Shown: positions 1 through 64,000 of the stretch, in pieces
Position numbering within the stretch: position 1 is the stretch's first letter
Layout of the letters: each line of letters begins with the position of its first letter
The notes under the pieces: model-generated
Database searches by the model: none
What the model saw: only the letters and a program-made list of their open reading frames with translations
Told to the model about the DNA's origin: nothing
Translations under genes and position numbers: made by a program
From: Paenarthrobacter sp. A20
GTDB taxonomy: Bacteria > Actinomycetota > Actinomycetes > Actinomycetales > Micrococcaceae
Length of the DNA: 64,000 nucleotides
NCBI RefSeq assembly: GCF_024168825.1
Contig: NZ_JALJWH010000001.1
Coordinates: 1,550,001 to 1,614,000 of the forward strand
Direction of reading: 5' to 3'

Positions 1-332
1 AGCTGCAGCCACAGCGTCTTGGCGCCAACCGCGACGGCTTCGTCCAAGACCCCCGGAAGGTCGTCGTTCTTGCGGAAGACGTCCACGATATCCGGTGACT
101 CGGGAAGGTCGGCCAGCGACGCGTACGTTGGCTGGCCCAGGATTTCCTTGACCACAGGGTTGACGAAGTAGACCTTGTAACGGGTGGACGACTGCAGGTA
201 CGTGGCCACGAAGTAGCTGGCACGGGACGGCTTGTCCGAGGCACCAACGATCGCGATGGACTTCGCCTGCCGGAGGAGTGCCAGGCGCTCAGGAGCAGAT
301 GGGCCCTCCCAGGTACGTTCAGTGGTGCTCAT
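1..332 (-). CDS. CoA-binding (YccU-type) protein, 3' part missing
   Basis: Translation from the ATG at 332-330 gives about 110 residues before the window edge cuts off the C-terminus. It shows a Rossmann-like start (IAIVGASDKPSRASYFVA), the VYFVNP strand and a late AVGAKTLWLQL segment, as in the small CoA-binding proteins of the YccU group. The start codon overlaps the metY stop in an ATGA, so it is the last visible gene of the acs-sfnG-metY unit. Family members are small nucleotide/CoA-binding proteins of unclear role. A second, complete relative lies at 5227-5652, beyond the other end of this operon. The family assignment is fairly secure; the function is not known. Confidence 0.85.
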   Translation of the reverse strand, partial: MSTTERTWEGPSAPERLALLRQAKSIAIVGASDKPSRASYFVATYLQSSTRYKVYFVNPVVKEILGQPTYASLADLPESPDIVDVFRKNDDLPGVLDEAVAVGAKTLWLQ

Positions 333-1696
333 GCTTTCGCTCCTACGGTTTGAGTGCCTGCCGCCGGGATTGCCACCGCGCAGGCTTCACCTGGTTCTTC
401 ATCAGATGCAACCGTCTGGGCCGCCGTCAGCGCCTGGTCCAGGTCCCAGAGGATGTCCTCAAGGTCTTCCAAGCCAACGGAGATCCGGACCAGGTCCTCC
501 GGCACACCAGCCGACTCAAGCTGTTCGGCGCTGAGCTGCTGGTGGGTGGTGGAACCGGGGTGGATGACCAAGGTGCGGGCGTCGCCCACGTTGGCCAGAT
601 GGGACGCGATCTGCAGCGACTCGATAAACTTCCGGCCAGCTGCACGACCCCCGGCAACACCGAACGAGAAAACGGAACCCGGCCCCTTGGGCAGGTACTT
701 CCGTGCGCGATCGAAGTGCGGGTGGGACGGCAAACCTGAGTAGTTCACGTACGCCACGCGGGGATCGGCATCGAGCCATCCGGCCACGGCCTGGGCGTTC
801 TTCAGGTGCTCATCCAGGCGCTGGGGGAGCGTTTCAACACCCTGCAGCAGCTGGAACGCGGAAAGGGGTGAGAGCGCCGGGCCGATGTCGCGAAGGTGCT
901 CGCAACGCAGCTTGGTGAGGAAGCCGTATTCGCCAAAGTTGCCCCACCAGGAGACATTGCCGTAGGACGGGACAGGTTCGGTCATCATGGGGAACTTGCC
1001 GTTGCCCCAATTGAACCGGCCGCTTTCCACGATCACACCGCCCAGGGTGGTGCCGTGGCCGCCGATGAACTTGGTGGCCGAGTGGATCACGATGTCCGCA
1101 CCGTGCTCGAACGGCCGCACGAGGTAAGGCGTGCTCAAGGTGGCGTCGACCACCAAGGGGATACCGGCGTCGTGCGCTACCTTGGCCAGCCCGGCAAGAT
1201 CCTGCACTTCCGACGACGGGTTCGCAACGACCTCGACGAACAATGCCTTGGTGTTCTCCTGAATGGCTGCGGCGTAATCGGCCGGATCCGTTCCGGGCAC
1301 GAAGGTGGTGCCCACGCCAAAGCGGCGAAGGGACACGTCCAGCTGCGTGACAGTGCCGCCGTACAGCTGGGACGCCGCGACGATGTGGTCGCCGGACTGC
1401 GTCAGCGCGGCGAAGGTGATGAACTCGGCAGCCATGCCCGACGCCGTTGCTACCGCCCCGATCCCGCCCTCAAGGGACGCGATACGCTCCTCGAAAGCCG
1501 CGACAGTTGGGTTGCCGATGCGCGAGTAGATGTTGCCGTACTTCTGCAGGGCGAAGAGGTTCGCGGCATCGTTGGTGTCCTTGAAGACGAAGGACGTGGT
1601 CTGGTAGATCGGCACCGCGCGGGCGCCGTGCTCGGCGTCGGGAGTGCCTCCGGCATGGAGGGCACGGGTGCGGAATCCGAAGGTACGGTCAGCCAT
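329..1696 (-). CDS. metY: O-acetylhomoserine sulfhydrylase (MetY-type, PLP-dependent)
   Basis: The 455-residue protein belongs to the Cys/Met-metabolism PLP enzyme family. It matches O-acetyl-L-homoserine aminocarboxypropyltransferase, which makes homocysteine (or methionine) from O-acetylhomoserine and sulfide (or methanethiol). The N-terminal FGFRTRALHAGG and IYQTTSFVFKD blocks, the PLP-lysine region VIHSATKFIGGHGT and the C-terminal VIHPGSTTHQQ block are all visible. The length of about 430-455 is typical of MetY rather than MetB/MetC (about 380-400). The start codon shares one base with the sfnG stop (TGATG), and the stop overlaps the next start. The operon context suggests assimilation of sulfite/sulfide derived from organosulfur compounds. 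C-terminal residues 430-455 look like a non-conserved tail. Confidence 0.92.
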   Translation of the reverse strand: MADRTFGFRTRALHAGGTPDAEHGARAVPIYQTTSFVFKDTNDAANLFALQKYGNIYSRIGNPTVAAFEERIASLEGGIGAVATASGMAAEFITFAALTQSGDHIVAASQLYGGTVTQLDVSLRRFGVGTTFVPGTDPADYAAAIQENTKALFVEVVANPSSEVQDLAGLAKVAHDAGIPLVVDATLSTPYLVRPFEHGADIVIHSATKFIGGHGTTLGGVIVESGRFNWGNGKFPMMTEPVPSYGNVSWWGNFGEYGFLTKLRCEHLRDIGPALSPLSAFQLLQGVETLPQRLDEHLKNAQAVAGWLDADPRVAYVNYSGLPSHPHFDRARKYLPKGPGSVFSFGVAGGRAAGRKFIESLQIASHLANVGDARTLVIHPGSTTHQQLSAEQLESAGVPEDLVRISVGLEDLEDILWDLDQALTAAQTVASDEEPGEACAVAIPAAGTQTVGAKA

Positions 1697-2886
1697 CAGA
1701 CTGCCACCGAATCGGCGACGGGTGTGGAGGAGAGGTCCAGCTCGGTGCCGTTCTTGCGGGCAAGGTCTGCTTCGAGTTCACGGACGATCGGCAGGACGTC
1801 CTGGCCGAACGCAGCGAGCTCTTCCTGGAAGTGCAGGTACCCGGTGAGGAACAGGTTCACGCCGATCTTCTTGTACTCCACGATCCGCTCGGCAATCTGT
1901 TCCGGGGTGCCGATCAGCTGGGTCTTGAAACCGTCGTTGTACTGGACCAGGTCCTCAAACGTGGAGTCCGCCCACATGCCCTTGCCGTCCTTGGTGGAGG
2001 CGCCGGCTTCCTGCACGGCGTCCCGGAAGCCCTGGACTGCCGGCTTGTGGGCCTTTTCCACGATCTCACGGAGGGTGTCGCGTGCTTCCTTCTCGGAATC
2101 GCGGGCGATCACGAAGCCGTTGAGGCCAAACTTCGGCAAGGACAGCGCTCCCTCGGTGCCGCGCTTAGTCTCACCGGAAGCGGCCACCACGCCGGCGATG
2201 TTCTCCTTGAAGCCCTCCAGGTCCTTGCCGTTGGAGAAGTACCAGTCCGCCACGCGGCCCGCAGTGGCCTGAGCCGCCGTCGAGTTTCCGCCGAAGAAGA
2301 TTTCCGGGTGCGCACGCCCGGGAACGTCGACGGGCGCCGGGTTCAGGGTGAAGTCGGTGATGTTGTAGTACTTGCCGCCCTGGCTGTAGCCCTGCTCGGT
2401 CCACAGGCCGCGGAGGACCTTGATGAATTCCTCGGTGCGGACGTAGCGCTCATCGTGTTCCAGCCATTCGAGGCCGAAGTTGGTGAACTCGCTCTTGAGC
2501 CAGCCCGAGACGATGTTCACGGCAGCACGGCCATTGGAGATGTGGTCCGCGGTGATGATGAATTTCGCCAGGACGCCGGGGTGCCACATGCCCGGGTGGA
2601 CGGCGGCGATGACCTTGAGACGCTCGGTCGCCGCGAGGAGCGCCAGGCTGAACGACGTCGCTTCGTGCTGCTTATCCGCACCGTAGGAAGCGGCGTAGCG
2701 GGTCTGGGTCAAGGCATATTCGAAGCCGGAGTTCTCCGCGATCCGGGCAAGCTTCTTGTTGTAGTCGAAGTCCCAGCCGGTGCGCTGCTCGATGGTGGAC
2801 ACCACCAGGCCGCCGGAGACGTTGGGAACCCAGTAGGCGAACTTGAGCGGCTCGGAGAGTCGGGCGACGTTGCTGATCTCGGTCAT
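1696..2886 (-). CDS. sfnG: Dimethylsulfone monooxygenase (SfnG-type FMNH2-dependent, luciferase-like)
   Basis: The 396-residue protein is a luciferase-like (LLM) flavin-dependent monooxygenase. The opening KFAYWVPNVSGGLVVS, followed by the IEQRTGWDF block, is characteristic of SfnG, which oxidises dimethylsulfone to methanesulfinate using FMNH2. The GMWHPGVLAK, GRAAVNIVSGW and EIFFGGNS blocks of the sulfonate/sulfone monooxygenase branch are also present. A reductase must supply FMNH2; none lies next to it. Its start overlaps the acs stop (ATGA) and its stop overlaps metY, so the genes are translationally coupled. An alkanesulfonate monooxygenase (SsuD) is the alternative, but the N-terminus fits SfnG better. 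Confidence 0.85.
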   Translation of the reverse strand: MTEISNVARLSEPLKFAYWVPNVSGGLVVSTIEQRTGWDFDYNKKLARIAENSGFEYALTQTRYAASYGADKQHEATSFSLALLAATERLKVIAAVHPGMWHPGVLAKFIITADHISNGRAAVNIVSGWLKSEFTNFGLEWLEHDERYVRTEEFIKVLRGLWTEQGYSQGGKYYNITDFTLNPAPVDVPGRAHPEIFFGGNSTAAQATAGRVADWYFSNGKDLEGFKENIAGVVAASGETKRGTEGALSLPKFGLNGFVIARDSEKEARDTLREIVEKAHKPAVQGFRDAVQEAGASTKDGKGMWADSTFEDLVQYNDGFKTQLIGTPEQIAERIVEYKKIGVNLFLTGYLHFQEELAAFGQDVLPIVRELEADLARKNGTELDLSSTPVADSVAV

Positions 2887-5009
2887 GAATTTTCCTTTAC
2901 TAGGGCCCGCTCGCGCAGGACGTCCTGGATGCCGGCAATAGCCGGTTCGTTCTGGAGTGAGGTGGTATCGCCCAGGGCGGTCCCCTCAAAAAGCTGGGTC
3001 AACAGACGGCGCATGATCTTGCCGCTGCGGGTTTTGGGTACGTCAGCCACCACGACGACGTCGCGCGGCTTGGCGATGGGGCCGATCTCCTTGGCAACGT
3101 GGTTGCGCAGGTTGTTGGTCACTTCCGCAGCTGACCCACCGGAGGCGTCACTGCGGGCGTCAGTGCGGGCGTCACCGCGAAGGACGACGAACGCGACCAC
3201 CGCGTGCCCGGTGGTGGGATCGGCCACCGGACAGACCCCGGCCTCCACCACGTCCGGGTGTGAAACCAGCGCAGACTCGATCTCGATGGTGGACAGCAAA
3301 TGGCCTGAGACGTTGAGGGTGTCGTCCACGCGCCCAAGGATCCAGATGTCGCCGTCGGAGTCGTATTTGGCGCCGTCGCCGGCAAGGAACCAGCCCTGCT
3401 CCGCGTACTGGCTCCAGTAGGAATCGAAGTACCGCCGCGGGTTGCCCCAGACGGTCCGTGCGATGGCGGGGCCGGGACGGTCCACCACGATGAAGCCCTG
3501 CACGCCGGGCTCCGAAAGAGTGCCGGCCTGGTCCACTACCCGCGTGCTGACCCCTGGAAGCGGCCGTGCGGCACAACCGGGTTTGAACTCGGTGTCCGTT
3601 GGTGAGGGAGACATGATGGTGGCGCCCGTTTCGGACTGCCACCACGTGTCCACCATGGGTGCAGTGCCCCCGCCGATGTTCCCGCGCAGCCAGCGCCAGG
3701 CTTCGGGGTTCACGGCCTCGCCCACCGTGCCCAATACACGGATGGAGGAGAAATCGTAGCTCTCCGGCACGCCGTCGGGGAACCAACCCATGAGGGAGCG
3801 GACCAGCGTGGGCGCGGTGTAGTACTGGGTGACCTTGTAACGCTCGATGATCTCGAAGTGCCGGCCCGGATGCGGGGTGTTGGGGGTGCCCTCGAAAATC
3901 ACCTGGGTGACGCCGTTGGAGAGCGGCCCGTAGATCTCGTAGGTGTGGGCCGTGACCCACGCGAGGTCAGCGGTGCACCAGTGCACGTCGCTTTCCCGCA
4001 ATGACGGGTCCGGGTTGCTGAAGAGGTACTCGAAACTCCAGGAGGCCTGCGTGAGGTAACCGCCCGAGGTGTGAACCAGGCCTTTCGGCTTACCCGTGGT
4101 CCCGGAGGTGTACATGATGAACAGCGGAGTCTCGGCGTCGAAAGCCTTCGGCTCGTGCACGTCGGAGGCGGTGTCCACGACATCGTGCCACCAGACGTCG
4201 CGGCCTTCCTTCATGTTTACGCTGGCCAGATCCCCGGCAGGAGTGGTCCGGTTGATAACCAGTACGTGCTCGATGGCGTTGTCACCGGCGACGGCGGCAT
4301 CGGCATTGTCCTTCACGGGCACAGCCGTTCCGCGCCGGAACTGCCCGTCCGTAGTAACCAGGAGCTTCGCCTGTGTGTCCTGCACGCGGAAGCGGAGCGC
4401 CTCGGCCGAGAAGCCGCCGAAAACCAAGGAGTGGATGGCGCCGATGCGTGCCACGGCAAGCGTAACGATCACAGTTTCGGGGATCACCGGCAGGTAGATG
4501 ACCACGCGGTCGCCCTTGGTGATCCCAAGGTCCAGGAGCGCGTTGGCGGCCTTGGACACCTCGCGTTGAAGCTCTGCATAGGTGATGGCACGGCGGTCAC
4601 CCGGCTCGCCCTCGAAGTACAGGGCTACCTTGTCACCCTTGCCGGCAAGCACATGCCGGTCCACGCAGTTGTACGCGACGTTCAGTTTGCCGCCGTCGAA
4701 CCATCTGATGTCCGGGCCGCGGCCCGCTTCGACGTCTGTCGGCGTCCAAGTGTGCGCGGTGTGCCACGGCGCCGCCCAATGCAGGCGGCGTGCCTGCTCT
4801 TCCCAGAAGCCGACGGCCGATCCGGTCTCATCAAAACCGCTGTGACGCGCCCGCTCGCCGAAATCAGCGCCGTGCACTGCGCCGTCCGCGGGCTCAGTCG
4901 AGGACCATCCCGATGAGCCGTGAAGGGAGCCGGGCGCGTCAAGCAGCCCTGCTTCAGAGGCCGTCGCGTCCGAAGTGGTGTGTGAAATTTTGGGTACGGC
5001 AGAAGTCAT
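2883..5009 (-). CDS. acs: Acetate/propionate-CoA ligase (AMP-forming)
   Basis: The 708-residue protein activates a short-chain acid to its CoA ester through an acyl-adenylate. The P-loop-like motif MYTSGTTGKPKG lies near residue 299, the WWQSETG adenylation block follows, and the C-terminal PKTRSGKIMRR motif holds the catalytic lysine (near residue 660) that is often controlled by acetylation. FWEEQARRLHW starts the conserved part near residue 68, so the preceding serine/alanine-rich segment is an extension. A short Asp/Arg/Ala-rich insertion (near residues 606-620) precedes the final domain. It is first in the operon with sfnG and metY. Acetyl-CoA supply for O-acetylhomoserine is a possible link, but that is inference. 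Substrate (acetate versus propionate) cannot be read from the sequence. Confidence 0.9.
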   Translation of the reverse strand: MTSAVPKISHTTSDATASEAGLLDAPGSLHGSSGWSSTEPADGAVHGADFGERARHSGFDETGSAVGFWEEQARRLHWAAPWHTAHTWTPTDVEAGRGPDIRWFDGGKLNVAYNCVDRHVLAGKGDKVALYFEGEPGDRRAITYAELQREVSKAANALLDLGITKGDRVVIYLPVIPETVIVTLAVARIGAIHSLVFGGFSAEALRFRVQDTQAKLLVTTDGQFRRGTAVPVKDNADAAVAGDNAIEHVLVINRTTPAGDLASVNMKEGRDVWWHDVVDTASDVHEPKAFDAETPLFIMYTSGTTGKPKGLVHTSGGYLTQASWSFEYLFSNPDPSLRESDVHWCTADLAWVTAHTYEIYGPLSNGVTQVIFEGTPNTPHPGRHFEIIERYKVTQYYTAPTLVRSLMGWFPDGVPESYDFSSIRVLGTVGEAVNPEAWRWLRGNIGGGTAPMVDTWWQSETGATIMSPSPTDTEFKPGCAARPLPGVSTRVVDQAGTLSEPGVQGFIVVDRPGPAIARTVWGNPRRYFDSYWSQYAEQGWFLAGDGAKYDSDGDIWILGRVDDTLNVSGHLLSTIEIESALVSHPDVVEAGVCPVADPTTGHAVVAFVVLRGDARTDARSDASGGSAAEVTNNLRNHVAKEIGPIAKPRDVVVVADVPKTRSGKIMRRLLTQLFEGTALGDTTSLQNEPAIAGIQDVLRERALVKENS

Positions 5010-5049
5010 GCGAAATCTCCATGCCTGGAATTGGCGCAGTGCGATTCAA

Positions 5050-5083
5050 GGGATGGTCGCCCATTGTTTCGCTGGGATGGTCG
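5050..5083. promoter_or_regulatory. Direct repeat GGGATGGTCG x2 upstream of acs
   Basis: The decamer GGGATGGTCG occurs at 5050-5059 and again at 5074-5083, with centres 24 bp apart, 41-75 bp upstream of the acs start in the acs/CoA-binding divergent region. The placement suits a regulator of the sulfur operon, but no protein is implicated and no clear -35/-10 pair was found around it. Weak evidence. Confidence 0.3.
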
Positions 5084-5226
5084 TTCCTTACTAAAGCCGA
5101 TCGTTCATTTGACTCAAAATTGGGCAGACTCCATGCGTAATATTCGCTGTTGAGCCGGGTCGAGCGGCGAATGATGCAGATTATTCGGCAAAGCAGCTCC
5201 TGGAGGGGCGGGAGTAGGCTTGGCTC

Positions 5227-5652
5227 ATGATGCATGTCAACGATCCGGCCGTCGTCGAGCGGTTGATGCGAACAAAAGGCACATGGGCCGTCGTGGGCCT
5301 CAGTACCAACCAGTGGCGCTCCGCTTACGACGTTTCGCTCTATGTCCGGGACACCATGGGCATGGAAATCATCCCGGTCAACCTCAAGGGCGAGGACGTG
5401 CACGGCGAGAAGGGGTACAAGACCCTGGCTGATATTCCAGAGGCGAGGCGCCCCATCGACGTTGTGGACTGCTTCGTCAACTCCCAACGAGTCGGTGCAG
5501 TGATCGACCAAGCCATTGCCATCGGCGCCAAAGCAGTGTGGCTCCAGCTCGGCGTGTTCGACGACGAAGCCACGCAGCGCGCCAGGGACGCAGGATTGGA
5601 TGTCGTGGTGAACTCCTGCCCGGCGCGCGAGGGCTGGCACTACGGCTTGTGA
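5227..5652 (+). CDS. CoA-binding domain protein (YccU family)
   Basis: The 141-residue protein is a full-length small CoA-binding/Rossmann-like protein. Conserved blocks are WAVVGLSTNQWRSAYDVS, IIPVNLKGEDVHGEKGYKTL, DVVDCFVNS, AIGAKAVWLQLGV and the C-terminal NSCPAREG. Its relative at 1-332 shares the Rossmann start and the GAK-xLWLQL block, so the two appear paralogous. Starts at 5227, 5230 and 5233 are all possible; a GGAGGGG/GGGAG-rich stretch precedes them. It is divergent from acs. Biological role unknown. Confidence 0.88.
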   Translation: MMHVNDPAVVERLMRTKGTWAVVGLSTNQWRSAYDVSLYVRDTMGMEIIPVNLKGEDVHGEKGYKTLADIPEARRPIDVVDCFVNSQRVGAVIDQAIAIGAKAVWLQLGVFDDEATQRARDAGLDVVVNSCPAREGWHYGL

Positions 5653-5703
5653 TTCCTCTGCTAGATTGCAGCTGAATCATTTCTTGAGTCTTGGGGGACA
5701 GCC

Positions 5704-6558
5704 ATGTTCGGCGGCCATTCTGCGGTGCCATTTTCCACTCCCAGCAGACGGGCCGCCTTCAGTATTCTTGGCGCTTCCGTGGTTGCTGGCTTGACGGCGT
5801 GCACAGCAGCGGAAGGCGCTGACAACACTCAAAGCGCTGAAAGTTCGACGCCGGCGCTGACGCCCGGTGCCGCTTCAGCGTCGCCGGCTGTTACTCCCAC
5901 GCCTACTCCTACGGCCACCAAGCGCCTTCGGAAATCGTTCATTCCGGACTACCAGTTGCCGCCGATCGTGGGCGGATTGGCTCCGGTCATTACTAAGATC
6001 GAGACCCAGCATCCCGTGGTGTTCCTGACCATCGATGACGGCAACATCAAGACGCCCGAATCGATCAAGCTCATGGCCGGGTACGACTACCCGGCATCGC
6101 TCTTCCTCACCAGGGACACGATCGCCGACAATCCTGCCTTCTTTAATGCGTTCAAAGCCCAAGGCAGCCTGATCGAGAACCACACGGTAACGCACAACAT
6201 CAACATGGTGCGGCAGTGGGGATACCAGCAGCAGGTGAACGACATGGTGGGAATGCAGGAGTACGCGTTCCAGCACTACGGCCGCAGACCCACGCTTTTC
6301 CGTCCCCCGGGAGGCGCCTATTCCAACGTGATGCGCAAGGCTGTGGCAGACGCAGGCATGAAGGCGATCGTCACGTGGGAAGCCAAGGCAAACGCCGGAA
6401 AGATGGACTACCAGGTGGGTAACTCGCTGCGCCCGGGCGACATCGTGCTCATGCATTTCCGTGCCGAGTTCGCGGCGGACCTCGCTGCGTTCCGCGCGGC
6501 CCAGTTGGCTGCGGGGCTCGAAGTAGTGTTGCTGGAGGACTTCCTGGGCGTTGCGTAA
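5704..6558 (+). CDS. Polysaccharide deacetylase family lipoprotein (CE4)
   Basis: The 284-residue protein starts with a Tat-like signal (SRRAAFSILGAS) and a lipobox LTAC near residue 32, so it is probably a membrane-anchored extracytoplasmic lipoprotein. A Thr/Pro/Ser-rich linker follows. The CE4 (NodB) motifs are all recognisable: TIDDGN with the catalytic and metal aspartates (about 109-114), NHTVTH metal histidines (about 159-164), FRPPGGAY, TWEAKAN and RPGDIVLMHF. These enzymes remove acetyl groups from N-acetylglucosamine polymers such as peptidoglycan or chitin. GGGGGAC just before the ATG serves as the ribosome-binding site. Substrate unknown. Confidence 0.9.
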   Translation: MFGGHSAVPFSTPSRRAAFSILGASVVAGLTACTAAEGADNTQSAESSTPALTPGAASASPAVTPTPTPTATKRLRKSFIPDYQLPPIVGGLAPVITKIETQHPVVFLTIDDGNIKTPESIKLMAGYDYPASLFLTRDTIADNPAFFNAFKAQGSLIENHTVTHNINMVRQWGYQQQVNDMVGMQEYAFQHYGRRPTLFRPPGGAYSNVMRKAVADAGMKAIVTWEAKANAGKMDYQVGNSLRPGDIVLMHFRAEFAADLAAFRAAQLAAGLEVVLLEDFLGVA

Positions 6559-6567
6559 GCTCGCTGC

Positions 6568-6978
6568 ATGGACGTTTCCCGCCTCCGCGAAATCTGCCTG
6601 GGCTTTCCCGGCGCCTTTGAAGACTTCCCTTTCGGTCCCGAGACATCCGTCTTCAAGGTGCGTGCCGCCGTCGCGGGTGGAACCCGGCACGAGGCAAAGA
6701 TGTTCGCCCTGTCCTCGATGGACCCGGACAACTGGTCCGTGAGCCTCAAGTGTGAGCCGGCCTTGGCCGAACAGCTCAGGGCCGCAAACCCCGAAATCAC
6801 TGGTGCCTGGCACATGAACAAGACCCACTGGAACGGTGTCCGGCTGGATGGGGCCCTCTCCGATGACATGGTCAGGGACATGGTGGAGGACTCCTACGAC
6901 CTTGTTGTTGCCACCCTGAGCCGCAAGCAGCAGGAGCAATTGGGCTGGGCCAGGCTCGCCAATCCGCGCGGCAGCTGA
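6568..6978 (+). CDS. MmcQ/YjbR family protein
   Basis: The 136-residue protein matches the MmcQ/YjbR (CyaY-like fold) family. It has the N-terminal LREICLGFPGAFEDFPFGPE, the KMFAL strand, the CEPALAEQLR segment and the NKTHWNGV block near the C-terminal helix. The family is widespread in actinobacteria and is usually annotated as DNA-binding on structural grounds, without a defined role. It lies 9 bp after the deacetylase and may share its transcript. Confidence 0.88.
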   Translation: MDVSRLREICLGFPGAFEDFPFGPETSVFKVRAAVAGGTRHEAKMFALSSMDPDNWSVSLKCEPALAEQLRAANPEITGAWHMNKTHWNGVRLDGALSDDMVRDMVEDSYDLVVATLSRKQQEQLGWARLANPRGS

Positions 6979-7075
6979 CACGCGCGCGAACACACTCCCC
7001 ACGGCGCTGACATGGGACTAGATTGATACTGCATACCTAAGGACCTCAGCCTCAGCGCTGGTCAGGAGCGGTTTG

Positions 7076-7342
7076 ATGCTGGATCAGAAGACGCAACTCC
7101 ATATGCGCTCCACTGGCGTCGAAAATGCCTCTACGGCCCATGATGATCGAACCAAGGCCTGGATGATTGCTTTGCACGTTAGCCCCAGCATGTTTCTCGG
7201 CGGTAAAAACCGGCTCACTGAGGCCGTGGTGGAGTTCCAATTAGCCGAACAATGGGCGGAAAGACGGGGAACTGAGCGGCAAAAGACCCTGGCCCGGGAA
7301 GCCATCACAGAGTGCGGAAAAGCCCTCGCGGAGGGTCCGTAG
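7076..7342 (+). CDS. Hypothetical protein, 88 aa
   Basis: I do not recognise this protein. The ATG at 7076 has AGGAG 8 bases upstream; a TTG three bases earlier is a less likely start. It has no transmembrane segment or signal peptide. The second half is helical and charged (AVVEFQLAEQWAERRG, then KTLAREAITECGKALAEG), like a small soluble helical protein. It stands alone ahead of the ngc promoter region. Confidence 0.6.
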   Translation: MLDQKTQLHMRSTGVENASTAHDDRTKAWMIALHVSPSMFLGGKNRLTEAVVEFQLAEQWAERRGTERQKTLAREAITECGKALAEGP

Positions 7343-7365
7343 AAAGATCACGCTTTGACAAATGT

Positions 7366-7401
7366 TGATCGAAACTGCCGCGAAATATTGATTTTCGATC
7401 A
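7366..7401. promoter_or_regulatory. Inverted repeat TGATCGAAA/TTTCGATCA upstream of ngcE
   Basis: Perfect 9-base inverted arms lie at 7366-7374 and 7393-7401, separated by 18 bp, about 118 bp before ngcE. A TTGACA hexamer at 7356-7361 could be a -35 element, though no good -10 is seen at standard spacing. The wide spacing suggests two half-sites for a dimeric sugar regulator. No regulator gene is adjacent. Confidence 0.4.
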
Positions 7402-7518
7402 TTCGTGGTGAATTATGTCACAGAAGGTTGGTGCTGCCAGAGCGCCAACCCAGACTGTCTGACTGAACGGCTTTCCCGCCGCAACAGTCGACACTACGAG
7501 TCACTGGAGGGTTTAGAA

Positions 7519-8928
7519 ATGAACGTTCAGCACCAGTCCGTCGGTCGCCGTGGATTCCTGCGTGGAGCACTCGCTGCAGCCGTGCTCGTGCCCATGGGGG
7601 GAACCATTGCTTCATGTGCCGCAGGTGGCGGTACCACCACCACCGGCCCCACAGGCACTGTCTCCGACACCAACCCGTTCGGTATGGCAGAGAAGGCCAC
7701 CATCGACGCCGTGATCTTCAAGGGTGGCTACGGCATCGACTACGTCGAGTTCGCCGGCAAGATCTTTGAGAAGACCCACGAGGGTTCCACCGCCAAGATT
7801 TCCCCGTCCACGGACATCGCCCAGGAGCTCCAGCCGCGCTTCGTGGGTGGCAACCCGCCGGACCTGATTGACAACTCCGGTGCCAAGTCCATCGGCTTCA
7901 GCACCATCCTGGCCCAGCTCGAGGACCTCACGCCGCTCGTGGAGGCCAAGAACCTCGAGGGCAAGGTCATCAAGGACACCCTGTACACCGGCGTACTGGC
8001 TCCAGGCACTTTCGATGGCAAGCTGGCCGCCCTGAACTACGTGCTGACCGTCTATGCAATGTGGTACTCGGATTCCCTCCTCAAGGAGAACGGCTGGACC
8101 GTTCCCAAGACCTGGGACGAAATGTACGCCTTGGGCGAGCAGGCGAAGGCCAAGGGCAAGTACCTGTTCGTCTGGGGCAAGGAAGCCGCTACGTACTACC
8201 AGGAAATGGCGATCGCCTCCGCTATCAAGGAAGGCGGCGACGACGTTCGCCTCGGGTTGGAAAACCTCACGGCGGATTCCTGGTCGCACCCCGCCATCCA
8301 GTCCGTCTTTACCGCTCTGGACAAGATCGTCAAGGCCGGCTTCTTCAAGCCAGGTGGCTCGGGCACGCAGTTCACCGCCGCGCAGGCGCAGTGGAGCAAC
8401 GCCCAGGAAGCTGTGTTCTACCCGTCCGGTTCGTGGATCGAAAACGAAATGAAGGACCAGACCAAGGCGGGCTTCAACATGATGGGCGCACCCGTGCCCA
8501 CCGCGAGTGCAAGCTCCAAGAAGCCTTATGCGGCTCTCCACAGCGCCGCCGGCGAACCTTTCATTGTCCCCTCCCAGGGCAAGAGTGCCGCTGGCGGCAA
8601 GGAATTGCTCCGCATCATGCTGTCCAAGGAAGCTGCCACCAACTTCGCCAAGACCAAGCTGGCTCCCACCATCGTCAAGGACACCGTTCCGGCCGATGGC
8701 TTCGGTTCCACGGCCCTGGTTTCGCAGACCAAGTTGCTGGGCGACGCGGGCGAGGACATCTTCACCTGGAACTTCATCGATCTCTACGGCACCAACAAGG
8801 ACCAGCTGGTTGTCTGGAACAGCTTCCTGGACGGCAAGTCGGACGTAGCAACCTTGACCTCCGCACTGCAGAACATCACCGACAAGGTCCGTAACGACAG
8901 CTCGGTCAAGAAGATCGAAGTGAAGTGA
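7519..8928 (+). CDS. ngcE: ABC sugar-binding lipoprotein, NgcE type (GlcNAc/chitobiose)
   Basis: The 469-residue extracellular solute-binding protein has a Tat signal (GRRGFLRG) and a lipobox IASC with Cys33 as the lipidated residue. The blocks VIFKGGYGIDYVE, LQPRFVGGNPPDLIDNSGA, ALNYVLTVYAMWYS, FYPSGSWIENE and AAGEPFIVPSQGKSA resemble the N-acetylglucosamine/diacetylchitobiose-binding protein NgcE of streptomycetes. I chose the ATG at 7519 because GGAGG lies 9 bases upstream and the Tat motif follows; in-frame codons further upstream would give an unnatural leader. It is the first gene of a three-gene importer operon. Specificity is inferred by family resemblance. Confidence 0.88.
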   Translation: MNVQHQSVGRRGFLRGALAAAVLVPMGGTIASCAAGGGTTTTGPTGTVSDTNPFGMAEKATIDAVIFKGGYGIDYVEFAGKIFEKTHEGSTAKISPSTDIAQELQPRFVGGNPPDLIDNSGAKSIGFSTILAQLEDLTPLVEAKNLEGKVIKDTLYTGVLAPGTFDGKLAALNYVLTVYAMWYSDSLLKENGWTVPKTWDEMYALGEQAKAKGKYLFVWGKEAATYYQEMAIASAIKEGGDDVRLGLENLTADSWSHPAIQSVFTALDKIVKAGFFKPGGSGTQFTAAQAQWSNAQEAVFYPSGSWIENEMKDQTKAGFNMMGAPVPTASASSKKPYAALHSAAGEPFIVPSQGKSAAGGKELLRIMLSKEAATNFAKTKLAPTIVKDTVPADGFGSTALVSQTKLLGDAGEDIFTWNFIDLYGTNKDQLVVWNSFLDGKSDVATLTSALQNITDKVRNDSSVKKIEVK

Positions 8929-9950
8929 CCTCAGTGAAAACTCAGCAGAGCCGGAACGACGACGGCCTGGCCGCCGTCGTTCCGGCGACGGCTGCCCCGC
9001 AAGTGATAAAGCGGAGGCGGAAGCCGTTGACATGGGACAAGGTCAGCTTCTTCGCGGTTTTCCTCGGACTGCCGCTGGCGATCTACCTGTTGTTCGTGAT
9101 TTGGCCCTTCGTTCAAGCTTTTGGTTACTCGCTGACGGACTGGTCGGGCTTCTCGCCGAACCAGAACTTCATCGGCCTCGAGAACTACGTAAAGATCTTC
9201 ACCGACGACATTTTCATGAAGGCCATGGGGAACAACATCCTCCTGGTCATCTTCCTCCCGATCATCACCATCATCCTGAGCCTGGTGCTTGCCTCGTTGG
9301 TGACCGTGGGCGGAAGCAGCAAAGGCCAGATCAAGGGACTTCGCAATTCCAGCTTCTACCGTGTTGTGTCGTTCTTCCCGTACACGATTCCGGCAGTAGC
9401 CATCGGCATCATGTGGGGCCAGATCTACGATCCCTCCGGCGGCCTGCTCAACGGCATCCTGACGGGGCTGGGCTTTGACCAGTTCAAGGACTTCGCCTGG
9501 CTCGGTGACAAGAACACCGCCATGATTGCCACGATGTTCGTGATCGTTTGGGGCTTTGTCGGCTTCTACATGGTCCTGTTTGTTGCAGGCATCAAGGGCA
9601 TTCCCGCCGAGCTTTTCGAGGCCGCCAGAATCGATGGCGCCGGTCGCTTCCGTACCGCCGTGTCCATCACCATCCCTTTGATCCGCGACAACATCCAGAC
9701 TGCCTACATCTACATGGGCATCCTGGCTCTGGACGCTTTCGTTTACATGGCGGCACTGAACTCCGGCGGTGGTCCGGACAACTCAACGCTGGTCATGGCC
9801 CAGCAGCTGTTCTTCACCGCCTTCAGCAAGGGTCAGTTCGGGCTCGCAAGTGCCATGGGCGTTGTCCTGGCCATTGCAACACTGATCTTCTCCGGCCTGG
9901 TGTTCGTGGTTAACCGGCTCACCGGCGGCGACAAGGATGTGAGTCTGTAA
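8925..9950 (+). CDS. ngcF: Sugar ABC transporter permease (MalF-like, NgcF type)
   Basis: The 341-residue inner-membrane permease has six predicted membrane segments and the EAA loop ELFEAARIDGAGRFRTAVSITIP, which docks the ATPase. It starts at a GTG overlapping the ngcE stop (GTGA). The N-terminal 35 residues are a cytoplasmic basic tail (KRRRKP). It pairs with the next gene. No ATP-binding subunit is in the cluster, so a shared MsiK-type ATPase is likely, as is known for several actinobacterial sugar importers. Confidence 0.9.
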   Translation: MTSVKTQQSRNDDGLAAVVPATAAPQVIKRRRKPLTWDKVSFFAVFLGLPLAIYLLFVIWPFVQAFGYSLTDWSGFSPNQNFIGLENYVKIFTDDIFMKAMGNNILLVIFLPIITIILSLVLASLVTVGGSSKGQIKGLRNSSFYRVVSFFPYTIPAVAIGIMWGQIYDPSGGLLNGILTGLGFDQFKDFAWLGDKNTAMIATMFVIVWGFVGFYMVLFVAGIKGIPAELFEAARIDGAGRFRTAVSITIPLIRDNIQTAYIYMGILALDAFVYMAALNSGGGPDNSTLVMAQQLFFTAFSKGQFGLASAMGVVLAIATLIFSGLVFVVNRLTGGDKDVSL

Positions 9951-10843
9951 TGACAACCAAAGTCTCAACTCCGGAAATGAAGTCGTTGCACTTCCAACCG
10001 CGGACGCCGGCAACCACAAAGGGCGACAAAGTGGTGGGAGCCGTGTCGCACACGGCTTTGACCATTTGGACGCTCATCGTCATTCTTCCGCTGCTGTGGA
10101 CGTTCATGTCCTCCTTCAAGACGTCCAGCGAGATCTTCGCCTCGCCGTTCGCCTTGCCGGGTGAGTGGAAGCTGGATAACTACGTCAAGGCCTGGAGCGA
10201 AGCCGGCATCGGCAGCGCTTTCCTGAACTCGGTGATCGTTGTTGCAGTTGCCTTGGTGATCGTCATGGTCCTCGGTGCCATGTGTGCCTACGTCCTTGCC
10301 CGGTATACGTTCCCGGGCAGCAGGGCCATCTACTACCTGATGCTCGCCGGCCTGACCTTTCCGATCTTCCTGGCCATGGTGCCGTTGTTCTTCGTCCTGA
10401 AGAACATGGGCCTGCTGAACACCTTGCCCGGACTCATCCTGGTGTACGTGGGCTTCGCGCTTCCGTTCACGGTGTTCTTCCTGTTCTCCTTCTTCAAGTC
10501 GCTGCCTCACGAAATTACCGAAGCAGCGGCCCTTGACGGCGCAGGGGAGTGGCGGACGTTCTTCCAGGTCATGCTGCCGATGGCCAAGCCGGGCCTTGCC
10601 TCGGTTGCCATCTTCAACTTCCTGGGCCTGTGGAACCAGTTCCTGATTCCGGTGTCCATCAACGCCGCCGGCCCACGCGTCCTCTCGCAGGAGCTCGCCG
10701 CCTTCGCCGGCCAGATGGGTTACGCAGTGGACTATGGCGCGCTGTTCGCCGCGGTCAGCGTCACCGTCATTCCGGTCCTGATCGTCTACGTGATCTTCCA
10801 GCGCCAGCTGCAGGGTTCCGTGTCGCAAGGCACCTCCAAGTAG
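9950..10843 (+). CDS. ngcG: Sugar ABC transporter permease (MalG-like, NgcG type)
   Basis: The 297-residue second permease of the importer starts at TAATG overlapping the ngcF stop. It has six hydrophobic segments and a MalG-type EAA loop (HEITEAAALDGAGEWRTF). The WTFMSSFKTSSEIFASPF periplasmic start is typical of CUT1-family MalG subunits. A strong hairpin follows at 10868-10903, ending the operon. Confidence 0.9.
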   Translation: MTTKVSTPEMKSLHFQPRTPATTKGDKVVGAVSHTALTIWTLIVILPLLWTFMSSFKTSSEIFASPFALPGEWKLDNYVKAWSEAGIGSAFLNSVIVVAVALVIVMVLGAMCAYVLARYTFPGSRAIYYLMLAGLTFPIFLAMVPLFFVLKNMGLLNTLPGLILVYVGFALPFTVFFLFSFFKSLPHEITEAAALDGAGEWRTFFQVMLPMAKPGLASVAIFNFLGLWNQFLIPVSINAAGPRVLSQELAAFAGQMGYAVDYGALFAAVSVTVIPVLIVYVIFQRQLQGSVSQGTSK

Positions 10844-10867
10844 TACAGCCAAGCTAAAAAAACGGTC

Positions 10868-10903
10868 GACGGCGGTCCTCACCTTACGGTGCGGGCCGCC
10901 GTC
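10868..10903 (+). terminator. Terminator after ngcEFG
   Basis: GACGGCGG at 10868-10875 pairs with CCGCCGTC at 10896-10903. The inner TCCTCAC/GTGCGGG bases add imperfect pairing around a CTTACG loop. It sits 25 bp after the ngcG stop. The T-run is short (GGGCGTTT). Confidence 0.75.
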
Positions 10904-10922
10904 GGGCGTTTACCATTGGCTG

Positions 10923-11465
10923 ATGTTCGAGCCACACCAACTCCGTAACGACGTCAGCATGCGCCTGCTCCGTGTGGGCGACGCGCCAGCGCTCGCGGCC
11001 GCGTATGTACGCAACCGTGAATACCTTGCGGCCTGGGAGCCGGTGCGTTCCGACGAGTACTTCACCGAAGAGTGGCAGGCGGCGGATATCGCCAAGCGCC
11101 TGGCCTTCCATGAAGCAGGCGAGGGGTTCCCCCTGGCGTTGATTGCCGACGATGCCGTTATTGGCAGGTTCACCCTTGCAGGAATCGTGCGCGGTCCTTT
11201 CCAGAGTGCAGGACTGGGTTACTGGATTGACAGCAAGTACGCGGGCCGTGGTTTGGCGTCCGCCGCCGTTAAAGTGATCGTGGAAAAATCCCGGGACGAG
11301 CTGGGTCTGCATCGGATGGAAGCGAGCACTCTCCTGCATAACGTTGGCTCCCAGCGCGTGCTGTTGAAGGCGGGCTTCCGGAAGATCGGGATGGCGCCGA
11401 AGTACCTGCACATCGCTGGGAAATGGCAGGACCACAACCTTTACCAGGTCATTTTGCATGACTAG
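10923..11465 (+). CDS. GNAT N-acetyltransferase (RimJ/RimL-like)
   Basis: The 180-residue protein has the RimJ-type GNAT layout: an N-terminal MRLLRVGDAPALAAAYVRNREYLAAWEP block, the core strand LGYWIDSKYAGRGLASAAVK with the acetyl-CoA-binding AGRGLA turn, and the C-terminal HRMEASTLLHNVGSQRVLLKAGF block. Members acetylate protein N-termini, antibiotics or other amines with acetyl-CoA; the substrate here is unknown. It stands as a single gene. Confidence 0.9.
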   Translation: MFEPHQLRNDVSMRLLRVGDAPALAAAYVRNREYLAAWEPVRSDEYFTEEWQAADIAKRLAFHEAGEGFPLALIADDAVIGRFTLAGIVRGPFQSAGLGYWIDSKYAGRGLASAAVKVIVEKSRDELGLHRMEASTLLHNVGSQRVLLKAGFRKIGMAPKYLHIAGKWQDHNLYQVILHD

Positions 11466-11563
11466 CCGGTGGACCGGCCCTGCCGGCTGACGCACGACTC
11501 CGAATGGACCCGCGGCTGTGAAAGGCTGGACTGATTCTGTAGTGCAACGAAAGGCAGCAGCCC

Positions 11564-11881
11564 GTGATCTTTATCGTGGTCAAGTTCAACGTCAAGCCTG
11601 ACTGGTCCGGCCGGTGGCTGGACCTGGTGGCCGATTTCACCGAAGCGACCCGCGCTGAGCCCGGCAACCTGTGGTTCGACTGGTCCCGCAGCGTGGACAA
11701 CCCGAATGAGTTCGTCCTGGTGGAAGCGTTCCAGGATGACGCTGCCGAGGCCCACGTCAACAGCGAACACTTCAAGAAGGCCATGGCGGACATGCCCCAG
11801 GCCTTGGTGGAGACTCCCCACATCATCAGCCGCCAGTTCGAAGGCAGCGGCTGGGACCGCATGGGCGAGCTCACCATTTAA
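11564..11881 (+). CDS. Antibiotic biosynthesis monooxygenase domain protein (YgiN-like)
   Basis: The 105-residue single-domain ABM protein starts at GTG. The pattern IVVKFNVKPDW, EPGNLWFDWSRSVDNPNEFVLVEAFQDDAA and HVNSEHFKKAMADMP matches the dimeric ferredoxin-like fold of YgiN/quinol monooxygenase-like proteins. Some relatives oxidise quinols without cofactors, others degrade haem or have no known activity. It ends 2 bp before a 63-bp palindromic repeat and converges on the flavin reductase gene. Confidence 0.88.
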   Translation: MIFIVVKFNVKPDWSGRWLDLVADFTEATRAEPGNLWFDWSRSVDNPNEFVLVEAFQDDAAEAHVNSEHFKKAMADMPQALVETPHIISRQFEGSGWDRMGELTI

Positions 11882-11883
11882 AG

Positions 11884-11946
11884 CAACGCGGGGTCACTTA
11901 CGGCCCATCCCAGAGGGATTCATGGGCCGTAAGTGACCCCGCGTTG
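11884..11946. repeat. 63-bp palindromic intergenic repeat, copy 1
   Basis: A near-perfect inverted repeat has arms of 25 bases opening with CAACGCGGGGTCACTTACGG and an inner TCCC-AGA-GGGA hairpin. It lies between two convergent genes, 2 bp after the ABM-domain stop and 11 bp from the flavin reductase stop. A second copy (58/63 identical by hand alignment) is at 27177-27239, also between convergent genes. It could act as a bidirectional terminator and as a dispersed REP-like element. Confidence 0.9.
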
Positions 11947-11957
11947 TTCTATGGGAA

Positions 11958-12482
11958 CTAGAACATCCAGGGGATCTCCGCATGGCCGAAGTCGCTGAAC
12001 GAGCCGAAGCGGCCGGCCTTGAACGCGAGCACCTCGCCGTCCCGGTCCCGGCACGTGGTGACCTGGCCGAAGAAGACCTGGTGATCGCCGACGTCGTACT
12101 GCTGCACCACGCTGCAGTCCGCCTGGGCGAGGGCGCCCTTGATGACCGGAAGGCCGTTGTCGGTGATGTCGAAGTCGCCGTCGCCAAAGCGGTCCCCGCC
12201 GCGGACGGCGAACCGCCGGGCCACGGACTCCTGCTTCGCGCCGAGGATGGACACCGCGAACTTGCCGCTCTCCATCAGGGCCTCGCCGGTCCGGGTGCCG
12301 AAGTTCAGCGAGATCATCAGGATGGGCGGCTCAAGGCTGATGGACGTCAGCGAGCTGATGGTCATCCCATACTGCTCGTCCTCGTGCTGGGTGGTGACCA
12401 CGGCAACGCCCGTGAGGAAGCGGCCCATGGCGCGGCGCATCCCCATGGCATCGGGGATGGTGAAGGCTGGTGCCAGGCTCAT
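11958..12482 (-). CDS. Flavin reductase domain protein (HpaC-like partner)
   Basis: The 174-residue protein has the FMN-binding split-barrel reductase pattern: MRRAMGRFLTGVAVVTTQ near the start, GMTISSLTSISLEPPILMISL and the FAVSIL strand. Such enzymes supply FADH2/FMNH2 to HpaB-type monooxygenases, and an HpaB-type protein is encoded two genes upstream at 12858-14330. I chose the ATG at 12482, 1 bp after the cupin stop; longer in-frame versions run through the cupin gene. It is the last gene of the six-gene operon. Confidence 0.9.
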   Translation of the reverse strand: MSLAPAFTIPDAMGMRRAMGRFLTGVAVVTTQHEDEQYGMTISSLTSISLEPPILMISLNFGTRTGEALMESGKFAVSILGAKQESVARRFAVRGGDRFGDGDFDITDNGLPVIKGALAQADCSVVQQYDVGDHQVFFGQVTTCRDRDGEVLAFKAGRFGSFSDFGHAEIPWMF

Positions 12483-12483
12483 G

Positions 12484-12855
12484 TCAGTTGCTCCGCTCCG
12501 CTGGGACCGGCTCCGTGTAGTACCGGACTTCGAACATCCTGGCTCCATTCTCGGAGACCCACGGGCCGTGCTCCATGCCGGGTGGGCGGGTGGCCCAGTC
12601 GCCGGCCTTGAAGGTCTTGCCGAGACGCTGGTCCACGAAAGAGCCCTCGAAAATGAAGACCTCTTCCCAGAAATCGTGCGTGAGGACGCCGTTGGGGGAG
12701 GTATCCGTGCCGGGCTCGAACTTGAGGATCCGGGTGACGCTGTCATTGTCCGAATCGCGGGCGAGGATGGCCTCGGACAGCCCCTCGATGTGCGGGTTGC
12801 AGGGTGCGAAGTCCACCGAGGAAACGGGGGTGAACTCGAATTCGGGCTTTGCCAT
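12484..12855 (-). CDS. Cupin (ChrR-like) domain protein
   Basis: The 123-residue single-domain cupin shows the strand pattern VTRILKFEPGTDTSPNGVLTHDFWEEVFIFEGSF followed by FKAGDWATRPPGMEHGPW. The H, E and later H of the two cupin motifs could bind a metal. In this operon it may be a small dioxygenase, isomerase or binding protein for a ring-cleavage intermediate; that is inference from position only. It lies between the hydroxylase and reductase genes. Confidence 0.85.
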   Translation of the reverse strand: MAKPEFEFTPVSSVDFAPCNPHIEGLSEAILARDSDNDSVTRILKFEPGTDTSPNGVLTHDFWEEVFIFEGSFVDQRLGKTFKAGDWATRPPGMEHGPWVSENGARMFEVRYYTEPVPAERSN

Positions 12856-12857
12856 GG

Positions 12858-14330
12858 TCAGATCCCCTCCGATTCGGTGGAGCCCTCGATGCTGTAGGAA
12901 CCGAGGAACGTGTCCAGCTCCGCCACCAGGGCGTCGTAGCCGTAGTTCCGGTAGGTGTAGGCGCCGCGGACCACGAACGGTGCGCCAGCGTAGAACATCT
13001 CGTACTGCTGGTGGCGGCCGGCGAACTCGGAACCGATGATGTCCCAGGCCAGCTTGAAGAGCTTCACCCGTTCCTCGCTGCTGACGCCGGGCGACTGGAC
13101 GTAGCGTTCCATGTCCGGCCGGGTCACGCTGCTGGTCATGTCGGCGATGCTGGAGGGAAGCTGCAGGACGCCGCCGCCCACCAGGTCGCGCAGGATCGAG
13201 ATCACTCGCGGGTAGGTCTCGGACTGCAGGCCCATGGCCCCGTACAGTGCACTCTTTCCGGGAACCCTCATGCCGGCGTCGTCCGTTGTTGCCGTGTATT
13301 CGGCGGCGAGAACCGCCGACTCAACGGACTGCACGATCGCTGCGAGCTCGCCGAGCTTCTCCTGGACGCCGGGAATCTTGTCCGTGCCGTTCACCTGGGT
13401 GACCTTGCGGGCCACGGAAGCGATGAACTTCAGCTTGGTGGAGAAACGGATCTGGGCCTGCCAGTTGCCCAGGGCGTGGGCGCCGGTGTCGAAGAACTGA
13501 CGGCGCAGGGTGTCGATGTTCCGGTTGATGAAGACGCGGTCCCACGGGATGAGGACGTCGTCGAAGACCACCAGGGCGTCCGGCTCGTCGTAGTGGCTGG
13601 TCAGCGGGTAGTCGAAGTCGCTGGTGGCGGCCGGCGCGAACGGGCGGCGGCAGTAGAGCTTCAGGCCGTCCGTGGCCACGGGGATGGCGAAACTGATCGC
13701 AAAGTCCACGTCGTCCGGGCCCAGTGGCTTGATGCAGGTGACAAAAACTTCATCGGCAATGGCGGCACCGGTGGCGAGCATCTGCGAACCACGGACAATG
13801 ATGCCCTCCTCGGTTTCACGCACGACGCCGACCTGCAGGTATTCGCCCTCCCAACCTGACGCTGTGGTTGCGCGGGAAACCTGTGGGGGAATGATCGCGT
13901 AGGAAAGGTACAGGTTCTCGGACAGGATCTTCTTGTAGTACCGCTCCACGTTCCCGGCGAAGTCCCGCTCGTCATTCTTGAAAACGTCCGGGTGGGAACC
14001 GAACGCGGCGAAGAACGTGCCCACATGGTCCGGGCTGCGGCCAACCCAACCGTGGGTGTGCTTGGCCCATTTCTCGATTGCCTGGCGGCGCAGGACGAGT
14101 TCCTCCTGCGTCCTGGGAGCGGCGAAGGTCCTGTTGGCCGGTCCGTCGATCTCCTCCGAGTGGAACTGCATTCCGTTGGCGGGATCGGCCGCGATGTCGA
14201 ACAGCTCGGACATGGTCCGGGCAACCTTCGCGAAGGCCGGGTGTTCCAGGACGTTGCCGACTACCTCGCCATCGAGGATCACTGTCCGGCCGTCGTTCAG
14301 GGACTTCAAATACTGCTTACCGGTTCTCAT
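12858..14330 (-). CDS. HpaB-type FADH2-dependent aromatic hydroxylase
   Basis: The 490-residue protein belongs to the 4-hydroxyphenylacetate 3-hydroxylase (HpaB/PvcC) family, which is built on an acyl-CoA-dehydrogenase-like fold. Visible family blocks include GKQYLKSLNDGRTVILDGE at the N-terminus, HTHGWVGRSPDHVGTFFAAF, YLSYAIIPPQVSR, GSQMLATGAAIADEVFVT and FDDVLIPWDRVFINRN. These oxygenases hydroxylate phenols or N-heterocycles with FADH2 from a separate reductase, here probably 11958-12482. The start overlaps the DUF2848 stop (ATGA). The natural substrate cannot be deduced; the amidase, DUF2848 and cupin neighbours are not those of the standard 4-HPA pathway. Confidence 0.9.
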   Translation of the reverse strand: MRTGKQYLKSLNDGRTVILDGEVVGNVLEHPAFAKVARTMSELFDIAADPANGMQFHSEEIDGPANRTFAAPRTQEELVLRRQAIEKWAKHTHGWVGRSPDHVGTFFAAFGSHPDVFKNDERDFAGNVERYYKKILSENLYLSYAIIPPQVSRATTASGWEGEYLQVGVVRETEEGIIVRGSQMLATGAAIADEVFVTCIKPLGPDDVDFAISFAIPVATDGLKLYCRRPFAPAATSDFDYPLTSHYDEPDALVVFDDVLIPWDRVFINRNIDTLRRQFFDTGAHALGNWQAQIRFSTKLKFIASVARKVTQVNGTDKIPGVQEKLGELAAIVQSVESAVLAAEYTATTDDAGMRVPGKSALYGAMGLQSETYPRVISILRDLVGGGVLQLPSSIADMTSSVTRPDMERYVQSPGVSSEERVKLFKLAWDIIGSEFAGRHQQYEMFYAGAPFVVRGAYTYRNYGYDALVAELDTFLGSYSIEGSTESEGI

Positions 14331-15013
14331 CGAAGTGAGCCTTTCCTGATTTTGTAGTTATGTTCGATTGTGGTCCCATTCGGGAAGGAGAGCTCCAACT
14401 TCCAGGAAGTTCCATAAACGAACTTCCCGTCCAGCAGCGGCAGGGTGCCGCCGAGGCACATGAAGTCGGCGTCGCCGATGTCGGTACGGTCCAGGAGGCG
14501 CTCGACGACGTCGGCCGGCGTGCGCAGGCCGCTCAGCGAACCCTCTTGGTACAGTTCCCCGTCCACCCATGAGCGGGCGGTGCAGCTGTCGAGGTCGAGA
14601 TCCGCCAAGGATTCGACGGCGATGACCTCACCGGCGACGGGCTTGGGGCAGGCGCGCTTGGAGTCTCCAATGTCCCGGGCCTCGATGTCGCGGTCCGTGT
14701 GGTCCGAGCCGATGCCGAGATAGTACTTGCCGTCGTGGCGGATGTAGAGGGGTTCAATCTCGCCTGAGGTCAGGTTCTCCGAGGTGTCGTGCTCGCCGGA
14801 GGTCTCGAACAGGTCCGAATCCATGCGGTAGAACATGGGAACCTCCGGTGGCGGAGCTACGCCGATGGCTGCCAGTTCATCGATGTGGTGCTGGACTGCC
14901 TTCGGATCCCGGCCTGTGTAGCCGGCCACCACTCCGTGGAAATCCGTGACCACGATGGTTTTCTCTGTGCCCACCACCTGGAAGGTCAGCGGGACTTGCC
15001 TTGTTGTTTCCAT
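14327..15013 (-). CDS. DUF2848 family protein (FAH-like)
   Basis: The 228-residue protein matches DUF2848, a distant relative of fumarylacetoacetate hydrolase-type enzymes. Recognisable segments are VPMFYRMDSDLF, YYLGIGSDHTDRDIEARDIG, SKRACPKPVAGEVI and FMCLGGTLPLLDGKFVYG. No enzymatic activity is established for the family that I know of. In this operon a hydrolase or decarboxylase acting after ring oxidation is plausible. It is translationally coupled to the downstream hydroxylase gene. Confidence 0.8.
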   Translation of the reverse strand: METTRQVPLTFQVVGTEKTIVVTDFHGVVAGYTGRDPKAVQHHIDELAAIGVAPPPEVPMFYRMDSDLFETSGEHDTSENLTSGEIEPLYIRHDGKYYLGIGSDHTDRDIEARDIGDSKRACPKPVAGEVIAVESLADLDLDSCTARSWVDGELYQEGSLSGLRTPADVVERLLDRTDIGDADFMCLGGTLPLLDGKFVYGTSWKLELSFPNGTTIEHNYKIRKGSLR

Positions 15014-15049
15014 TCCGTCTCCTTGGATGGCTTCTGAACGGTCTTGGGT

Positions 15050-15844
15050 CTAAACGGTGAGTGCGTCGTAGGCCGCGAGGCGGTCCCCGATGACGGGGAA
15101 CTCGCTGCGGACGGCCTGGACCTGCAGGGGATCGATGTCCACCAGGAGCACTGATTCCCCGGCGTCCGCTTCGGCAAGGACGTTGCCGGCGGGGTCCACC
15201 ACCCGGCTGTGTCCGCCGAGTTCCACACCTTCCTGGCTGCCTGCTGCATTGCAAGCGATCACGAAGATTTGGTGCTCCACAGCCCGGGCCGTGGTGAGCA
15301 GGCGCCAGTGTTCACGCCGGGCCGCCGGCCAGGCCGCGGGGACGATCACGATCTCCGCACCGCGGTCGCTCAGCTCCATCCACAATCCGGGGAAGCGGAG
15401 GTCGTAGCAGGTGATGCCTGCAACGGACCCGAAAGGCAAGGGGACTACGGGGAGGGACGATCCAGCGGTGAGGAGGCTTGCCTCCTTGGACTTGTACCCG
15501 AAGACGTGGATTTTCCGATACGTGTGGACCACGTTGCCGTCAGGGCCCAGCAGGATGGAGGTGTTGCTGAGCCGGCCGTCGTCGCCCGCCTCGATGATGC
15601 TGCCGAGGTGAAGGTATACGCCAAGGTCTTTGGCTACCCGTGAGCACATGGACACTGTGGGGCCGGTGAGCGTCTCCGCCAAGGCCTCGTATTCGTCGAA
15701 GTGGAAGTATCCGGCGCTCCACAGTTCCGGCAGGACGATCAGTTCGGCGCCGTTGATACCGCGAAGGATGGCTTCTACGCGCTGGATGCGGTCCTCGCGG
15801 GTTTCGGAGTCCGGGCTGGCTACTTGGACAAGTGCGATTTTCAT
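15050..15844 (-). CDS. Carbon-nitrogen hydrolase (nitrilase superfamily amidase)
   Basis: The 264-residue protein carries the nitrilase-fold triad: Glu40 in IVLPELWSAGY, Lys111 in TYRKIHVFG and Cys146 in GITCYDLRFPGLW. The sequence resembles omega-amidase and carbamoylase-type members, which hydrolyse linear amides, releasing ammonia. It starts with an ATG overlapping the transporter stop (ATGA), so it is second in the operon. It may release nitrogen from an amide intermediate of the same pathway. Confidence 0.9.
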   Translation of the reverse strand: MKIALVQVASPDSETREDRIQRVEAILRGINGAELIVLPELWSAGYFHFDEYEALAETLTGPTVSMCSRVAKDLGVYLHLGSIIEAGDDGRLSNTSILLGPDGNVVHTYRKIHVFGYKSKEASLLTAGSSLPVVPLPFGSVAGITCYDLRFPGLWMELSDRGAEIVIVPAAWPAARREHWRLLTTARAVEHQIFVIACNAAGSQEGVELGGHSRVVDPAGNVLAEADAGESVLLVDIDPLQVQAVRSEFPVIGDRLAAYDALTV

Positions 15845-17208
15845 GCTTTTTCCTTTTCCGGGGCGCCGTGTGGATCGTTGTCCAGGTCGCTGAGGCGCAA
15901 GCCCTTGGTTTCCTTGGCAAACATCACCGAGACCATGGAGATCAGGCCCATGACGGCGAGGTAGATGCCGATCGCATAGCCGGTGCCGAATGCGCTGTAG
16001 AGGGCCAGGGCGATGATCGGTGACAACGAGCCGGCGATCAGCGATGCCAGGTTATAGGCCACTGAGGTGCCGCTGTACCGGACGTCCGTGGGGAAAAGTT
16101 CGGAGAAGAACGCGCCGATCACCGAGCTGTACGCGGCGAAGATCAGCAGGCCGCCCACGGCGGCTGCAATGATTCCCCAGGTCTGTCCCGTATTGAGCAG
16201 GGCGAAGAACGCGAAGGCCCACACCATGGTGGCAATCGACGCTCCGATCAGGATGGGCTTCCGCCCTACCTTGTCCGCGTACAGCGCCAGGATGGGAATG
16301 GCGACGACGGCCACGCCCTGCCCGATCATGACGGCGGTGAGGCCTGTCTGCCGCTGCAACCCCATGATCTGGGTGACGTAGGTAATGATGAACAGCGAAT
16401 AGATGTAGAAGCCTGCGTTCTCGCCCATCCGGCTGCCGGTGGCGATGAGGATCTCGCGCCAGTTGCGGCGGAACAGGATGGTCAGCGGCATCTTCCGTTC
16501 CTTGTTGCCTTCGGCTTCGCGCTTGCGCTGTGCTTCCTTGAACAGCGGGGTTTCCTGGACGTAAAGCCGCAGGACGAGGCCAATGACTACCAGCAGTGCA
16601 GACAAACCGAACGCGATGCGCCAGCCCCATGCCAGGAACTCGCTCTCCGGCATGGTGGCGGCGAGGATGGCCAGGACGCCGGCAGCCATCAGGTTGCCCA
16701 GCGGTGGGCCCATGTTCGGCCACGAAGCCCAGAACGCGCGGCGGGCGCTTTCGTTGCTGTGCTCGGAGACGAGGAGTACCGCGCCGCCCCATTCGCCGCC
16801 GAGGGCAAATCCCTGAATCAAGCGGAGCAGCAGGAGGAGCAGGGGTGCTGCAAGGCCGATCGCTGCGTACGAAGGGATGAAGGCGATGAGGGTGGTGGCG
16901 ACACCCATGAGCATCAGGCTGGCCACCAGTGTTGCGCGCCGGCCGTGTTTGTCTCCCAGATGACCCAGGACTATGGCGCCGATGGGGCGTGCCAGGAAGC
17001 CGGCCGCGAACGTTCCGAGGGCCAGCATGGTGCCCACCAGGGGATCGTCGGTAGGGAAGTAGAGCTTGTTGAATACCAGCGCTGCGGCGGTGCCGTAGAG
17101 GAAGAAGTCGTACCATTCAACGGCCGTGCCGGCCAGGCTCGAAGCAGCCACCACGGGCAGGCTGGAGTGCTTCTGTTGCCGCAGTTCTGCTTTCTTCAAA
17201 TCGGTCAT
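15841..17208 (-). CDS. MFS transporter, metabolite:H+ symporter (MHS) type
   Basis: The 455-residue, 12-segment permease is of the MHS family. It has SLAGTAVEWYDFFLYGTAAAL in the first segment, the loop-2 signature GHLGDKHGRR and the ALGGEWGGAVLLVSEH block. Relatives import aromatic or dicarboxylic acids and betaines. The ATG at 17208 has AAAGGA 9 bases upstream and is preferred over a start 37 codons upstream, which would overlap the operator region. It opens the six-gene operon and is divergent from the GntR gene. Confidence 0.9.
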   Translation of the reverse strand: MTDLKKAELRQQKHSSLPVVAASSLAGTAVEWYDFFLYGTAAALVFNKLYFPTDDPLVGTMLALGTFAAGFLARPIGAIVLGHLGDKHGRRATLVASLMLMGVATTLIAFIPSYAAIGLAAPLLLLLLRLIQGFALGGEWGGAVLLVSEHSNESARRAFWASWPNMGPPLGNLMAAGVLAILAATMPESEFLAWGWRIAFGLSALLVVIGLVLRLYVQETPLFKEAQRKREAEGNKERKMPLTILFRRNWREILIATGSRMGENAGFYIYSLFIITYVTQIMGLQRQTGLTAVMIGQGVAVVAIPILALYADKVGRKPILIGASIATMVWAFAFFALLNTGQTWGIIAAAVGGLLIFAAYSSVIGAFFSELFPTDVRYSGTSVAYNLASLIAGSLSPIIALALYSAFGTGYAIGIYLAVMGLISMVSVMFAKETKGLRLSDLDNDPHGAPEKEKA

Positions 17209-17327
17209 TGTGGGAATCCTTTGCGAGTGGGAGCCGCGGAGCTTCTGTTGAGTCTGGCGGCCGGGCTCCCAGGAAAATTTGGGTATTTCCGATGCGTGAG
17301 CGGAGTCACTGAACAACACTGTAGACG

Positions 17328-17341
17328 GGTTGTATACAACC
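17328..17341. promoter_or_regulatory. GntR operator candidate, site 1
   Basis: GGTTGTATACAACC is a perfect 14-bp palindrome in the divergent region between the transporter and GntR genes, 120 bp upstream of the transporter start. FadR-branch GntR proteins often bind short TNGTNNNACNA-like palindromes, which this fits. A second GTATAC lies at 17400-17405. Confidence 0.65.
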
Positions 17342-17397
17342 TGTCTATATTTGAAGGAGAAGTTTTCAGGAACGTCCCGAACAGTCCTGAATGCAAC

Positions 17398-17407
17398 TCG
17401 TATACTG
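17398..17407. promoter_or_regulatory. GntR operator candidate, site 2, overlapping a -10
   Basis: TCGTATACTG contains the same GTATAC core as site 1, with centres 68 bp apart. It overlaps a good -10 hexamer, TATACT (17401-17406), 24 bp before the GntR start codon. This arrangement would allow autorepression. Confidence 0.5.
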
Positions 17408-17429
17408 GGCTACGCGAGAAAGGCTCTGC

Positions 17430-18071
17430 ATGATCCAGATGACCCCCGCTGCACAGTCGCAGCCAGAAGTGGCCTACCAGTGGATGAAAAGCTACATCGC
17501 AGCCCTGCCCCGTGAGGAAGAAACATTCCTCAACGAGGGAGTCCTGGCCAAGACCACGGGTACCTCACGAACCCCCGTGCGTGAGGCATTGCTGCGCCTT
17601 GAAGCCGAAGGATTCGTCAAGAGGATCCCGCACAAAGGCGCCTACGTGCCACCCATCTCCGACCCCGACGTACGCGCCATCCTGCAGGCACGGTCCGTGG
17701 TGGAGAAGTGGGCCGTCTCGGCAGTGGAAACCATGCTTGAGGCCCAGATCGATGCCTTCCAGCGCGTGATTGACCAGCAGCAGGAGGCCCGGGACGATCC
17801 CGCCAGGTTCATCGAGCTGGACACGGAATTCCACACGCTCATGGTCCGTGCCGGCGGCAACCCCGTACTCGCCGACTTCTACGCGTCGCTCCGGCAAAAA
17901 CAACTCAGGATCGGCGTCAAAGCCGTTACCCAGGGCACGGATCGAGCCGGGGACGTCCTGCGGGAACACCAACTGATCGTCGACGCGCTCCGCAGCCGAA
18001 GCCTGGACGCAGCGCACAAAGCCATCGACGAGCACCTCGATTCCACCCGCTTGGCAGTCATCGGGTACTAG
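17430..18071 (+). CDS. GntR family regulator (FadR/FCD subfamily)
   Basis: The 213-residue protein has an N-terminal winged helix (TFLNEGVLAKTTGTSRTPVREALLRLEAEGFVKRIPHKGA region, about residues 30-70) and an FCD ligand-binding domain with the metal-type pattern ELDTEFHTLMV and a late REHQLIVDAL histidine. The ATG at 17430 has AAAGG about 10 bases upstream; an ATG 13 codons earlier overlaps the putative promoter. It probably represses the divergent 17208-11958 operon in response to a pathway acid. Confidence 0.9.
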   Translation: MIQMTPAAQSQPEVAYQWMKSYIAALPREEETFLNEGVLAKTTGTSRTPVREALLRLEAEGFVKRIPHKGAYVPPISDPDVRAILQARSVVEKWAVSAVETMLEAQIDAFQRVIDQQQEARDDPARFIELDTEFHTLMVRAGGNPVLADFYASLRQKQLRIGVKAVTQGTDRAGDVLREHQLIVDALRSRSLDAAHKAIDEHLDSTRLAVIGY

Positions 18072-18147
18072 TCCTCGCTGTGCAGCTCCCGTTGCCGATC
18101 CCCATGGTTCATTATCACCGCAGGTCAACTGCGGTAGGGGCGACATG

Positions 18148-18169
18148 GTCTTGATCGAATCTTGAGCCA
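18148..18169. promoter_or_regulatory. Tandem 11-bp repeats upstream of the BcsB-like gene
   Basis: GTCTTGATCGA (18148-18158) is followed directly by ATCTTGAGCCA (18159-18169). The second unit differs by one base, and the first by three, from ATCTTGAGCAA, which occurs twice in perfect tandem at 23978-23999 before the diguanylate cyclase. Both lie upstream of transcription units of the same locus. An 11-bp period is typical of OmpR/PhoB-family direct-repeat sites. Confidence 0.55.
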
Positions 18170-18268
18170 ACTCAGCAATGCGCCTTGAGTTCGGTTCGGC
18201 AGTGTCTATGAGGTTGGCCTTGATCGGCTAACGGACACATTCGCTGCTAGTTACTCAGGACTGACATC

Positions 18269-20311
18269 GTGACCCAAACCCCTGCCGGACCACGCCCGCG
18301 CCTCCAAACCCGACCCCACCCGGTCAGGATCCTGCTCGCCTCTGCCGCAACCCTGGCGCTGGCCGCCGTTACCGCCCCTGGAGCAAGCGCTGAACCTGCA
18401 CCAGCGCAGGGAGCGGCCCTGCAGACCTCATCCAGCGTTTCGGCCCTCGCAGGCCAATCCGAGCAGATGGTGGTGGTGCCCGTGACGGCCGGCTTGGAAC
18501 CCACCCGGGTGAAGGGGACAATCGCGGTGTCGGGGAAGCCTGAGGGGATGGTCCGGGCCACGGTCAATGGCCGGATCATCCTCGAAAGCAACGCAGCAGC
18601 CACTGTTCCCCTCGACGAAGCAGTCAGCAGCGCCGACGTTGTTGGCCAGCAACTCTCCGTTGGACTGCAATACATTCCGGCAACGCAGACCATGTGCGTC
18701 CTGTCCAACTCCACGGCAACGCTCGGCAATCTGTCGGTTGACTTCAGCGGAACCGCCAAGGATCCCACCACCGTTGGCGAGTTCTTCCCGGCGTCCGTGC
18801 CCGCCGTCGTACTTCCCGTCCCGGCCGATCCCGGAGCAGATGTTTCCGCGGCCATCATGACCGCGTCGGCCGCCATGGCCCACCGCTACCCTGAGGCCAG
18901 CATCAGCGTGGTTCCGGACGCTGAACTCGCGGCCCGCACAGCCGGCCTGCCGGCAGGGAGCCGGATCATCAGCGTCGTCGCCGGCTCCGGGGACACCAAC
19001 ACACAGCTGACCGCTGCGGCCGGCCTTCCCCAACTCATCCTCAGCGGCCACGATGAACAACTCCGCACCGCAGCCCGGGCGTTCTCCAGCGATAAGACGG
19101 CGCTCGCGGTGACCTCCTCCGTCACCGGCCTTACCTCCGCGCTACCTGCCGCCCCCGGCCTGGTCCAGAGCCTCAAGGACCTCGGCAGCGCCACGCTCAA
19201 GCTCTCCGGCTACGGCACGCCGGAATCCTACGTCGGCGTTAGCCAGTCGCAGTTCGGCGGCCCGGTTTCCTCAGTGAAGGTCCAGCTCAAAGGCACCCAC
19301 ACAGCCGTCCCGGACAACGCCCATGCGCAGCTTTCGGTCTTCTGGAACGACTACCTGCTCGGCTCGAAAAACCTCGACGGCGGTGACACCTTCACGGTGG
19401 ACGCCGAGGTTCCAGCGGGGCAGCTCCAGGCGAAGAACGGCCTGCGGATCCGCCTCGCTGCGCTCCCGGCCGGCGGTGACTGCACCGGGCCCGCGGGTGT
19501 CATGCCCATGGAAGTCACCCTCGATACCGCGGGTAGCACCCTCACCGCCGTCCGGGGCGCTTCCACGAAGGCAGGCTTCGCACGCTTTCCCCAGGCATTG
19601 GGCCAGAGCGTTGCCGTGGCCTTCGGAGACGGCAACGCCCAGGCAAACACCGTCAACGCAGCGTCCCTGACAGCGTCCCTGCAGCGGGACAGTGCCACCT
19701 TGCTGGACACCCGCGTGGTGGGCCTGGATACCCTGGCAGGCTCCAGCGAGCCCGGGCTGGTAGTGGGCGCCACCGCCGAGGTGGCCAACAAGCTCTCGGC
19801 GCCCCTGCGGTTGGCGGAGTTCCGCACCATCTCTCCGTCCGACGTCGAATATGGCGTGGGCACTACGGCGCCGTTCGGCGTGCTGGAAGCGTTCGAGCAG
19901 GGCGGCCGCGACCTGTTGCTGCTCGGTGCGTGGGCGCCGGAGGGCGACGCAGCTGCGGCGTCCACGTTGCAGGCATCCCTGGTCTCCCATGTGGGTGGCG
20001 TTGAAGGCGGGTGGGCTTCCCTGTCCCGCAATCTCCTGGTGACCCAACCCTCGGGAACCCCGGTCCTGCTGGAAAGCAACGTACTGGTTCCGCAGAAGGC
20101 TGTTACCGACGACTACCGTCCCTATGCCTGGTGGATCGGCGGAGCTGTCCTGGTGCTCGGACTGGCCTTCGCACTCCGGACCGTGCTCATGAGGCGTCGT
20201 GCCAAGGAAGCACAGACATACGTGGACGCTGAACAGGCGGCAACGGAACGGGCCGAACAGGCAGAGCAGGCCGAACCGGCAGAGCAGGCCGAACAGGCAC
20301 ATGGCAACTAG
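18269..20311 (+). CDS. Secreted, membrane-anchored BcsB-like protein
   Basis: The 680-residue protein begins at GTG. It has a signal peptide (hydrophobic stretch near residues 20-38, cleavage near GASAEPA), a large extracytoplasmic part and a C-terminal membrane segment (WWIGGAVLVLGLAFALRTVL) followed by a basic stop and a Glu/Ala/Gln-rich tail. The extracellular part has a BcsB-like layout: MVRATVNGRIILES near the N-terminus, NDYLLGSKNL and VPAGQLQAKNGLRIRLAALP, then a DCTGPAG cysteine-containing loop. BcsB-type proteins hold the nascent polysaccharide next to the BcsA synthase. It is first of three overlapping genes ending in a BcsA-like GT2. The link to BcsB is by layout and context and needs a profile search. 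Confidence 0.7.
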   Translation: MTQTPAGPRPRLQTRPHPVRILLASAATLALAAVTAPGASAEPAPAQGAALQTSSSVSALAGQSEQMVVVPVTAGLEPTRVKGTIAVSGKPEGMVRATVNGRIILESNAAATVPLDEAVSSADVVGQQLSVGLQYIPATQTMCVLSNSTATLGNLSVDFSGTAKDPTTVGEFFPASVPAVVLPVPADPGADVSAAIMTASAAMAHRYPEASISVVPDAELAARTAGLPAGSRIISVVAGSGDTNTQLTAAAGLPQLILSGHDEQLRTAARAFSSDKTALAVTSSVTGLTSALPAAPGLVQSLKDLGSATLKLSGYGTPESYVGVSQSQFGGPVSSVKVQLKGTHTAVPDNAHAQLSVFWNDYLLGSKNLDGGDTFTVDAEVPAGQLQAKNGLRIRLAALPAGGDCTGPAGVMPMEVTLDTAGSTLTAVRGASTKAGFARFPQALGQSVAVAFGDGNAQANTVNAASLTASLQRDSATLLDTRVVGLDTLAGSSEPGLVVGATAEVANKLSAPLRLAEFRTISPSDVEYGVGTTAPFGVLEAFEQGGRDLLLLGAWAPEGDAAAASTLQASLVSHVGGVEGGWASLSRNLLVTQPSGTPVLLESNVLVPQKAVTDDYRPYAWWIGGAVLVLGLAFALRTVLMRRRAKEAQTYVDAEQAATERAEQAEQAEPAEQAEQAHGN

Positions 20312-21995
20312 CGTCGCCACCCGGCGCCGGGCTGCCCACCGGCAGCCGGCGCTGCGGGCCCTGGTGTTGCTGGCCCGGAAGGGCTGGGTGCGGCTCGGTG
20401 CCCCGGTGGTTGGCCGCAAGGTCCCGGGCACCAGGATCGTCGCGGTGGTTTCGCTGCTGGTGGGCTACATCGCATGCCTTTACACGATCGGCCACGGCAC
20501 CAACCTGGACTACTCCGACGCCCAAAGCCACCTGACCATCGCCCGGCGTATCTTCGACAGCAAGGCGCCCGGCTTTGAACAATTGGGCACCGTTTGGCTG
20601 CCCATGCCACACCTGCTGCTGGCACCGTTCGTGCTGAACATGTGGTTGTTCAGCACGGGCTGGGCTGCAGGAATCCTGGGTATCCTGGCGTTGTCCGCCA
20701 CCGCCACCGGTTTGTACTTGATCGCCGCCCGCCTCGGGTTGGGAAGGGCGGGGCGGCTGGCCGCTACCCTGGTGGTCCTGGCCAACCCGGCGGTCCTCTA
20801 CGTCTACACCACGGCGTTGACCGAGCCCGTGCTCATCATGTGCATCGTGGGAGGCATGGCCGGCCTGGCGCATTGGGCAACCAGCCGGCGCCGGATGAGT
20901 GCCGGCGAGCTGGCAGTCTTCGCCGGGATCCCATCGGCCGCCGCAGTGCTTTCCCGTTACGAGGGGTGGGCCTTGGTGATGACCGGAACGCTCTTTGTAC
21001 TGATCGTGGCCAAACGCCGCACCGGCGGGTGGCGGGAAGCCTTCGTTATGGCCGGCGGCTACGTGATGATCCCGGCCGCGGCAGTGCTTTGGTGGATCTC
21101 CTATAACTGGGCCATCTACGGCAACCCGCTGGAGTTCATGTTTGGGCAATACTCCGCTTACGCGCAGCAAAAGAACATTACCGACGGCGGACTGTTGCCA
21201 ACCAAGGGCAACCTGGGGCTGACGCTGACTACTTTCCACTGGTCGCTGCTGGAGACGGTCGGCGTCGTTGTCCTCGCCTTGGCGGCGTGCGGCGCCGTCG
21301 TACTGGTCTTCAGGCGCGGCTTCGCCAACAGCACTTTGCTGGTGGCGGTGACCGGCAGCGCTTATGCTTTTGCGCTGCTGAGCCTGTTCCTGGGCCAGAC
21401 CGCCATCAACAACGATCACTCGCTGCCATCCACGTGGTGGAACAACCGCTTTGCGCTGACGGCCTTGCCGCTGGTGGCCATCCTGGTGGCCGTGTTCGTC
21501 GAGGAAATCACCAGGCCCGCACGGCTCAGGCTTTGGCTGACCGGCGCCTTGCTGGCAGGACTCGTGGTGCAGAACGTGTGGTGGAGCGAGGACCCAACTG
21601 GGCGGCTTGCCGTGCTGGCGGAAGGGCGGATGTCCGCTGAATCCACCACGAATTCCACGGCCGCGGCGCGCTGGCTCAACGAGCACTACGAGTCCGGCGG
21701 AATCCTGATGGACGAGAGTGCCCGGGGCAATGCGGTGCTTCCAGTGATGGGTATTCCGCTCAAGGAGATCTACAACCGAGCTTCCGGGGATTACTTCGGG
21801 CCGGCGCTGGAGGACCCCGCGAAGTACGCACAGTGGGTCTTCGTCAACGTTGAAGCAGGTGCAGGTGCGCGGGACTCCGGGCCCACGGACCTGGTGTACC
21901 AGGCGATCGGCAAGAACCCGTCCTTCAACGTCCGCTATTCCGTTGCCTTTTCCACCCCCACCCACCGGATCTATGAAAGGTCCTCCGACCGATGA
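20301..21995 (+). CDS. Integral membrane glycosyltransferase (GT39/ArnT-like)
   Basis: The 564-residue polytopic membrane protein has about 10-12 hydrophobic segments. The first extracytoplasmic loop, GTNLDYSDAQSHLTIARRIFD, contains the acidic pair expected of GT-C enzymes (PMT/ArnT type), which use lipid-linked sugars. A C-terminal soluble domain (about residues 430-564) follows the last segment. The ATG at 20301 lies inside the end of the preceding gene (11-base overlap), and the stop overlaps the next start (ATGA). It could decorate the polymer made by the adjacent synthase. Confidence 0.75.
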   Translation: MATSVATRRRAAHRQPALRALVLLARKGWVRLGAPVVGRKVPGTRIVAVVSLLVGYIACLYTIGHGTNLDYSDAQSHLTIARRIFDSKAPGFEQLGTVWLPMPHLLLAPFVLNMWLFSTGWAAGILGILALSATATGLYLIAARLGLGRAGRLAATLVVLANPAVLYVYTTALTEPVLIMCIVGGMAGLAHWATSRRRMSAGELAVFAGIPSAAAVLSRYEGWALVMTGTLFVLIVAKRRTGGWREAFVMAGGYVMIPAAAVLWWISYNWAIYGNPLEFMFGQYSAYAQQKNITDGGLLPTKGNLGLTLTTFHWSLLETVGVVVLALAACGAVVLVFRRGFANSTLLVAVTGSAYAFALLSLFLGQTAINNDHSLPSTWWNNRFALTALPLVAILVAVFVEEITRPARLRLWLTGALLAGLVVQNVWWSEDPTGRLAVLAEGRMSAESTTNSTAAARWLNEHYESGGILMDESARGNAVLPVMGIPLKEIYNRASGDYFGPALEDPAKYAQWVFVNVEAGAGARDSGPTDLVYQAIGKNPSFNVRYSVAFSTPTHRIYERSSDR

Positions 21996-23950
21996 CTTCC
22001 TCTTCGCACCTTGCGGACGCCACGCTCAACCGGCAATCGATCGGACAGGCACTGCTCGCCGCCGGATTGGTAACACCGGAACAGTTGCAGCGGGCACTTG
22101 ACCGGGCAGTGAGCGAAGGTGGATTGCTGGGCCGGCACCTCATCCTGGAAGCCGGCCTGGACCGGCGTCGGATTTATGAAGTCCTGGCTCAGCATTGGGA
22201 GGCGCCACTGGTGGACCTGGTTGCCGAACCGGCCGACGACCGGCTCATGGAGATGCTCGGCTACAGCGGACTGGGTGAACCACGTTGGCTGCCATGGCGG
22301 ATGGAGGGAGACCTCCTGACAGTTGCCACGGCGGTGGCTCCGTCGGCGGCCATTGCGCACGAGGCGGCCCTGACGTTCGGGGCCAAGGACGTCGTCTTCC
22401 GGACCACCACTGACTGGGACATCAACCAGTCCATCCAGCGGTCCTTCCGCCGCCACCTCCTCTACGAGTCCGCCGAGCGCCTTGCCGAAGAACGGCCCGG
22501 AGAGTCCGCCCGCACCGCCCTGACACAATGGCAGCGCTACCTTCCGGTGGTCCTGGTCCTGGGAATGGTGGCCGCCTTCGTGCTCTCGCCGCTGACTGCG
22601 ATCATCGTGTTGTTGGCCGCTGCGAACATCGTGTTCCTGGTGAGCATCGGCTTCAAGACACTTGCCAGCCTTCGCAGCCCTTTCGACCGTTTGCATGACG
22701 CCGCGGTGGCCAAGGCCAGGGATAAGGAGAGGGCCGGCCGCGGGTTGCCTCCCTTGGCGGAGGAACGGGTTCCCGATGGGGAGTTGCCCGTCTACACCAT
22801 CCTGGTGCCCGTGTTCCGGGAAGCCAACATCATCGATAAGCTGCTGACCAACCTGGGCCAGTTGGACTATCCGCGGTCCAAGTTGGATGTCCTGGTCCTC
22901 CTGGAAGAGGACGACGCCGAGACCATCGCCGCAGCGAAAGCCTCACGGCCGCCGGAGTATGTCCGCATCCTCATCGTGCCCAAGGGCGATCCGCAGACCA
23001 AGCCCAGGGCCTGCAATTACGGGCTCACGTTCGCCCGCGGCGAGTATGTGGTCATTTACGACGCCGAGGACCGCCCGGAGCCCGGCCAGCTCCGCGCATC
23101 CATAGCCGCGTTCAAGCAGGACGAATTCGAGCGGAAACACCTTAACCCCAAGCGCAAGCCACTCATCTGCGTCCAAGCCGCGCTCAACTATTTCAATGCA
23201 GACCAAAACGTCCTCACCCGGATGTTCACCATCGAGTACACCCACTGGTTCGACTCGATGCTCCCTGGCCTGGACAACTCCGGAATCCCGCTGCCGCTGG
23301 GCGGCACGTCCAACCACTTTGTCACCGCCCTGCTGAAGGAAGTCGGCGCGTGGGATCCGTGGAACGTCACGGAAGACGCCGACCTGGGCCTCCGGGCTGC
23401 AGTGGACGGATACCGCGTGGGCGTCATCAATTCCACTACGTGGGAGGAAGCTTGCTCGCAGGTGCCGGCGTGGATCAAGCAACGCACGCGCTGGATCAAG
23501 GGCTACATGGTGACCTCGGCAGTCAATACGAGGAACACCCTGCGCTACATCAAGAGCACCGGGATTGCCGGCGCCGTCGGATTCCTCGGCCTGATCCTGG
23601 GAACACCCCTGGCTTTCCTGGCCTACCCGCTGGTTGTGGGGTTCACCGTAGTGACGTACATCGGGTACGACATCGTCGGCCTGGTCCTGCCCGAATGGCT
23701 CCTGGTAGGAGGCGTGGTCTCCATGCTGTTCGGAAACGCCATGATGATTGTTGTCTCCGGGGTTGCCACGCTCCGCCGCCACGGATGGCGGATCGCGATC
23801 TTCGCCCTGCTCAACCCGTTCTATTGGGTGCTGCACTCAGTGGCTGCGTGGCGGGCGGCATGGCAGATGCTCACCAGCCCGCACAAGTGGGAAAAGACGC
23901 CGCACGGGCTGGAAGCGGAGTACCACGACGACGGCCACTGGACTGCCTAG
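21992..23950 (+). CDS. Processive GT2 glycosyltransferase with N-terminal MshEN-type domain
   Basis: The 652-residue protein has a soluble N-terminus with two MshEN-like motifs, SIGQALLAAGLVTPEQLQRAL (about 16-36) and LLGRHLILEAGLDRRRIYEV (about 45-64). Such motifs bind cyclic di-GMP in MshE and in NfrB-type synthases. Two membrane segments follow (about 180-215), then a BcsA-like GT-A domain with VYTILVPVFRE (near 266), EEDDAE, the DAED motif near 357, TEDADLG near 460 and QRTRW near 496. Several C-terminal membrane segments complete it. All catalytic motifs of processive synthases are present. No PilZ domain is seen, so the MshEN part probably replaces it. GGEEF and GGDEF-EAL proteins are encoded just downstream. 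Confidence 0.88.
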   Translation: MTSSSHLADATLNRQSIGQALLAAGLVTPEQLQRALDRAVSEGGLLGRHLILEAGLDRRRIYEVLAQHWEAPLVDLVAEPADDRLMEMLGYSGLGEPRWLPWRMEGDLLTVATAVAPSAAIAHEAALTFGAKDVVFRTTTDWDINQSIQRSFRRHLLYESAERLAEERPGESARTALTQWQRYLPVVLVLGMVAAFVLSPLTAIIVLLAAANIVFLVSIGFKTLASLRSPFDRLHDAAVAKARDKERAGRGLPPLAEERVPDGELPVYTILVPVFREANIIDKLLTNLGQLDYPRSKLDVLVLLEEDDAETIAAAKASRPPEYVRILIVPKGDPQTKPRACNYGLTFARGEYVVIYDAEDRPEPGQLRASIAAFKQDEFERKHLNPKRKPLICVQAALNYFNADQNVLTRMFTIEYTHWFDSMLPGLDNSGIPLPLGGTSNHFVTALLKEVGAWDPWNVTEDADLGLRAAVDGYRVGVINSTTWEEACSQVPAWIKQRTRWIKGYMVTSAVNTRNTLRYIKSTGIAGAVGFLGLILGTPLAFLAYPLVVGFTVVTYIGYDIVGLVLPEWLLVGGVVSMLFGNAMMIVVSGVATLRRHGWRIAIFALLNPFYWVLHSVAAWRAAWQMLTSPHKWEKTPHGLEAEYHDDGHWTA

Positions 23951-23977
23951 GGAGCGCACCTTGGTGGAGTACAGCTG

Positions 23978-23999
23978 ATCTTGAGCAAATCTTGAGCAA
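23978..23999. promoter_or_regulatory. Perfect tandem 11-bp repeats upstream of the diguanylate cyclase
   Basis: ATCTTGAGCAA occurs at 23978-23988 and again at 23989-23999, exactly one helical turn apart, 75 bp before the preferred start at 24075. The same element in degenerate form is at 18148-18169 upstream of the polysaccharide unit. This looks like a shared operator for an OmpR-type response regulator. Confidence 0.65.
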
Positions 24000-24074
24000 A
24001 TGCCGCATCGGGATTGAGTAAGCCCCGAGACACTGAACTCAATGCCGATGGATGACCAGCTGAGGGGGTTGGAC

Positions 24075-25253
24075 ATGGTGCTCGATGCGTTTTCGGTAAG
24101 AGTTGCCCTGGGCGTGGTTACAGTGACTCTCCTGGTGCTGTTCTGTACCTCATTCCACCGCACGCGCTCGCCGTATGCAGGCTGGTGGAGCCTGGCCTTG
24201 CTGGAGTTCATGGTGGGCAATGCTGCTTTCCTTCTGAACGGCACCCCTCACCAACAGTGGGCCAACCCCTTGGGCAACGTCCTGGTGGTGGCGGGTGCAT
24301 TCAGCGTTTGGGCTGGGGCGAAGACCCTGCGGGACCAGAAAGCGCCGCCGTGGCAGTTGGCCATTGGACCAGCCGTAACAGCTATCGCTTCCATCCTGGA
24401 GAGCCCCGCAACCAATGTGTGGTCCGGAGGGTTCGTGTACCTGGCCATGATGACCGTGGGCATTTCGTTGGCCGCCTACGATCTGTGGTTCATCAAGTCC
24501 TCGCACTCCCAAGTCCACAAAGCGCTGTCCATTGCCGCAGGCCTGTTGGCCATCTATTACATGGGCCGCTGGATGGTTTATGCATTGGAGGGACCGGCGA
24601 GCCACGCCTTCACCACCTACTTTGGCCCCGGACCCTCCGCGCTGATATCCATGGTTCTTCTGGTCACCGTGTCTTTCAGCATGACAGCGCTCACCAGCGA
24701 TCAGCTCATCAGGGGCCTCAAGGAACGCGCAGCCCGGGATCACCTCACCGGCCTCCTCAACCGCGGCACCTTCCTGGACTTGGCCGGTACTGAACTGAAC
24801 CGACTGCACTCCACGGGATCCGGCGCGGCTGTAGTCCTGGCCGACCTGGACCACTTCAAAGCTGTCAACGACGAATACGGCCATGGTGCCGGGGATGTGG
24901 CCCTGCGGGCCTTCGCCGAAGCCTGCGGCGCTTCGGTCAGGTCCACGGACCTCATCGGACGCTACGGCGGCGAAGAGTTCATTCTGTTCCTGCCCGGGGC
25001 CACCCAGGATCGTGCCGAAAGCATCGCAGCGGAAATCAGCCGCCGCATGGCAGCCACACCGGCGCCTGAAGGCGTCTCCTTCCCCACCATCAGCTACGGA
25101 GTCACCTCCAGCATCCCTGCCGGCGCCGATCTGACATTCATGATCGAAGTAGCGGACGCAGCCCTCTACAGCGCCAAAGCACAAGGAAGAAACCGGATTG
25201 TAGGAGCTGACCGCCTCGAGGCGGCAATTATCGCGGATGAGGCACGATCATGA
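24075..25253 (+). CDS. Membrane diguanylate cyclase (GGDEF)
   Basis: The 392-residue protein has about six N-terminal hydrophobic segments (residues 5-210) acting as an unnamed sensor module, then a complete GGDEF domain: DHLTGLLNRGTFLD, LADLDHFKAVNDEYGHGAGD and RYGGEEFILFLPG. The active-site GGEEF (about 298-302) is intact, and the inhibitory RSTD motif (from Arg289) lies exactly five residues before it, so product inhibition is expected. The ATG at 24075 has TGAGGGGG 8 bases upstream and is preferred over 24042. It makes cyclic di-GMP, presumably for the upstream synthase. The stop overlaps the next start (ATGA). Confidence 0.92.
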   Translation: MVLDAFSVRVALGVVTVTLLVLFCTSFHRTRSPYAGWWSLALLEFMVGNAAFLLNGTPHQQWANPLGNVLVVAGAFSVWAGAKTLRDQKAPPWQLAIGPAVTAIASILESPATNVWSGGFVYLAMMTVGISLAAYDLWFIKSSHSQVHKALSIAAGLLAIYYMGRWMVYALEGPASHAFTTYFGPGPSALISMVLLVTVSFSMTALTSDQLIRGLKERAARDHLTGLLNRGTFLDLAGTELNRLHSTGSGAAVVLADLDHFKAVNDEYGHGAGDVALRAFAEACGASVRSTDLIGRYGGEEFILFLPGATQDRAESIAAEISRRMAATPAPEGVSFPTISYGVTSSIPAGADLTFMIEVADAALYSAKAQGRNRIVGADRLEAAIIADEARS

Positions 25254-25753
25254 CCTTCAACGAACTCACCACCAGGATCCAGGTCCAGCACACCCAGGAG
25301 CTATCCGCCTTCCGGCAAAACATCACCAGTGCTCCCTACATGGCGGGAACACCCACCTCGCTGAATGCGGACCGCCGCTCGGTCAGGATGGGGCCTGTTC
25401 AGTCGGTGGAGGATGGAAATGCCAACCTGACCATAGTGGCCGACGTCGAAGGCCTCGCCTGGTTCACGGCCGACAAAGGCCTTCTGGGAAGCTGCATCAC
25501 AGTATCCATCGCGGGACACCGCAGGAATACCGGCACCCGCGTCCACCTTCCGCTGGCCGAATGCGACGCTTGGATCGAGGCCATCCTCGGCGGATCCTGG
25601 ATCACCCACGTGTACCGCGCCGGCAAGCGGGTGGAGCCTGACGGCAGGCTGGACATTGCCTCCTACCGGCTCTTCCTGGACGAACGCCGCAATCCCGTGG
25701 ACAAACCTCAGGCTGTCGCCGACACCACGCTGCGGCGCCTGGAAGAATCGTGA
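25250..25753 (+). CDS. Unknown 167-aa protein between two c-di-GMP enzymes
   Basis: I do not recognise this protein. It is soluble, with no signal peptide. The N-terminal helix FNELTTRIQVQHTQELSAFRQ is followed by an apparently beta-rich core (LTIVADVEGLAWFTAD, then GSCITVSIAGHRRNTGTRVHLPL). Both ends overlap neighbours by 4 bases (ATGA), so it is translationally coupled to the cyclase before it and the GGDEF-EAL protein after it. A small beta-barrel c-di-GMP effector or an adaptor is possible, but the PilZ signature RXXXR...DXSXXG is not seen. Confidence 0.7.
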   Translation: MTFNELTTRIQVQHTQELSAFRQNITSAPYMAGTPTSLNADRRSVRMGPVQSVEDGNANLTIVADVEGLAWFTADKGLLGSCITVSIAGHRRNTGTRVHLPLAECDAWIEAILGGSWITHVYRAGKRVEPDGRLDIASYRLFLDERRNPVDKPQAVADTTLRRLEES

Positions 25754-27171
25754 CCAGCACCAAGCCTCGAAGGCTGGTCTCAACTGACGATGCCCGCATC
25801 GAAAAACTGGAACGGCACGTCCAGGCCCTGATGCAAGAGCTCCACCAAGCACGTTATGAGCAGCGGCGGGAGGCGCTCACCGATGCGCTCACCGGGCTCG
25901 GCAACCGTTTGGCCTTGGTGGACGCGTTCACCGCGGCCCGCGATTCCGCTGCCCGGGGCGCCGCTCCGCCTGTGCTACTCCTGCTGAACCTGGACAGTTT
26001 CAAAGCACTAAAGAACTCTGCCGGCCATGCCGCGGGTGACCAGGTTCTGGTCACCGTTGCGATGCGCATACAGTCGGCTGTCCGGGAGAACGACGTCGTT
26101 ACCCGCCTGGGTGGCGACGAATTCGCCGTGCTGTTGCCCGCCACGCCCCAAACCCGGGCCACCGCCGTCGGCAACCGGATCCTGGCCGCGCTGGAACCCG
26201 CCATCGATCTCGGGAACAACAGTGTCCGCTGCGGTGCCAGCATGGGCCTGCGGATCGCAGAGCCGCACCACACCCTCGAGGACCTCCTCCAGGAAGCCGA
26301 TTTTGCGGTCGACGAGTCCAAGAGCGAGGGACGTAGCAAGCTCAAGGTGTTCGACCCTGCCACCCTGCACGCCCGTCAGCTCCAGCGGCAGATTGTGGGC
26401 GAACTTCGCGAAGCGATCCGCTCGGATCAGCTGGTTCTCTTCTATCAACCGATCGTGGAACTGGCGAGTGGAAGGTTAGAGGGCTGCGAGGCCTTGGTCC
26501 GCTGGAACCACCCCGTACATGGCCTCATCATGCCGGACCAGTTCATCCCTGTTGCCGAAGCGACGGGGCTCATCGCGGAGCTGGGCAGGTGGGTCCTGCG
26601 TACCGCCGTGGGTCAACTCCGGCATTGGCGGGACAACCCGGCCACCGCACACCATGACTTTTCCATGCGCATCAATGTTTCAGCCGCGGACCTTCAAAGC
26701 CTGGAATTCGTGGACGACGTCAGCGAGGCCCTGGCGGAGGAAAGCCTGACCCCGGAATCCCTGGTCCTGGAGTTGACCGAGAGCGCCATCATCCAGAACA
26801 ACGAACTGGACCGATACACCCTGGCAAGCCTGCACAGGCTTGGCGTGGGAATGGAGATCGACGACTTCGGTGCCGGCTACTCGTCCATGGGCTACCTGAG
26901 GAAACTCCCCGTGGACCGGGTAAAAGTGGACCGGCAGTTCGTGAAGGACCTCGGAAAAGACCCTTCCCAGCTCAAGTTCCTTGCCGCCATCCAGGAGGTC
27001 ATCCGATCGTGCGGGCTTGAAGGCGTTTGGGAAGGCATCGAGACCGCCGACGAGGCAGAGGCGCTGCGGAGCATCGGCTGCGCAAGCGGCCAAGGCTATT
27101 ACTTCGGCAGGCCTTTGCCGGAGGGCGAATTCACGGCGCAGCTGGCGCGGCAGACTGTTTGGCCGGCTTAA
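25750..27171 (+). CDS. Bifunctional GGDEF-EAL cyclic di-GMP enzyme
   Basis: The 473-residue soluble protein starts with a helical segment (15-45), then a GGDEF domain and an EAL domain. GGDEF 121-125 is intact, with an RxxD I-site at 112-115. The EAL domain has CEALVRW (near 246), INVSAADL, LELTESAI, DDFGAGYSS, VKVDRQFVKDL and EGIET, so metal-binding and general-base residues look complete. Both synthesis and hydrolysis of cyclic di-GMP are possible. It starts at GTG overlapping the preceding stop. A 63-bp palindromic repeat follows, 6 bp after the stop. Confidence 0.93.
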   Translation: MTSTKPRRLVSTDDARIEKLERHVQALMQELHQARYEQRREALTDALTGLGNRLALVDAFTAARDSAARGAAPPVLLLLNLDSFKALKNSAGHAAGDQVLVTVAMRIQSAVRENDVVTRLGGDEFAVLLPATPQTRATAVGNRILAALEPAIDLGNNSVRCGASMGLRIAEPHHTLEDLLQEADFAVDESKSEGRSKLKVFDPATLHARQLQRQIVGELREAIRSDQLVLFYQPIVELASGRLEGCEALVRWNHPVHGLIMPDQFIPVAEATGLIAELGRWVLRTAVGQLRHWRDNPATAHHDFSMRINVSAADLQSLEFVDDVSEALAEESLTPESLVLELTESAIIQNNELDRYTLASLHRLGVGMEIDDFGAGYSSMGYLRKLPVDRVKVDRQFVKDLGKDPSQLKFLAAIQEVIRSCGLEGVWEGIETADEAEALRSIGCASGQGYYFGRPLPEGEFTAQLARQTVWPA

Positions 27172-27176
27172 ACAAG

Positions 27177-27239
27177 CAACGCGGGGTCACTTAGGGCCCA
27201 TCCCGAAGGGATTTATGGGCTGTAAGTGACCCCGCGTTG
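27177..27239. repeat. 63-bp palindromic intergenic repeat, copy 2
   Basis: Same element as 11884-11946, with five substitutions in 63 bases by hand alignment. The outer 17 bases of each arm are identical in the two copies; the differences are in the inner stem and loop region. It lies between the convergent GGDEF-EAL and purL genes and is the only element there that could end transcription from both sides. Confidence 0.9.
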
Positions 27240-27255
27240 CTTTAGGCGGGGAGGA

Positions 27256-29565
27256 TCAGCCGAAGTACTTCGGCAGGGTGGCTTCGTGTGCTTCGCGGAG
27301 AGCATCCAGGGAGAGCTCGTCCACGCCGTTGATCTCCAGCTTTCCGCCGGCGGCGTCAACAACGCCGATCCGGAGGTGGGCGAAGCCGCGGGCGGTGCAC
27401 ATGTCCTTGAACCGGACTTCCTCGGAGCGGGGAACGGACACGATCGCACGTGCCTGTGACTCGGAGAAGAGCGCGGTGAACAGGTCCACGCCGTCGCGCT
27501 CCATGAGTTCCTCAAGGGCGATGCGGGCGCCGACGCCGTAGCGCAGCGAGGACTCCACCAAGGCAGCCGCGAGGCCACCCTCGGAGAGGTCGTGTGCTGC
27601 GTCAACCATGCCGTCGCGGGAAGCGTTGATCAGGATCTCGCCCAACGCGCGCTCTGCTGCGAGGTCAACCTTCGGCGGCAGGCCACCGAGGTGTCCGCGG
27701 AGGTTTGACCATTCCGAACCGTCCAACTCTGCTGCGGTGGTGCCCAGCAGGTAGATGGCCTGGCCGTCCTCGCGCCAGCCCGACGGCGTGCGGCGGGCGA
27801 CGTCGTCGAGCTTGCCCAGGACAGCCACCACAGGGGAGGGGTGGATGGGCGTGGTGCCGGTCTGGTTGTACAGGGACACGTTGCCGCCCGTGACCGGGAT
27901 GCCGAGTTCCATGCAGGCGTCGGAGAGGCCACGGATGGCTTCTGCGAGCTGCCACATGACGTCCGGGTCCTCGGGGGAACCGAAGTTCAGGCAGTCGCTG
28001 ACGGCCATCGGAACAGCGCCGGACGTGGCGACGTTGCGGTAGGCCTCGGCCAAGGCAAGCTGTGCACCCTGGTACGGCTCGAGGTAGGTGTAGCGGCCGT
28101 TGGCGTCGGTGGCCAGGGCAACGCCCAGGCCGGTTTCCTCGTCAACGCGGACCACACCGGAGTCGTCCGGGAAGGCCATGGCAGTGTTGCCGCCCACGTA
28201 GCGGTCGTACTGGTTGGTGATCCAGGCCTTGCTGCACATGTTCGGCGATGCCACGAGCTCGGTGACGGCTGCGGCGAGCTCCGAGGGAGCCGAAGGACGG
28301 CCGGCGTCCTCGACGGAACCGGTGAAGGTGTTGGCCTGAACCGAGTCCTGCCACTCCGGGCGGGCGAACGGACGGTCGTAGACCGGTCCGTCGTGCGCTA
28401 CGGTGCGGGGATCGACGTCGACGATTACGTCGCCTTCCCAGGTGATGATGAGGCGACCGGTGTCGGTAACCTCACCCAGCCAGGAGTACTCCACGGCCCA
28501 CTTGTCCATCACGGCTTCGAACGCGGCGATGTTCTCCGGGGTCACGACGGCCATCATGCGTTCCTGCGACTCGGACATGAGGATTTCGCCCGGAGTCAGC
28601 GTGGGGTCGCGCAGCAGGACGGAGGTCAGCTCCACCTGCATGCCGCCGTCGCCATTGGAAGCGAGCTCGGACGTGGCACAGGAAATACCTGCAGCGCCGA
28701 GGTCCTGGATGCCTTCAACCAAGGAGCCCTTGAAGAGCTCCAGGCAGCACTCGATGAGGACCTTCTCAGCGAAGGGGTCACCCACCTGGACGGCCGGACG
28801 CTTGGAGGGCTTGGTGTCATCGAAGGACTCCGAGGCCAGCACCGAAGCGCCGCCGATGCCGTCGCCACCCGTGCGGGCACCGAACAGGACAACCTTGTTG
28901 CCCTTGCCGGAGGCGTTGGCCAGGCGGATGTCCTCGTGGCGCATGACGCCCACGGCCAGTGCGTTCACCAGCGGGTTGCCCTGGTAGACGGAGTCGAAGA
29001 CCATTTCGCCGCCGATGTTCGGCAGGCCAAGGCAGTTGCCGTAGCCGCCGATGCCGGCAACGGCGCCATGCATGACGCGGGCCGTGTCCGGGTGGTCGAT
29101 CGCACCGAAGCGCAACGGGTCCATCACGGCCACCGGGCGGGCACCCATGGAGATGATGTCGCGGACGATGCCGCCGATGCCGGTAGCGGCACCCTGGTAC
29201 GGCTCAACGAACGACGGCGAGTTGTGGGACTCGATCTTGAAGGTCACGGCCCAGCCGTCGCCCAGGTTGGTGACGCCGGCGTTCTCGCCGATGCCCACCA
29301 GCATGTCCTTCTTCATTTCCTCGGTGACCTTCTCGCCGAACTGGCGGAGGTGGTTCTTGGAGGACTTGTAGGAGCAGTGTTCGCTCCACATGACGGAGTA
29401 CATGGCCAGCTCGGCGCCGGTGGGGCGGCGGCCAAGGACCTTGACGATCTCGTCGAATTCGTTCTGCTTCAGGCCCAGTTCGGCCCACGGGAGTTCCGTG
29501 TCCGGGGTCTTGGCCGCGTGCTCAACGGTGTCGATGTTGAACTTCTTGGTGGTTTCCGTGGTCAC
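27256..29565 (-). CDS. purL: Phosphoribosylformylglycinamidine synthase subunit II
   Basis: The 769-residue PurL of the small type acts with PurS and PurQ to amidate FGAR to FGAM in purine synthesis, using ATP and ammonia from PurQ. Visible features are [12 protein letters not shown], the glycine-rich [13 protein letters not shown] and [20 protein letters not shown], two AIR-synthase-like halves and [15 protein letters not shown]. The length is as expected for actinobacterial PurL. The GTG start overlaps the purQ stop (GTGA). It is last in the purSQL operon. Confidence 0.97.
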
Positions 29566-30335
29566 TTGTCGCCTCCCACAATCTTGGTCAGTACGGAGGT
29601 GAAGAAGCCCAGGCCGTCGGTGTCCAGGCCGCCGGTTCCATCAAGCGATTCGGGACCGAAGCCAGCCTCAACAGCGTGCTCGGGGTGCGGCATGAGGCCC
29701 ACCACGTTGCCCGCGGCGTTGGAGATGCCGGCGATGTCGCGGCGGGAGCCGTTCGGGTTGAAGCCCACGTAGCGGAACACCACGCGGCCCTCAGCCTCGA
29801 GGGCATCCAGGGTCTTCTCGTCGGCGATGTACTGGCCGTCCTGGTTCTTCAACGGCACAATGATTTCCTGGCCGTCCGTGTAGTCCACGGTCCAGGCGGT
29901 GTTGGCGTTCTCCACGCGCAGCGTCTGGTCGCGGCAGATGAACTTCAGGTGGTCGTTCTTGATCATGGACCCGGGCAGCAGGTGCGACTCGGTCAGGATC
30001 TGGAAGCCGTTGCAAATACCCAGAACCGGGAGCTTGGCGTCGGAGTTGGCAGCGTCGATGATCTTGGACATCAACGGAGCGAACCGGGAAATGGCGCCGG
30101 CACGGAGGTAGTCACCGTAGGAGAAACCGCCGGGGATGATGACTGCGTCAACATCGCCGAGTTCGCTGTCGGCGTGCCAGAGCGGCACCGCCGTAGCGCC
30201 TGCAAGCCGCACTGCACGGGCGGCGTCGCGGTCGTCAAGGGTTCCGGGGAAGGTCACAACGCCGATCTTGGCGCCTGCCAAGCGGGGTTCCGCGGCGACG
30301 GCTACAGCCTCGCCAATCAGGGGGATCGACGTCAT
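29562..30335 (-). CDS. purQ: Phosphoribosylformylglycinamidine synthase subunit I (glutaminase)
   Basis: The 257-residue class I glutamine amidotransferase provides ammonia to Pur[19 protein letters not shown] opens the domain, the nucleophile Cys is in [10 protein letters not shown], and the C-terminal MPHPEHAVE holds the His/Glu of the triad. The ATG at 30335 is 1 bp after the purS stop. A leader of about 20 residues precedes the conserved start; an internal start is possible but there is no better ribosome-binding site. Confidence 0.96.
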
Positions 30336-30336
30336 A

Positions 30337-30588
30337 TCAGGCCTCGACGACCTCGACGTTGACAACATCCTCGATCACCGGGTTGGACAGGAGGGTCTCG
30401 GCAGCTTCACGGGCCTGGGCCAGGATAGCGTCGGTCACCTCGCCGTCGACCGTCAATTCGAAGCGCTTGCCTTGGCGGACTGCGCTGAAGCTGTTGAAGC
30501 CGAGGCGGGGCAGAGCACCCACGATGGCCTTCCCCTGGGGGTCCAGAATCTCGGGCTTGGGCATGACGTCAACGACGATCCGGGGCAT
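30337..30588 (-). CDS. purS: Phosphoribosylformylglycinamidine synthase subunit PurS
   Basis: The 83-residue protein has the PurS pattern [20 protein letters not shown], then [18 protein letters not shown] and a C-terminal [13 protein letters not shown]. It bridges PurQ and PurL in the FGAM synthase complex. The ATG at 30588 has AGGAG 8 bases upstream, which excludes longer in-frame starts. It is the first gene of purSQL. Confidence 0.95.
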
Positions 30589-30917
30589 CCGGTAACTCCT
30601 GTGCGTGAGTTGGGTGAACCTTAAATAAGGCTGCCGCGGAGGTGCCGTCTCACGCCGTTCAGCCGCATTCAAACAGCGTTTCGAACACAGGGTTGGACAC
30701 GGTGGTGAACTGCAATGTTTGAACGGCATGGGGGGCGCTCCGCGAGCTTGCACACCCATTCTACCGGGCGCGGCGCGCATACCCTATTCAGCCGGAATGC
30801 GCGAGGGCACCCCGCCGAGGCGGGGCAAATTGGACCAGATGGCGGCCCGATACAGGTACTGGAAAACGGCCGACGGCGGCACTGGCCGCGCGTGGTGGGC
30901 GTCACTAGGATTGCGGC
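30589..30917. other. Intergenic region upstream of purS
   Basis: No gene seen. It contains the near-palindrome CCTTAAATAAGG (30619-30630), about 30 bp before purS, a possible operator or part of the promoter. A CCCCGCC-GAG-GGCGGGG-like hairpin occurs near 30810-30826. No riboswitch fold was recognised. Confidence 0.4.
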
Positions 30918-31103
30918 ATGGCTGAGAAACCGAAATCGATGGTGCTGGGCGTTGTGGCCGCGGCAGTTTTTGCTGGTTTGGGCCGTATGGTCATCCAGAA
31001 AATCATGGCGGACAGGGCTGCCCGCGAGAACCGGGTGACCGCTCCGCTGGATGCGGAAACGCGAGCCAGGATCAGCGACGCCCTGCGCAGGCCAAGTAAG
31101 TAA
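30918..31103 (+). CDS. Small single-pass membrane protein, 61 aa
   Basis: I do not recognise a family. After the basic start MAEKPKS there is one hydrophobic segment (MVLGVVAAAVFAGLGRMVI, about residues 8-26), then a charged helix (KIMADRAARENRV) and a C-terminal basic tail. Arthrobacter-type genomes carry many such small membrane proteins. It stands alone. Confidence 0.65.
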   Translation: MAEKPKSMVLGVVAAAVFAGLGRMVIQKIMADRAARENRVTAPLDAETRARISDALRRPSK

Positions 31104-31264
31104 TACCTAACGTTCAAACCGCCGTTTTGCGGCGGAATGGCGCGGATTAGGGCACAGACAAATGCGCTATTCGAAGGGGTTAAATAGCGTGGTTCCGGCG
31201 TAGTTTGGAGAGTACACGCGGGGTTCAACCCCAGTACTATTCAGGATCCACACCAGGAGGAACA

Positions 31265-31555
31265 ATGACCGAACACGTTGCCGAAGTATCCGCCTGCAGC
31301 GTTGGCACTTGCGGGTTCAACCACAATGGCTGCACGGCCTTCGGAATCACCATTGGCGGAACCACGGATCACGCATCGTGCGCCACGTTCATCGACACGA
31401 ATGCCATGGGTGGCCTCCCCAAGGTCCTCGCCCACGTAGGAGCCTGCCAGCGCTCGGAGTGCGTCCACAACAACAACCTCATGTGCGAGGCACACGACGT
31501 CAAGGTTGGTCCGGGCCGCGAAGCCGCCGACTGCCTGACGTACGAGCACGCCTGA
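31265..31555 (+). CDS. DUF1540 domain protein (two Cys-rich units)
   Basis: The 96-residue protein has two DUF1540-like units, one at about residues 10-42 (CSVGTCGFNHNGCTAFGI, then CATF) and one at 61-93 (CQRSECVHNNNLMC, then CLTY). Each has four cysteines, suggesting metal binding; function unknown. AGGAGG precedes the ATG at 31265, and a strong terminator follows at 31565-31606. Confidence 0.88.
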   Translation: MTEHVAEVSACSVGTCGFNHNGCTAFGITIGGTTDHASCATFIDTNAMGGLPKVLAHVGACQRSECVHNNNLMCEAHDVKVGPGREAADCLTYEHA

Positions 31556-31564
31556 TATTCCACG

Positions 31565-31606
31565 AAGAAGCGGGTCTGCCCTCCTTGGAGGACAGGCCCG
31601 CTTCTT
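31565..31606 (+). terminator. Terminator after the DUF1540 gene
   Basis: AAGAAGCGGG (31565-31574) pairs with CCCGCTTCTT (31597-31606), and an inner CCTCC/GGAGG hairpin lies in the loop. It may also serve the convergent dehydrogenase gene, whose stop is at 31629. Confidence 0.85.
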
Positions 31607-31628
31607 TGTGGGTGCGTGCTACTTCTTC

Positions 31629-32576
31629 CTAGCCGGCCACCTGGTTGGTCAGTGGCTTGCCGTCCTTCAATGCTGAGATGTTCTCCGTGACCAGGTGGGC
31701 CGAACCCTTGGGGCGGTTGCCTGCCACGTGGGGCGTGATGATGAGGTTCGGGGCCGCCCACAGCTTCGAATCGGCGGGCAGCGGCTCAACCTTGGTGACA
31801 TCGAGGGCCGCGGCGCGCAGGCGGCCCTCCTGCAGTGCCGCAAGGAGGGCGTCTTCGTCAACCGTGGCACCGCGGCCCACGTTGACGAATATGGCGGTCT
31901 GGGGGAGGGCTCGGAGGATGTCTTCGTTGAGGGCGTCGGTGGTCTCGTCCGTGGCGGGCAGGATGGAAATCAGGACGTCGGTGGTGCCCAGAACCTCGGG
32001 TAGCTCGCCTGTTGAAACCACAGGGAATCCATAGCGCTCACCCTTGGAGTTGGCCACGCCGGTGACTTTCGCACCCAGGGCGGTCAGCAGGGGAGCGAGC
32101 CGCCCCGCGATGGAGCCGAAGCCCCAAATGGTGACGTTGGCGCCGTCGAGCGTGTAGAGCTGTTCGGTTGCCGGGTTGGACTGTGCCTCGTTGTAGGGCT
32201 TGTTCCACGTGGCTGCCTTTTGGGATTCCAGCAGAACGTCCAGCCTGCGGGTTGCTGCCAGTACGAGCGCCAGGGCGTGTTCGGCGACGGGGCCGTCATG
32301 GAGTGAGCGGCCTGAGGTGATGGCCACGCTGTCTGCGAAGCCTGCTGCCAGCACGGGGTCCGGTCCGGCTGCGAGGGTTTGCACCAGCTTGAGGGTGGGC
32401 ATCGAGCGGGCGGCGTCGGTCAGGTTCTCCGTGGTGTTGCGCCACACCACCAGGACCTCCGCGTCGCGGTGCTCGCTGGGAATGAGTTTGTCTACTGCGT
32501 AAACCACCGCGTTATCCCCTGCCGCGGTGAGGTGGGCGAGGTCAAGGTCGATGGTGTCGGGGACAAGGATTTTCAC
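31629..32576 (-). CDS. D-isomer-specific 2-hydroxyacid dehydrogenase
   Basis: The 315-residue NAD(P)-dependent dehydrogenase has the Rossmann motif TIWGFGSIAGRLAPLL in mid-sequence, FVNVGRGATVDEDALL, the ALDVTKVEPLP block and the ITPHVAGN histidine. The arginine and glutamate of the catalytic set fall within the expected blocks. It interconverts 2-hydroxy acids and 2-keto acids (glyoxylate, hydroxypyruvate or phosphoglycerate types); specificity unknown. It is a single gene, divergent from the sialidase. Confidence 0.92.
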   Translation of the reverse strand: MKILVPDTIDLDLAHLTAAGDNAVVYAVDKLIPSEHRDAEVLVVWRNTTENLTDAARSMPTLKLVQTLAAGPDPVLAAGFADSVAITSGRSLHDGPVAEHALALVLAATRRLDVLLESQKAATWNKPYNEAQSNPATEQLYTLDGANVTIWGFGSIAGRLAPLLTALGAKVTGVANSKGERYGFPVVSTGELPEVLGTTDVLISILPATDETTDALNEDILRALPQTAIFVNVGRGATVDEDALLAALQEGRLRAAALDVTKVEPLPADSKLWAAPNLIITPHVAGNRPKGSAHLVTENISALKDGKPLTNQVAG

Positions 32577-32758
32577 GGCGACTCCAGGGTTCGAAAGACG
32601 TTGGCGGTTTCGCTTTCGAGGCTACAGCTTTGCCGCGTCGAAGGGCTTCCCCCAACTTCATCCCTAGCAATGTGACGCCCAACACCCTATGGTTGTAGGA
32701 CGTTCGACGTAGCACGTAACACGAACGCCCATCGTGATGATTCGAAAGGACACTGGAT

Positions 32759-35701
32759 TTGAAATCCATACCCCCTGCACCATCGCTCGCCCGTATCGCA
32801 GCCGCCGGCGCACTGAGCCTGGGCCTCCTGGCAGGCCTCGGCCTCCCGGCCATCGCCGCACCGATCCCACCAAGCAACCCCACTGCAGCTCCCGGCACCT
32901 TCACTGAGGCCAACATCGGTGCCGACCGTACAGGCGCCAACTTCTTCTACCGGATCCCCGCCTTGACGTACCTGGGCAACAACGTGGTGCTCGCGGCCTG
33001 GGATGGGCGTCCGGATTCAGCCGCGGACGCTCCCAATCCGAACTCGATCGTGCAGCGCCGCAGCACCGACGGCGGCCAGACCTGGGGGCCGGTCACGGTC
33101 ATCGCGGCCGGCCATGTGGGCGATGCCAGCGGTCCCAAGTACGGCTACAGCGACCCCTCCTACATCTACGACTCTGAGGCGGGGAAGGTCTTCGCGTTCT
33201 TCGTGTACTCCAAGGACCAGGGCTTCGGTGGCAGCCAGTTCGGCAACAACGACGCTGACCGGACCGTGATTTCCTCGGCAGTCATCGAGTCCTCCGATGG
33301 TGGGGTCACCTGGAGCCAGCCGCGGCTCATCACCAATGTGACCAAGCCCGGAACCAGCAAGACCAGCCCCGCAGCAGGCGATGTCCGGTCCAACTTCGCG
33401 TCCTCCGGCGAGGGCATCCAACTCAAGTACGGCCAGTACAAGGGCCGCCTGATCCAGCAGTACGCAGGGGACATCCGCCAGGCGGACGGCACCAACAAGA
33501 TCCAGGCCTACAGCGTCTACTCCGATGACCACGGCGCCACCTGGCACAAGGGCGCCAACGTCGGTGACCGCATGGACGAGAACAAGACCGTGGAACTCTC
33601 CGACGGCCGCGTGCTCCTGAACTCACGGGACAACGCCAACCAGGGCTACCGCAAGGTGGCCATCTCCACGGACGGCGGCGCCACCTATGGTCCCGTCACG
33701 CAGGACACCGAACTCCCGGATCCTGCCAACAACGGCGCCATTGCCCGCATGTTCCCCAACGCGGCGCAGGGCTCCACCGATGCCAGGAAGCTCATCTTCA
33801 CCAACGCCAACTCCAAGACCGGCCGCGAAAACGTCTCCGCCCGCGTCTCTTGCGACGACGGTGCAACCTGGCCCGGCGTCCGCACCATCCGGTCCGGCTT
33901 TTCCGCCTACTCCACGGTGAGCCGCCTCGGGGACGGCAAGTTCGGCGTGCTCTACGAGGGCAATTACACGGACAACATGCCGTTCGCGGCGTTCGATGAC
34001 GCCTGGCTGAACTACGCCTGCGCCCCGCTCTCGGTCCCGGCTGTCACCACCGCGCCGGGGGCTACCCAGCAGGTGTCCGTGACCGTCACCAACCAGGAAG
34101 CCGTCACGTTGTCCGGCGCAACAGCCACTGTCTACACGCCCACTGGCTGGTCGGCCACCACGGTGCCGGTGCCCGCCGTCGCCCCCGGAGCCTCGGTAAC
34201 CGTCAACGTCGCACTGACGGCGCCCGCGAACGCCAGCGGACCGCAGAACCTGAACGCCGCATTTACGACGGCGGATGGCCGGGTTTCGCAATTCACGTTC
34301 ACGGCGACGGTGCCGGTGGCCCCGCAGGTAGGCCTGACCATCACGGGAACGGCTCCGACACGCGATGTCGTCGCCAGCCCGTACCAGGTGGGAGAGGTCC
34401 TCAGCTACTCGCTCAACGTCAAGAGCACGGCCAACGTCACGGCCAACTCAGTGCCGGTTTCCGGGACTTTCGACTCCGGCTTCCTGCCGCCGTCGGCCCC
34501 TAACTGCCGCTTCAACAACCTGGCCGCGGGTGCCAGCTACAATTGCACCACCGCCAAGCACATCATCACCGCTGCCGACGTTGAGCGGGGCTACTTCGTG
34601 CCTGAAGCCAGCTTCAGCATCACCGCAAGTTCGACGCCGTCCCTCACCAAGACTGTTCCGTTCGCCGGCGCTGCGGTCGCCCTGCGCGACGGACTGCTGA
34701 CGGCAGACATCAGCGGGGCGCGTGCCGACGTCGGGCGTGACCTCGCAACCCAGCCGTACGCTGCAGGTGACGTGGTTCCGTATACGTTCGCAGTGAAGAA
34801 CACCAGTCCGCTGGTTGAGAAGGTGGTCCCGACTGCCGGCAACTTCAGCCCGTTCCTTCCGGAAGGGCCGGGCAACTGCCGCTACGGTGTGCTGCCGGCC
34901 GGGCAGAGCTACCAATGCGCCACCCCACGGCACACCGTGACTGCTGAGGAAGCCGAACAGGGATTCTTCACTGCGAAGACCACTTGGGAAGTCAGTTCGG
35001 CAGGCCAAAGCACCAAGACCATCACGGTGGATGGCGGCGAAGTGGACCTCAAGGTTCGTGAACCCAAGCTTGAGGCCACCGTCTCGGCCGCGTGGGAAGA
35101 CGCCGACGGCGACCGGTTCGCCAGTGCCGGTGATCCCGTCACGTACACCTACACGGTGGGCAACGCGGGCAATGTCGCCGTGACCGGTTTGGAAGCACCC
35201 GACGCCGGCATCTCGGCGGCTGCGCTCGCCGCCGGGTCCACGGTGACCGCTACGAGCGAGCATGTGCTGACGGCAGCAGATATCGCTGCCGGAACGCTCG
35301 GTGCCGTTTCCTTTGAGGCAAAGGCGCGCAACGGCTCCCGTGAAGTTGCCACTGCTGCCGAAGGTGATTCGCTGGTGCTGGCCGTGCAGCCGCTGCAACC
35401 GGAGACTGAGCCCACCGTGACCCACCAGAACCTGGGCACGCCGCCCACCGACCTGGGAACCGCGGACAAGTACCGCACGGGCCAGAAGGTGGTGCTGAAA
35501 GGCCTGGAATACGGGGACTGGTACTACGTCTACCTGAACAAGGCCAGCTACCGTCTGGGGTGGATCTTCCCCACCACGGACAACACCGTGGAATTCATCC
35601 TTCCCCCGGACGTCAAGAACGGGCGGGACGACGTGGTGGTCCTGGACAAGGACGGCGTCCAGGTCTCGTTTGACCGGCTGCAGGTGACGCCCAAGGGCTG
35701 A
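32759..35701 (+). CDS. Secreted exo-alpha-sialidase with C-terminal repeat modules
   Basis: The 980-residue protein starts at TTG with GAAAGGA 8 bases upstream and has a signal peptide (to about residue 37). The N-terminal six-bladed propeller shows the sialidase FYRIPAL arginine motif and Asp-boxes STDGGQTW, SSDGGVTW, SDDHGATW and STDGGATY; FGVLYEGNY probably carries the catalytic region near residue 400. A galactose-binding/CARDB-like segment follows (about 425-520). Three related DUF11-like modules then lie at about 524-641, 643-765 and 767-875, followed by a final beta domain. There is no LPXTG or transmembrane anchor, so it is likely released. It would cleave terminal sialic acids; no sialic-acid transporter is in the window. 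Confidence 0.9.
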   Translation: MKSIPPAPSLARIAAAGALSLGLLAGLGLPAIAAPIPPSNPTAAPGTFTEANIGADRTGANFFYRIPALTYLGNNVVLAAWDGRPDSAADAPNPNSIVQRRSTDGGQTWGPVTVIAAGHVGDASGPKYGYSDPSYIYDSEAGKVFAFFVYSKDQGFGGSQFGNNDADRTVISSAVIESSDGGVTWSQPRLITNVTKPGTSKTSPAAGDVRSNFASSGEGIQLKYGQYKGRLIQQYAGDIRQADGTNKIQAYSVYSDDHGATWHKGANVGDRMDENKTVELSDGRVLLNSRDNANQGYRKVAISTDGGATYGPVTQDTELPDPANNGAIARMFPNAAQGSTDARKLIFTNANSKTGRENVSARVSCDDGATWPGVRTIRSGFSAYSTVSRLGDGKFGVLYEGNYTDNMPFAAFDDAWLNYACAPLSVPAVTTAPGATQQVSVTVTNQEAVTLSGATATVYTPTGWSATTVPVPAVAPGASVTVNVALTAPANASGPQNLNAAFTTADGRVSQFTFTATVPVAPQVGLTITGTAPTRDVVASPYQVGEVLSYSLNVKSTANVTANSVPVSGTFDSGFLPPSAPNCRFNNLAAGASYNCTTAKHIITAADVERGYFVPEASFSITASSTPSLTKTVPFAGAAVALRDGLLTADISGARADVGRDLATQPYAAGDVVPYTFAVKNTSPLVEKVVPTAGNFSPFLPEGPGNCRYGVLPAGQSYQCATPRHTVTAEEAEQGFFTAKTTWEVSSAGQSTKTITVDGGEVDLKVREPKLEATVSAAWEDADGDRFASAGDPVTYTYTVGNAGNVAVTGLEAPDAGISAAALAAGSTVTATSEHVLTAADIAAGTLGAVSFEAKARNGSREVATAAEGDSLVLAVQPLQPETEPTVTHQNLGTPPTDLGTADKYRTGQKVVLKGLEYGDWYYVYLNKASYRLGWIFPTTDNTVEFILPPDVKNGRDDVVVLDKDGVQVSFDRLQVTPKG

Positions 35702-35718
35702 TCATTGCCGTTCGACAA

Positions 35719-35757
35719 CAGTAACGGACCGCAGGAACTTCCTGCGGTCCGTTACTG
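35719..35757 (+). terminator. Strong terminator after the sialidase
   Basis: A perfect inverted repeat has 19-base arms, CAGTAACGGACCGCAGGAA and its complement, around a single C, 18 bp after the stop. The hairpin is symmetrical; there is no long T-run. Confidence 0.85.
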
Positions 35758-35867
35758 GTTGTTCCATGACAAATCGCCGGTGCTGTGACAAGACAAATTT
35801 CTCCAAATGTGCTCTATGTCATATTTGGCTCTCACTAGGTACTCTGTGACTCGGCTGGTTGCGCTTC

Positions 35868-35886
35868 TTTGACAGGAACTGTCAAA
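35868..35886. promoter_or_regulatory. Inverted repeat TTTGACAG-GAA-CTGTCAAA upstream of the S8 protease
   Basis: Perfect 8-base arms flank a 3-base centre, 74 bp before the protease start. The element resembles an operator rather than a terminator because it is AT-balanced and promoter-proximal. TTGACAG occurs again at 35905-35911, which could be a third half-site or a -35 hexamer. Confidence 0.45.
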
Positions 35887-35959
35887 AAACCAACCAACTC
35901 CAGTTGACAGGCCTTGGCGATGGAGCCCGGGCCTCCCTCAGTGAAAGGTGCAACGACTC

Positions 35960-38900
35960 GTGAAATCACAAGGAAAGAGCTTCGTCAGAAGCGGGGGGCT
36001 TCGAAAGGCTGCGGCACTGGCCGTGGGCTTGCCGTTGCTTCTCTCTTCGATGGCGATGCCGGCCCAGGCCGCTCCCGCTCCGGAGACGCCCGGGAATGTT
36101 GCAGGCGTGGCCAAGAAGAACCTTGACCCCAGCGCGTATAAGGACGGCCGTTACATGGTGGTCCTTGCCGAGAAGCCTGCAGCAACCTACGACGGCGGCA
36201 CGGCGGGCCTTGCGCCCACCAAACCGGAAGAAGGCACGAAACTCGACGCCGACAGTGCCGAGGTGAAGGAATACCAGCAGCACCTGCAAACGCAGCAGCA
36301 GGAAGTTGCAACGCAGGAAAACGTCACCATCGAGCGTGACTTCACCACCGCCGTCAATGGTTTCAGCGCCAACCTGACGGCAGACCAGGCCATTAACCTG
36401 GCCAAGGACCCCAAGGTCCTCATGGTCGCACCGGACACGCAGTACGCCCCGGACTACTCAACAACCGACTTCCTGAAGCTCAGCGGTCCCACCGGTACAT
36501 GGGCCACCCAGTACGGCGGACAGGACAATGCCGGCAAGGGCACCGTTGTTGGCGTGATCGACACCGGCTACACCCCCTCCAACCCGTTCTTCGCAGGTGA
36601 GCCCGTTGGCCCGCTGGTAGGCAACCCGCAGGTCGGCGTTCCCTACCGCACGGCCGACGGCAAGATCGCCATGCTCAAGGCAGACGGCGATACCTTCGTC
36701 GGAGAATGCCAGGCCGGCACCGACACCGGCTCGGATTATGACGGCAGCGCCTGCAACTCCAAGGTCCTCAGCACCCACTACTTCGCGGACGCCTTCCTTG
36801 AGACCGTTCCCCCGGAGAATCGTGCTCCGGAAGAGGTCATCTCTCCCGTCGACGTGGACAGCCACGGCACCCACACCGCGTCCACCGCTGCGGGCAACGC
36901 CAACGTGGACGCAGTGGTGGACGGCCGCAGCTTCGGAACCACCAGCGGCATCGCACCCGCCGCAAAACTGTCCGTCTACAAGGTCTGCTGGGAAGACACC
37001 GACCCCGCCACGGGTGGCTGCTACGGCTCCGCTTCCGTGGACGCGATCGAGCAGGCCATCCTGGATGGCGTGGACGTCCTGAACTACTCCATCTCCGGTT
37101 CCACCACGTCCACCACGGATCCCGTTTCGCTGGCGTTCCTGTCCGCGGCCTCCGCTGGTATCTTCGTGGCCACCTCGGCCGGTAACTCCGGACCGACCGC
37201 CAGCACAGTGAACCACGGAGCACCCTGGCTGACCACCGTTGCCGCAACCTCCTTCTCGCAGGAGCTCCAGGGCACCGTTGAATTCTCCGATGGCAGCAAA
37301 TTCCGCGGAGCGAGCATCATGAACCGCGAGGTGAACGGGGCCGGCGTCGTGCTGTCCACCAACGCTGCAAGCGGTGAAGGCAACGCGGCACTCTGTGCCC
37401 CGGGGTCCCTGGACCCGGCCAAGGTAGCCGGCAAGGTTGTTGTCTGCGACCGCGGCGTGGTTGACCGTACCGCCAAGAGCGCCGAGGTGCTGCGTGGCGG
37501 CGGCGTGGGCATGATCCTGGTGAACCTGACGGATTCGTCGTTGGACACCGACAAGCATGTGATCCCCACGGTCCACGTGAACCCGCCTGCTACCCAGGCC
37601 ATCAAGGACAAAGTCACGGCCAACCCGGCCATCACCGTGTCCCTGCTGAACCGGGACACCACGGGCCTGCCTGCCGAGGCGCAGCCGCAGATCGCCGGGT
37701 TCTCCTCGCGCGGACCGCTGCTTGCCACGGACTCGGACCTGTTGAAGCCTGACGTGTCCGCCCCCGGCGTCGCCATCCTCGCCGGTGTTTCTCCGATCGG
37801 TACCGGTGGAGACAACTTCGGCTTCCTGTCCGGAACGTCCATGGCCTCCCCGCACGTTGCCGGTTTCGGCGCGCTGATCCTGGGCAAGAACCCGAAGTGG
37901 TCCCCGGCCACCGTGAAGTCCGCCATGATGACCACCGCCGGTCCGGTCAAGCTGGCCAACGGCGCCACCAACAAGGACGTCTTCGCAACAGGTGCCGGAC
38001 AGGTTGATCCGGCCAAGGTCCTCTCGCCCGGCCTCGTCTACGATGCCACCACCGAGGACTACCTCAAGTTCATCCAAGGCACAGGCATGGACCTGGGCAT
38101 GGAAGGCCTCGGCACCACGGCCCCGCGCGACATGAACGTTCCTTCCTTCGCCCTCGGTAACCTCGCAGGCAAGATCGAGGTCACCCGTACGGTGACGGCG
38201 CTGACCCCGGGCCTCTACCGTGCCTCGGTCAACGTCCCGGGCGTCAACGTCAAGGTCACTCCGTCCGTCCTGAACTTCGGGGCAGCCGGTGAGAAGAAGA
38301 CGTTCAAGGTCCAGTTCGAAAACAACAACGCAGCCCTGGGCAAGTTCGCCATGGGTTCGCTGAGCTGGCAGGGTGCCAACAAGACCGTCACCTCGCCGAT
38401 CGCTGTCAGGCCGCAGTCCGTCATCGCGGACAAGGCCCTGGCGTTTACCGGAACGGGCCGCAACGGCTCGGCCACCATCAACATCACCTCCGGTACCAAC
38501 CTGCCGGTGGGCGTCACTGTTGATGGCCTGTCCAAAGCTGATTCCTCGGCAGTCGAGCTTGTTCCCGGCCCGTTCGCGGGTGAGACCAATGCTTCGAACT
38601 ACGTGAAGAAGGTGACGGTTGGCCAGGGAAGTGCCCTTGCCAAGTTCTCGGTCATTTCCTCCAACGAGGCCGCGGACTTCGACATGCTGGTGCTCACTCC
38701 CTCCGGTCAGCAGTTGCCGGCGGCTACGGCTTCTGCCAGCGAAACCCTGTCCGTCCCCAACCCGGAGGCCGGCGACTACTACGTCTTCGCCAACCTCTAC
38801 GCGAGCCCCAACAACCAGGCCACCAAGGCCACTGTTGATGCCGCAGTCCTGGGAGCCAACCAGGGCAACGCCACGGTGACGCCGAATCCGATCCGCCTCG

Positions 38901-39136
38901 CCAACGGCAAGACGGGCCAGATTTCGCTGAACTGGAAGAACCTGGAGCCCGGCTCCTACATCGGCCGCCTGACCTTCGCAGGTACCAGCGAGCCGAGCTT
39001 CGTCACCGTCCTGGTCAATGCCGGCGGCACCGTAGTGGTTCCTGACGACGAGGACCCGAAGAAGGACAAGAAGGACAAGAAGGACCGCGGCAAGATCCGC
39101 GCCGACGAGCCGACGCAAAGCAACAACGCCGGCTAA
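35960..39136 (+). CDS. Secreted subtilisin-like serine protease (S8, PA domain)
   Basis: The 1058-residue protein has a signal peptide (AALAVGLPLLLSSMAMPAQA) and an I9-type propeptide (about 45-165). The S8 domain has the triad Asp201 (GVIDTGY), His302 (DSHGTHTAS) and Ser627 (GTSMASPHVAG). A protease-associated domain sits between His and Ser (VCDRGVVDRTAKSAEVLRGG region). Fn3-like and PPC-like beta domains follow (about 730-1030), and the tail is Lys/Asp-rich. The GTG at 35960 gives a good signal peptide; a GTG four codons earlier is possible. Both AAAGG and the promoter-proximal inverted repeat lie upstream. It is a single gene flanked by strong terminators. Confidence 0.93.
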   Translation: MKSQGKSFVRSGGLRKAAALAVGLPLLLSSMAMPAQAAPAPETPGNVAGVAKKNLDPSAYKDGRYMVVLAEKPAATYDGGTAGLAPTKPEEGTKLDADSAEVKEYQQHLQTQQQEVATQENVTIERDFTTAVNGFSANLTADQAINLAKDPKVLMVAPDTQYAPDYSTTDFLKLSGPTGTWATQYGGQDNAGKGTVVGVIDTGYTPSNPFFAGEPVGPLVGNPQVGVPYRTADGKIAMLKADGDTFVGECQAGTDTGSDYDGSACNSKVLSTHYFADAFLETVPPENRAPEEVISPVDVDSHGTHTASTAAGNANVDAVVDGRSFGTTSGIAPAAKLSVYKVCWEDTDPATGGCYGSASVDAIEQAILDGVDVLNYSISGSTTSTTDPVSLAFLSAASAGIFVATSAGNSGPTASTVNHGAPWLTTVAATSFSQELQGTVEFSDGSKFRGASIMNREVNGAGVVLSTNAASGEGNAALCAPGSLDPAKVAGKVVVCDRGVVDRTAKSAEVLRGGGVGMILVNLTDSSLDTDKHVIPTVHVNPPATQAIKDKVTANPAITVSLLNRDTTGLPAEAQPQIAGFSSRGPLLATDSDLLKPDVSAPGVAILAGVSPIGTGGDNFGFLSGTSMASPHVAGFGALILGKNPKWSPATVKSAMMTTAGPVKLANGATNKDVFATGAGQVDPAKVLSPGLVYDATTEDYLKFIQGTGMDLGMEGLGTTAPRDMNVPSFALGNLAGKIEVTRTVTALTPGLYRASVNVPGVNVKVTPSVLNFGAAGEKKTFKVQFENNNAALGKFAMGSLSWQGANKTVTSPIAVRPQSVIADKALAFTGTGRNGSATINITSGTNLPVGVTVDGLSKADSSAVELVPGPFAGETNASNYVKKVTVGQGSALAKFSVISSNEAADFDMLVLTPSGQQLPAATASASETLSVPNPEAGDYYVFANLYASPNNQATKATVDAAVLGANQGNATVTPNPIRLANGKTGQISLNWKNLEPGSYIGRLTFAGTSEPSFVTVLVNAGGTVVVPDDEDPKKDKKDKKDRGKIRADEPTQSNNAG

Positions 39137-39157
39137 GGCCTTCTTGACGAGTCAACT

Positions 39158-39217
39158 GATGGTGGAAAGGCAGTGGCCGGTGGGATATCCCGCCGGCCAC
39201 TGCCGTATCTTTCCATC
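39158..39217 (+). terminator. Long terminator hairpin between convergent genes
   Basis: GGCAGTGGCCGG (39169-39180) pairs with CCGGCCACTGCC (39193-39204), and GGGAT/ATCCC extends the stem inside. The flanking GATGG-GGAAAG and CTTTCCATC also pair. It probably ends transcription from both the protease and the convergent MFS gene. Confidence 0.85.
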
Positions 39218-39237
39218 ATTTACCGGCTTCCCATCAG

Positions 39238-40494
39238 TTACGAGGAAGGAACAGCGCTGGTCGGTTCGGAACTCGGCAGATCGTCGGCTTTGGGTGGCAC
39301 AGGTGGTTTAGGCTTGCCTGGCCCCAGCGCGAACAAGCCGAAGGCGAGAGTTGCGATGCCGATCATCAACCACGCTGGGGTGTAACCCGCCGAAGCCGCC
39401 ATCCCACCGAAGATCCAAGGCAGAATAAACCCGCTGACAGCCGTCACGGTCAGGAGAAGGCCCACCGCTGTTCCAATGAGTTCCGGTGGCACGTCCGGAT
39501 CTTCTCCGGGAGCGGTTTGCCACACCGCAAAGCAGCCGTTGAAGCCAAAGCCGATGAGCGCTGCGGACAGCCACAGCACGTCGGATCCCGCAGCGGGCAA
39601 CAAGAGGATCCCGATTCCCTGAATCGCCAGGAAAAGGAGGAACGTGATCTTTGCGCTCAACAGTCGATCAGCGAGGAGGCCGGCAATGATGCTGCCCGGG
39701 ATGCCCGCGAGGCCGACCAGCAATCCCGCCAATGCCACCACCTCCACGGAGAACCCGCGTTCTTCTGCCGCATAAACACCTATCAGTTGGGAAGCGACGA
39801 AGTACGCCCCGTAGCCACCGAAAAACGCCATGCTGTGACGCCACAGCCTTCGATTGCGGAGTATGGCCGCGATGTTCCGGCCGCTAAGCCTCGTGCCCAG
39901 CAGGGCCGGAACTCCCTGCGGAATCCGGTACACCACCAGAACCAGAAGCGCACATGCCACGGCGATGAGCCCTGCCAGGATGAGGGCTCCCCTCCAGCCC
40001 ATTGACCGTTCGACCGGTCCCCAGGCGTACAGGCCGACGGCTACGCCTGCACTGAACGCGGCGGAGACAACACCCAAGGCCGCAGCATGTTCACGCCCGC
40101 GGAACCAGACGCTGACGGCCGCAATGCCTATTCCTGCATACACAGATGCGGCAAGCCCGGCCAGTACGCGCAAGGTCAGCAGCATTGTGTATCCATCAAC
40201 GATCCCGGCCAGCGCGGTGAAGAGGCCTTCCAGGAGCAAGCCTCCGACAAGGGCGGCGCGGATGCCGCATTTCGCGGCGATGAAGCCGGCGGGGATGTGC
40301 ATGATTCCGTAGCCGACGACGAAGCCGGAAATCAGCAGGGCAAGCTGGGGCAGGTCCGCGTCGTAGTCCGCTGAAATGCCGGCGAACGTGGACGGCATGA
40401 CGAACCAGTTGAAGGTCATCGCAACGAAGCCCACGGCGATGACGCCCAGCATGACCCATCGTGCGGAAGCGTTCTGCTGGAGTTGACTGTTCAT
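39238..40494 (-). CDS. MFS transporter in the dioxygenase cluster
   Basis: The 418-residue protein has 12 hydrophobic segments. Loop 2-3 has a weak MFS motif (FIAAKCGIR), and the central loop is basic (RLSGRNIAAILRNRRLWRH). The ATG at 40494 is 14 bp after the dioxygenase-like gene, so the two probably share a transcript; the longer in-frame start would run inside that gene. It could import or expel the aromatic substrate of the cluster. The C-terminal tail is Pro/Lys/Ser-rich. Confidence 0.88.
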   Translation of the reverse strand: MNSQLQQNASARWVMLGVIAVGFVAMTFNWFVMPSTFAGISADYDADLPQLALLISGFVVGYGIMHIPAGFIAAKCGIRAALVGGLLLEGLFTALAGIVDGYTMLLTLRVLAGLAASVYAGIGIAAVSVWFRGREHAAALGVVSAAFSAGVAVGLYAWGPVERSMGWRGALILAGLIAVACALLVLVVYRIPQGVPALLGTRLSGRNIAAILRNRRLWRHSMAFFGGYGAYFVASQLIGVYAAEERGFSVEVVALAGLLVGLAGIPGSIIAGLLADRLLSAKITFLLFLAIQGIGILLLPAAGSDVLWLSAALIGFGFNGCFAVWQTAPGEDPDVPPELIGTAVGLLLTVTAVSGFILPWIFGGMAASAGYTPAWLMIGIATLAFGLFALGPGKPKPPVPPKADDLPSSEPTSAVPSS

Positions 40495-40508
40495 GTCGAA
40501 ACCGGCGC

Positions 40509-41306
40509 TTAGCTGAAGAACGTCTTGATGGCGGCGGCCACTGATTCGGGATTCTCCAGCGTTGGGAAGTGCGTCTTCCCAGGGATGTGGATGGGCGTGA
40601 ACCAAGGGTTCCCGGCCGCGAATTCCTCCTGGAACTTCCGGTATTCGGGGTCCAGTGGCTGAGAGTAGATGTGAGCCACCTCGAGGTTGCCCGGGACGGC
40701 TTTCATCCGTTCAAGTGGGTTTTCCCATTGTGCATAGCTCTTCTGGATCTCCCGGCAGGCCCGCATCCACATGCTTTCACCGAACCAGGTCATCTCCCGC
40801 TGGACGTGGTCGATGACATCAACGGAATCCGTGCCTTCGGTCCATTCGTCGAACATGCTCTGCCGTGCCGCGGCGACGGTAGTGGGGGAGGCTCCTTGTT
40901 CGATCTGCTGGTGAAATCCTTCAAATGGTTTCAATAGCCAGTCGATCACCACGGCTTGGCCGAAACGCTTGGCGCCAAGCCGCTCCTGAACGCCGATGTT
41001 GACCCAGCAGCCGTGGGAAGTTGAGGCGATCCTGACATCCTCGAGATCGAGTTGTTCGATGAACTCCACGGTGTCCTGGATGAGGTCCTCGGCAGTGAAA
41101 TCGGCCGGCGTCCCTGCACTGCCGTCGTGACCACGGAAATTCAGCCGCAGCACACGGAAGTGGTCCCGCAGATGGGGTTCCAGGAGTCGAAAGAGCCGGT
41201 GGTCCTGGGCCCACCCGTGGATCAGGATGAGCGGGGGAGCCGAGGGGTCGCCCGATTCGACGTATTCGAGGGATGTTTTGTTGATGGACGTGGTTTTGAG
41301 CTGCAC
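40509..41306 (-). CDS. Alpha/beta-hydrolase, cofactor-free 2,4-dioxygenase (HOD/AqdC) type
   Basis: The 265-residue alpha/beta-hydrolase-fold protein starts at GTG with GAGG 9 bases upstream. It resembles cofactor-independent 1H-3-hydroxy-4-oxoquinoline/quinaldine 2,4-dioxygenases (HOD, QDO, AqdC), which cleave the heteroring with release of CO. Blocks shared with my recollection of Arthrobacter HOD are IHGWAQDHRLF, STSHGCW (Ser97-His98), VIDWLL (Asp122), FDEWTEG (Trp155), HIYSQPLDPEY and THFPTLE (His246). The HOD-equivalent of His38 appears to be Gln34. A simple hydrolase of the same fold is the alternative. It is divergent from the FAD monooxygenase. Confidence 0.75.
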   Translation of the reverse strand: MQLKTTSINKTSLEYVESGDPSAPPLILIHGWAQDHRLFRLLEPHLRDHFRVLRLNFRGHDGSAGTPADFTAEDLIQDTVEFIEQLDLEDVRIASTSHGCWVNIGVQERLGAKRFGQAVVIDWLLKPFEGFHQQIEQGASPTTVAAARQSMFDEWTEGTDSVDVIDHVQREMTWFGESMWMRACREIQKSYAQWENPLERMKAVPGNLEVAHIYSQPLDPEYRKFQEEFAAGNPWFTPIHIPGKTHFPTLENPESVAAAIKTFFS

Positions 41307-41409
41307 GATGACCTCACTCGAGAGTGTCGGAAAGAAGGGGATATTGATTCAATGTGACGAGCGTCACCGGAAGCTTATGGGCCGCTGCTTCGCCAAGTCA
41401 ATAGCCTGC

Positions 41410-41455
41410 TATGTAAATATTTTGAGAGTTCCAATTACATAGCTAGGTATGTAAT
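41410..41455. promoter_or_regulatory. MarR-type operator: ATTACATA-N6-TATGTAAT plus half-site
   Basis: ATTACATA (41434-41441) and TATGTAAT (41448-41455) form a perfect 8-6-8 inverted repeat, with a further TATGTAAA at 41410-41417. It lies between the divergent dioxygenase-like and FAD monooxygenase genes and overlaps a possible promoter (TTGAGA 41422-41427, TAGGTA 41444-41449). The size and AT-rich palindrome suit a MarR dimer; one is encoded at 42712-43179. Confidence 0.65.
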
Positions 41456-41510
41456 ACTTCTCGGCGTGAGCGAGCTCACATCCACCCAAGCACCGATCGA
41501 GGAGTTCCAA

Positions 41511-42719
41511 ATGAGCGTTTCGCAGGGCCATGTTGAAATTGCCGGTGGCGGCATCGGGGGGTTGACCGCGGCGGCTGCCTTGGCGCGGCGCGGCTGGACG
41601 GTCCGTCTTCACGAAGCCAATCAATCAATCCGTGCTTTGGGCGCGGGGATATACCTGTGGGACAACGGGCTGGCGGTGCTCCGCGCGCTGGGCGTCGAAG
41701 GTATGGCCACGGAGGGCGCCCATTACGGGCCCAGCATCCAGAGCCGCGACAGCCAAGGAGCCTTGATCGGGGAGACGCCCATCAACACCGCGGGATCCGT
41801 TCGGGTGCTTACCGTGCTGCGCGAGAAGTTGATTGCAGCCCTGCATTACGCCGCCGTTGAGTCGGGCGTTGAGATTGTCACAGGTTCGGTGGCGGTGGGG
41901 GCTGAGGTGGAAGGGGTTCTCAGGTTCGCCGATGGCAGCTCGAGGGCGGCCGATCTGGTCATTGCGGCCGATGGTGTTGGATCGCAGGTACGTGAAAGCC
42001 TCGGCCTGTTGCGTCGCCGGCAGGCCTTGGGCCAGAGATGTGCACGACTCCTCCTGCCCCGTGCCGCCGGTGATGTTCCCCGTGAGATCGAAGACAACTA
42101 CATCGAGTACATGTCAGGCCAACGGTTTCTGCTCTATACGCCCAGCAGCTCAGGGGATCTCTATGTGGCGCTCGTTTGCCCGGCCTCGGACCTGGGGGCA
42201 ATGGGCGGCCATCTGCCGAAGGACGAATGGGTGCGGTCATTCCCTGCACTGGAGTCCCTCATCCGGAGATTGGGTCCCGTTCCCCGTTGGGATGACTTCG
42301 AGTGGGTGGAGCTGTCAAAGTGGTCCGCCGGCCGGGTTGCCGTCATCGGAGATGCGGCACACGCCCAGCCACCCTATCTGGGGCAAGGGGGCGGCTGCGC
42401 CATGATGTCGGCACTTGGCCTGGCGCATGCAGTCTCCGAATCCGGACGTTCCCTCGAAGGAGCCCTTGCGCTGTGGGAATCCACGGAGCGACCGGTCATC
42501 GAACACACCCAGAGGTTCTCGGTTCGCGTGAGTGAACTGAACAACGTCCCCGACGATGCGCGTCGGGAGATCCTCAAAGTTGCCGCCATCTTGCCGCGGA
42601 TAGGCCGTTCCCGGGCCCGCGCGGCATCAACGGTTCCCACGGGAATGAAGGTGCCGGTGGAAGTCGGCGAACGGTTCAAAGGGTGGGACAGGCTCGCCGA
42701 TCCAAGCCCCGCTATTTAG
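41511..42719 (+). CDS. FAD-dependent aromatic monooxygenase (PqsH/AqdB or salicylate hydroxylase type)
   Basis: The 402-residue class A flavoprotein monooxygenase has the FAD motif EIAGGGIGGLTAA (GxGxxG at 12-17), the DG motif VIAADGVGSQVR and the GD motif VAVIGDAAHAQPPYLGQGGG (near 280). GAGGAG 7 bases before the ATG at 41511 decides the start; a GTG at 41466 is less likely. Such enzymes hydroxylate phenols, quinolones or quinaldines with NAD(P)H. Paired with a HOD-like dioxygenase, 3-hydroxylation of a 4-quinolone-type ring is a reasonable guess. The end overlaps the convergent MarR gene by 8 bases. Confidence 0.87.
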   Translation: MSVSQGHVEIAGGGIGGLTAAAALARRGWTVRLHEANQSIRALGAGIYLWDNGLAVLRALGVEGMATEGAHYGPSIQSRDSQGALIGETPINTAGSVRVLTVLREKLIAALHYAAVESGVEIVTGSVAVGAEVEGVLRFADGSSRAADLVIAADGVGSQVRESLGLLRRRQALGQRCARLLLPRAAGDVPREIEDNYIEYMSGQRFLLYTPSSSGDLYVALVCPASDLGAMGGHLPKDEWVRSFPALESLIRRLGPVPRWDDFEWVELSKWSAGRVAVIGDAAHAQPPYLGQGGGCAMMSALGLAHAVSESGRSLEGALALWESTERPVIEHTQRFSVRVSELNNVPDDARREILKVAAILPRIGRSRARAASTVPTGMKVPVEVGERFKGWDRLADPSPAI

Positions 42720-43179
42720 CAGAGATCTGGGCGTCAACGATCTGGACGAAGTCCTGCAGGACGGCAACAACCTGGCGGCGTGTTTCCGGCGGAAATTGAA
42801 GCAGCGAATCTTTCTGGAAGTCCCGAAGGATACGTCTCTTCCCTTCCCAAAGTTCAGCCCCCCGGGAGGTGAGCTCCACCAGCGTCACCCGGTCATCATG
42901 CTCGGAGGGCCTACGGGAAACTATGCCGCGTTCTTCAAGGGAATTCAGCATTCGGGTCACAGTAGGCTGCGCGATTCCGGCTTGGCGGGCAATCTCGCCG
43001 ACGGGAAGGGCGCCACGCTGGGCGACTGAATCCAGCACGGCCACCTGGGATTCTGTCAGGGTCTCGCCTTCGCCCAGCACGCCTACCCGGCTGCGTCCCC
43101 GACGCAGCACCCGATACACGTCGTTGCAGGCGCGGATCCAGTCATCAAGCAGTTCGGGAGGGACGTCGTGGCTGCTCAT
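42712..43179 (-). CDS. MarR family regulator
   Basis: The 155-residue winged-helix protein has PVGEIARQAGIAQPTVTRMLNSLEERGIVSRRPSEHDDR in the DNA-binding region (about residues 52-92). The ATG at 43179 is preferred over a start 32 codons upstream, which would overlap the divergent hydrolase gene. It likely controls the cluster through the 41410-41455 palindrome, responding to an aromatic ligand; that is inference. Confidence 0.88.
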   Translation of the reverse strand: MSSHDVPPELLDDWIRACNDVYRVLRRGRSRVGVLGEGETLTESQVAVLDSVAQRGALPVGEIARQAGIAQPTVTRMLNSLEERGIVSRRPSEHDDRVTLVELTSRGAELWEGKRRILRDFQKDSLLQFPPETRRQVVAVLQDFVQIVDAQISAK

Positions 43180-43269
43180 AATGTGAGGGTTCCTGTGAGA
43201 AGTGATTCCTGAAATCCAGACTAGTCGCGTGCCCTTCCTCCAACAAATCCATGAGAGGCAGAAGGAAAA

Positions 43270-44004
43270 ATGCAATCCTCACTTCATAAGTACGGCTCAT
43301 CTGACCAACAAGTGGTCAGTTTCCATCAACCCGGTGATGGTGGTGCGATCCATGGCACGGCGGTGCTGGTGCATGGAGGGTACTGGCGTGAGGCCTTCAC
43401 TGCTGAGCTCATGGTGCCGCTTGCGGCAGACCTGGTCATGCGCGGCTGGGCGGTTGCCAATGTGGAGTACCGGCGGGTCGGCCAAGCGCCGGCACCATCC
43501 GCAATGGTCAATGATGTTTCGAGGGCTGTGCAGTGCGCGCTCGACTGGAGTGCCGAATCAGGGAAGCCAAGGAAGGTGGTCGGAATTGGGCACTCGGTAG
43601 GTGCCCAGCTTGGGATGCTCAATGGTGGCCTTCTGGACGCTTTTGTAGCTCTGGCGCCCGTCACCGATTTACCCCGGGCCTACAGGGAAGACCTGGGGGA
43701 GAGTGCAGTAAAAGGGTTCATTGGTGACGACGCAGGGGACCTCCCCGCCCGGCTGGAGAGGTACTCTCCTGTGCATCAGTTGCCTCTAGGGAAGCCCCTG
43801 CTCGTTGTCCATGGTTCAGACGACCAAAGGGTCCCGGTTGCCCACTCCAAGGCATACCGCGCTAAAGCCACGAGCCTTGGCGACGCGGTCGACTTCCGGC
43901 AGCTGCCCCATTTGGACCATCTGCAAGCCATCAACCCTGACGGCATCCATTGGCCGCAAGTGGTCGAATGGATGCACGCCCGGCTGGTGGATCGACCGAC
44001 TTAG
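43270..44004 (+). CDS. Alpha/beta-hydrolase, arylformamidase/N-acylanthranilate amidase-like
   Basis: The 244-residue protein has the HGGYW motif near residue 36, the hallmark of kynurenine formamidase-type hydrolases. The nucleophile elbow GIGHSVGAQLG, the acid in VVHGSDDQRVP and the His in LPHLDHLQ follow. Members hydrolyse N-formyl or N-acyl anilines. After HOD-type ring cleavage the product is an N-acylanthranilate, so an enzyme of this type would complete the route to anthranilate. The ATG at 43270 is preceded by AGAAGGAAA. It is divergent from the MarR gene. Confidence 0.8.
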   Translation: MQSSLHKYGSSDQQVVSFHQPGDGGAIHGTAVLVHGGYWREAFTAELMVPLAADLVMRGWAVANVEYRRVGQAPAPSAMVNDVSRAVQCALDWSAESGKPRKVVGIGHSVGAQLGMLNGGLLDAFVALAPVTDLPRAYREDLGESAVKGFIGDDAGDLPARLERYSPVHQLPLGKPLLVVHGSDDQRVPVAHSKAYRAKATSLGDAVDFRQLPHLDHLQAINPDGIHWPQVVEWMHARLVDRPT

Positions 44005-44046
44005 AACGGCTATCCCCTGGGAAAGCTGAGCGGGCGGGGTCGCCGC

Positions 44047-44448
44047 CTATGCGGCGCCGGTTGAGCCTCCGGTGTTTCCCAGCAGTGACGCCAGGGTTTT
44101 CCAGCGCGAAATCTCGCAGCCGTCGGTCCTGCTGAAACGGCTGTGGACCTTGCGTCCACGGAACCAGCCAGTGACCACGGCTACTTGGGGGCCGCCGTAC
44201 TGTTGCGTGCAGATCCGGTCCGGCCGGGGTTCCGGGAAGAAGATCTCCTCGCCAAACTGCTCGACGGCGGCCAGCGCCGCAGGTGCGTCCGGCAAGTTCG
44301 AGTCCAGTGAGTCGGAGTCCGGGGAGAGGAGGCCGGCGACGGACCGGAGGTGGAATTCGTGGCTCTCAGCGCCAGGTGCCTCGGTCAGCGTGACTGTGAG
44401 GTCGACGTCGTACTCGCTGTTGGGTGACTCGCTCGTGGGGGAAACCAT
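44047..44448 (-). CDS. SSI-like protein without signal peptide
   Basis: The 133-residue protein is related to 45403-45912 and to Streptomyces subtilisin inhibitor: DVDLTVTLTEAPGA, ICTQQYGGPQVAVVTGWFRG and FSRTDGCEISRWKTLASLLG line up. It has only the second disulfide pair (the CTQQY and DGCEI cysteines) and has lost the first. There is no signal peptide, so it should stay in the cytoplasm. The residue at the P1 position of SSI is Gln. A protease-inhibitor function is therefore doubtful. Confidence 0.75.
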   Translation of the reverse strand: MVSPTSESPNSEYDVDLTVTLTEAPGAESHEFHLRSVAGLLSPDSDSLDSNLPDAPAALAAVEQFGEEIFFPEPRPDRICTQQYGGPQVAVVTGWFRGRKVHSRFSRTDGCEISRWKTLASLLGNTGGSTGAA

Positions 44449-44477
44449 AGTGACCTTTCGCTGGTGGCGGCGGGTGC

Positions 44478-45416
44478 TCAGGCGGCCAATCCACCCAGCT
44501 CATGGAGGAGCGGATCTACTGCCTGGAGCACGCGGGCCCGCAGCTCCTGGGATTCTGCTGCGAAAGCCCGCTGGTATTCAACGTACTCGGCCTTGCCCTG
44601 CGGTGTCTCGATCCTGATGGGTGGGTAGCCCCATTCTTCGAGATCGTACGGGGAGGCCTTCATGTCCATGGCACGGATCCGCCACGAGAGCTCGAAGCAG
44701 TCCATCACCAGCTCGCTTGGCAGTGCCGGGGTCAGCTTGTACGCCCACTTGTAGAGGTCCATGTTGGCGTGCAGGCAGCCCGGCTGCTCCATGGCCCGCT
44801 GGGTTTCGCGGGTGGGTTCGAGCTCGTTCAGGGGAATGGCATCAGGGGTGTAGAAACGGAACGCATCGAAGTGGGAGCAGCGGATGCGGTTCTCTTCCAC
44901 CACGGTGTCCGTTCCTTCACCGCCGAGCCTCAGTTGCAGGTATTCGTGCCGCAGCTCGAACTTCTCCTGGCGGTACACCATGGCCCACTCGTGCAGGCCG
45001 AAGCACCCGAACTGGGCCGGACGCTTGGCTGTGCCTGCGAGGATGATGCCCGCGAAGCGGACGGCTTCGGCGCGGTCGGCCACGAAGCTGCTGCGATCAA
45101 AGGTGACGGCCGGCGTGCCCGCGGGAAGCCCGAGTGAGGCGAGTTCGCCGTCGTCGAGCGTTCTGTAGAACTTCCACGTGGCACGCTCAAGGGCGCGCGG
45201 ACCGCTGAGGACTGTGCCGTCCCCAGGGTGCCAGCGCAGCAGTTGGCCCGGTTTTTGGGTGTAGTACGTGAAGAGGAAGTCCTCTACAGGGTGCTTCCTA
45301 CCGGCCGAGCGTCGAGTCAGGTACGGGTCTGCGTAGCGCGCGACGCGTGCGTGATGGGCTGCCTCCAGCCCGAGCCATTGCTCTTGGGGGAGGTGCTGCG
45401 GCCTAGAGGCCGCCAT
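44478..45416 (-). CDS. Protein of the actinobacterial family labelled 3-methyladenine DNA glycosylase
   Basis: The 312-residue protein matches a conserved actinobacterial family. Signature stretches are KHPVEDFLFTYYTQKPGQLL near the N-terminus, FGCFGLHEWAMVYR, RCSHFDAFRFYTP, PTRETQRAMEQPGCLHAN and MKASPYDLEEWGYPPI. Databases often label it 3-methyladenine DNA glycosylase, but I see no helix-hairpin-helix motif, so I treat the function as unknown. The ATG at 45416 overlaps the end of the SSI-like gene by 14 bases. Confidence 0.75.
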   Translation of the reverse strand: MAASRPQHLPQEQWLGLEAAHHARVARYADPYLTRRSAGRKHPVEDFLFTYYTQKPGQLLRWHPGDGTVLSGPRALERATWKFYRTLDDGELASLGLPAGTPAVTFDRSSFVADRAEAVRFAGIILAGTAKRPAQFGCFGLHEWAMVYRQEKFELRHEYLQLRLGGEGTDTVVEENRIRCSHFDAFRFYTPDAIPLNELEPTRETQRAMEQPGCLHANMDLYKWAYKLTPALPSELVMDCFELSWRIRAMDMKASPYDLEEWGYPPIRIETPQGKAEYVEYQRAFAAESQELRARVLQAVDPLLHELGGLAA

Positions 45417-45912
45417 CTGATCCGAGGACGCTCTTGGCGGCGTCCCATAGCGCGATCTGGCAGCCGTCCGTCCGGCTGAACGCCGCCGTGACGTCCTTGC
45501 CGTCCACGGCACCGGTCACCTTGGCCGTTGCCGGGCCGCCGTATTGCATGGTGCAGGCCTGGTCGGTCTTGGTGGGGGCAGGGCTAAGGATGGAGGGGCT
45601 GTTCTTGATGGATGTGCACGCTTCGGCAGCAGACGGGTGGTTGCTTTCGGCGGCCGGCGCGCCGGCCGTGCAGACGAGGGTGAAGGTCTGCGGTGCGGCT
45701 TCGGGCGTTTCAATCAGCGTGATGGAGAGCTCGGCATCGCCTGCGCCAGTGGCTGCTGACGCGCTGGGAGTTGCGCTGCTGCTTGAGGGGGCCGACGACG
45801 ACGGTGCCTGCGTTGCGCTGCCCGTCGAACCTGGCGATGGGGTGCCTGAGCATGCGGCGAGGCCAGCGACGGCCAGGACTGCCAACAAGTACCGAACAAA
45901 TCGCGTGCGCAT
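45403..45912 (-). CDS. SSI-family protease inhibitor-like lipoprotein
   Basis: The 169-residue protein has a lipoprotein signal (LAVLAVAGLAAC, Cys21), a Ser/Thr/Ala/Pro linker and an SSI-type domain (about 60-165). The four SSI cysteines are in place (FTLVC, EAC, ACTMQY, DGCQI), and HP occurs between the first two. The P1 residue is Met as in Streptomyces SSI, but the usual following proline region is changed (CTMQYGGP). It probably inhibits a serine protease at the cell surface; the large S8 protease of this window is a speculative partner. Confidence 0.8.
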   Translation of the reverse strand: MRTRFVRYLLAVLAVAGLAACSGTPSPGSTGSATQAPSSSAPSSSSATPSASAATGAGDAELSITLIETPEAAPQTFTLVCTAGAPAAESNHPSAAEACTSIKNSPSILSPAPTKTDQACTMQYGGPATAKVTGAVDGKDVTAAFSRTDGCQIALWDAAKSVLGSDGGL

Positions 45913-46030
45913 GGAATCTCCTAGGTTGCGTCCATTTTACGTGGCACTTTTGGTGCCCGCCTCTGTGTCCGCTTCCAGCAGACCACTGCGGCTGTGCGCT
46001 TGGCTAGGGAAACTGGCTGTCGGTTTGGTA

Positions 46031-46498
46031 TCAGGTTGAGCTGCTGCGTTGGGTTGCCGCGATCAGGCCGGTCATGGCTTGGTGGAGCTCGGCTACCTCT
46101 TCGCGGCTGAGCTGCAGGCGTTCGCGGATTTCGCCCGGGACGGCAGTCGCCTGCTTGCGGAGGGCGGCGCCCTTCTCCGTCAGCTTGATGGCCAGGGCGC
46201 GTTCGTTGCCGGGCACGCGTTCGCGGGTGATGAGCTCGGCTTCCTCGAGGCGCTTCAGCAAGGGGGAGAGGGTGGCTGGATCATGGAGGAGGCTGTCGCT
46301 GATGTCCTTCAGCGTCCGGGGGCTCCGTTCCCACAGGGCAAGCATCACCAAATACTGGGGATGGGTTAGTCCAAGCCGTTCCAGCACGGGCTTGTAGACG
46401 CCCACCACGCTGCGGGACGCGACGGTCAGGGCAAAGCAAAGTTGGCGCTCCAGGAGGAGGTCGTCAGTCTCCTGGGTGGGCTCGTCGATGGCCGTCAT
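46031..46498 (-). CDS. MarR/OhrR-type redox-sensing regulator
   Basis: The 155-residue protein has the OhrR signature ERQLCFALTVASR with the peroxide-sensing Cys21, then GVYKPVLERLGLTHPQYLVML with the conserved tyrosines. A winged helix follows (TLKDISDSLLHDPATLSPLLKRLEEAELI). OhrR represses an organic hydroperoxide reductase (ohr) until its Cys is oxidised. No ohr gene is adjacent; the divergent neighbour is a small protein at 46610. Confidence 0.85.
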   Translation of the reverse strand: MTAIDEPTQETDDLLLERQLCFALTVASRSVVGVYKPVLERLGLTHPQYLVMLALWERSPRTLKDISDSLLHDPATLSPLLKRLEEAELITRERVPGNERALAIKLTEKGAALRKQATAVPGEIRERLQLSREEVAELHQAMTGLIAATQRSSST

Positions 46499-46542
46499 GG
46501 CTGCCTCCTGGGCTTGCTGCGTCAGCTCGCGCCGATCAATTA

Positions 46543-46556
46543 GTTAGTGTACTAAC
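46543..46556. promoter_or_regulatory. Palindrome GTTAGTGTACTAAC between ohrR-like gene and small gene
   Basis: Arms GTTAGT and ACTAAC flank a GT centre in the divergent region, 45 bp upstream of the OhrR-like start. AT-rich flanks (AATTAG/AATTAG) repeat on both sides. It is a plausible autoregulatory operator. Confidence 0.5.
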
Positions 46557-46609
46557 AATTAGCGTACTATGGACTCATTGAACCGTCTAAAAAAGAGGAG
46601 TCGATCCGC

Positions 46610-46834
46610 GTGGCCAAGGAATCTCTCACCCGGAAGTTCATGCGCGCCACTGGGAAGTTCAGGGTTGTTTTCGGCCCCGCGCACAGCAGTTCGCTCGACC
46701 ATGAAATGACCGAAGCGAACCGGAAGCTCCTCGCCCAGCGCCAGGCCGAGACGCAGCAATGGGAAACGCTCCGCCGCCCCGATGGCAGCACCTATGTAGT
46801 GCCCCGCAATCCGGATGACAAGTCGCTGCGGTAG
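46610..46834 (+). CDS. Small conserved protein (VFGPAH motif), 74 aa
   Basis: It starts at GTG with AAAGAGGAG 9 bases upstream. No family name is known to me. It shows a basic N-terminal helix (LTRKFMRATGKFRV), a VFGPAHSSSLD motif and a C-terminal segment RRPDGSTYVVPRNPDDKSLR. The next gene encodes a protein with a similar N-terminal half and VFGPA motif. It is soluble and possibly controlled from the OhrR operator region. Confidence 0.75.
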   Translation: MAKESLTRKFMRATGKFRVVFGPAHSSSLDHEMTEANRKLLAQRQAETQQWETLRRPDGSTYVVPRNPDDKSLR

Positions 46835-46930
46835 GCGTTCTTTCACGGATTTGGGCGTAAAATTGCCTCACTGAACGGCATGCACTGGCCCTGCCGCTCT
46901 TTCTCTCCCGTAGAAAGGAGGTGGAAGAAC

Positions 46931-47167
46931 ATGGGACGCAAGTTGGAGGGATTCCAGCATGTCACTGAACGGCTGCAGTCCGTCTTTGGACCGGCAACCC
47001 ACGGTGACATGGATACCCCTGTAGTGCACAAGCATGACGATTTTGAGACCGCCTCCGAGGCGGATCTGAAGAACTTCGACGTCGAGACCGATTCCGAAGG
47101 CCATCACTACGCTGTCCGGAACAACGATCCCGGCCCGACCTCAACTGACTACTCGGTACGTCACTGA
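46931..47167 (+). CDS. Small conserved protein (VFGPA motif), 78 aa
   Basis: The ATG at 46931 follows AAAGGAGGTG. The protein shares HVTERLQSVFGPATHGDMD with the VFGPAH region of the preceding gene, suggesting an old duplication. The second half is acidic (DDFETASEADLKNFDVETD) and unlike its neighbour. Function unknown. Confidence 0.75.
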   Translation: MGRKLEGFQHVTERLQSVFGPATHGDMDTPVVHKHDDFETASEADLKNFDVETDSEGHHYAVRNNDPGPTSTDYSVRH

Positions 47168-47236
47168 CTATCGCGCAACTCATCAGCATGCTTATGATGT
47201 AGAAAGCGGTGATGCCGTGACAAAAGGGGGTCGTCG

Positions 47237-47596
47237 ATGAGTTTTCAGGATGATGTTGCGGGGGTTCCAAGCGAGGCTCCCCGTCAGGATCGGACCGCCC
47301 CGCCTTCGGTGGCGCCCACGTCCAGGCCAACCCGCACCGCGGCCCTGTGGGTGGCTGTGGCCGTTGGCTTGGTGGTCCTGGTGATGCTGATTGTGTTCTT
47401 TGTCCAAAACCAGGACATGATCACGGTCCGCTTCTTCGGACTCCAAGGGACGCTGGCCCTCGGCACCACGCTCTTCATCGCAGCTGTAGGCGGCGGCGTG
47501 CTGGTGGCCCTGGCAGGCGGTGCCAGGATCCTCCAGCTCAGAATGGTCAACCATCGCCGCAAGAAGGCTGTGGGCGGCCCGGGGGCGGGACCCTAG
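47237..47596 (+). CDS. LapA/DUF1049 family membrane protein
   Basis: The 119-residue protein has two membrane segments (about 32-56 and 73-96) separated by QNQDMITVRFFGLQGTLALGTTL, the LapA (lipopolysaccharide assembly A, DUF1049) pattern. In actinobacteria these proteins have no LPS role, and their function is unknown. The N-terminus is Pro/Ala-rich. A strong terminator follows. Confidence 0.85.
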   Translation: MSFQDDVAGVPSEAPRQDRTAPPSVAPTSRPTRTAALWVAVAVGLVVLVMLIVFFVQNQDMITVRFFGLQGTLALGTTLFIAAVGGGVLVALAGGARILQLRMVNHRRKKAVGGPGAGP

Positions 47597-47607
47597 AAGC
47601 TGTTAAC

Positions 47608-47645
47608 TGCGGAAGGACCGGAGCGCTTGCTCCGGTCCTTCCGCA
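47608..47645 (+). terminator. Terminator after the LapA gene
   Basis: TGCGGAAGGACCGGAGC and its exact complement form a 17-bp stem around a GCTT loop, followed by ATTTAAT. It may also serve the convergent DUF4193 gene. Confidence 0.9.
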
Positions 47646-47705
47646 ATTTAATCCCGACGGCGGCACTCCCTGACGATGTTTAGCCCGCCGGGGTGGTGGG
47701 TCGTC

Positions 47706-48005
47706 TTAGCCTTCGCAGTCAGTGCAGTAGGCGACGCCATCTTTCTCGCGTGCGATCTGCGAGCGGTGGCGGACCAGGAAGCAGGAGTGACAAGTGAACT
47801 CGTCGTTAGCCTGCGGGATGACCTGGATGACCAGTTCTTCAGCGACGATTTCGCCGCCGGGGCCGTTGGCGTCAAGGCCATCGGTTTCGTCCAGTTCCAG
47901 CACGACGCTCTTGGCCGTGGGGGCGCTGGCGGATTGGAGAGCCTGGAGGGATTGCTCCTGGTTCTCTTTTACATCGGTACGGAGTTCGTCGTAATCGGCT
48001 GCCAC
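47706..48005 (-). CDS. DUF4193 family zinc-binding-like protein
   Basis: The 99-residue acidic protein starts at GTG. It has the actinobacterial DUF4193 pattern: MAADYDELRTDVKENQEQSL near the start and FTCHSCFLVRHRSQIAR with CTDC at the end, giving a CXXC...CXXC zinc-ribbon-like pair. The family is conserved in actinobacteria, with unknown function. Confidence 0.88.
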   Translation of the reverse strand: MAADYDELRTDVKENQEQSLQALQSASAPTAKSVVLELDETDGLDANGPGGEIVAEELVIQVIPQANDEFTCHSCFLVRHRSQIAREKDGVAYCTDCEG

Positions 48006-48110
48006 TTTTTAATGCCTCTTCGTGTTAGGGGGTTACCGGGTATGCAACGTACAGCATGCCACGAAAATTCCATACCATACCCCAGTTCTGACGCTTGTGG
48101 CGAAAACCAC

Positions 48111-48142
48111 GTGTCTGGCAGCCCAAAAAAGCTGCCAGACAC
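48111..48142 (-). terminator. Hairpin terminator after the GH3 gene
   Basis: GTGTCTGGCAGC and GCTGCCAGACAC pair with an 8-base loop, 19 bp after the GH3 stop (minus strand). There is no T-run after the stem on the minus strand, so its efficiency is uncertain. Confidence 0.75.
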
Positions 48143-48160
48143 GGTGATTTCGCGCCTGTA

Positions 48161-50656
48161 TTACCGGAGTTCGATGTCCAATGATTGAAATTCGTCGTCG
48201 GCGTGGCGACCCACCAGCAGGCCGAACGTGCCCCGTTCAAACTGCCAGCCGCCGTCGTAATGTGCAAATGCCTTGGCCGGAACGCGGATCTCAACGCTCT
48301 CTGTACCAGCCGGGGCGAGGTGCGTTCCTGAGTAGCCTGCGAGCCAGCGGACCGGCCTGTCCACGGCGGAATCTGCGCGTTCCAGATACACCTGGACCAC
48401 TTCGCGTCCCGTGCGGGTGCCGGTGTTCTTGACGGGAACGTGCACCACAATATCCTTCCCGGCCTGCGCTACCTGCGGGGCGTGGGCTGTGCCCAGTTCG
48501 AAGGTGGTGTAGCCGAGTCCGTAGCCGAACGGCAGGGCAGGAGCTGCGCCGCCCGCGGCTTCCTGCTTGAGCCAGGCGCGGTAGCCGATGTGGATGCCCT
48601 CGGAGTAGACCACCTTGCCGTCAACGGGCGTGGTGTTCAACACCGGGACGTCTGCCAGCGCGGCGGGCCACGTGGTGGGCAAGCGACCACCTGGTTCTTC
48701 GATGCCCAGCAGGATGGCGGCGATGGCGCTGCCGAACTCCTGGCCGCCGAACCAGCCCAGCAGGACCGCATCCACCGCGTCCAACCAAGGCATGAGCACT
48801 GGCGAGCCGGAGTTCACCACCACTACTGTGCGCGGGTTGGCTGCTGCGACGGCCTCCACCAACTTGTTCTGGTAGCCAGGCAGGTCCAGGTCCTTGCGGT
48901 CGAAGCCTTCGGACTCAATAGCCGCGTTTGTACCCACAATCACCACTGCGACGTCGGAAGACCGGGCAGCTTCCACGGCGGCATCGATTTCCGCCTGCGG
49001 GTCCGTAACCACAGTCTCCTCACCCAGCAGAATGGCCGTGAACGGGATGACCTGCTGCTTGGGCAACTGGTACTCGGCCTCGATCCGGACAGTCTGCCCG
49101 GCTGTTGTTTCGAAAGCATGGACAGTCTTGGGCGGATCGAACAGCGCGGCGCCGAGGACGTCCGTATAGTCCTCAAGCTCGCTGTTGAAGACTTCGGTAC
49201 CATCCAGGGCAAAGCGGATCCGGCCCACGGTACCTACGCCCAGGTGGTGGACGCCTGCTGTTTCGGCTGTCCAGTCCGCTTCCATGCGGATGGAGGCGGC
49301 GCCGTCGGGAATGCCTACTCCGAACCAGATCAGGTGCGAGGCCAGGCGGTCTTCGCCGGAGATCTCCGTGCCGTCTTCCGCCAGGAAAGTCACCCGGATT
49401 CCGGGCACGTTGGAGACAGGGTTGTGCAGTGAGGTCCGGGGGAAAGCCTGGATGCCCTCGGCAACCTTGGCGCCGCGCGCGTAGGTGACCTTGACGTCGT
49501 CGGGCAACGCTTTCCGCAGCCCCTCCCGCGGCGAGACGGTGTACTTGGGCATCACGGTGGCGCTGCCGCCGCCCTGGGTGCGCGCTTCGTCCGCGTTGTG
49601 GCCGATCACGGCAACACTGCCGAGCGCCTTGGCGTCCAGCGGCAACAGGCCCTTGTTGCGGACCAGCACGGCGCCGCGGACGGCAACTTCACGCGCGACG
49701 GCGGCCCCTTCCAGTTCCGTGGGGAGCTGGGTGACTGCGGGAGTGAAACCTTCGAGGGATCCCACCCGGGCGGCGAGGCGGAGGATGCGGGTGACCTTTT
49801 CCAGGATGGCGTCCCGGCTGACCCGGCCATCGTTGACGGCCGCCAGCAGCTTGGGGCCCCAGTGGCCTACTGGACCGGGCATTTCGAGGTCCTGGTGGGC
49901 GTTGGCGGCGTCGATGGAGCGCACGCCGGTCCAGTCGGAGACTACGACGCCGTCGAAGCCCCATTCGGTGGACAGCGGGGTTTCAAGGAGTGTGTTCTCG
50001 CTGGCGGTGGTGCCGTTGATGGAGTTGTAGGAGCTCATGACCAGCCAGGCGCGGGCCTCGGTGATGGCGTCCTCGAACGCGGCCAGGTAGAGCTCTCGGA
50101 GCGGGCGTTCGTCCACCACGGAGTCGGCAGTGAAACGCTCGGTTTCGGCCTCGTTGGCCAGGTAGTGCTTGGGCGTTGCGCCGACTCCCATGGACTGGAC
50201 GCCGGCAACGTAACCGGCGGCCATGGTGGCGGTGAGATGCGGGTCCTCGCTCATGCACTCGAAGTGGCGGCCGCCCAGGGGCGAGCGGTGCAGGTTGATG
50301 GTGGGGCCAAGGACCGCGTGGACGCCCTTGCGGCGCGCCTCCTGGCCCAGCACCTGTCCGTAGCGGCGGGCCGTCTCAACGCTCCAGGTTGCTGACAAAG
50401 CGGACGACGACGGCAAGGAGACTGAGTCGTGGCGCTCATCAAAGTCTTCGCCGCGGACACCTGCCGGCCCGTCCGACATGACCACGCGGGACAGTCCGAT
50501 CTCCGGGATGGCGTGGGTGGACCAGACGTCCGCGCCGGTCAGAAGTTGAACCTGCTGCTCAAGAGTGAGGCTTCGGGCGAGTTCGCTGATCTTCGCCTCC
50601 GCATCCTGTGTTCCTGCCTGGGGCGCCGTGACAGCTGCCGGGAGGGTGGGGTTCAT
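48161..50656 (-). CDS. GH3 beta-glucosidase with PA14 insert
   Basis: The 831-residue family 3 glycoside hydrolase has an N-terminal barrel with the substrate-binding GPTINLHRSPLGGRHFE and KHYLANEAE, and the nucleophile Asp in GVVVSDWTGV. The second GH3 domain is split by a PA14-like beta domain (about 415-550). A C-terminal Fn3-like domain ends the protein. There is no signal peptide, so it acts in the cytoplasm on imported beta-glycosides. It starts directly after the MFS stop (TAAATG), so it is co-transcribed with the transporter and under the same TetR control. Confidence 0.93.
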   Translation of the reverse strand: MNPTLPAAVTAPQAGTQDAEAKISELARSLTLEQQVQLLTGADVWSTHAIPEIGLSRVVMSDGPAGVRGEDFDERHDSVSLPSSSALSATWSVETARRYGQVLGQEARRKGVHAVLGPTINLHRSPLGGRHFECMSEDPHLTATMAAGYVAGVQSMGVGATPKHYLANEAETERFTADSVVDERPLRELYLAAFEDAITEARAWLVMSSYNSINGTTASENTLLETPLSTEWGFDGVVVSDWTGVRSIDAANAHQDLEMPGPVGHWGPKLLAAVNDGRVSRDAILEKVTRILRLAARVGSLEGFTPAVTQLPTELEGAAVAREVAVRGAVLVRNKGLLPLDAKALGSVAVIGHNADEARTQGGGSATVMPKYTVSPREGLRKALPDDVKVTYARGAKVAEGIQAFPRTSLHNPVSNVPGIRVTFLAEDGTEISGEDRLASHLIWFGVGIPDGAASIRMEADWTAETAGVHHLGVGTVGRIRFALDGTEVFNSELEDYTDVLGAALFDPPKTVHAFETTAGQTVRIEAEYQLPKQQVIPFTAILLGEETVVTDPQAEIDAAVEAARSSDVAVVIVGTNAAIESEGFDRKDLDLPGYQNKLVEAVAAANPRTVVVVNSGSPVLMPWLDAVDAVLLGWFGGQEFGSAIAAILLGIEEPGGRLPTTWPAALADVPVLNTTPVDGKVVYSEGIHIGYRAWLKQEAAGGAAPALPFGYGLGYTTFELGTAHAPQVAQAGKDIVVHVPVKNTGTRTGREVVQVYLERADSAVDRPVRWLAGYSGTHLAPAGTESVEIRVPAKAFAHYDGGWQFERGTFGLLVGRHADDEFQSLDIELR

Positions 50657-51937
50657 TTACTTGACTCCTTTGATACGGGTGACGAGGAGGGCGCCGATGA
50701 TGCCGACTGTTGCACCACCGAGGAACAATGCGGGGTAGCCGCCAAAAGCGATCACCGGGAAGGCAATGGCGGGAACCAGGGACTGGGGAAGGGCCTGTGC
50801 GATGTTGAAGACACCAAAGGTCTTGGCATTCTCCGACTGGTTCTTGGGCAGCAGGTCAGTGATGAGGGCGACGTCCACGGCGCTGAAGATGCCGAGGCCC
50901 AGCCCGAGGATGCCTTGGCCAACCAGGACCTGGCCGGTGCCTGTGCTGGTGGCGATGACCACCAGGCCCGCCATCATGATCAGCGCGGACATGATCACCA
51001 TGCTCTTGCGCTTGCCGATGCGGTCGCTGATCCAGCCGCCGGCGAGGCTGGTGATGACGGTTCCTGCCGAGCTCACCAGCGTTGCCTGGAACACCAGGCT
51101 GGTGACCTGCGTTTCGGCCACGTGGAGGTGGTCCGTAAAGAAGTATGGAAGGTAGAGCAAGCCCGCGCAGTAGCCCACATAGACCAAGAACTTGGTGACC
51201 CAAGCCCACCCCAGGCCGGGGTGATCTTTGGGGTTGAAGTAGAAGGAACCGAGAATCTCCTTGATGTTCAGCGGTGCCGGCTTCTCGGTGAGGACGCGGT
51301 CCTTGAACGTGAAGGCAAAGGCGATGGCAACTGCCGTGCCCACGATCCCGGGCACCACAGCCATCTGCAAGGCGTTATCGAACATCTGGGCGAAGAAGGC
51401 CGCGGACACAAGTCCAATGGGAAGTGTCATGCCGATAAGGCCTGAGAGGCGTCCGCGCTCCGCTGGGCCCGCTTGGTCGGGAAGGGTTGCGACCAGGGCC
51501 GCGAGAGCCGCATTGAAGCCCAGCTGTGCTACAACCCAGGCCAGGAGGACGGTTCCGACCTCCGTGGCCGAACCCAGCAGGAGGAGCGCCGCCAGGCCTA
51601 TCAGTGAGCCTCCAACGATCCAGGGTTTCCGCATGCCGAACCGGGATGTGGTGCGGTCGCTGAGGCGTCCGAAGAATGGGTTGGCGAGCAACGCGACAGC
51701 TGCCCCGACTCCTGCCACAAGACTGAGTGCTCCGGCGCGCGTATCCGGGGTGGTGATCTCCGAAACCTTGATGGCGAGGACCACCAGTGCTGGTGCAATA
51801 ACGGCCATCCAGAGACCGGCGCTCGCGATGGGCATGCCGATGACGTAGGCGCGGGACGCGGTTTGGTGCTGGGTGCTTCCGGTGCCCGGGGCGGCGGTTG
51901 CTGCGCCTGCCATCTGCTGATCGATATTGAGGGCCAC
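50657..51937 (-). CDS. MFS transporter, probable glycoside importer
   Basis: The 426-residue, 12-segment MFS protein is of the GPH/sugar-like type. It starts at GTG with AGGAGG 5 bases upstream. Loop 2-3 is NPFFGRLSDRTTSRFGMRKP, typical of the glycoside-pentoside-hexuronide branch. It feeds the cytoplasmic GH3 enzyme encoded directly downstream. It is divergent from the TetR gene with two matching operators in between. Confidence 0.9.
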   Translation of the reverse strand: MALNIDQQMAGAATAAPGTGSTQHQTASRAYVIGMPIASAGLWMAVIAPALVVLAIKVSEITTPDTRAGALSLVAGVGAAVALLANPFFGRLSDRTTSRFGMRKPWIVGGSLIGLAALLLLGSATEVGTVLLAWVVAQLGFNAALAALVATLPDQAGPAERGRLSGLIGMTLPIGLVSAAFFAQMFDNALQMAVVPGIVGTAVAIAFAFTFKDRVLTEKPAPLNIKEILGSFYFNPKDHPGLGWAWVTKFLVYVGYCAGLLYLPYFFTDHLHVAETQVTSLVFQATLVSSAGTVITSLAGGWISDRIGKRKSMVIMSALIMMAGLVVIATSTGTGQVLVGQGILGLGLGIFSAVDVALITDLLPKNQSENAKTFGVFNIAQALPQSLVPAIAFPVIAFGGYPALFLGGATVGIIGALLVTRIKGVK

Positions 51938-51996
51938 ATTGCCTCCTGATGAACGGGTGGCCCACCGTTGGGCCGCTGCAATGACTTTAGCTTCAA

Positions 51997-52020
51997 AAAT
52001 CTAGTGTGACTAGGTTTTCA
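51997..52020. promoter_or_regulatory. TetR operator candidate 1
   Basis: AAATCTAGTGTGACTAGGTT, continuing TTCA, is an imperfect palindrome with core CTAGT-GTG-ACTAG. Site 2 (52027-52050) has the same layout 30 bp further on. It lies between the MFS and TetR genes. Confidence 0.6.
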
Positions 52021-52026
52021 GGAAAA

Positions 52027-52050
52027 AAGTCGAGTGATACTCGATTTTCA
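52027..52050. promoter_or_regulatory. TetR operator candidate 2
   Basis: The core TCGAGT-GAT-ACTCGA is a perfect 6-3-6 palindrome, followed by TTTTCA as in site 1. Starts of sites 1 and 2 are 30 bp apart, about three helical turns. It ends 22 bp before the TetR start. Confidence 0.65.
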
Positions 52051-52072
52051 CGCTATGAAATAGACTGAACGG

Positions 52073-52669
52073 ATGTCAACGTCCAGGGCCCGGGGCCAGT
52101 ACGCCAAGGGTGCGGAACGCCGAGAACAGATCATCCAGACAGCAACGGACGTCTTTGCCACCGAGGGGTTTGAGGGAACTGCGCTCAAGCGCGTCGCCGA
52201 ACTCGTGGGCGTCAAGGAAGCCACCCTCTTCCACTACTTCAAGGGCAAGCAGGAACTCCTCACCGCAGTCCTCGCCGAACGGGACCGGCGCTCAATCGCC
52301 GTGAGTGGCCAGGCAGATGTGGGGCTGAACCTGATGCCGCCCATCGCGGAAAGGAACGAGCGCGAGCCTGGATTGACCACTCTTTACGCAGTGGCGTCGG
52401 CAACCGCAAATGATCCCGGGCACGACTCCCACAGCTACTTCAAAGAGCGCTACGAGACAGTGGTCCGGGATATCGCCGCTGACATCGAACGGCGTCAGGC
52501 ATCCGGGGAAGTCCGGACAGACGTCGACGCCGTCATGCTGGCACGTCTGACAGTGGCCGCTTTCGACGGCTTGCAACTGCAGTGGCTCTACGACAAATCC
52601 GTTGACATGGCGGACGGCCTCCGGCAGCTCATTGACGTCCTGCTGGCACCGCCCCACCCAACTGAGTAA
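52073..52669 (+). CDS. TetR family regulator
   Basis: The 198-residue protein has a TetR helix-turn-helix in residues 18-64: REQIIQTATDVFATEGFEGT, then LKRVAELVGVKEATLFHYFKGKQELL. The C-terminal ligand domain is not recognisable. It is divergent from the MFS-GH3 operon and preceded by the two similar palindromes, so repression of that operon and itself is likely; a glycoside or aglycone may be the inducer. Confidence 0.92.
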   Translation: MSTSRARGQYAKGAERREQIIQTATDVFATEGFEGTALKRVAELVGVKEATLFHYFKGKQELLTAVLAERDRRSIAVSGQADVGLNLMPPIAERNEREPGLTTLYAVASATANDPGHDSHSYFKERYETVVRDIAADIERRQASGEVRTDVDAVMLARLTVAAFDGLQLQWLYDKSVDMADGLRQLIDVLLAPPHPTE

Positions 52670-52670
52670 C

Positions 52671-52708
52671 AGATAACGCCGTTCTGAAGGTTCAGAACGG
52701 CGTTATCT
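52671..52708. terminator. Bidirectional terminator between tetR and lysC
   Basis: AGATAACGCCGTTCTGAA and its complement form a near-perfect stem spanning 52671-52708 with GG at the centre, between convergent genes. Confidence 0.88.
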
Positions 52709-52738
52709 GCCTTACTTTGGGGCGTTGCCCGCGGCTGG

Positions 52739-54085
52739 CTAGCGGCCGGTGCCGCCGTAGACGGTTGCCTCAGCGTCGCCGTCGAGCTCGAACGCGTTGT
52801 GGATGGCGCGGACGGCGTCATCCAGCTTGTCAGCGCTGGTCACCACGGAGATGCGGATTTCCGAGGTGGAGATCATGTCGATGTTGATCCCGGCGTCGGA
52901 GAGGGCCTTGAAGAACGTGGCCGAAACACCCGGGTGCGAACGCATGCCCGCGCCGATCAGGGAAAGCTTCCCGACATGCTCGTTGTATTCGATGCTCTCG
53001 AAGCCGATCTGGCCCTCAGCGGCGCGCAGGGCTGCCAAGGCGTCGGCGCCCTCAACGATGGGCAGGGTGAACGAGATGTCCGTGCGGCCCGTGCCGTGGG
53101 TGGAGACGTTCTGGACAATCATGTCGATGTTCGAGTGGGCATCGGCGATCACCTGGAAAATCGCAGCAGCCTTGCCGGGGATGTCCGGGACGCCTACTAC
53201 GGTGACCTTGGCTTCGGACCGGTCGTGTGCAACGCCGGAGATGATTGGCTGCTCCAAGGCAACTCCCTCTTGAATGTTGAACTTTTCGTCGGCGCCGGGG
53301 ATAACCCAGGTGCCTTCGTGCTGGCTGAATGAGGAACGGACGTGCAGCGGCACACCGAAGCGGCGGGCGTACTCCACGCAACGCAGGTGCAGGATCTTGG
53401 CTCCCGAGGCGGCCAGTTCCAGCATTTCTTCGCTGGAGATACGGTCGATCTTCTGGGCGGACGTGACCACGCGGGGGTCTGCAGTGTAAATGCCGTCCAC
53501 GTCCGTGTAGATCTCGCAGACGTCTGCTTCCAGTGCTGCGGCGAGGGCAACGGCCGTAGTGTCCGAGCCGCCGCGGCCAAGGGTGGTGATTTCGTTCGTG
53601 ATCCGGCTCATGCCTTGGAAGCCGGCCACGATCGCGATGTGCCCCTTGTCCAGCGCGGTGCGGATGCGGTGGGGGTCCACGTCGATAATCCGCGCCTTGC
53701 CGTGGATGCCGTCGGTAATCATGCCTGCCTGGGAACCCGTGAAGGACTGTGCAGAGGCACCGAACTTGTTGATGGCCATGGCAAGCAGGGCCATGGAAAT
53801 TCGTTCGCCGGCGGACAACAACATGTCCATTTCGCGGGCGGGAGCGGAGTCAGTGACCTGCCCCGCAAGGTCCAGGAGTTCGTCGGTGGTGTCACCCATT
53901 GCGGAAACAACAACCACAACCTCGTTGCCGGCCTTCTGCGCATCCACGACACGCTGTGCGACCCGCTTGATGCCATCGGCATCGGCAACCGAGGAACCGC
54001 CGAACTTCTGAACGATCAGCTGCTTGGTAATGGCAGCCTCGTTGGAGAGCTCTTCGATCTTCACTTCGGTAGTGGGCATAGTCAT
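52739..54085 (-). CDS. lysC: Aspartate kinase
   Basis: The 448-residue protein phosphorylates aspartate in lysine, threonine and methionine synthesis. [19 protein letters not shown] starts the kinase domain, [16 protein letters not shown] and the [13 protein letters not shown] block follow, and two ACT domains lie at about 290-440 (ITLP-type feedback sites: [28 protein letters not shown]). In coryneform relatives an internal start yields a separate beta subunit; I did not find a clear ribosome-binding site for one. The C-terminal residues after about 430 are species-specific. No asd gene is next to it. Confidence 0.95.
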
Positions 54086-54229
54086 GCGCGCACCCTCACT
54101 GCATCAATAGGGTTCGAACGCGGCATGCCAATTTCAAATTTGAGCACGCCAGCGTAGCTTATTTGCCCAGTTTATCGCCGCGTGCATGGCTGATAGGAAT
54201 TGTGACCATATAGCGGCCGCCTGCGTTGG

Positions 54230-54757
54230 CTACCACCCGGACGTGCCTGGACCACCCTTGAACGGGCCTACGATCTGCTGGGTGATCCAGCCGCCGTAGA
54301 AGCTACCGTCCTGGAAGGTCACCTGCTCGCCGTTCACCTCACAGGAATCCATATGCTCCGGGTAGAGGGCCACCCGGCTGCTGAGGGCCTCGAAACCCCT
54401 GGCTGGCCTCGGGTAGGTCCACCCGCCACGGGAAACTATCCTTCCGCCGGCAACGACGTCGAAATAGTATGCCTCTCCTTTGAACTCGCAGAAGCTGGTG
54501 CCTTCCCGGGGAATGAGGACACCCGGGGGAAAGGCATCCAACGGCAGGTAGTAGACCGGTGGATGGCTGGTTTCCAAAACCCTCACGGAATCGGTGGAGT
54601 CCGCAATCACCTGGCCGCCAAGCCGAACCACGATCCGTTCCGGGCGTGGTTCAACCTTGGGCGGCCGTGGGTAATCCCACACCGATTCCTGGCCTGGCTT
54701 GGGCTTGATGGGCTTGGGACGACGGAAGGACTCGGGAAAGCCGGGAACACGGACCAT
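54230..54757 (-). CDS. DUF427 domain protein
   Basis: The 175-residue protein is a beta-rich DUF427 (NTP_transf_9) domain: ERIVVRLGGQVIADSTDSVR, TSHPPVYYLPLDAFP, FCEFKGEAYYFDV and WTYPRPARGFEAL. The family is common in actinobacteria and fungi with no assigned reaction. The ATG at 54757 is preferred because the longer form would overlap the divergent gene. The N-terminus is Pro/Lys-rich. Confidence 0.88.
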   Translation of the reverse strand: MVRVPGFPESFRRPKPIKPKPGQESVWDYPRPPKVEPRPERIVVRLGGQVIADSTDSVRVLETSHPPVYYLPLDAFPPGVLIPREGTSFCEFKGEAYYFDVVAGGRIVSRGGWTYPRPARGFEALSSRVALYPEHMDSCEVNGEQVTFQDGSFYGGWITQQIVGPFKGGPGTSGW

Positions 54758-54872
54758 GCACCCATGCTGCCACCTCCCGCTGGGTCCAGACTGTGAACGT
54801 AGAAGCGGGCGGCACGTATTGCTCCCGGGCCTGCCCGGCGTACCATCCAATTCATGAGGAGTGCGAGAGGCG

Positions 54873-55967
54873 ATGGCCGGCGTCCCTGACCATCCGGGCA
54901 GTTCGGGTCCGGGATGGAATGAGCCCGAGTATGAGGTCATCGGTGGCGGGATGATCGATGATCAGCGGCGGGTTCCCGATGCTCCGCGGACTGGGCCGGA
55001 TTCGTCTGCCCGTACCCGTGCGGTGTTCACAAATGCTGTTGCCCAGGCATGGCAGATCGCCCGCCAATCCCTCGCTTCGTGGTGGTTCTGGGTTGCCAGC
55101 GCGGCCGGGGTGGCACTCTCATGGGGGATGGCCGTCGGCTTCGTCAGCTGGGGAGAATCCAACGGGTGGTTCCAAAGTACGGTGGCCGGCGCCGTCTTGT
55201 TGATCATGGCCGCTTTCCTGGCGTTGATGGCCGCCATATTGGGAACCGGCTGGGGCTTCCGCCATGCGGGCGGAAGCGTTCTGGAATTGCTGCTGGCAGG
55301 AGCCATGAGGGGTGTGGCCCTGGCCGTGCCGGTGTGCGTTGCTTTGCTCGTGGTGGGCATCAGCGTCGGCGGTCCGATCGCGCTGGTCGGTGCCGCCGTC
55401 GTCGTGATTGTCCTGGAAGCAGCCCTGTTCGGGCTGATCGGTTCTGGTTCGCGGGCGTTGTTCGCAAGCGTGGCGCCCGGCATGGCGTTGGCTGTGGTGT
55501 TGGTGGCGTTCCTTTGCGTTGGAAACGTTGCGGTCACCCTCATGCTGCTTCCTGCAACCACCGCCATGGATCAGGCTTCCGTGCCTGTAAACGTGGAGCG
55601 GGACGACTCAGGCAGAGTCGTCTCCTACCAGTGCGTGGGCGATCTCCGCCCGGTGGAAGTGGCGCACACGGATCGGGTGGCCTGGGTGGCAGCGTCCAAC
55701 CCCGCTTTGCTGTTGGGCAGCGTCGGAGCCGGCTTCGTGGCCACAGACAATGAGATCGGGTGGGTATTGTCCGGACTTCAGTGGGCTGTCGACGGGCCCT
55801 CACGCGAGGTCCCATGCCTCGGCGGGGAATCAAGCGCGGGACTCGCTCCTTCGGTGCCCGTATTCCTGACCGGTCTCGCGCTCCAGGCCTTGGCGGCCGC
55901 AGTGGTCCTGGCGCCGGGTCGCTGGCTGATGGCGCGACGGCAGAATGCTAGTTCGGGTTCCGGCTAG
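54873..55967 (+). CDS. Polytopic membrane protein, unknown
   Basis: The 364-residue protein has about six hydrophobic segments (residues 67-215 carry five, plus one near the C-terminus) and a soluble extracytoplasmic loop (about 235-315) with two cysteines (SYQCVGDL and VPCLGGES) that may form a disulfide. The overall layout is like an ABC-2-type permease without an ATPase partner, but I cannot assign it. A GTG at 54861 is an alternative start. The end overlaps the convergent gene by 20 bases. Confidence 0.7.
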   Translation: MAGVPDHPGSSGPGWNEPEYEVIGGGMIDDQRRVPDAPRTGPDSSARTRAVFTNAVAQAWQIARQSLASWWFWVASAAGVALSWGMAVGFVSWGESNGWFQSTVAGAVLLIMAAFLALMAAILGTGWGFRHAGGSVLELLLAGAMRGVALAVPVCVALLVVGISVGGPIALVGAAVVVIVLEAALFGLIGSGSRALFASVAPGMALAVVLVAFLCVGNVAVTLMLLPATTAMDQASVPVNVERDDSGRVVSYQCVGDLRPVEVAHTDRVAWVAASNPALLLGSVGAGFVATDNEIGWVLSGLQWAVDGPSREVPCLGGESSAGLAPSVPVFLTGLALQALAAAVVLAPGRWLMARRQNASSGSG

Positions 55968-56553
55968 CGTCTTGGCGCGCGTACTCCGAGATCACGACGC
56001 CCGACGCGAACGCCGTCGTGGAGACCTCCTTGAAGGCGCTGGGCTGGTAGGCGCCGGGCGCAAAGAGCGGTATGCCATCGCCAAAGAGCAGCGGGCTTCG
56101 TTTGAGCACAAGCCTATCGATCTCACCGGAGAGCACAGTGGCCAACTTGCCGCCACCACACAGCCAGATCGATTCTCCTGGCTCGGATTTCAACCGGCGT
56201 ACGACCTCCACCGGATCTTCGGAGGTCAGCGCAAGGTTCGGGTGGTCTCCCGGGATGTCAGCCTCGGACCGGGTCCGGGAAAAGACCACCTGCCGCAGAT
56301 GCTGATACGGGCTGGTCATGCCAAAAGGCAGGCCTACCGCGTAGGTGTTCCAACCCATCAATACGGTGTCGAACATCGTCCCGCTGCGCTCGATGCCCAT
56401 GGCGTCGGCAATCGCCGTAGGTATGGCATCAGAGAAACGTTCATTTTGTGCGTCCATATGGTCGCCCTCAACCGGAAATGCGTCGAACTCGCCTCCGGGA
56501 CCGGCAATGTATCCATCCAGGCTGACGGCAACGTAGAACACAAGCTCTCGCAC
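55948..56553 (-). CDS. RibD C-terminal/dihydrofolate reductase-like protein
   Basis: The 201-residue protein has the DHFR-like opening FYVAVSLDGYIAGPGGE, the TVLMGWNTYAV turn and the SIWLCGGGKLATVL glycine motif. This family is distinct from true FolA and is usually annotated as dihydrofolate reductase-like, with unproven activity; NADPH binding is expected. It starts at GTG. Downstream of recR and possibly in the same transcript. Confidence 0.88.
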   Translation of the reverse strand: MRELVFYVAVSLDGYIAGPGGEFDAFPVEGDHMDAQNERFSDAIPTAIADAMGIERSGTMFDTVLMGWNTYAVGLPFGMTSPYQHLRQVVFSRTRSEADIPGDHPNLALTSEDPVEVVRRLKSEPGESIWLCGGGKLATVLSGEIDRLVLKRSPLLFGDGIPLFAPGAYQPSAFKEVSTTAFASGVVISEYARQDASRNPN

Positions 56554-56588
56554 GGGACCCCCATCACGGTGTTGTTGTGATTGTGAGA

Positions 56589-57188
56589 CTAGAACAGTGC
56601 GTTGCGCCTGCCCTCGAAGGCCCTGCCGAGCGTGACCTCGTCGGCGTACTCAAGGTCCCCACCGACAGGGAGGCCTGAGGCCAGCCGCGTCACGGTGATC
56701 CCGATCGATTTGAGCATGCGCGCCAAGTACGTCGCCGTGGCCTCGCCCTCAAGGTTCGGGTCCGTGGCGATGATGATTTCCTGGATGGCGCCGTCGTTGA
56801 GGCGTGTCAGGAGTTCCCGGATCCTCAGCTGCTCGGGACCAACTCCAGCAATGGGATTGATGGCCCCGCCCAGCACGTGATAGCGCCCGCGGAAGGACCG
56901 CGTACGCTCAACGGCCAGAACGTCCTTGGACTCCTCAACCACGCAGATCACCGACGGATCACGGCGCGGGTCGCGGCAGATATTGCACGTTTCCTGCTCG
57001 GTCACGTTGAAGCAGACACTGCAGAACTTCACGCGTTCCTTGACCGTGGTGATGGCCGTGACGAGGCGCTTCATATCCTCGGGATCGGCCTCAAGGATAT
57101 GGAATGCCAGGCGCTGCGCCGATTTCGGGCCCACACCGGGAAGCCGGCCGAGCTCATCAATCAGCTCTTGAACTGCACCTTCGTACAC
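56589..57188 (-). CDS. recR: Recombination mediator RecR
   Basis: The 199-residue protein has the helix-hairpin-helix [20 protein letters not shown], a four-cysteine zinc finger ([16 protein letters not shown]), a Toprim domain ([15 protein letters not shown]... and [13 protein letters not shown]) and the C-terminal [20 protein letters not shown]. RecR works with RecF/RecO to load RecA at gaps. It starts at GTG and lies 33 bp after dnaX, the standard bacterial order. Confidence 0.97.
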
Positions 57189-57221
57189 AATGTCCTCATT
57201 TGTTTGAAATCAATGCTGGAG

Positions 57222-60200
57222 TCAGCGGGGTTGCAGAGGAGAACCGTCCAAGGCGCGCTCTTCGATCAGCTTTCCGCCCAGAATACGCTCCACCGCAGCC
57301 CGACCAAAGACCCTCGATTCCTCGATGGTTTCGTCCTCCGGGCTGGGGATATCCTCAGCCATGGTGGCCGGCGCTGCCTGGGTCCGCACGGGTGCTTGGA
57401 CACGACCGGCTTGGGCTTCAGGACTGTTCGTCAGCCGCTGGTACAGGCTCTGACGGCCGTTGGGATTGCCCGACGGCGCGTCCTCCTCGAGCGTCGCAAC
57501 CGAACCATGCGCTTCCTCAGGTTGCGTCGCCAAGGACGGCCACACTGCGGGAGCGTTGCCGGCCCCCGGGTTGCTGCCTGCCGGGATGCTGCCGCTTGCG
57601 GGGGCGGGCATGGATTGGGTTGCAGGCCAACTCGATGCCGGTGCGACGTCCCAACTGGAGCTTGGGTTCTGCTCGGCATTGGTTGGGTGGCCGTACGCTC
57701 CGTTGGTGCTCTCCGGAACCTGGGCTGCAGCTGGCTCGTAATCCGGAGCCTCCGTTGCCTGCTCGACGACTTCCGATGCCGTGGCGGGCTGCTTGCCCAC
57801 GTTGGATTCCGTGCCCACTACCCAGGTGCCCGGCGCCTGCTCCACAGCCCTTGACCACGGGTCGGCGGATGATGCCGCGACCGCGGCGCTGCCCCCTGCG
57901 CCCGAAGCTGCGGCTGTCGGGGTCGTGGAAGATGCCGCCGGTGCCTGGTTGGCCGGTGGTTGGTTGGCCGGGGATTGGTTCACCGGCGCTTGGTTGACGG
58001 CGGGCCGCTGGCTGCCAGCTGCAGCAGCCGGGGCAGGGCTTTGTTGTTGGCCATAACCGGATGGGGGTTCCCAGTCTGCCGGAGGCTCTTCATCCAGCGG
58101 CGGGGCATCCTCGTCGAGTGGGGGACCCCAATCGTCGTCAGGGTACGAATAGTCGCCGGTGGACTCGGTGCTCAAAGGTGCCGAGGTTCCAGCTGCTGCA
58201 GGGGTGCCCGCCGGCGCAGCTGTGCCCGGGGCAGGCGTTGGGGTCGACTGCGAAGGAGCGGGTGCTGCCGGAGTGGTTGGTGCATTTACCGACGCCGTCG
58301 CTGTTGCTGCAGGAGTGGTTGGTGCTGCCGCCGTCGCGGGCATTTCCGGCGGAGTGGATTCCGTCGGCAACGGAGTGGTCGCTGACGTTGTCCCTGCAGC
58401 CGCAGGGCTGGCGGGGGCAAGACCCCAAGCGGAGTCGACAGCTGAAACCGGGGCTGGTCGCGATTCTGCTGACGACGACGCTGCTGACGATGCGTTGCCT
58501 GCTGGCGATTCATCATCAGCCGACGCCGGGGCGCCTGTTGACGATGAAGCAGCCGGAGTTTCCCGGCTAGTAGGCGCTTTTGGGTTTGGCTCAGAGCTCG
58601 CTGAGCTGTTGCCGCCAGCGACTGCCACGATCTGGCAGTCGATGCCGAGGGTCTTGTGGATTGCCTGGCGAAGGTTCTCGGAGTGGTCCGCACGTCCAAA
58701 CGCGCCGGCAAGGCCGCCCGTGGTGAACGCGAGAGTCAGCACCTGCCCGTCGAACTGCGCCACTTGGGCGTTCGGTTCCACGAGCGCCCACGTGCTGCGC
58801 TTGATCTTGGTCAACGTCTGCAGGACATCCGGCCATGCGCGGCGCAAGGCCTCAACATCGCCGCTGCCTCCGGAAGCAGCAGGTCCTCCAGAAGCAGCAG
58901 GTCCTGCCGTTTGAGCGGGCTGCGGAGCCGGCGCCTGGGGCGCAGCTTGCGCTGGGGCTTGAACGGCTGGTGCTGCTTGGGATGGTGCTGGCGTCGGCGC
59001 TTGTACAGGCTCGGGCTGCGAGGTTGGTTCCTGGACCCGATCCGCAAGGGCTGGAGCCGCCACGGATTCAGCAGCCTGCGGAGCGCGACCGGATGCCAGG
59101 CGGTCCTCAACAGGCCAGTCGTTGGTGGACACCCGTGGCGCTGTGATGGCCTCACGCGCCCCAGCCTCATCGGCCGGTACTGGAACGGGCGTCGCTGCAG
59201 GGGGTACCGGTGCGGCCGGGGTCGGCTCAACGGCAGCGGGTGCCACTGGCGCGGAGGCGGGGACCGGCGTCGACTGAGCAACAGGCGCAGCAGCAGCCTG
59301 GCCAGCAGCAGCAGACTGGCCAGCAGCAGCAGCAGCAGCAGCCTGGCCAGCAGCAACAGCTGGCGCGCCGCCGTCGCCCGTGTAATTCAGGCGACGTTCC
59401 ACGCGGTCGATGCGGGCCGCAATGCCCCGCTCGGTCTGTTCAGCGCTGGGCAGGAGGATGCGCGCGCACAGCAGCTCAAGGTGCAGCCGAGGCGAGGTGG
59501 CGCCGGTCATCTCGGTGAGCGCCGTGTTGGTGACGTCCGCTGCCCGTGAGAGTTCGGCTGCGCCCAGGTTGGTTGCCTGGTTGCGCATACGCGCGATCTG
59601 GTCGGCGGGCATCCCGCGGAGAATCGCCTGCGCGCTCTCGGGCATCGCCTGGACGATGATGAGGTCGCGGAAGCGTTCCAGCAGATCCTCGACGAAGCGC
59701 CGGGGATCGTGGCCGGTCTGGATGACACGGTCCACGGCCCTGAAAACAGTAGCGGCATCGGCGGCGGCGACGGCATCAACGATGTCGTCCAACAAGGAAG
59801 CGTGCGTGTAGCCAAGCAGCGCGACGGCGAGTTCGTAGTCCAGCCCGTTGGGTCCGGCGCCCGCCATGAGCTGGTCCAACACGGAGAGGGTGTCGCGGAC
59901 AGAGCCGCCACCCGCGCGGATCACCAGCGAAAGCACGCCGGGAGCGACCGGAACGTTTTCCTGCTGGCAGAGGAGCTCGAGGTACTGCATGAGCGGCTCG
60001 GGCGGCACCAACCGGAAGGGGTAGTGGTGCGTGCGGGAGCGGATGGTCCCGATGACCTTGTCCGGCTCGGTGGTGGCAAAGATGAACTTGATGTGTTCCG
60101 GTGGCTCTTCGACGATCTTCAGGAGCGCGTTGAAGCCTGCCGACGTGACCATGTGGGCCTCGTCAATGATGAAGATCTTGTAGCGGTCCCGGACGGGAGC

Positions 60201-60548
60201 GAAGGTTGCGCGTTCACGGAGGTCGCGGGCGTCGTCGACGCCACCGTGGCTGGCGGCGTCGATCTCGATGACATCGAGCGAGCCGGAGCCGCCGCGGGCG
60301 AGTTCGATGCAGCTGGGGCACTTGCCGCAGGGGGTGTCAGTGGGGCCCTCGGCGCAGTTCAGGCAGCGGGCGAGGATGCGCGCAGAGGTGGTCTTGCCGC
60401 AGCCGCGGGGGCCGGAGAAGAGGTAGGCGTGGTTCACGCGGTTCTTCCGGAGGGCCGTCATCAGCGGCTCTGTGACGTGTTCCTGCCCGATAACGTCCGC
60501 GAAAGAGTCCGGGCGATACCTGCGGTACAGGGCAGTTGTAACAGTCAC
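57222..60548 (-). CDS. dnaX: DNA polymerase III subunits gamma and tau
   Basis: The 1108-residue clamp-loader subunit starts at GTG. The AAA+ domain has the Walker A GPRGCGKTTSARIL, a four-Cys zinc site (ARCLNC, CGKCPSC), Walker B IDEAHMVT and domain III to about residue 360. A very long Ala/Pro/Gln/Ser-rich linker follows, interrupted by a folded tau-like domain (RAWPDVLQTLTKIKRSTWAL near residue 556). The C-terminus VFGRAAVERILGGKLIEE is conserved in actinobacteria. I saw no slippery frameshift site for gamma. It is downstream of the SRP RNA and upstream of recR. Confidence 0.96.
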   Translation of the reverse strand: MTVTTALYRRYRPDSFADVIGQEHVTEPLMTALRKNRVNHAYLFSGPRGCGKTTSARILARCLNCAEGPTDTPCGKCPSCIELARGGSGSLDVIEIDAASHGGVDDARDLRERATFAPVRDRYKIFIIDEAHMVTSAGFNALLKIVEEPPEHIKFIFATTEPDKVIGTIRSRTHHYPFRLVPPEPLMQYLELLCQQENVPVAPGVLSLVIRAGGGSVRDTLSVLDQLMAGAGPNGLDYELAVALLGYTHASLLDDIVDAVAAADAATVFRAVDRVIQTGHDPRRFVEDLLERFRDLIIVQAMPESAQAILRGMPADQIARMRNQATNLGAAELSRAADVTNTALTEMTGATSPRLHLELLCARILLPSAEQTERGIAARIDRVERRLNYTGDGGAPAVAAGQAAAAAAAGQSAAAGQAAAAPVAQSTPVPASAPVAPAAVEPTPAAPVPPAATPVPVPADEAGAREAITAPRVSTNDWPVEDRLASGRAPQAAESVAAPALADRVQEPTSQPEPVQAPTPAPSQAAPAVQAPAQAAPQAPAPQPAQTAGPAASGGPAASGGSGDVEALRRAWPDVLQTLTKIKRSTWALVEPNAQVAQFDGQVLTLAFTTGGLAGAFGRADHSENLRQAIHKTLGIDCQIVAVAGGNSSASSEPNPKAPTSRETPAASSSTGAPASADDESPAGNASSAASSSAESRPAPVSAVDSAWGLAPASPAAAGTTSATTPLPTESTPPEMPATAAAPTTPAATATASVNAPTTPAAPAPSQSTPTPAPGTAAPAGTPAAAGTSAPLSTESTGDYSYPDDDWGPPLDEDAPPLDEEPPADWEPPSGYGQQQSPAPAAAAGSQRPAVNQAPVNQSPANQPPANQAPAASSTTPTAAASGAGGSAAVAASSADPWSRAVEQAPGTWVVGTESNVGKQPATASEVVEQATEAPDYEPAAAQVPESTNGAYGHPTNAEQNPSSSWDVAPASSWPATQSMPAPASGSIPAGSNPGAGNAPAVWPSLATQPEEAHGSVATLEEDAPSGNPNGRQSLYQRLTNSPEAQAGRVQAPVRTQAAPATMAEDIPSPEDETIEESRVFGRAAVERILGGKLIEERALDGSPLQPR
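59281..59360. repeat. CAG/GCA-rich repeat inside dnaX
   Basis: The stretch consists mostly of GCA/CAG triplets with repeated CTGGCCAGCAGCAGCAG units, encoding a poly-Ala/Gly-Gln linker (GQAAAAAAAGQSAAAG). It probably varies in length between strains. Confidence 0.7.
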
Positions 60549-60588
60549 AGGGGAAACCTACCTATAGGGACTGACATTTAAAGTAAGT

Positions 60589-60676
60589 GACCCCTCATGC
60601 ACCCGCCAGAGCCCATCTACCCTTGCTACCTTCCGGTCCTGGGGGAGTTCAACAGGATGACGCCACATGAGGGGCC
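60589..60676 (-). ncRNA. ffs: Signal recognition particle RNA (small bacterial type)
   Basis: On the minus strand the domain IV core AGGACCGGAAGGTAGCAAGG is present, with the symmetric and asymmetric loop bases (GGAAG, AGCA), flanked by CTCCCCC and GGGTAGATGGG. The ends GGCCCCTCATG and CATGAGGGGTC form an 11-bp closing helix. The 88-nt size and the place directly upstream of dnaX agree with actinobacterial ffs. It binds Ffh and targets membrane proteins. Ends are set from the closing helix and could be off by a few bases. Confidence 0.92.
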
Positions 60677-60677
60677 G

Positions 60678-61087
60678 TCGACAAGCTTACCCGAACTTAC
60701 TTCGGGGTTCGAATCGGCCCGAAGGGGGTGTGGAAAACGCTCGACGGCGGGTGGCTGGGCTGCGCGAAACACCGCCAGCCGTTCACTCTTCAATGTGAGT
60801 CTCCGGTACGTAAACCACCAAAGCATGAAGCTGCGTCATGGGGACATTTTGTCAGTAACTTCGGCTACAAACAGGTCTCAGCCATTGCAAATCCATAGGC
60901 GGCAGCGGACCATGGGTATGTACACCGATTGGGGCAATCTCAAGATTGTGAGCTGCGGGGCCTGGGGGCGAGGGGCCGGACCCGGTGGCTCAACGGTGAT
61001 ACCGCAAGAATGGGCGCGTTGGGGGCGTCCATTTTTCCGTTAAGCGGCACTTCGCCAAGCCGGTCCAAGGGCGCCCAAACGGCCCGA
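60678..61087. other. Intergenic region between ffs and tRNA-Ser
   Basis: No gene recognised over about 410 bases. GGCTGG/CCAGCC inverted segments (60750-60782) and a GCTTACCCGAAC-rich stretch are present, but no convincing structured RNA. It probably holds the divergent promoters of ffs and the tRNA. Confidence 0.4.
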
Positions 61088-61117
61088 TTACACGATGCCG
61101 AAATTCTCAGGTACAGT
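61088..61117 (+). promoter_or_regulatory. Probable promoter of tRNA-Ser
   Basis: TTACAC (61088-61093) and TACAGT (61112-61117) are separated by 18 bp and lie 26 bp before the tRNA. The hexamers are imperfect but sit at the right distance. Confidence 0.5.
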
Positions 61118-61143
61118 AGTATCTGCTTTCGAATCGGAAGCAA

Positions 61144-61228
61144 GGAGAATTCGCCTAGCGGCCTATGGCGCACGCCTGGAACGCGTGTTGGGTTAACGCC
61201 CTCGGGGGTTCAAATCCCCCATTCTCCG
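61144..61228 (+). tRNA. tRNA-Ser (GGA)
   Basis: The 85-nt gene has an acceptor stem GGAGAAT/ATTCTCC, a D-arm GCCTAGCGGCCTATGGC, an anticodon arm CACGC-CTGGAAC-GCGTG with anticodon GGA, a class II variable arm, and the T-arm GGGGGTTCAAATCCCCC. The long variable arm confirms a serine tRNA. The discriminator is G. CCA is not encoded. Confidence 0.96.
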
Positions 61229-61233
61229 CGGTT

Positions 61234-61261
61234 GGCCCCAGTCTTCGGACTGGGGCCTTTT
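61234..61261 (+). terminator. Terminator after tRNA-Ser
   Basis: GGCCCCAGTC-TTCG-GACTGGGGCC followed by TTTTG is a textbook intrinsic terminator with a UUCG loop, 5 bp after the tRNA. Confidence 0.95.
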
Positions 61262-61292
61262 GCGTTCCCGGACGCCGTCGCATGGAGCCGGG

Positions 61293-62222
61293 CTAGTCAG
61301 CGTCCGCCTGTTGCTCGGCATCCAGCTGCTGTGCTGCCGCCACCCGTTCCAGCACTTCGCGGCACGCCGCTGTGGCGGGATGGATGCGGCCGGCGGTCCT
61401 GGTGGAGGTGAAGACGGTTCGTTTCGGCAGGCCCGGAAGATCCAGCAGCTGAACCGTCCGCGTGCGCCCCGTCCAGACGAGGTCCGGCATCAGGGCCACG
61501 GCGTTCCCGGATTCGATGAGCCGGATCTGGGCTTGAAGGTCGGCTGTTTCATAACGCACGTCGGGTTCGAAGCCGGCCGAGCGGCAGGCCTGCTCTGCCC
61601 AATGCCGGGAAGCGGCACCCCGGGGCTCCATGACCCACGGCATCGACGCGGTGTCCGCAAGGGAGGAAACGGTCTCGCCGCCGAGTCCCACTGGGGGAGT
61701 GGCCAGGCGGATGGCGTCGCTGGTGAGGATGACGCGGTCCAGGCCGCTGTGGTGCGGGGCCGCGTGGCCCGGGTATTGCTCGGCCACCACCAGGTCGAAG
61801 TCCCGCGCCCACGTTTCATAGAGGGCTGTTTCGGGTTCGCGCTGGGTCATTTCCACGCGCACCTCCGGGTACTCCTGGCGCATGATGCTGAGGAAGTCCG
61901 GAAGGAGTGCCAAGGCGGCGGATTGGAAGACGGCCAAGCGGACCGTCCCTGTGACCATGGAGAGCGATGCCGCGAGTTCGGTTTCTGCCCGCTCCAGGGT
62001 CTCCAGCAGTGCGGCAGTGTGTGCCACCAGGATTTCGGCCTGGGGCGTCAGTTGCACGCGGCGCCCTGCTTTCCGGAGCAATTCGACCCCCGCTTCCTTC
62101 TCCAGCAAGGTCAACTGCTGGGACACTGAAGACGGGCTGTACTGCATCGCGTCAGCCACCTCCGCGAGGGTTCCGCGGATCTTTAGTTCGTGCAGCAAAC
62201 GCAGTCTGCGGACGTCCAGCAC
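61293..62222 (-). CDS. LysR family regulator, divergent from putA
   Basis: The 309-residue protein has an N-terminal HTH (LRLLHELKIRGTLAEVADAMQYSPSSVSQQLTLLEKEAG) and a substrate-binding domain (VRLAVFQSAALALLPDFLSIM onward). I chose the GTG at 62222 because GGAGG lies 6 bases upstream; a TTG 11 codons earlier has no ribosome-binding site. Its position opposite putA suggests control of proline catabolism. The C-terminal tail is Ala/Gln/Asp-rich. Confidence 0.88.
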   Translation of the reverse strand: MLDVRRLRLLHELKIRGTLAEVADAMQYSPSSVSQQLTLLEKEAGVELLRKAGRRVQLTPQAEILVAHTAALLETLERAETELAASLSMVTGTVRLAVFQSAALALLPDFLSIMRQEYPEVRVEMTQREPETALYETWARDFDLVVAEQYPGHAAPHHSGLDRVILTSDAIRLATPPVGLGGETVSSLADTASMPWVMEPRGAASRHWAEQACRSAGFEPDVRYETADLQAQIRLIESGNAVALMPDLVWTGRTRTVQLLDLPGLPKRTVFTSTRTAGRIHPATAACREVLERVAAAQQLDAEQQADAD

Positions 62223-62264
62223 GGTGGCCTCCAAAGCATCGGGAAGGGTAATCAATATTCGTCA

Positions 62265-62280
62265 GAAAAGATCGCTTTTC
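62265..62280. promoter_or_regulatory. Inverted repeat GAAAAG-ATCG-CTTTTC between LysR gene and putA
   Basis: Perfect 6-base arms lie in the divergent region, 66 bp before putA. It could be the LysR binding site; a T-N11-A box is not exact. TCAGAAAAGATCGCTTTTCC is its extended form. Confidence 0.45.
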
Positions 62281-62345
62281 CTAACGTGATTGTAGATCCA
62301 TACTGATGGAAACAAACAAACTTCTCCGTCTCAGAAGGAGCCCCC

Positions 62346-64000
62346 ATGACCAGCACCATCCCGGATGCCACCGCCCCGAGCACCCAGGATTCCGGACAGT
62401 TCGACGCTTTGGCCCAGGAAGCCATTGCCTTGGTCCGCCACTGGCTGACCGAAGCCAGTAAGATCCCGGTCGACGTGTCCGCCCAGCGCCTCGCCGGCGT
62501 CCTGAAGGACCCGAACGGCTTGGACTTCACGGTTGGATTCGTCGACGGCGTCATCCGCCCCGAGGACTTGTCGGTCGCCGGCCGTAAACTCGCCGAACTG
62601 GCTCCGAAGGTCCCCAAGTTCCTCCCGTGGTACATGCGCAGCGCTGTCCGCGTTGGCGGCGTCATGGCCCCGATCGTCCCGCAGGTTGTCATCCCGATCG
62701 CCCGTCGTGTGCTCCGCGAAATGGTGGGCCACCTGATCGTGGATGCCACGGACGCCAAGCTCGGCCCGGCCATCGCCAAGATCCGCCAGGACGGTGTGCA
62801 CCTGAACGTGAACCTCCTGGGCGAAGCCGTCCTGGGTGAGCACGAAGCGCAGCGCCGCCTGGAAGGCACCCTGAAGCTCCTTGCCCGCGAAGATGTGGAC
62901 TACGTCTCCATCAAGGAGTCCTCCACCGTTGCACCGCACTCCCCGTGGGCCTTCGACGAAGCCGTCGACCACGTAGTGGAGAAGCTCACCCCGCTCTACC
63001 GCCTCGCAGCGTCCTTCCCCAAGCCCAAGTTCATCAACCTGGACATGGAGGAATACAAGGACCTCAGCATGACCATCGCGGTGTTCAAGCGCATCCTGGA
63101 CATGCCCGAGTTCAAGAACCTCGAGGCCGGCATCGTCCTCCAGGCCTACCTCCCGGACGCGCTCGGTGCCATGCAGGAACTGCAGGAATGGGCGACTGCC
63201 CGCCGTGCCCAGGGCGGTGCCCCCATCAAGGTCCGCGTGGTCAAGGGCGCCAACCTTCCCATGGAGCAGGTTGAAGCCTCCCTGCATGACTGGCCGCTGG
63301 CCACCTGGGGTACCAAGCAGGACTCGGACACCAGCTACAAGAACGTCATCAACTACGCCCTCACCCCGGAGCGCGTTGACGCAGTCCGCATCGGCGTCGC
63401 AGGCCACAACCTCTTTGACGTCGCTTTCGCCTGGCTGCTGGCCAAGGAACGTGGCGTCACCAAGGGCATCGAGTTCGAAATGCTCCTGGGCATGGCAACC
63501 GGCCAGGCCACCGCGGTCCGCAAGGACGTCGGCAGCCTCCTGCTCTACACACCGGTGGTCCACCCGGGCGAGTTCGACGTCGCCATCGCATACCTGATCC
63601 GCCGCCTCGAAGAAGGCGCCAGCCAGGAAAACTTCATGTCCGCTGTCTTCGAACTGAGCGAAAATGAAGCCCTGTTCCAGCGTGAGCAGAAGCGCTTCCT
63701 GGATTCCCTGGCCGGCATGACGGCCGAGGTCCCGGGCCCCAACCGCAAGCAGGATCGCCGCCTCCCGGCCGAGCCCGCGCCGCTCGAGGGCTTCAGCAAC
63801 ACCCCCGACACTGACCCGGCCCTCCCCGCCAACCGTGCATGGGGCCGGGACATCCTCGCCCGAATCCCCGGTTCCACCGCAGGCGACAAGATCGTCGAGT
63901 CCACCAAGGTCTCCGACGCCGCCCAGCTGGACCGGATCATCGCCACCGCCGTCGATCACGGCAAGGCCTGGGGCGCCCGTCCGGCTGCCGAGCGTGCAGC
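62346..64000 (+). CDS. putA: Proline dehydrogenase/P5C dehydrogenase (PutA-type), 3' part missing
   Basis: The reading frame is open from the ATG at 62346 (AAGGAG upstream) to the window end, about 551 residues without a stop. It holds the proline dehydrogenase domain: GFVDGVIRPEDLSVA, HLNVNLLGEAVLGEHEAQRR, YVSIKESS, FINLDMEEYKDLSMTI, IVLQAYLPDAL and RVVKGANLPMEQVE. After about residue 470 a linker leads towards the start of an aldehyde dehydrogenase domain (SDAAQLDRIIATAVDHGKAWG), so the full enzyme is probably bifunctional, oxidising proline to glutamate with FAD and NAD. It is divergent from a LysR gene. Confidence 0.93.
   Translation, partial: MTSTIPDATAPSTQDSGQFDALAQEAIALVRHWLTEASKIPVDVSAQRLAGVLKDPNGLDFTVGFVDGVIRPEDLSVAGRKLAELAPKVPKFLPWYMRSAVRVGGVMAPIVPQVVIPIARRVLREMVGHLIVDATDAKLGPAIAKIRQDGVHLNVNLLGEAVLGEHEAQRRLEGTLKLLAREDVDYVSIKESSTVAPHSPWAFDEAVDHVVEKLTPLYRLAASFPKPKFINLDMEEYKDLSMTIAVFKRILDMPEFKNLEAGIVLQAYLPDALGAMQELQEWATARRAQGGAPIKVRVVKGANLPMEQVEASLHDWPLATWGTKQDSDTSYKNVINYALTPERVDAVRIGVAGHNLFDVAFAWLLAKERGVTKGIEFEMLLGMATGQATAVRKDVGSLLLYTPVVHPGEFDVAIAYLIRRLEEGASQENFMSAVFELSENEALFQREQKRFLDSLAGMTAEVPGPNRKQDRRLPAEPAPLEGFSNTPDTDPALPANRAWGRDILARIPGSTAGDKIVESTKVSDAAQLDRIIATAVDHGKAWGARPAAERA

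Follow-up and report, generated by a model that had tools for sequence, protein, structure and literature searches.

In the accessible text of published reports, GT2 synthases sense c-di-GMP in several ways. BcsA, the partner of BcsB, does so through a C-terminal PilZ domain. BgsA of Sinorhizobium is a GT2 without PilZ that is under c-di-GMP control and binds the nucleotide through its C-terminal tail, with no MshEN reported in the portion available (PMC5567048). NfrB of E. coli, an exopolysaccharide synthase with a local diguanylate cyclase (DgcJ), combines a GT2 with a C-terminal MshEN, and its described partners are the outer-membrane protein NfrA and YbcH, not BcsB and a GT-C protein. The available part of Wang 2016 states that MshEN can be fused with a glycosyltransferase and says nothing further on the fusion. 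Among mostly non-subscription sources, seen in part, the sole N-terminal MshEN-type GT2 that we found described is Sfz2; this protein of the Sfz2/Sfz1 system of stalk-forming Zetaproteobacteria has an N-terminal EpsE-like T2SS domain (IPR007831) and a C-terminal GT2 (PMC8250860, accessible text). Xanthomonas XagB is a putative glycosyltransferase of an exopolysaccharide operon; deleting it reduced the elevated biofilm of an rpfG mutant and left the wild type unaffected (PMC3609779, accessible text). Here, we describe a Paenarthrobacter locus that encodes a BcsA-like GT2 with MshEN at its N terminus; the same sources yielded no paper that treats such a system in either Arthrobacter or Paenarthrobacter.

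The window is a 64,000-nt stretch of the soil bacterium Paenarthrobacter sp. A20 (GCF_024168825.1, contig NZ_JALJWH010000001.1, positions 1,550,001 to 1,614,000). All six open reading frames of a preliminary description were recovered at their positions, in one direction on the + strand (Table 1). The first three genes (BcsB-like, GT-C, and GT2) overlap; the GT-C gene possibly starts at ATG 20301, which would reduce its overlap with the BcsB-like gene from 113 bp to 11 bp. Likewise, u167 overlaps each neighbor by 4 bp. The GT2 and DGC genes are separated by 91 bp containing a conserved repeat element, so the genes may belong to more than one operon; a simple scan detected no terminator in this gap, a null result that is not evidence of a single transcript. 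An Rfam search of positions 17000 to 28000 for c-di-GMP riboswitch control returned two matches, both below the gathering score and implausible, and this candidate was rejected. Conservation of the six-gene order, proposed as a check in the preliminary description, was found in 11/11 Paenarthrobacter-type loci whose flanks were of sufficient length on both sides (L001, which ends within the DGC gene, lies outside this count). Paenarthrobacter aurescens TC1 (L003) is among the carriers of the locus. Some genomes are present twice (L013 and L109; L010 and L119), so locus and genome counts are not independent.

Table 1. Features of the locus, in window coordinates
Feature	Position	Strand	Details
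Tandem repeat element CTTGATCGAATCTTGAG...CTTGAG, upstream of BcsB-like gene; candidate operator	18150..18190	+	
BcsB-like extracytoplasmic subunit	18269..20311	+	680 aa; PF03170, 24.1 bits
GT-C/PMT_2-like multi-span membrane protein	20199..21995	+	598 aa; 7 hydrophobic segments
BcsA-like GT2 synthase, N-terminal MshEN domain	21992..23950	+	652 aa
MshEN_N subdomain, residues 13-70	22028..22201	+	NF053729, 38.8 bits
MshEN_C subdomain, residues 71-154	22202..22453	+	PF05157, 32.4 bits
GT2 catalytic domain (DAED, TED, QRTRW)	22772..23521	+	PF13632/PF13641; alignment
Second tandem repeat copy CTTGAGCAAATCTTGAG...TTGAG, upstream of DGC gene	23980..24015	+	Exact site
Diguanylate cyclase (DGC), membrane N terminus, GGEEF and I-site RSTD	24042..25253	+	403 aa; PF00990, 132 bits
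u167, protein of no recognized family	25250..25753	+	167 aa
GGDEF-EAL protein, probable phosphodiesterase, EAL signature intact	25750..27171	+	473 aa; PF00563, 244 bits; PF00990, 124 bits

The synthase body conforms to the expected type. Alignment located DAED at residues 357 to 360, TED at 460 to 462, and QRTRW at 497 to 501, profile searches matched PF13632/PF13641 at 81/79 bits with no PilZ match in the GT2, and a structural search with the model gave a BcsA-like fold over residues 199 to 647, with matches that cover the synthase body and do not bear on the MshEN part. With DAED, TED, QxxRW, and membrane helices around the GT-A domain, the protein is predicted to be processive. It is distinct from BcsA cellulose synthase (no PilZ; CelA TIGR03030, 30.7 bits against a cutoff of 699.1) and from NfrB (PRK11234, 21.4 bits against 1170), in which MshEN is C-terminal, as the preliminary description stated, and not N-terminal as here. 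The BcsB-like assignment also stood: PF03170 passed its cutoff of 21 bits and was matched by 6/9 orthologues at E values up to 0.1, and hydropathy placed hydrophobic segments at residues 18 to 36 and 618 to 636, the latter a C-terminal membrane anchor. The GT-C nature of the second protein held in part, with PMT_2 matched by 3/10 orthologues (best E value, 1.1e-7) and not by the window copy. Profile searches found no solved relative of either protein at E values up to 1. A GT-C homologue adjoins the GT2 in L009 to L014, L017, L019, L022, L110, and L111, and none was found beside the MshEN-bearing GT2 of L023, L028, and L112 to L116.

The N-terminal MshEN proposed for this synthase was confirmed by NF053729 (38.8 bits against a cutoff of 38, residues 17 to 67) and PF05157 (32.4 against 23.1, residues 71 to 154). 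NF053729 was matched by 10/10 members of the N-terminal alignment at E values up to 0.01. Because two curated cutoffs were passed, all ten alignment members matched, and gene order was kept in 11/11 loci, chance is unlikely. We take IPR007831 to be the MshEN/T2SSE_N family. A profile built from ten family N termini matched the same domain in VcMshE (3.6e-19) and in PilF GSPII (6.6e-52); in MshE, PilB, and PilF, however, it is fused to ATPases, and the window site differs by lacking both Gln and one Arg. The secondary structure of the model comprises four helices in the N-subdomain (residues 5 to 23, 29 to 42, 46 to 54, and 58 to 68), followed by a mixed C-subdomain (strands 99 to 105, 108 to 113, and 133 to 138 plus helices), the arrangement expected of MshEN. 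Purifying selection acts on the N-terminal bundle, with dN/dS values of 0.05 to 0.12 over the six pairs computed. In a domain search, the genome contained a single MshEN, on this GT2, five GGDEF matches, two of them within the locus, and no PilZ match.

The novelty of an N-terminal MshEN-GT2 fusion did not survive comparison: such fusions are common in Actinobacteria among the best-scoring candidates, and the Sfz2 domain order is in print with a BcsB-like neighbor (PMC8250860, accessible text). Compared by description, Sfz2 shares the N-terminal T2SS domain, a C-terminal GT2 with TED and QxxRW, and the adjoining BcsB-like gene; in the text available, however, its authors discuss whether the N-domain might take part in translocation, do not present it as MshEN, and describe no GT-C partner or adjoining DGC/PDE (PMC8250860). 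Ferriphaselus has a similar gene pair, XagB-like CDS10 and BcsB-like CDS9 (PMC4643136, accessible text), and the likeness to XagB itself consists of the JGI label on relatives P0048, P0148, and P0149.

Motif I of the window MshEN is SIGQALLAAGLVTPEQLQRALDRA (residues 16 to 39) and motif II is LLGRHLILEAGLDRRRIYEVLAQH (residues 45 to 68). Compared with the two-motif pattern (R/K/L)LGxx..LxxxLxxQ, one of the four first and last positions fits: S16 replaces Arg, A39 and H68 replace Gln, and L45 is a tolerated Leu, allowed at motif II position 1 by the extended consensus from PilF GSPII-B (PMC11731258, accessible text). The third-position Gly and the hydrophobic base-stacking residues are kept (G18, G47, I17, L32, L36, L46, I61, and L65), and A54 replaces the tenth-position Gly of motif II. 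Since the pattern was not matched, we assign the domain from its sequence as MshEN and withhold the label of c-di-GMP-binding MshEN. The preliminary description had the synthase gated directly by c-di-GMP, a claim that is not supported as worded, with three of four key positions missing; the loss of binding positions that it named as contrary evidence is found at the Arg positions and not at the Leu and Gly positions. These replacements of Gln and of the motif I Arg, together with imperfect neighbors elsewhere, are points against a gating account.

Motif variation was counted in the window plus 123 proteins, the best-scoring among at least 8000 candidates scored, a sample biased to Actinobacteria from which eight ATPase rows (P0062 to P0069) had been removed. 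Position 39 is Gln in 81/124 and Ala in 30/124, all 30 in the Arthrobacter-type cluster; position 68 is Gln in 96 and His in 5, including the window. Among the relatives, L006 has Q68 and P0089 has intact motifs. Such clustering of Ala would fit a domain that no longer binds c-di-GMP in the Arthrobacter/Paenarthrobacter clade and instead works as a folded module for autoinhibition or for contact with another protein, for example the BcsB complex or the DGC; any effect of c-di-GMP would then run through transcription or a different receptor. PilF GSPII-A is a precedent, folded and nonbinding and likewise without both Gln; in the accessible text, measurable binding required restoring one Arg and both Gln, and in GSPII-B a double Gln-to-Glu change abolished binding. 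Helix 1 of our model is extended N-terminally as in GSPII-A, though residues 1 to 12 have pLDDT below 50. Against this, the hydrophobic and Gly positions, at which changes cost most in VcMshE (accessible text), are kept, most cluster relatives retain Q68, and the neighboring DGC and EAL signatures are intact. NfrB also tolerates the absence of motif I polar residues; its MshEN region is 27% identical to that of the window over 107 columns. Pointing the other way, the relaxed Wang 2016 motif occurs twice in NfrB and not in the window MshEN, and the NfrB construct that bound c-di-GMP holds a further motif at 691. We regard lost binding as a serious possibility, albeit one we lean against. Consistent changes at polar positions inside a conserved pocket could also mean a different ligand, such as a nucleotide sugar or a cyclic dinucleotide other than c-di-GMP, and MshEN can bind cGAMP too (PMC5013675, section heading); nothing positive points to any other ligand, the DGC/PDE adjacency points to c-di-GMP, and we consider this reading quite improbable.

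The remaining genes were largely as first described. The DGC has an intact I-site (RSTD-N5-GGEEF in the window; RxxD-N5-GGEEF in 13/13 copies examined) and a 61% identical paralogue at G000:C1:748814. The GGDEF-EAL protein is intact at 7/7 EAL patterns, a set that we take to be the signature, in the window and in 11/11 Paenarthrobacter-type loci, and hydropathy gave it no hydrophobic segment. As suggested, u167 matched no Pfam/NCBIfam family; it had no solved relative at E values up to 10, and of its 23 homologues, those with a named source come from Paenarthrobacter/Arthrobacter. Tersicoccus (L022) and Glutamicibacter (L017) likewise have GGDEF genes close to the synthase; there, 1/7 and 4/7 EAL patterns, respectively, are unmatched. 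In L020 and L022, the GGDEF-EAL protein lacks the GGDEF pattern.

That the synthase has its own supply and removal enzymes was borne out insofar as DGC and GGDEF-EAL genes with intact signatures adjoin it, and not insofar as each module occurs alone: the DGC-u167-GGDEF/EAL unit is present without the synthase in relative G425 (L118), and Pseudarthrobacter-type genomes have the synthase without the unit. Both cases would suit modules that are neighbors by history, with a constitutive synthase and a DGC unit that works for the cell-wide c-di-GMP pool or for a different target. In the tree of the DGC module, however, G425 nests with L006 and L008, both synthase carriers (support, 1.0), which makes late synthase loss likelier than long independence; its placement in the PurL tree is weak (0.745 and 0.245). 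The same rare element also precedes both units. Across the genome, CTTGANNNAATCTTGA has 5 exact sites, two of them at this locus, against 0 for the reversed control. The element lies upstream of the BcsB-like gene in 8/8 aligned regions (the window and 7 of 11 loci) and upstream of the DGC gene in 13/13, including G425. Seven genomes of the genus survey have the two modules on a single contig; in 7/7, one site precedes the DGC gene and one stands at BcsB-start spacing, with BcsB itself identified in the window and in G431 (L168) and spacing alone used elsewhere. The longer pattern with up to 2 mismatches was hardly enriched (54 against 43 in the control), so weight is given only to exact or near-exact sites. 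Candidates for a regulator that binds the element include the LAL-type LuxR pair in L159. We judge a purely historical adjacency unlikely.

Alongside the observed gene set, domains, catalytic signatures, gene order, shared element, and separability, we slightly favor an account in which a BcsA/BcsB-type polysaccharide complex carries an MshEN c-di-GMP gate and the DGC unit sets local c-di-GMP. The locus would make a secreted polysaccharide: the GT2 would polymerize a sugar nucleotide and extrude the chain, the BcsB-like protein would guide the polymer once it is outside the membrane, with the GT-C/PMT_2-like protein probably decorating it on the outer face. The MshEN would lie on the cytoplasmic side and presumably derives from an ancestor that bound c-di-GMP; it most likely continues to gate the synthase in response to c-di-GMP, at reduced affinity. 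A putative second transcription unit (membrane DGC, u167, and GGDEF-EAL) would set the local c-di-GMP level, and the tandem-repeat element before each of the two separable modules, as a candidate operator, would link them. A bolder reading is doubtful: that in Arthrobacter-type actinobacteria an inherited MshEN c-di-GMP sensor on a BcsA/BcsB/GT-C synthase was re-tuned to a low-affinity or altered-ligand gate, while a DGC, probably a duplicate, and a PDE came to lie beside it with a shared operator, the two modules forming one circuit that links transcription to allostery. The re-tuning of that reading concerns a motif I that has lost Arg and Gln and a motif II that retains LLGRH...Q or H.

Judged by its sequences, the N-terminal MshEN-GT2 family, with relatives labeled XagB and with Sfz2 in print, is widespread and little studied, and the predicted binding site is partly eroded in the window copy. 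By domain search, this genome has no PilZ and one MshEN, on the GT2 synthase. A characterized example would reveal the control of the family. Natural relatives whose motifs range from intact to eroded, together with the single-module genomes, make the link between site, enzyme, and output directly testable.

The observed locus was confirmed, and the six-gene order (BcsB-like, GT-C, GT2, DGC, the 167-residue protein u167, and GGDEF-EAL) was conserved in all 11 Paenarthrobacter-type loci with sufficiently long flanks. The preliminary description read the GT2 as a polysaccharide synthase gated directly by c-di-GMP through its N-terminal MshEN domain, which was supported in part. Motif I of the window GT2 runs from S16 to A39, and motif II runs from L45 to H68. 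Gly is kept at the third position of both motifs, as are the hydrophobic contact residues; motif I has Ser for Arg, both Gln residues are replaced, and the tenth position of motif II is A54, not Gly. Judged by its residues, the predicted c-di-GMP site is intact only in part, being eroded at S16, A39, and H68. A pattern scan gave no match to the Wang relaxed pattern anywhere in the window GT2 protein. We aligned this protein with 123 homologues among the matches listed (n = 124, eight ATPases removed beforehand), and the first 120 residues held at least two copies of the pattern in 9 members, one in 52, and none in 63. Gln stands at the end of motif I in 81/124 and of motif II in 96/124, all four first and last motif positions are satisfied in 15, and the window protein is one of 3 in which the motif II start alone fits. 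Ala39 occurs in 30 aligned proteins, all of which group in the Arthrobacter-type cluster when ordered by the tree, and His68 occurs in 5. The N-terminal bundle is under purifying selection despite its altered motifs (dN/dS, 0.05 to 0.12, versus 0.02 to 0.04 for the catalytic domain; six within-clade pairs, one dS of 2.49 being near saturation). Outside the described MshEN consensus, residues 45 to 68 also contain the family-conserved R48 (91/124), H49 (96/124), R58 (118/124), and Y62 (113/124).

Characterised domains were compared using the accessible parts of the papers cited. L45 is acceptable under the extended consensus derived from PilF GSPII-B, a domain that binds c-di-GMP at 6 nM with Lys/Leu replacing Arg (PMC11731258). 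The Gln positions matter because the double change Q190E+Q218E abolished GSPII-B binding and single changes brought 158- and 77-fold losses; these losses count against binding by the window domain, as does nonbinding GSPII-A, where measurable binding needed Arg and two Gln restored in a shortened construct (PMC12002112). Binding is favoured, however, by VcMshE, in which Arg9/Gln32 changes cost at most about fivefold (hydrophobic changes, more than tenfold), and by the NfrB synthase, whose MshEN region binds (Kd, ~1 μM; PMC8669469) despite a nonconsensus motif I (PLG...R), the binding construct also including a further motif at 691 (pattern scan). We lean slightly towards direct gating of the synthase by c-di-GMP, which is plausible although the site is eroded. 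In a domain search of the window's genome, MshEN matched once, PilZ did not match, and GGDEF matched five times, twice within the locus; with the sole MshEN and no PilZ, the synthase would be the best candidate c-di-GMP target by that search.

With the N terminus alone as query, at least 46 proteins were found among the matches listed (38 with GT2 domains, 8 ATPases). The majority of the best 120 profile matches carry PF05157 and GT2 domains; their sources include Paenarthrobacter, Glutamicibacter, Rathayibacter, Subtercola, Nocardioides, and Georgenia, and three bear the JGI label "glycosyltransferase XagB." A class-wide sample of 394 genomes gave 32 with a match at E ≤1e-100, of which 9 start at model position ≤9 and hence cover the MshEN part. 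A literature search found no description of this architecture as a c-di-GMP-gated actinobacterial system. The architecture itself is not new, because the family is widespread and, in the accessible parts of the sources, Sfz2 of stalk-forming Zetaproteobacteria likewise has an EpsE-like domain (IPR007831) in front of GT2 and a BcsB-like neighbour (PMC8250860), and Ferriphaselus pairs an XagB-like gene with a BcsB-like gene (PMC4643136).

The synthase block (BcsB-GTC-GT2) lacks an adjacent DGC unit at loci L009 to L014, L019, and L111. GGDEF genes lie close to it in other arrangements in Tersicoccus (L022; GGDEF-EAL and DGC downstream) and Glutamicibacter (L017; GGDEF-EAL upstream), with 1/7 and 4/7 EAL patterns, respectively, unmatched in GGDEF-EAL proteins whose ends were set by BLAST. 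Among 61 genomes of the genus, 11 carried GT2 and 9 carried the local DGC (≥81% identity), always adjoining u167; GT2 accompanies it in 8 of the 9, and the G440 contig ends inside the DGC. Three genomes (G430, G444, and G447) have GT2 but, in place of the local DGC, only a relative of it that is 53 to 54% identical and located elsewhere. Genome G425 retains an intact DGC-u167-GGDEF/EAL unit (gene order, MFS-GntR-DGC-u167-GGDEF/EAL-PurL), the synthase block being absent between GntR and DGC. This unit clusters with those of synthase-bearing L006 and L008 (support, 1.0), and the PurL tree is weak around G425 (0.745 and 0.245). Loss of the block would be the simpler reading, perhaps by recombination between the two copies of the repeat element.

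Relatives of the DGC (E ≤1e-60) occur in 59/61 genus genomes, so the local DGC probably arose as a duplicate of a common one; a paralogue in the window's genome is 61% identical. A u167 paralogue in G425 (46% identity) adjoins a putative sortase-like ORF and a putative large repetitive surface protein, both named by sequence inspection alone, and its 19-kb stretch had no match to the window DGC or GGDEF-EAL protein. Within the synthase block, the BcsB-like protein ends in a Glu/Ala/Gln-rich repeat, and the real start of the GT-C gene may be a downstream ATG.

Positions of features in the window and in related loci
Feature	Position	Context	Aligned regions with feature
Repeat element copy 1	window 18150-18190	upstream of BcsB gene	8/8
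BcsB-like C-terminal repeat	window 20199-20311	overlaps listed GTG start of GT-C gene	
Possible GT-C start (ATG)	window 20301		
GT2 residues 45-68	window 22124-22195		
Repeat element copy 2	window 23980-24015	upstream of DGC	13/13
Exact site		upstream of pair of LAL-type LuxR regulators	
Exact site		upstream of 94-aa ORF with divergent Hpt-like gene (Hpt below Pfam cut-off)	
Exact site		upstream of 64-aa ORF, then DUF1206 gene	
DGC paralogue	G000:C1:748814-749965	window's genome	
Unit without synthase block (L118)	G425:C20:228500-248000		
u167 paralogue	L120 9812-11102	G425	

The two modules share a repeat element, CTTGA-N6-CTTGA, often with a third TTGA ~22 bp further on. Exact matches to CTTGANNNAATCTTGA number five in the window's genome, and a sixth site has a mismatch; the reversed control gave 0. 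This locus holds two of the exact sites, and the remaining three (L157, L158, and L159) lie upstream of other gene sets. A longer pattern has its sole two exact genomic matches here and is scarcely enriched at ≤2 mismatches (54 versus 43 for the control). Across the 61 genomes, 66 exact sites were found in 28 genomes (control, 1), 42 of them in the nine genomes that carry the local DGC. Ten of 29 site-centred loci in other genomes have a nearby homologue of site-linked genes or BcsB; the other 19 have none nearby, one showing a weak GntR match alone. The CTTGANNNAATCTTGA tandem-repeat sites look like a regulon, for which we know of no name. The shared element supports joint regulation of the two modules and suggests that a promoter lies in the 91 bp ahead of the DGC; two units under common control would therefore describe the locus better than a single operon of six genes.
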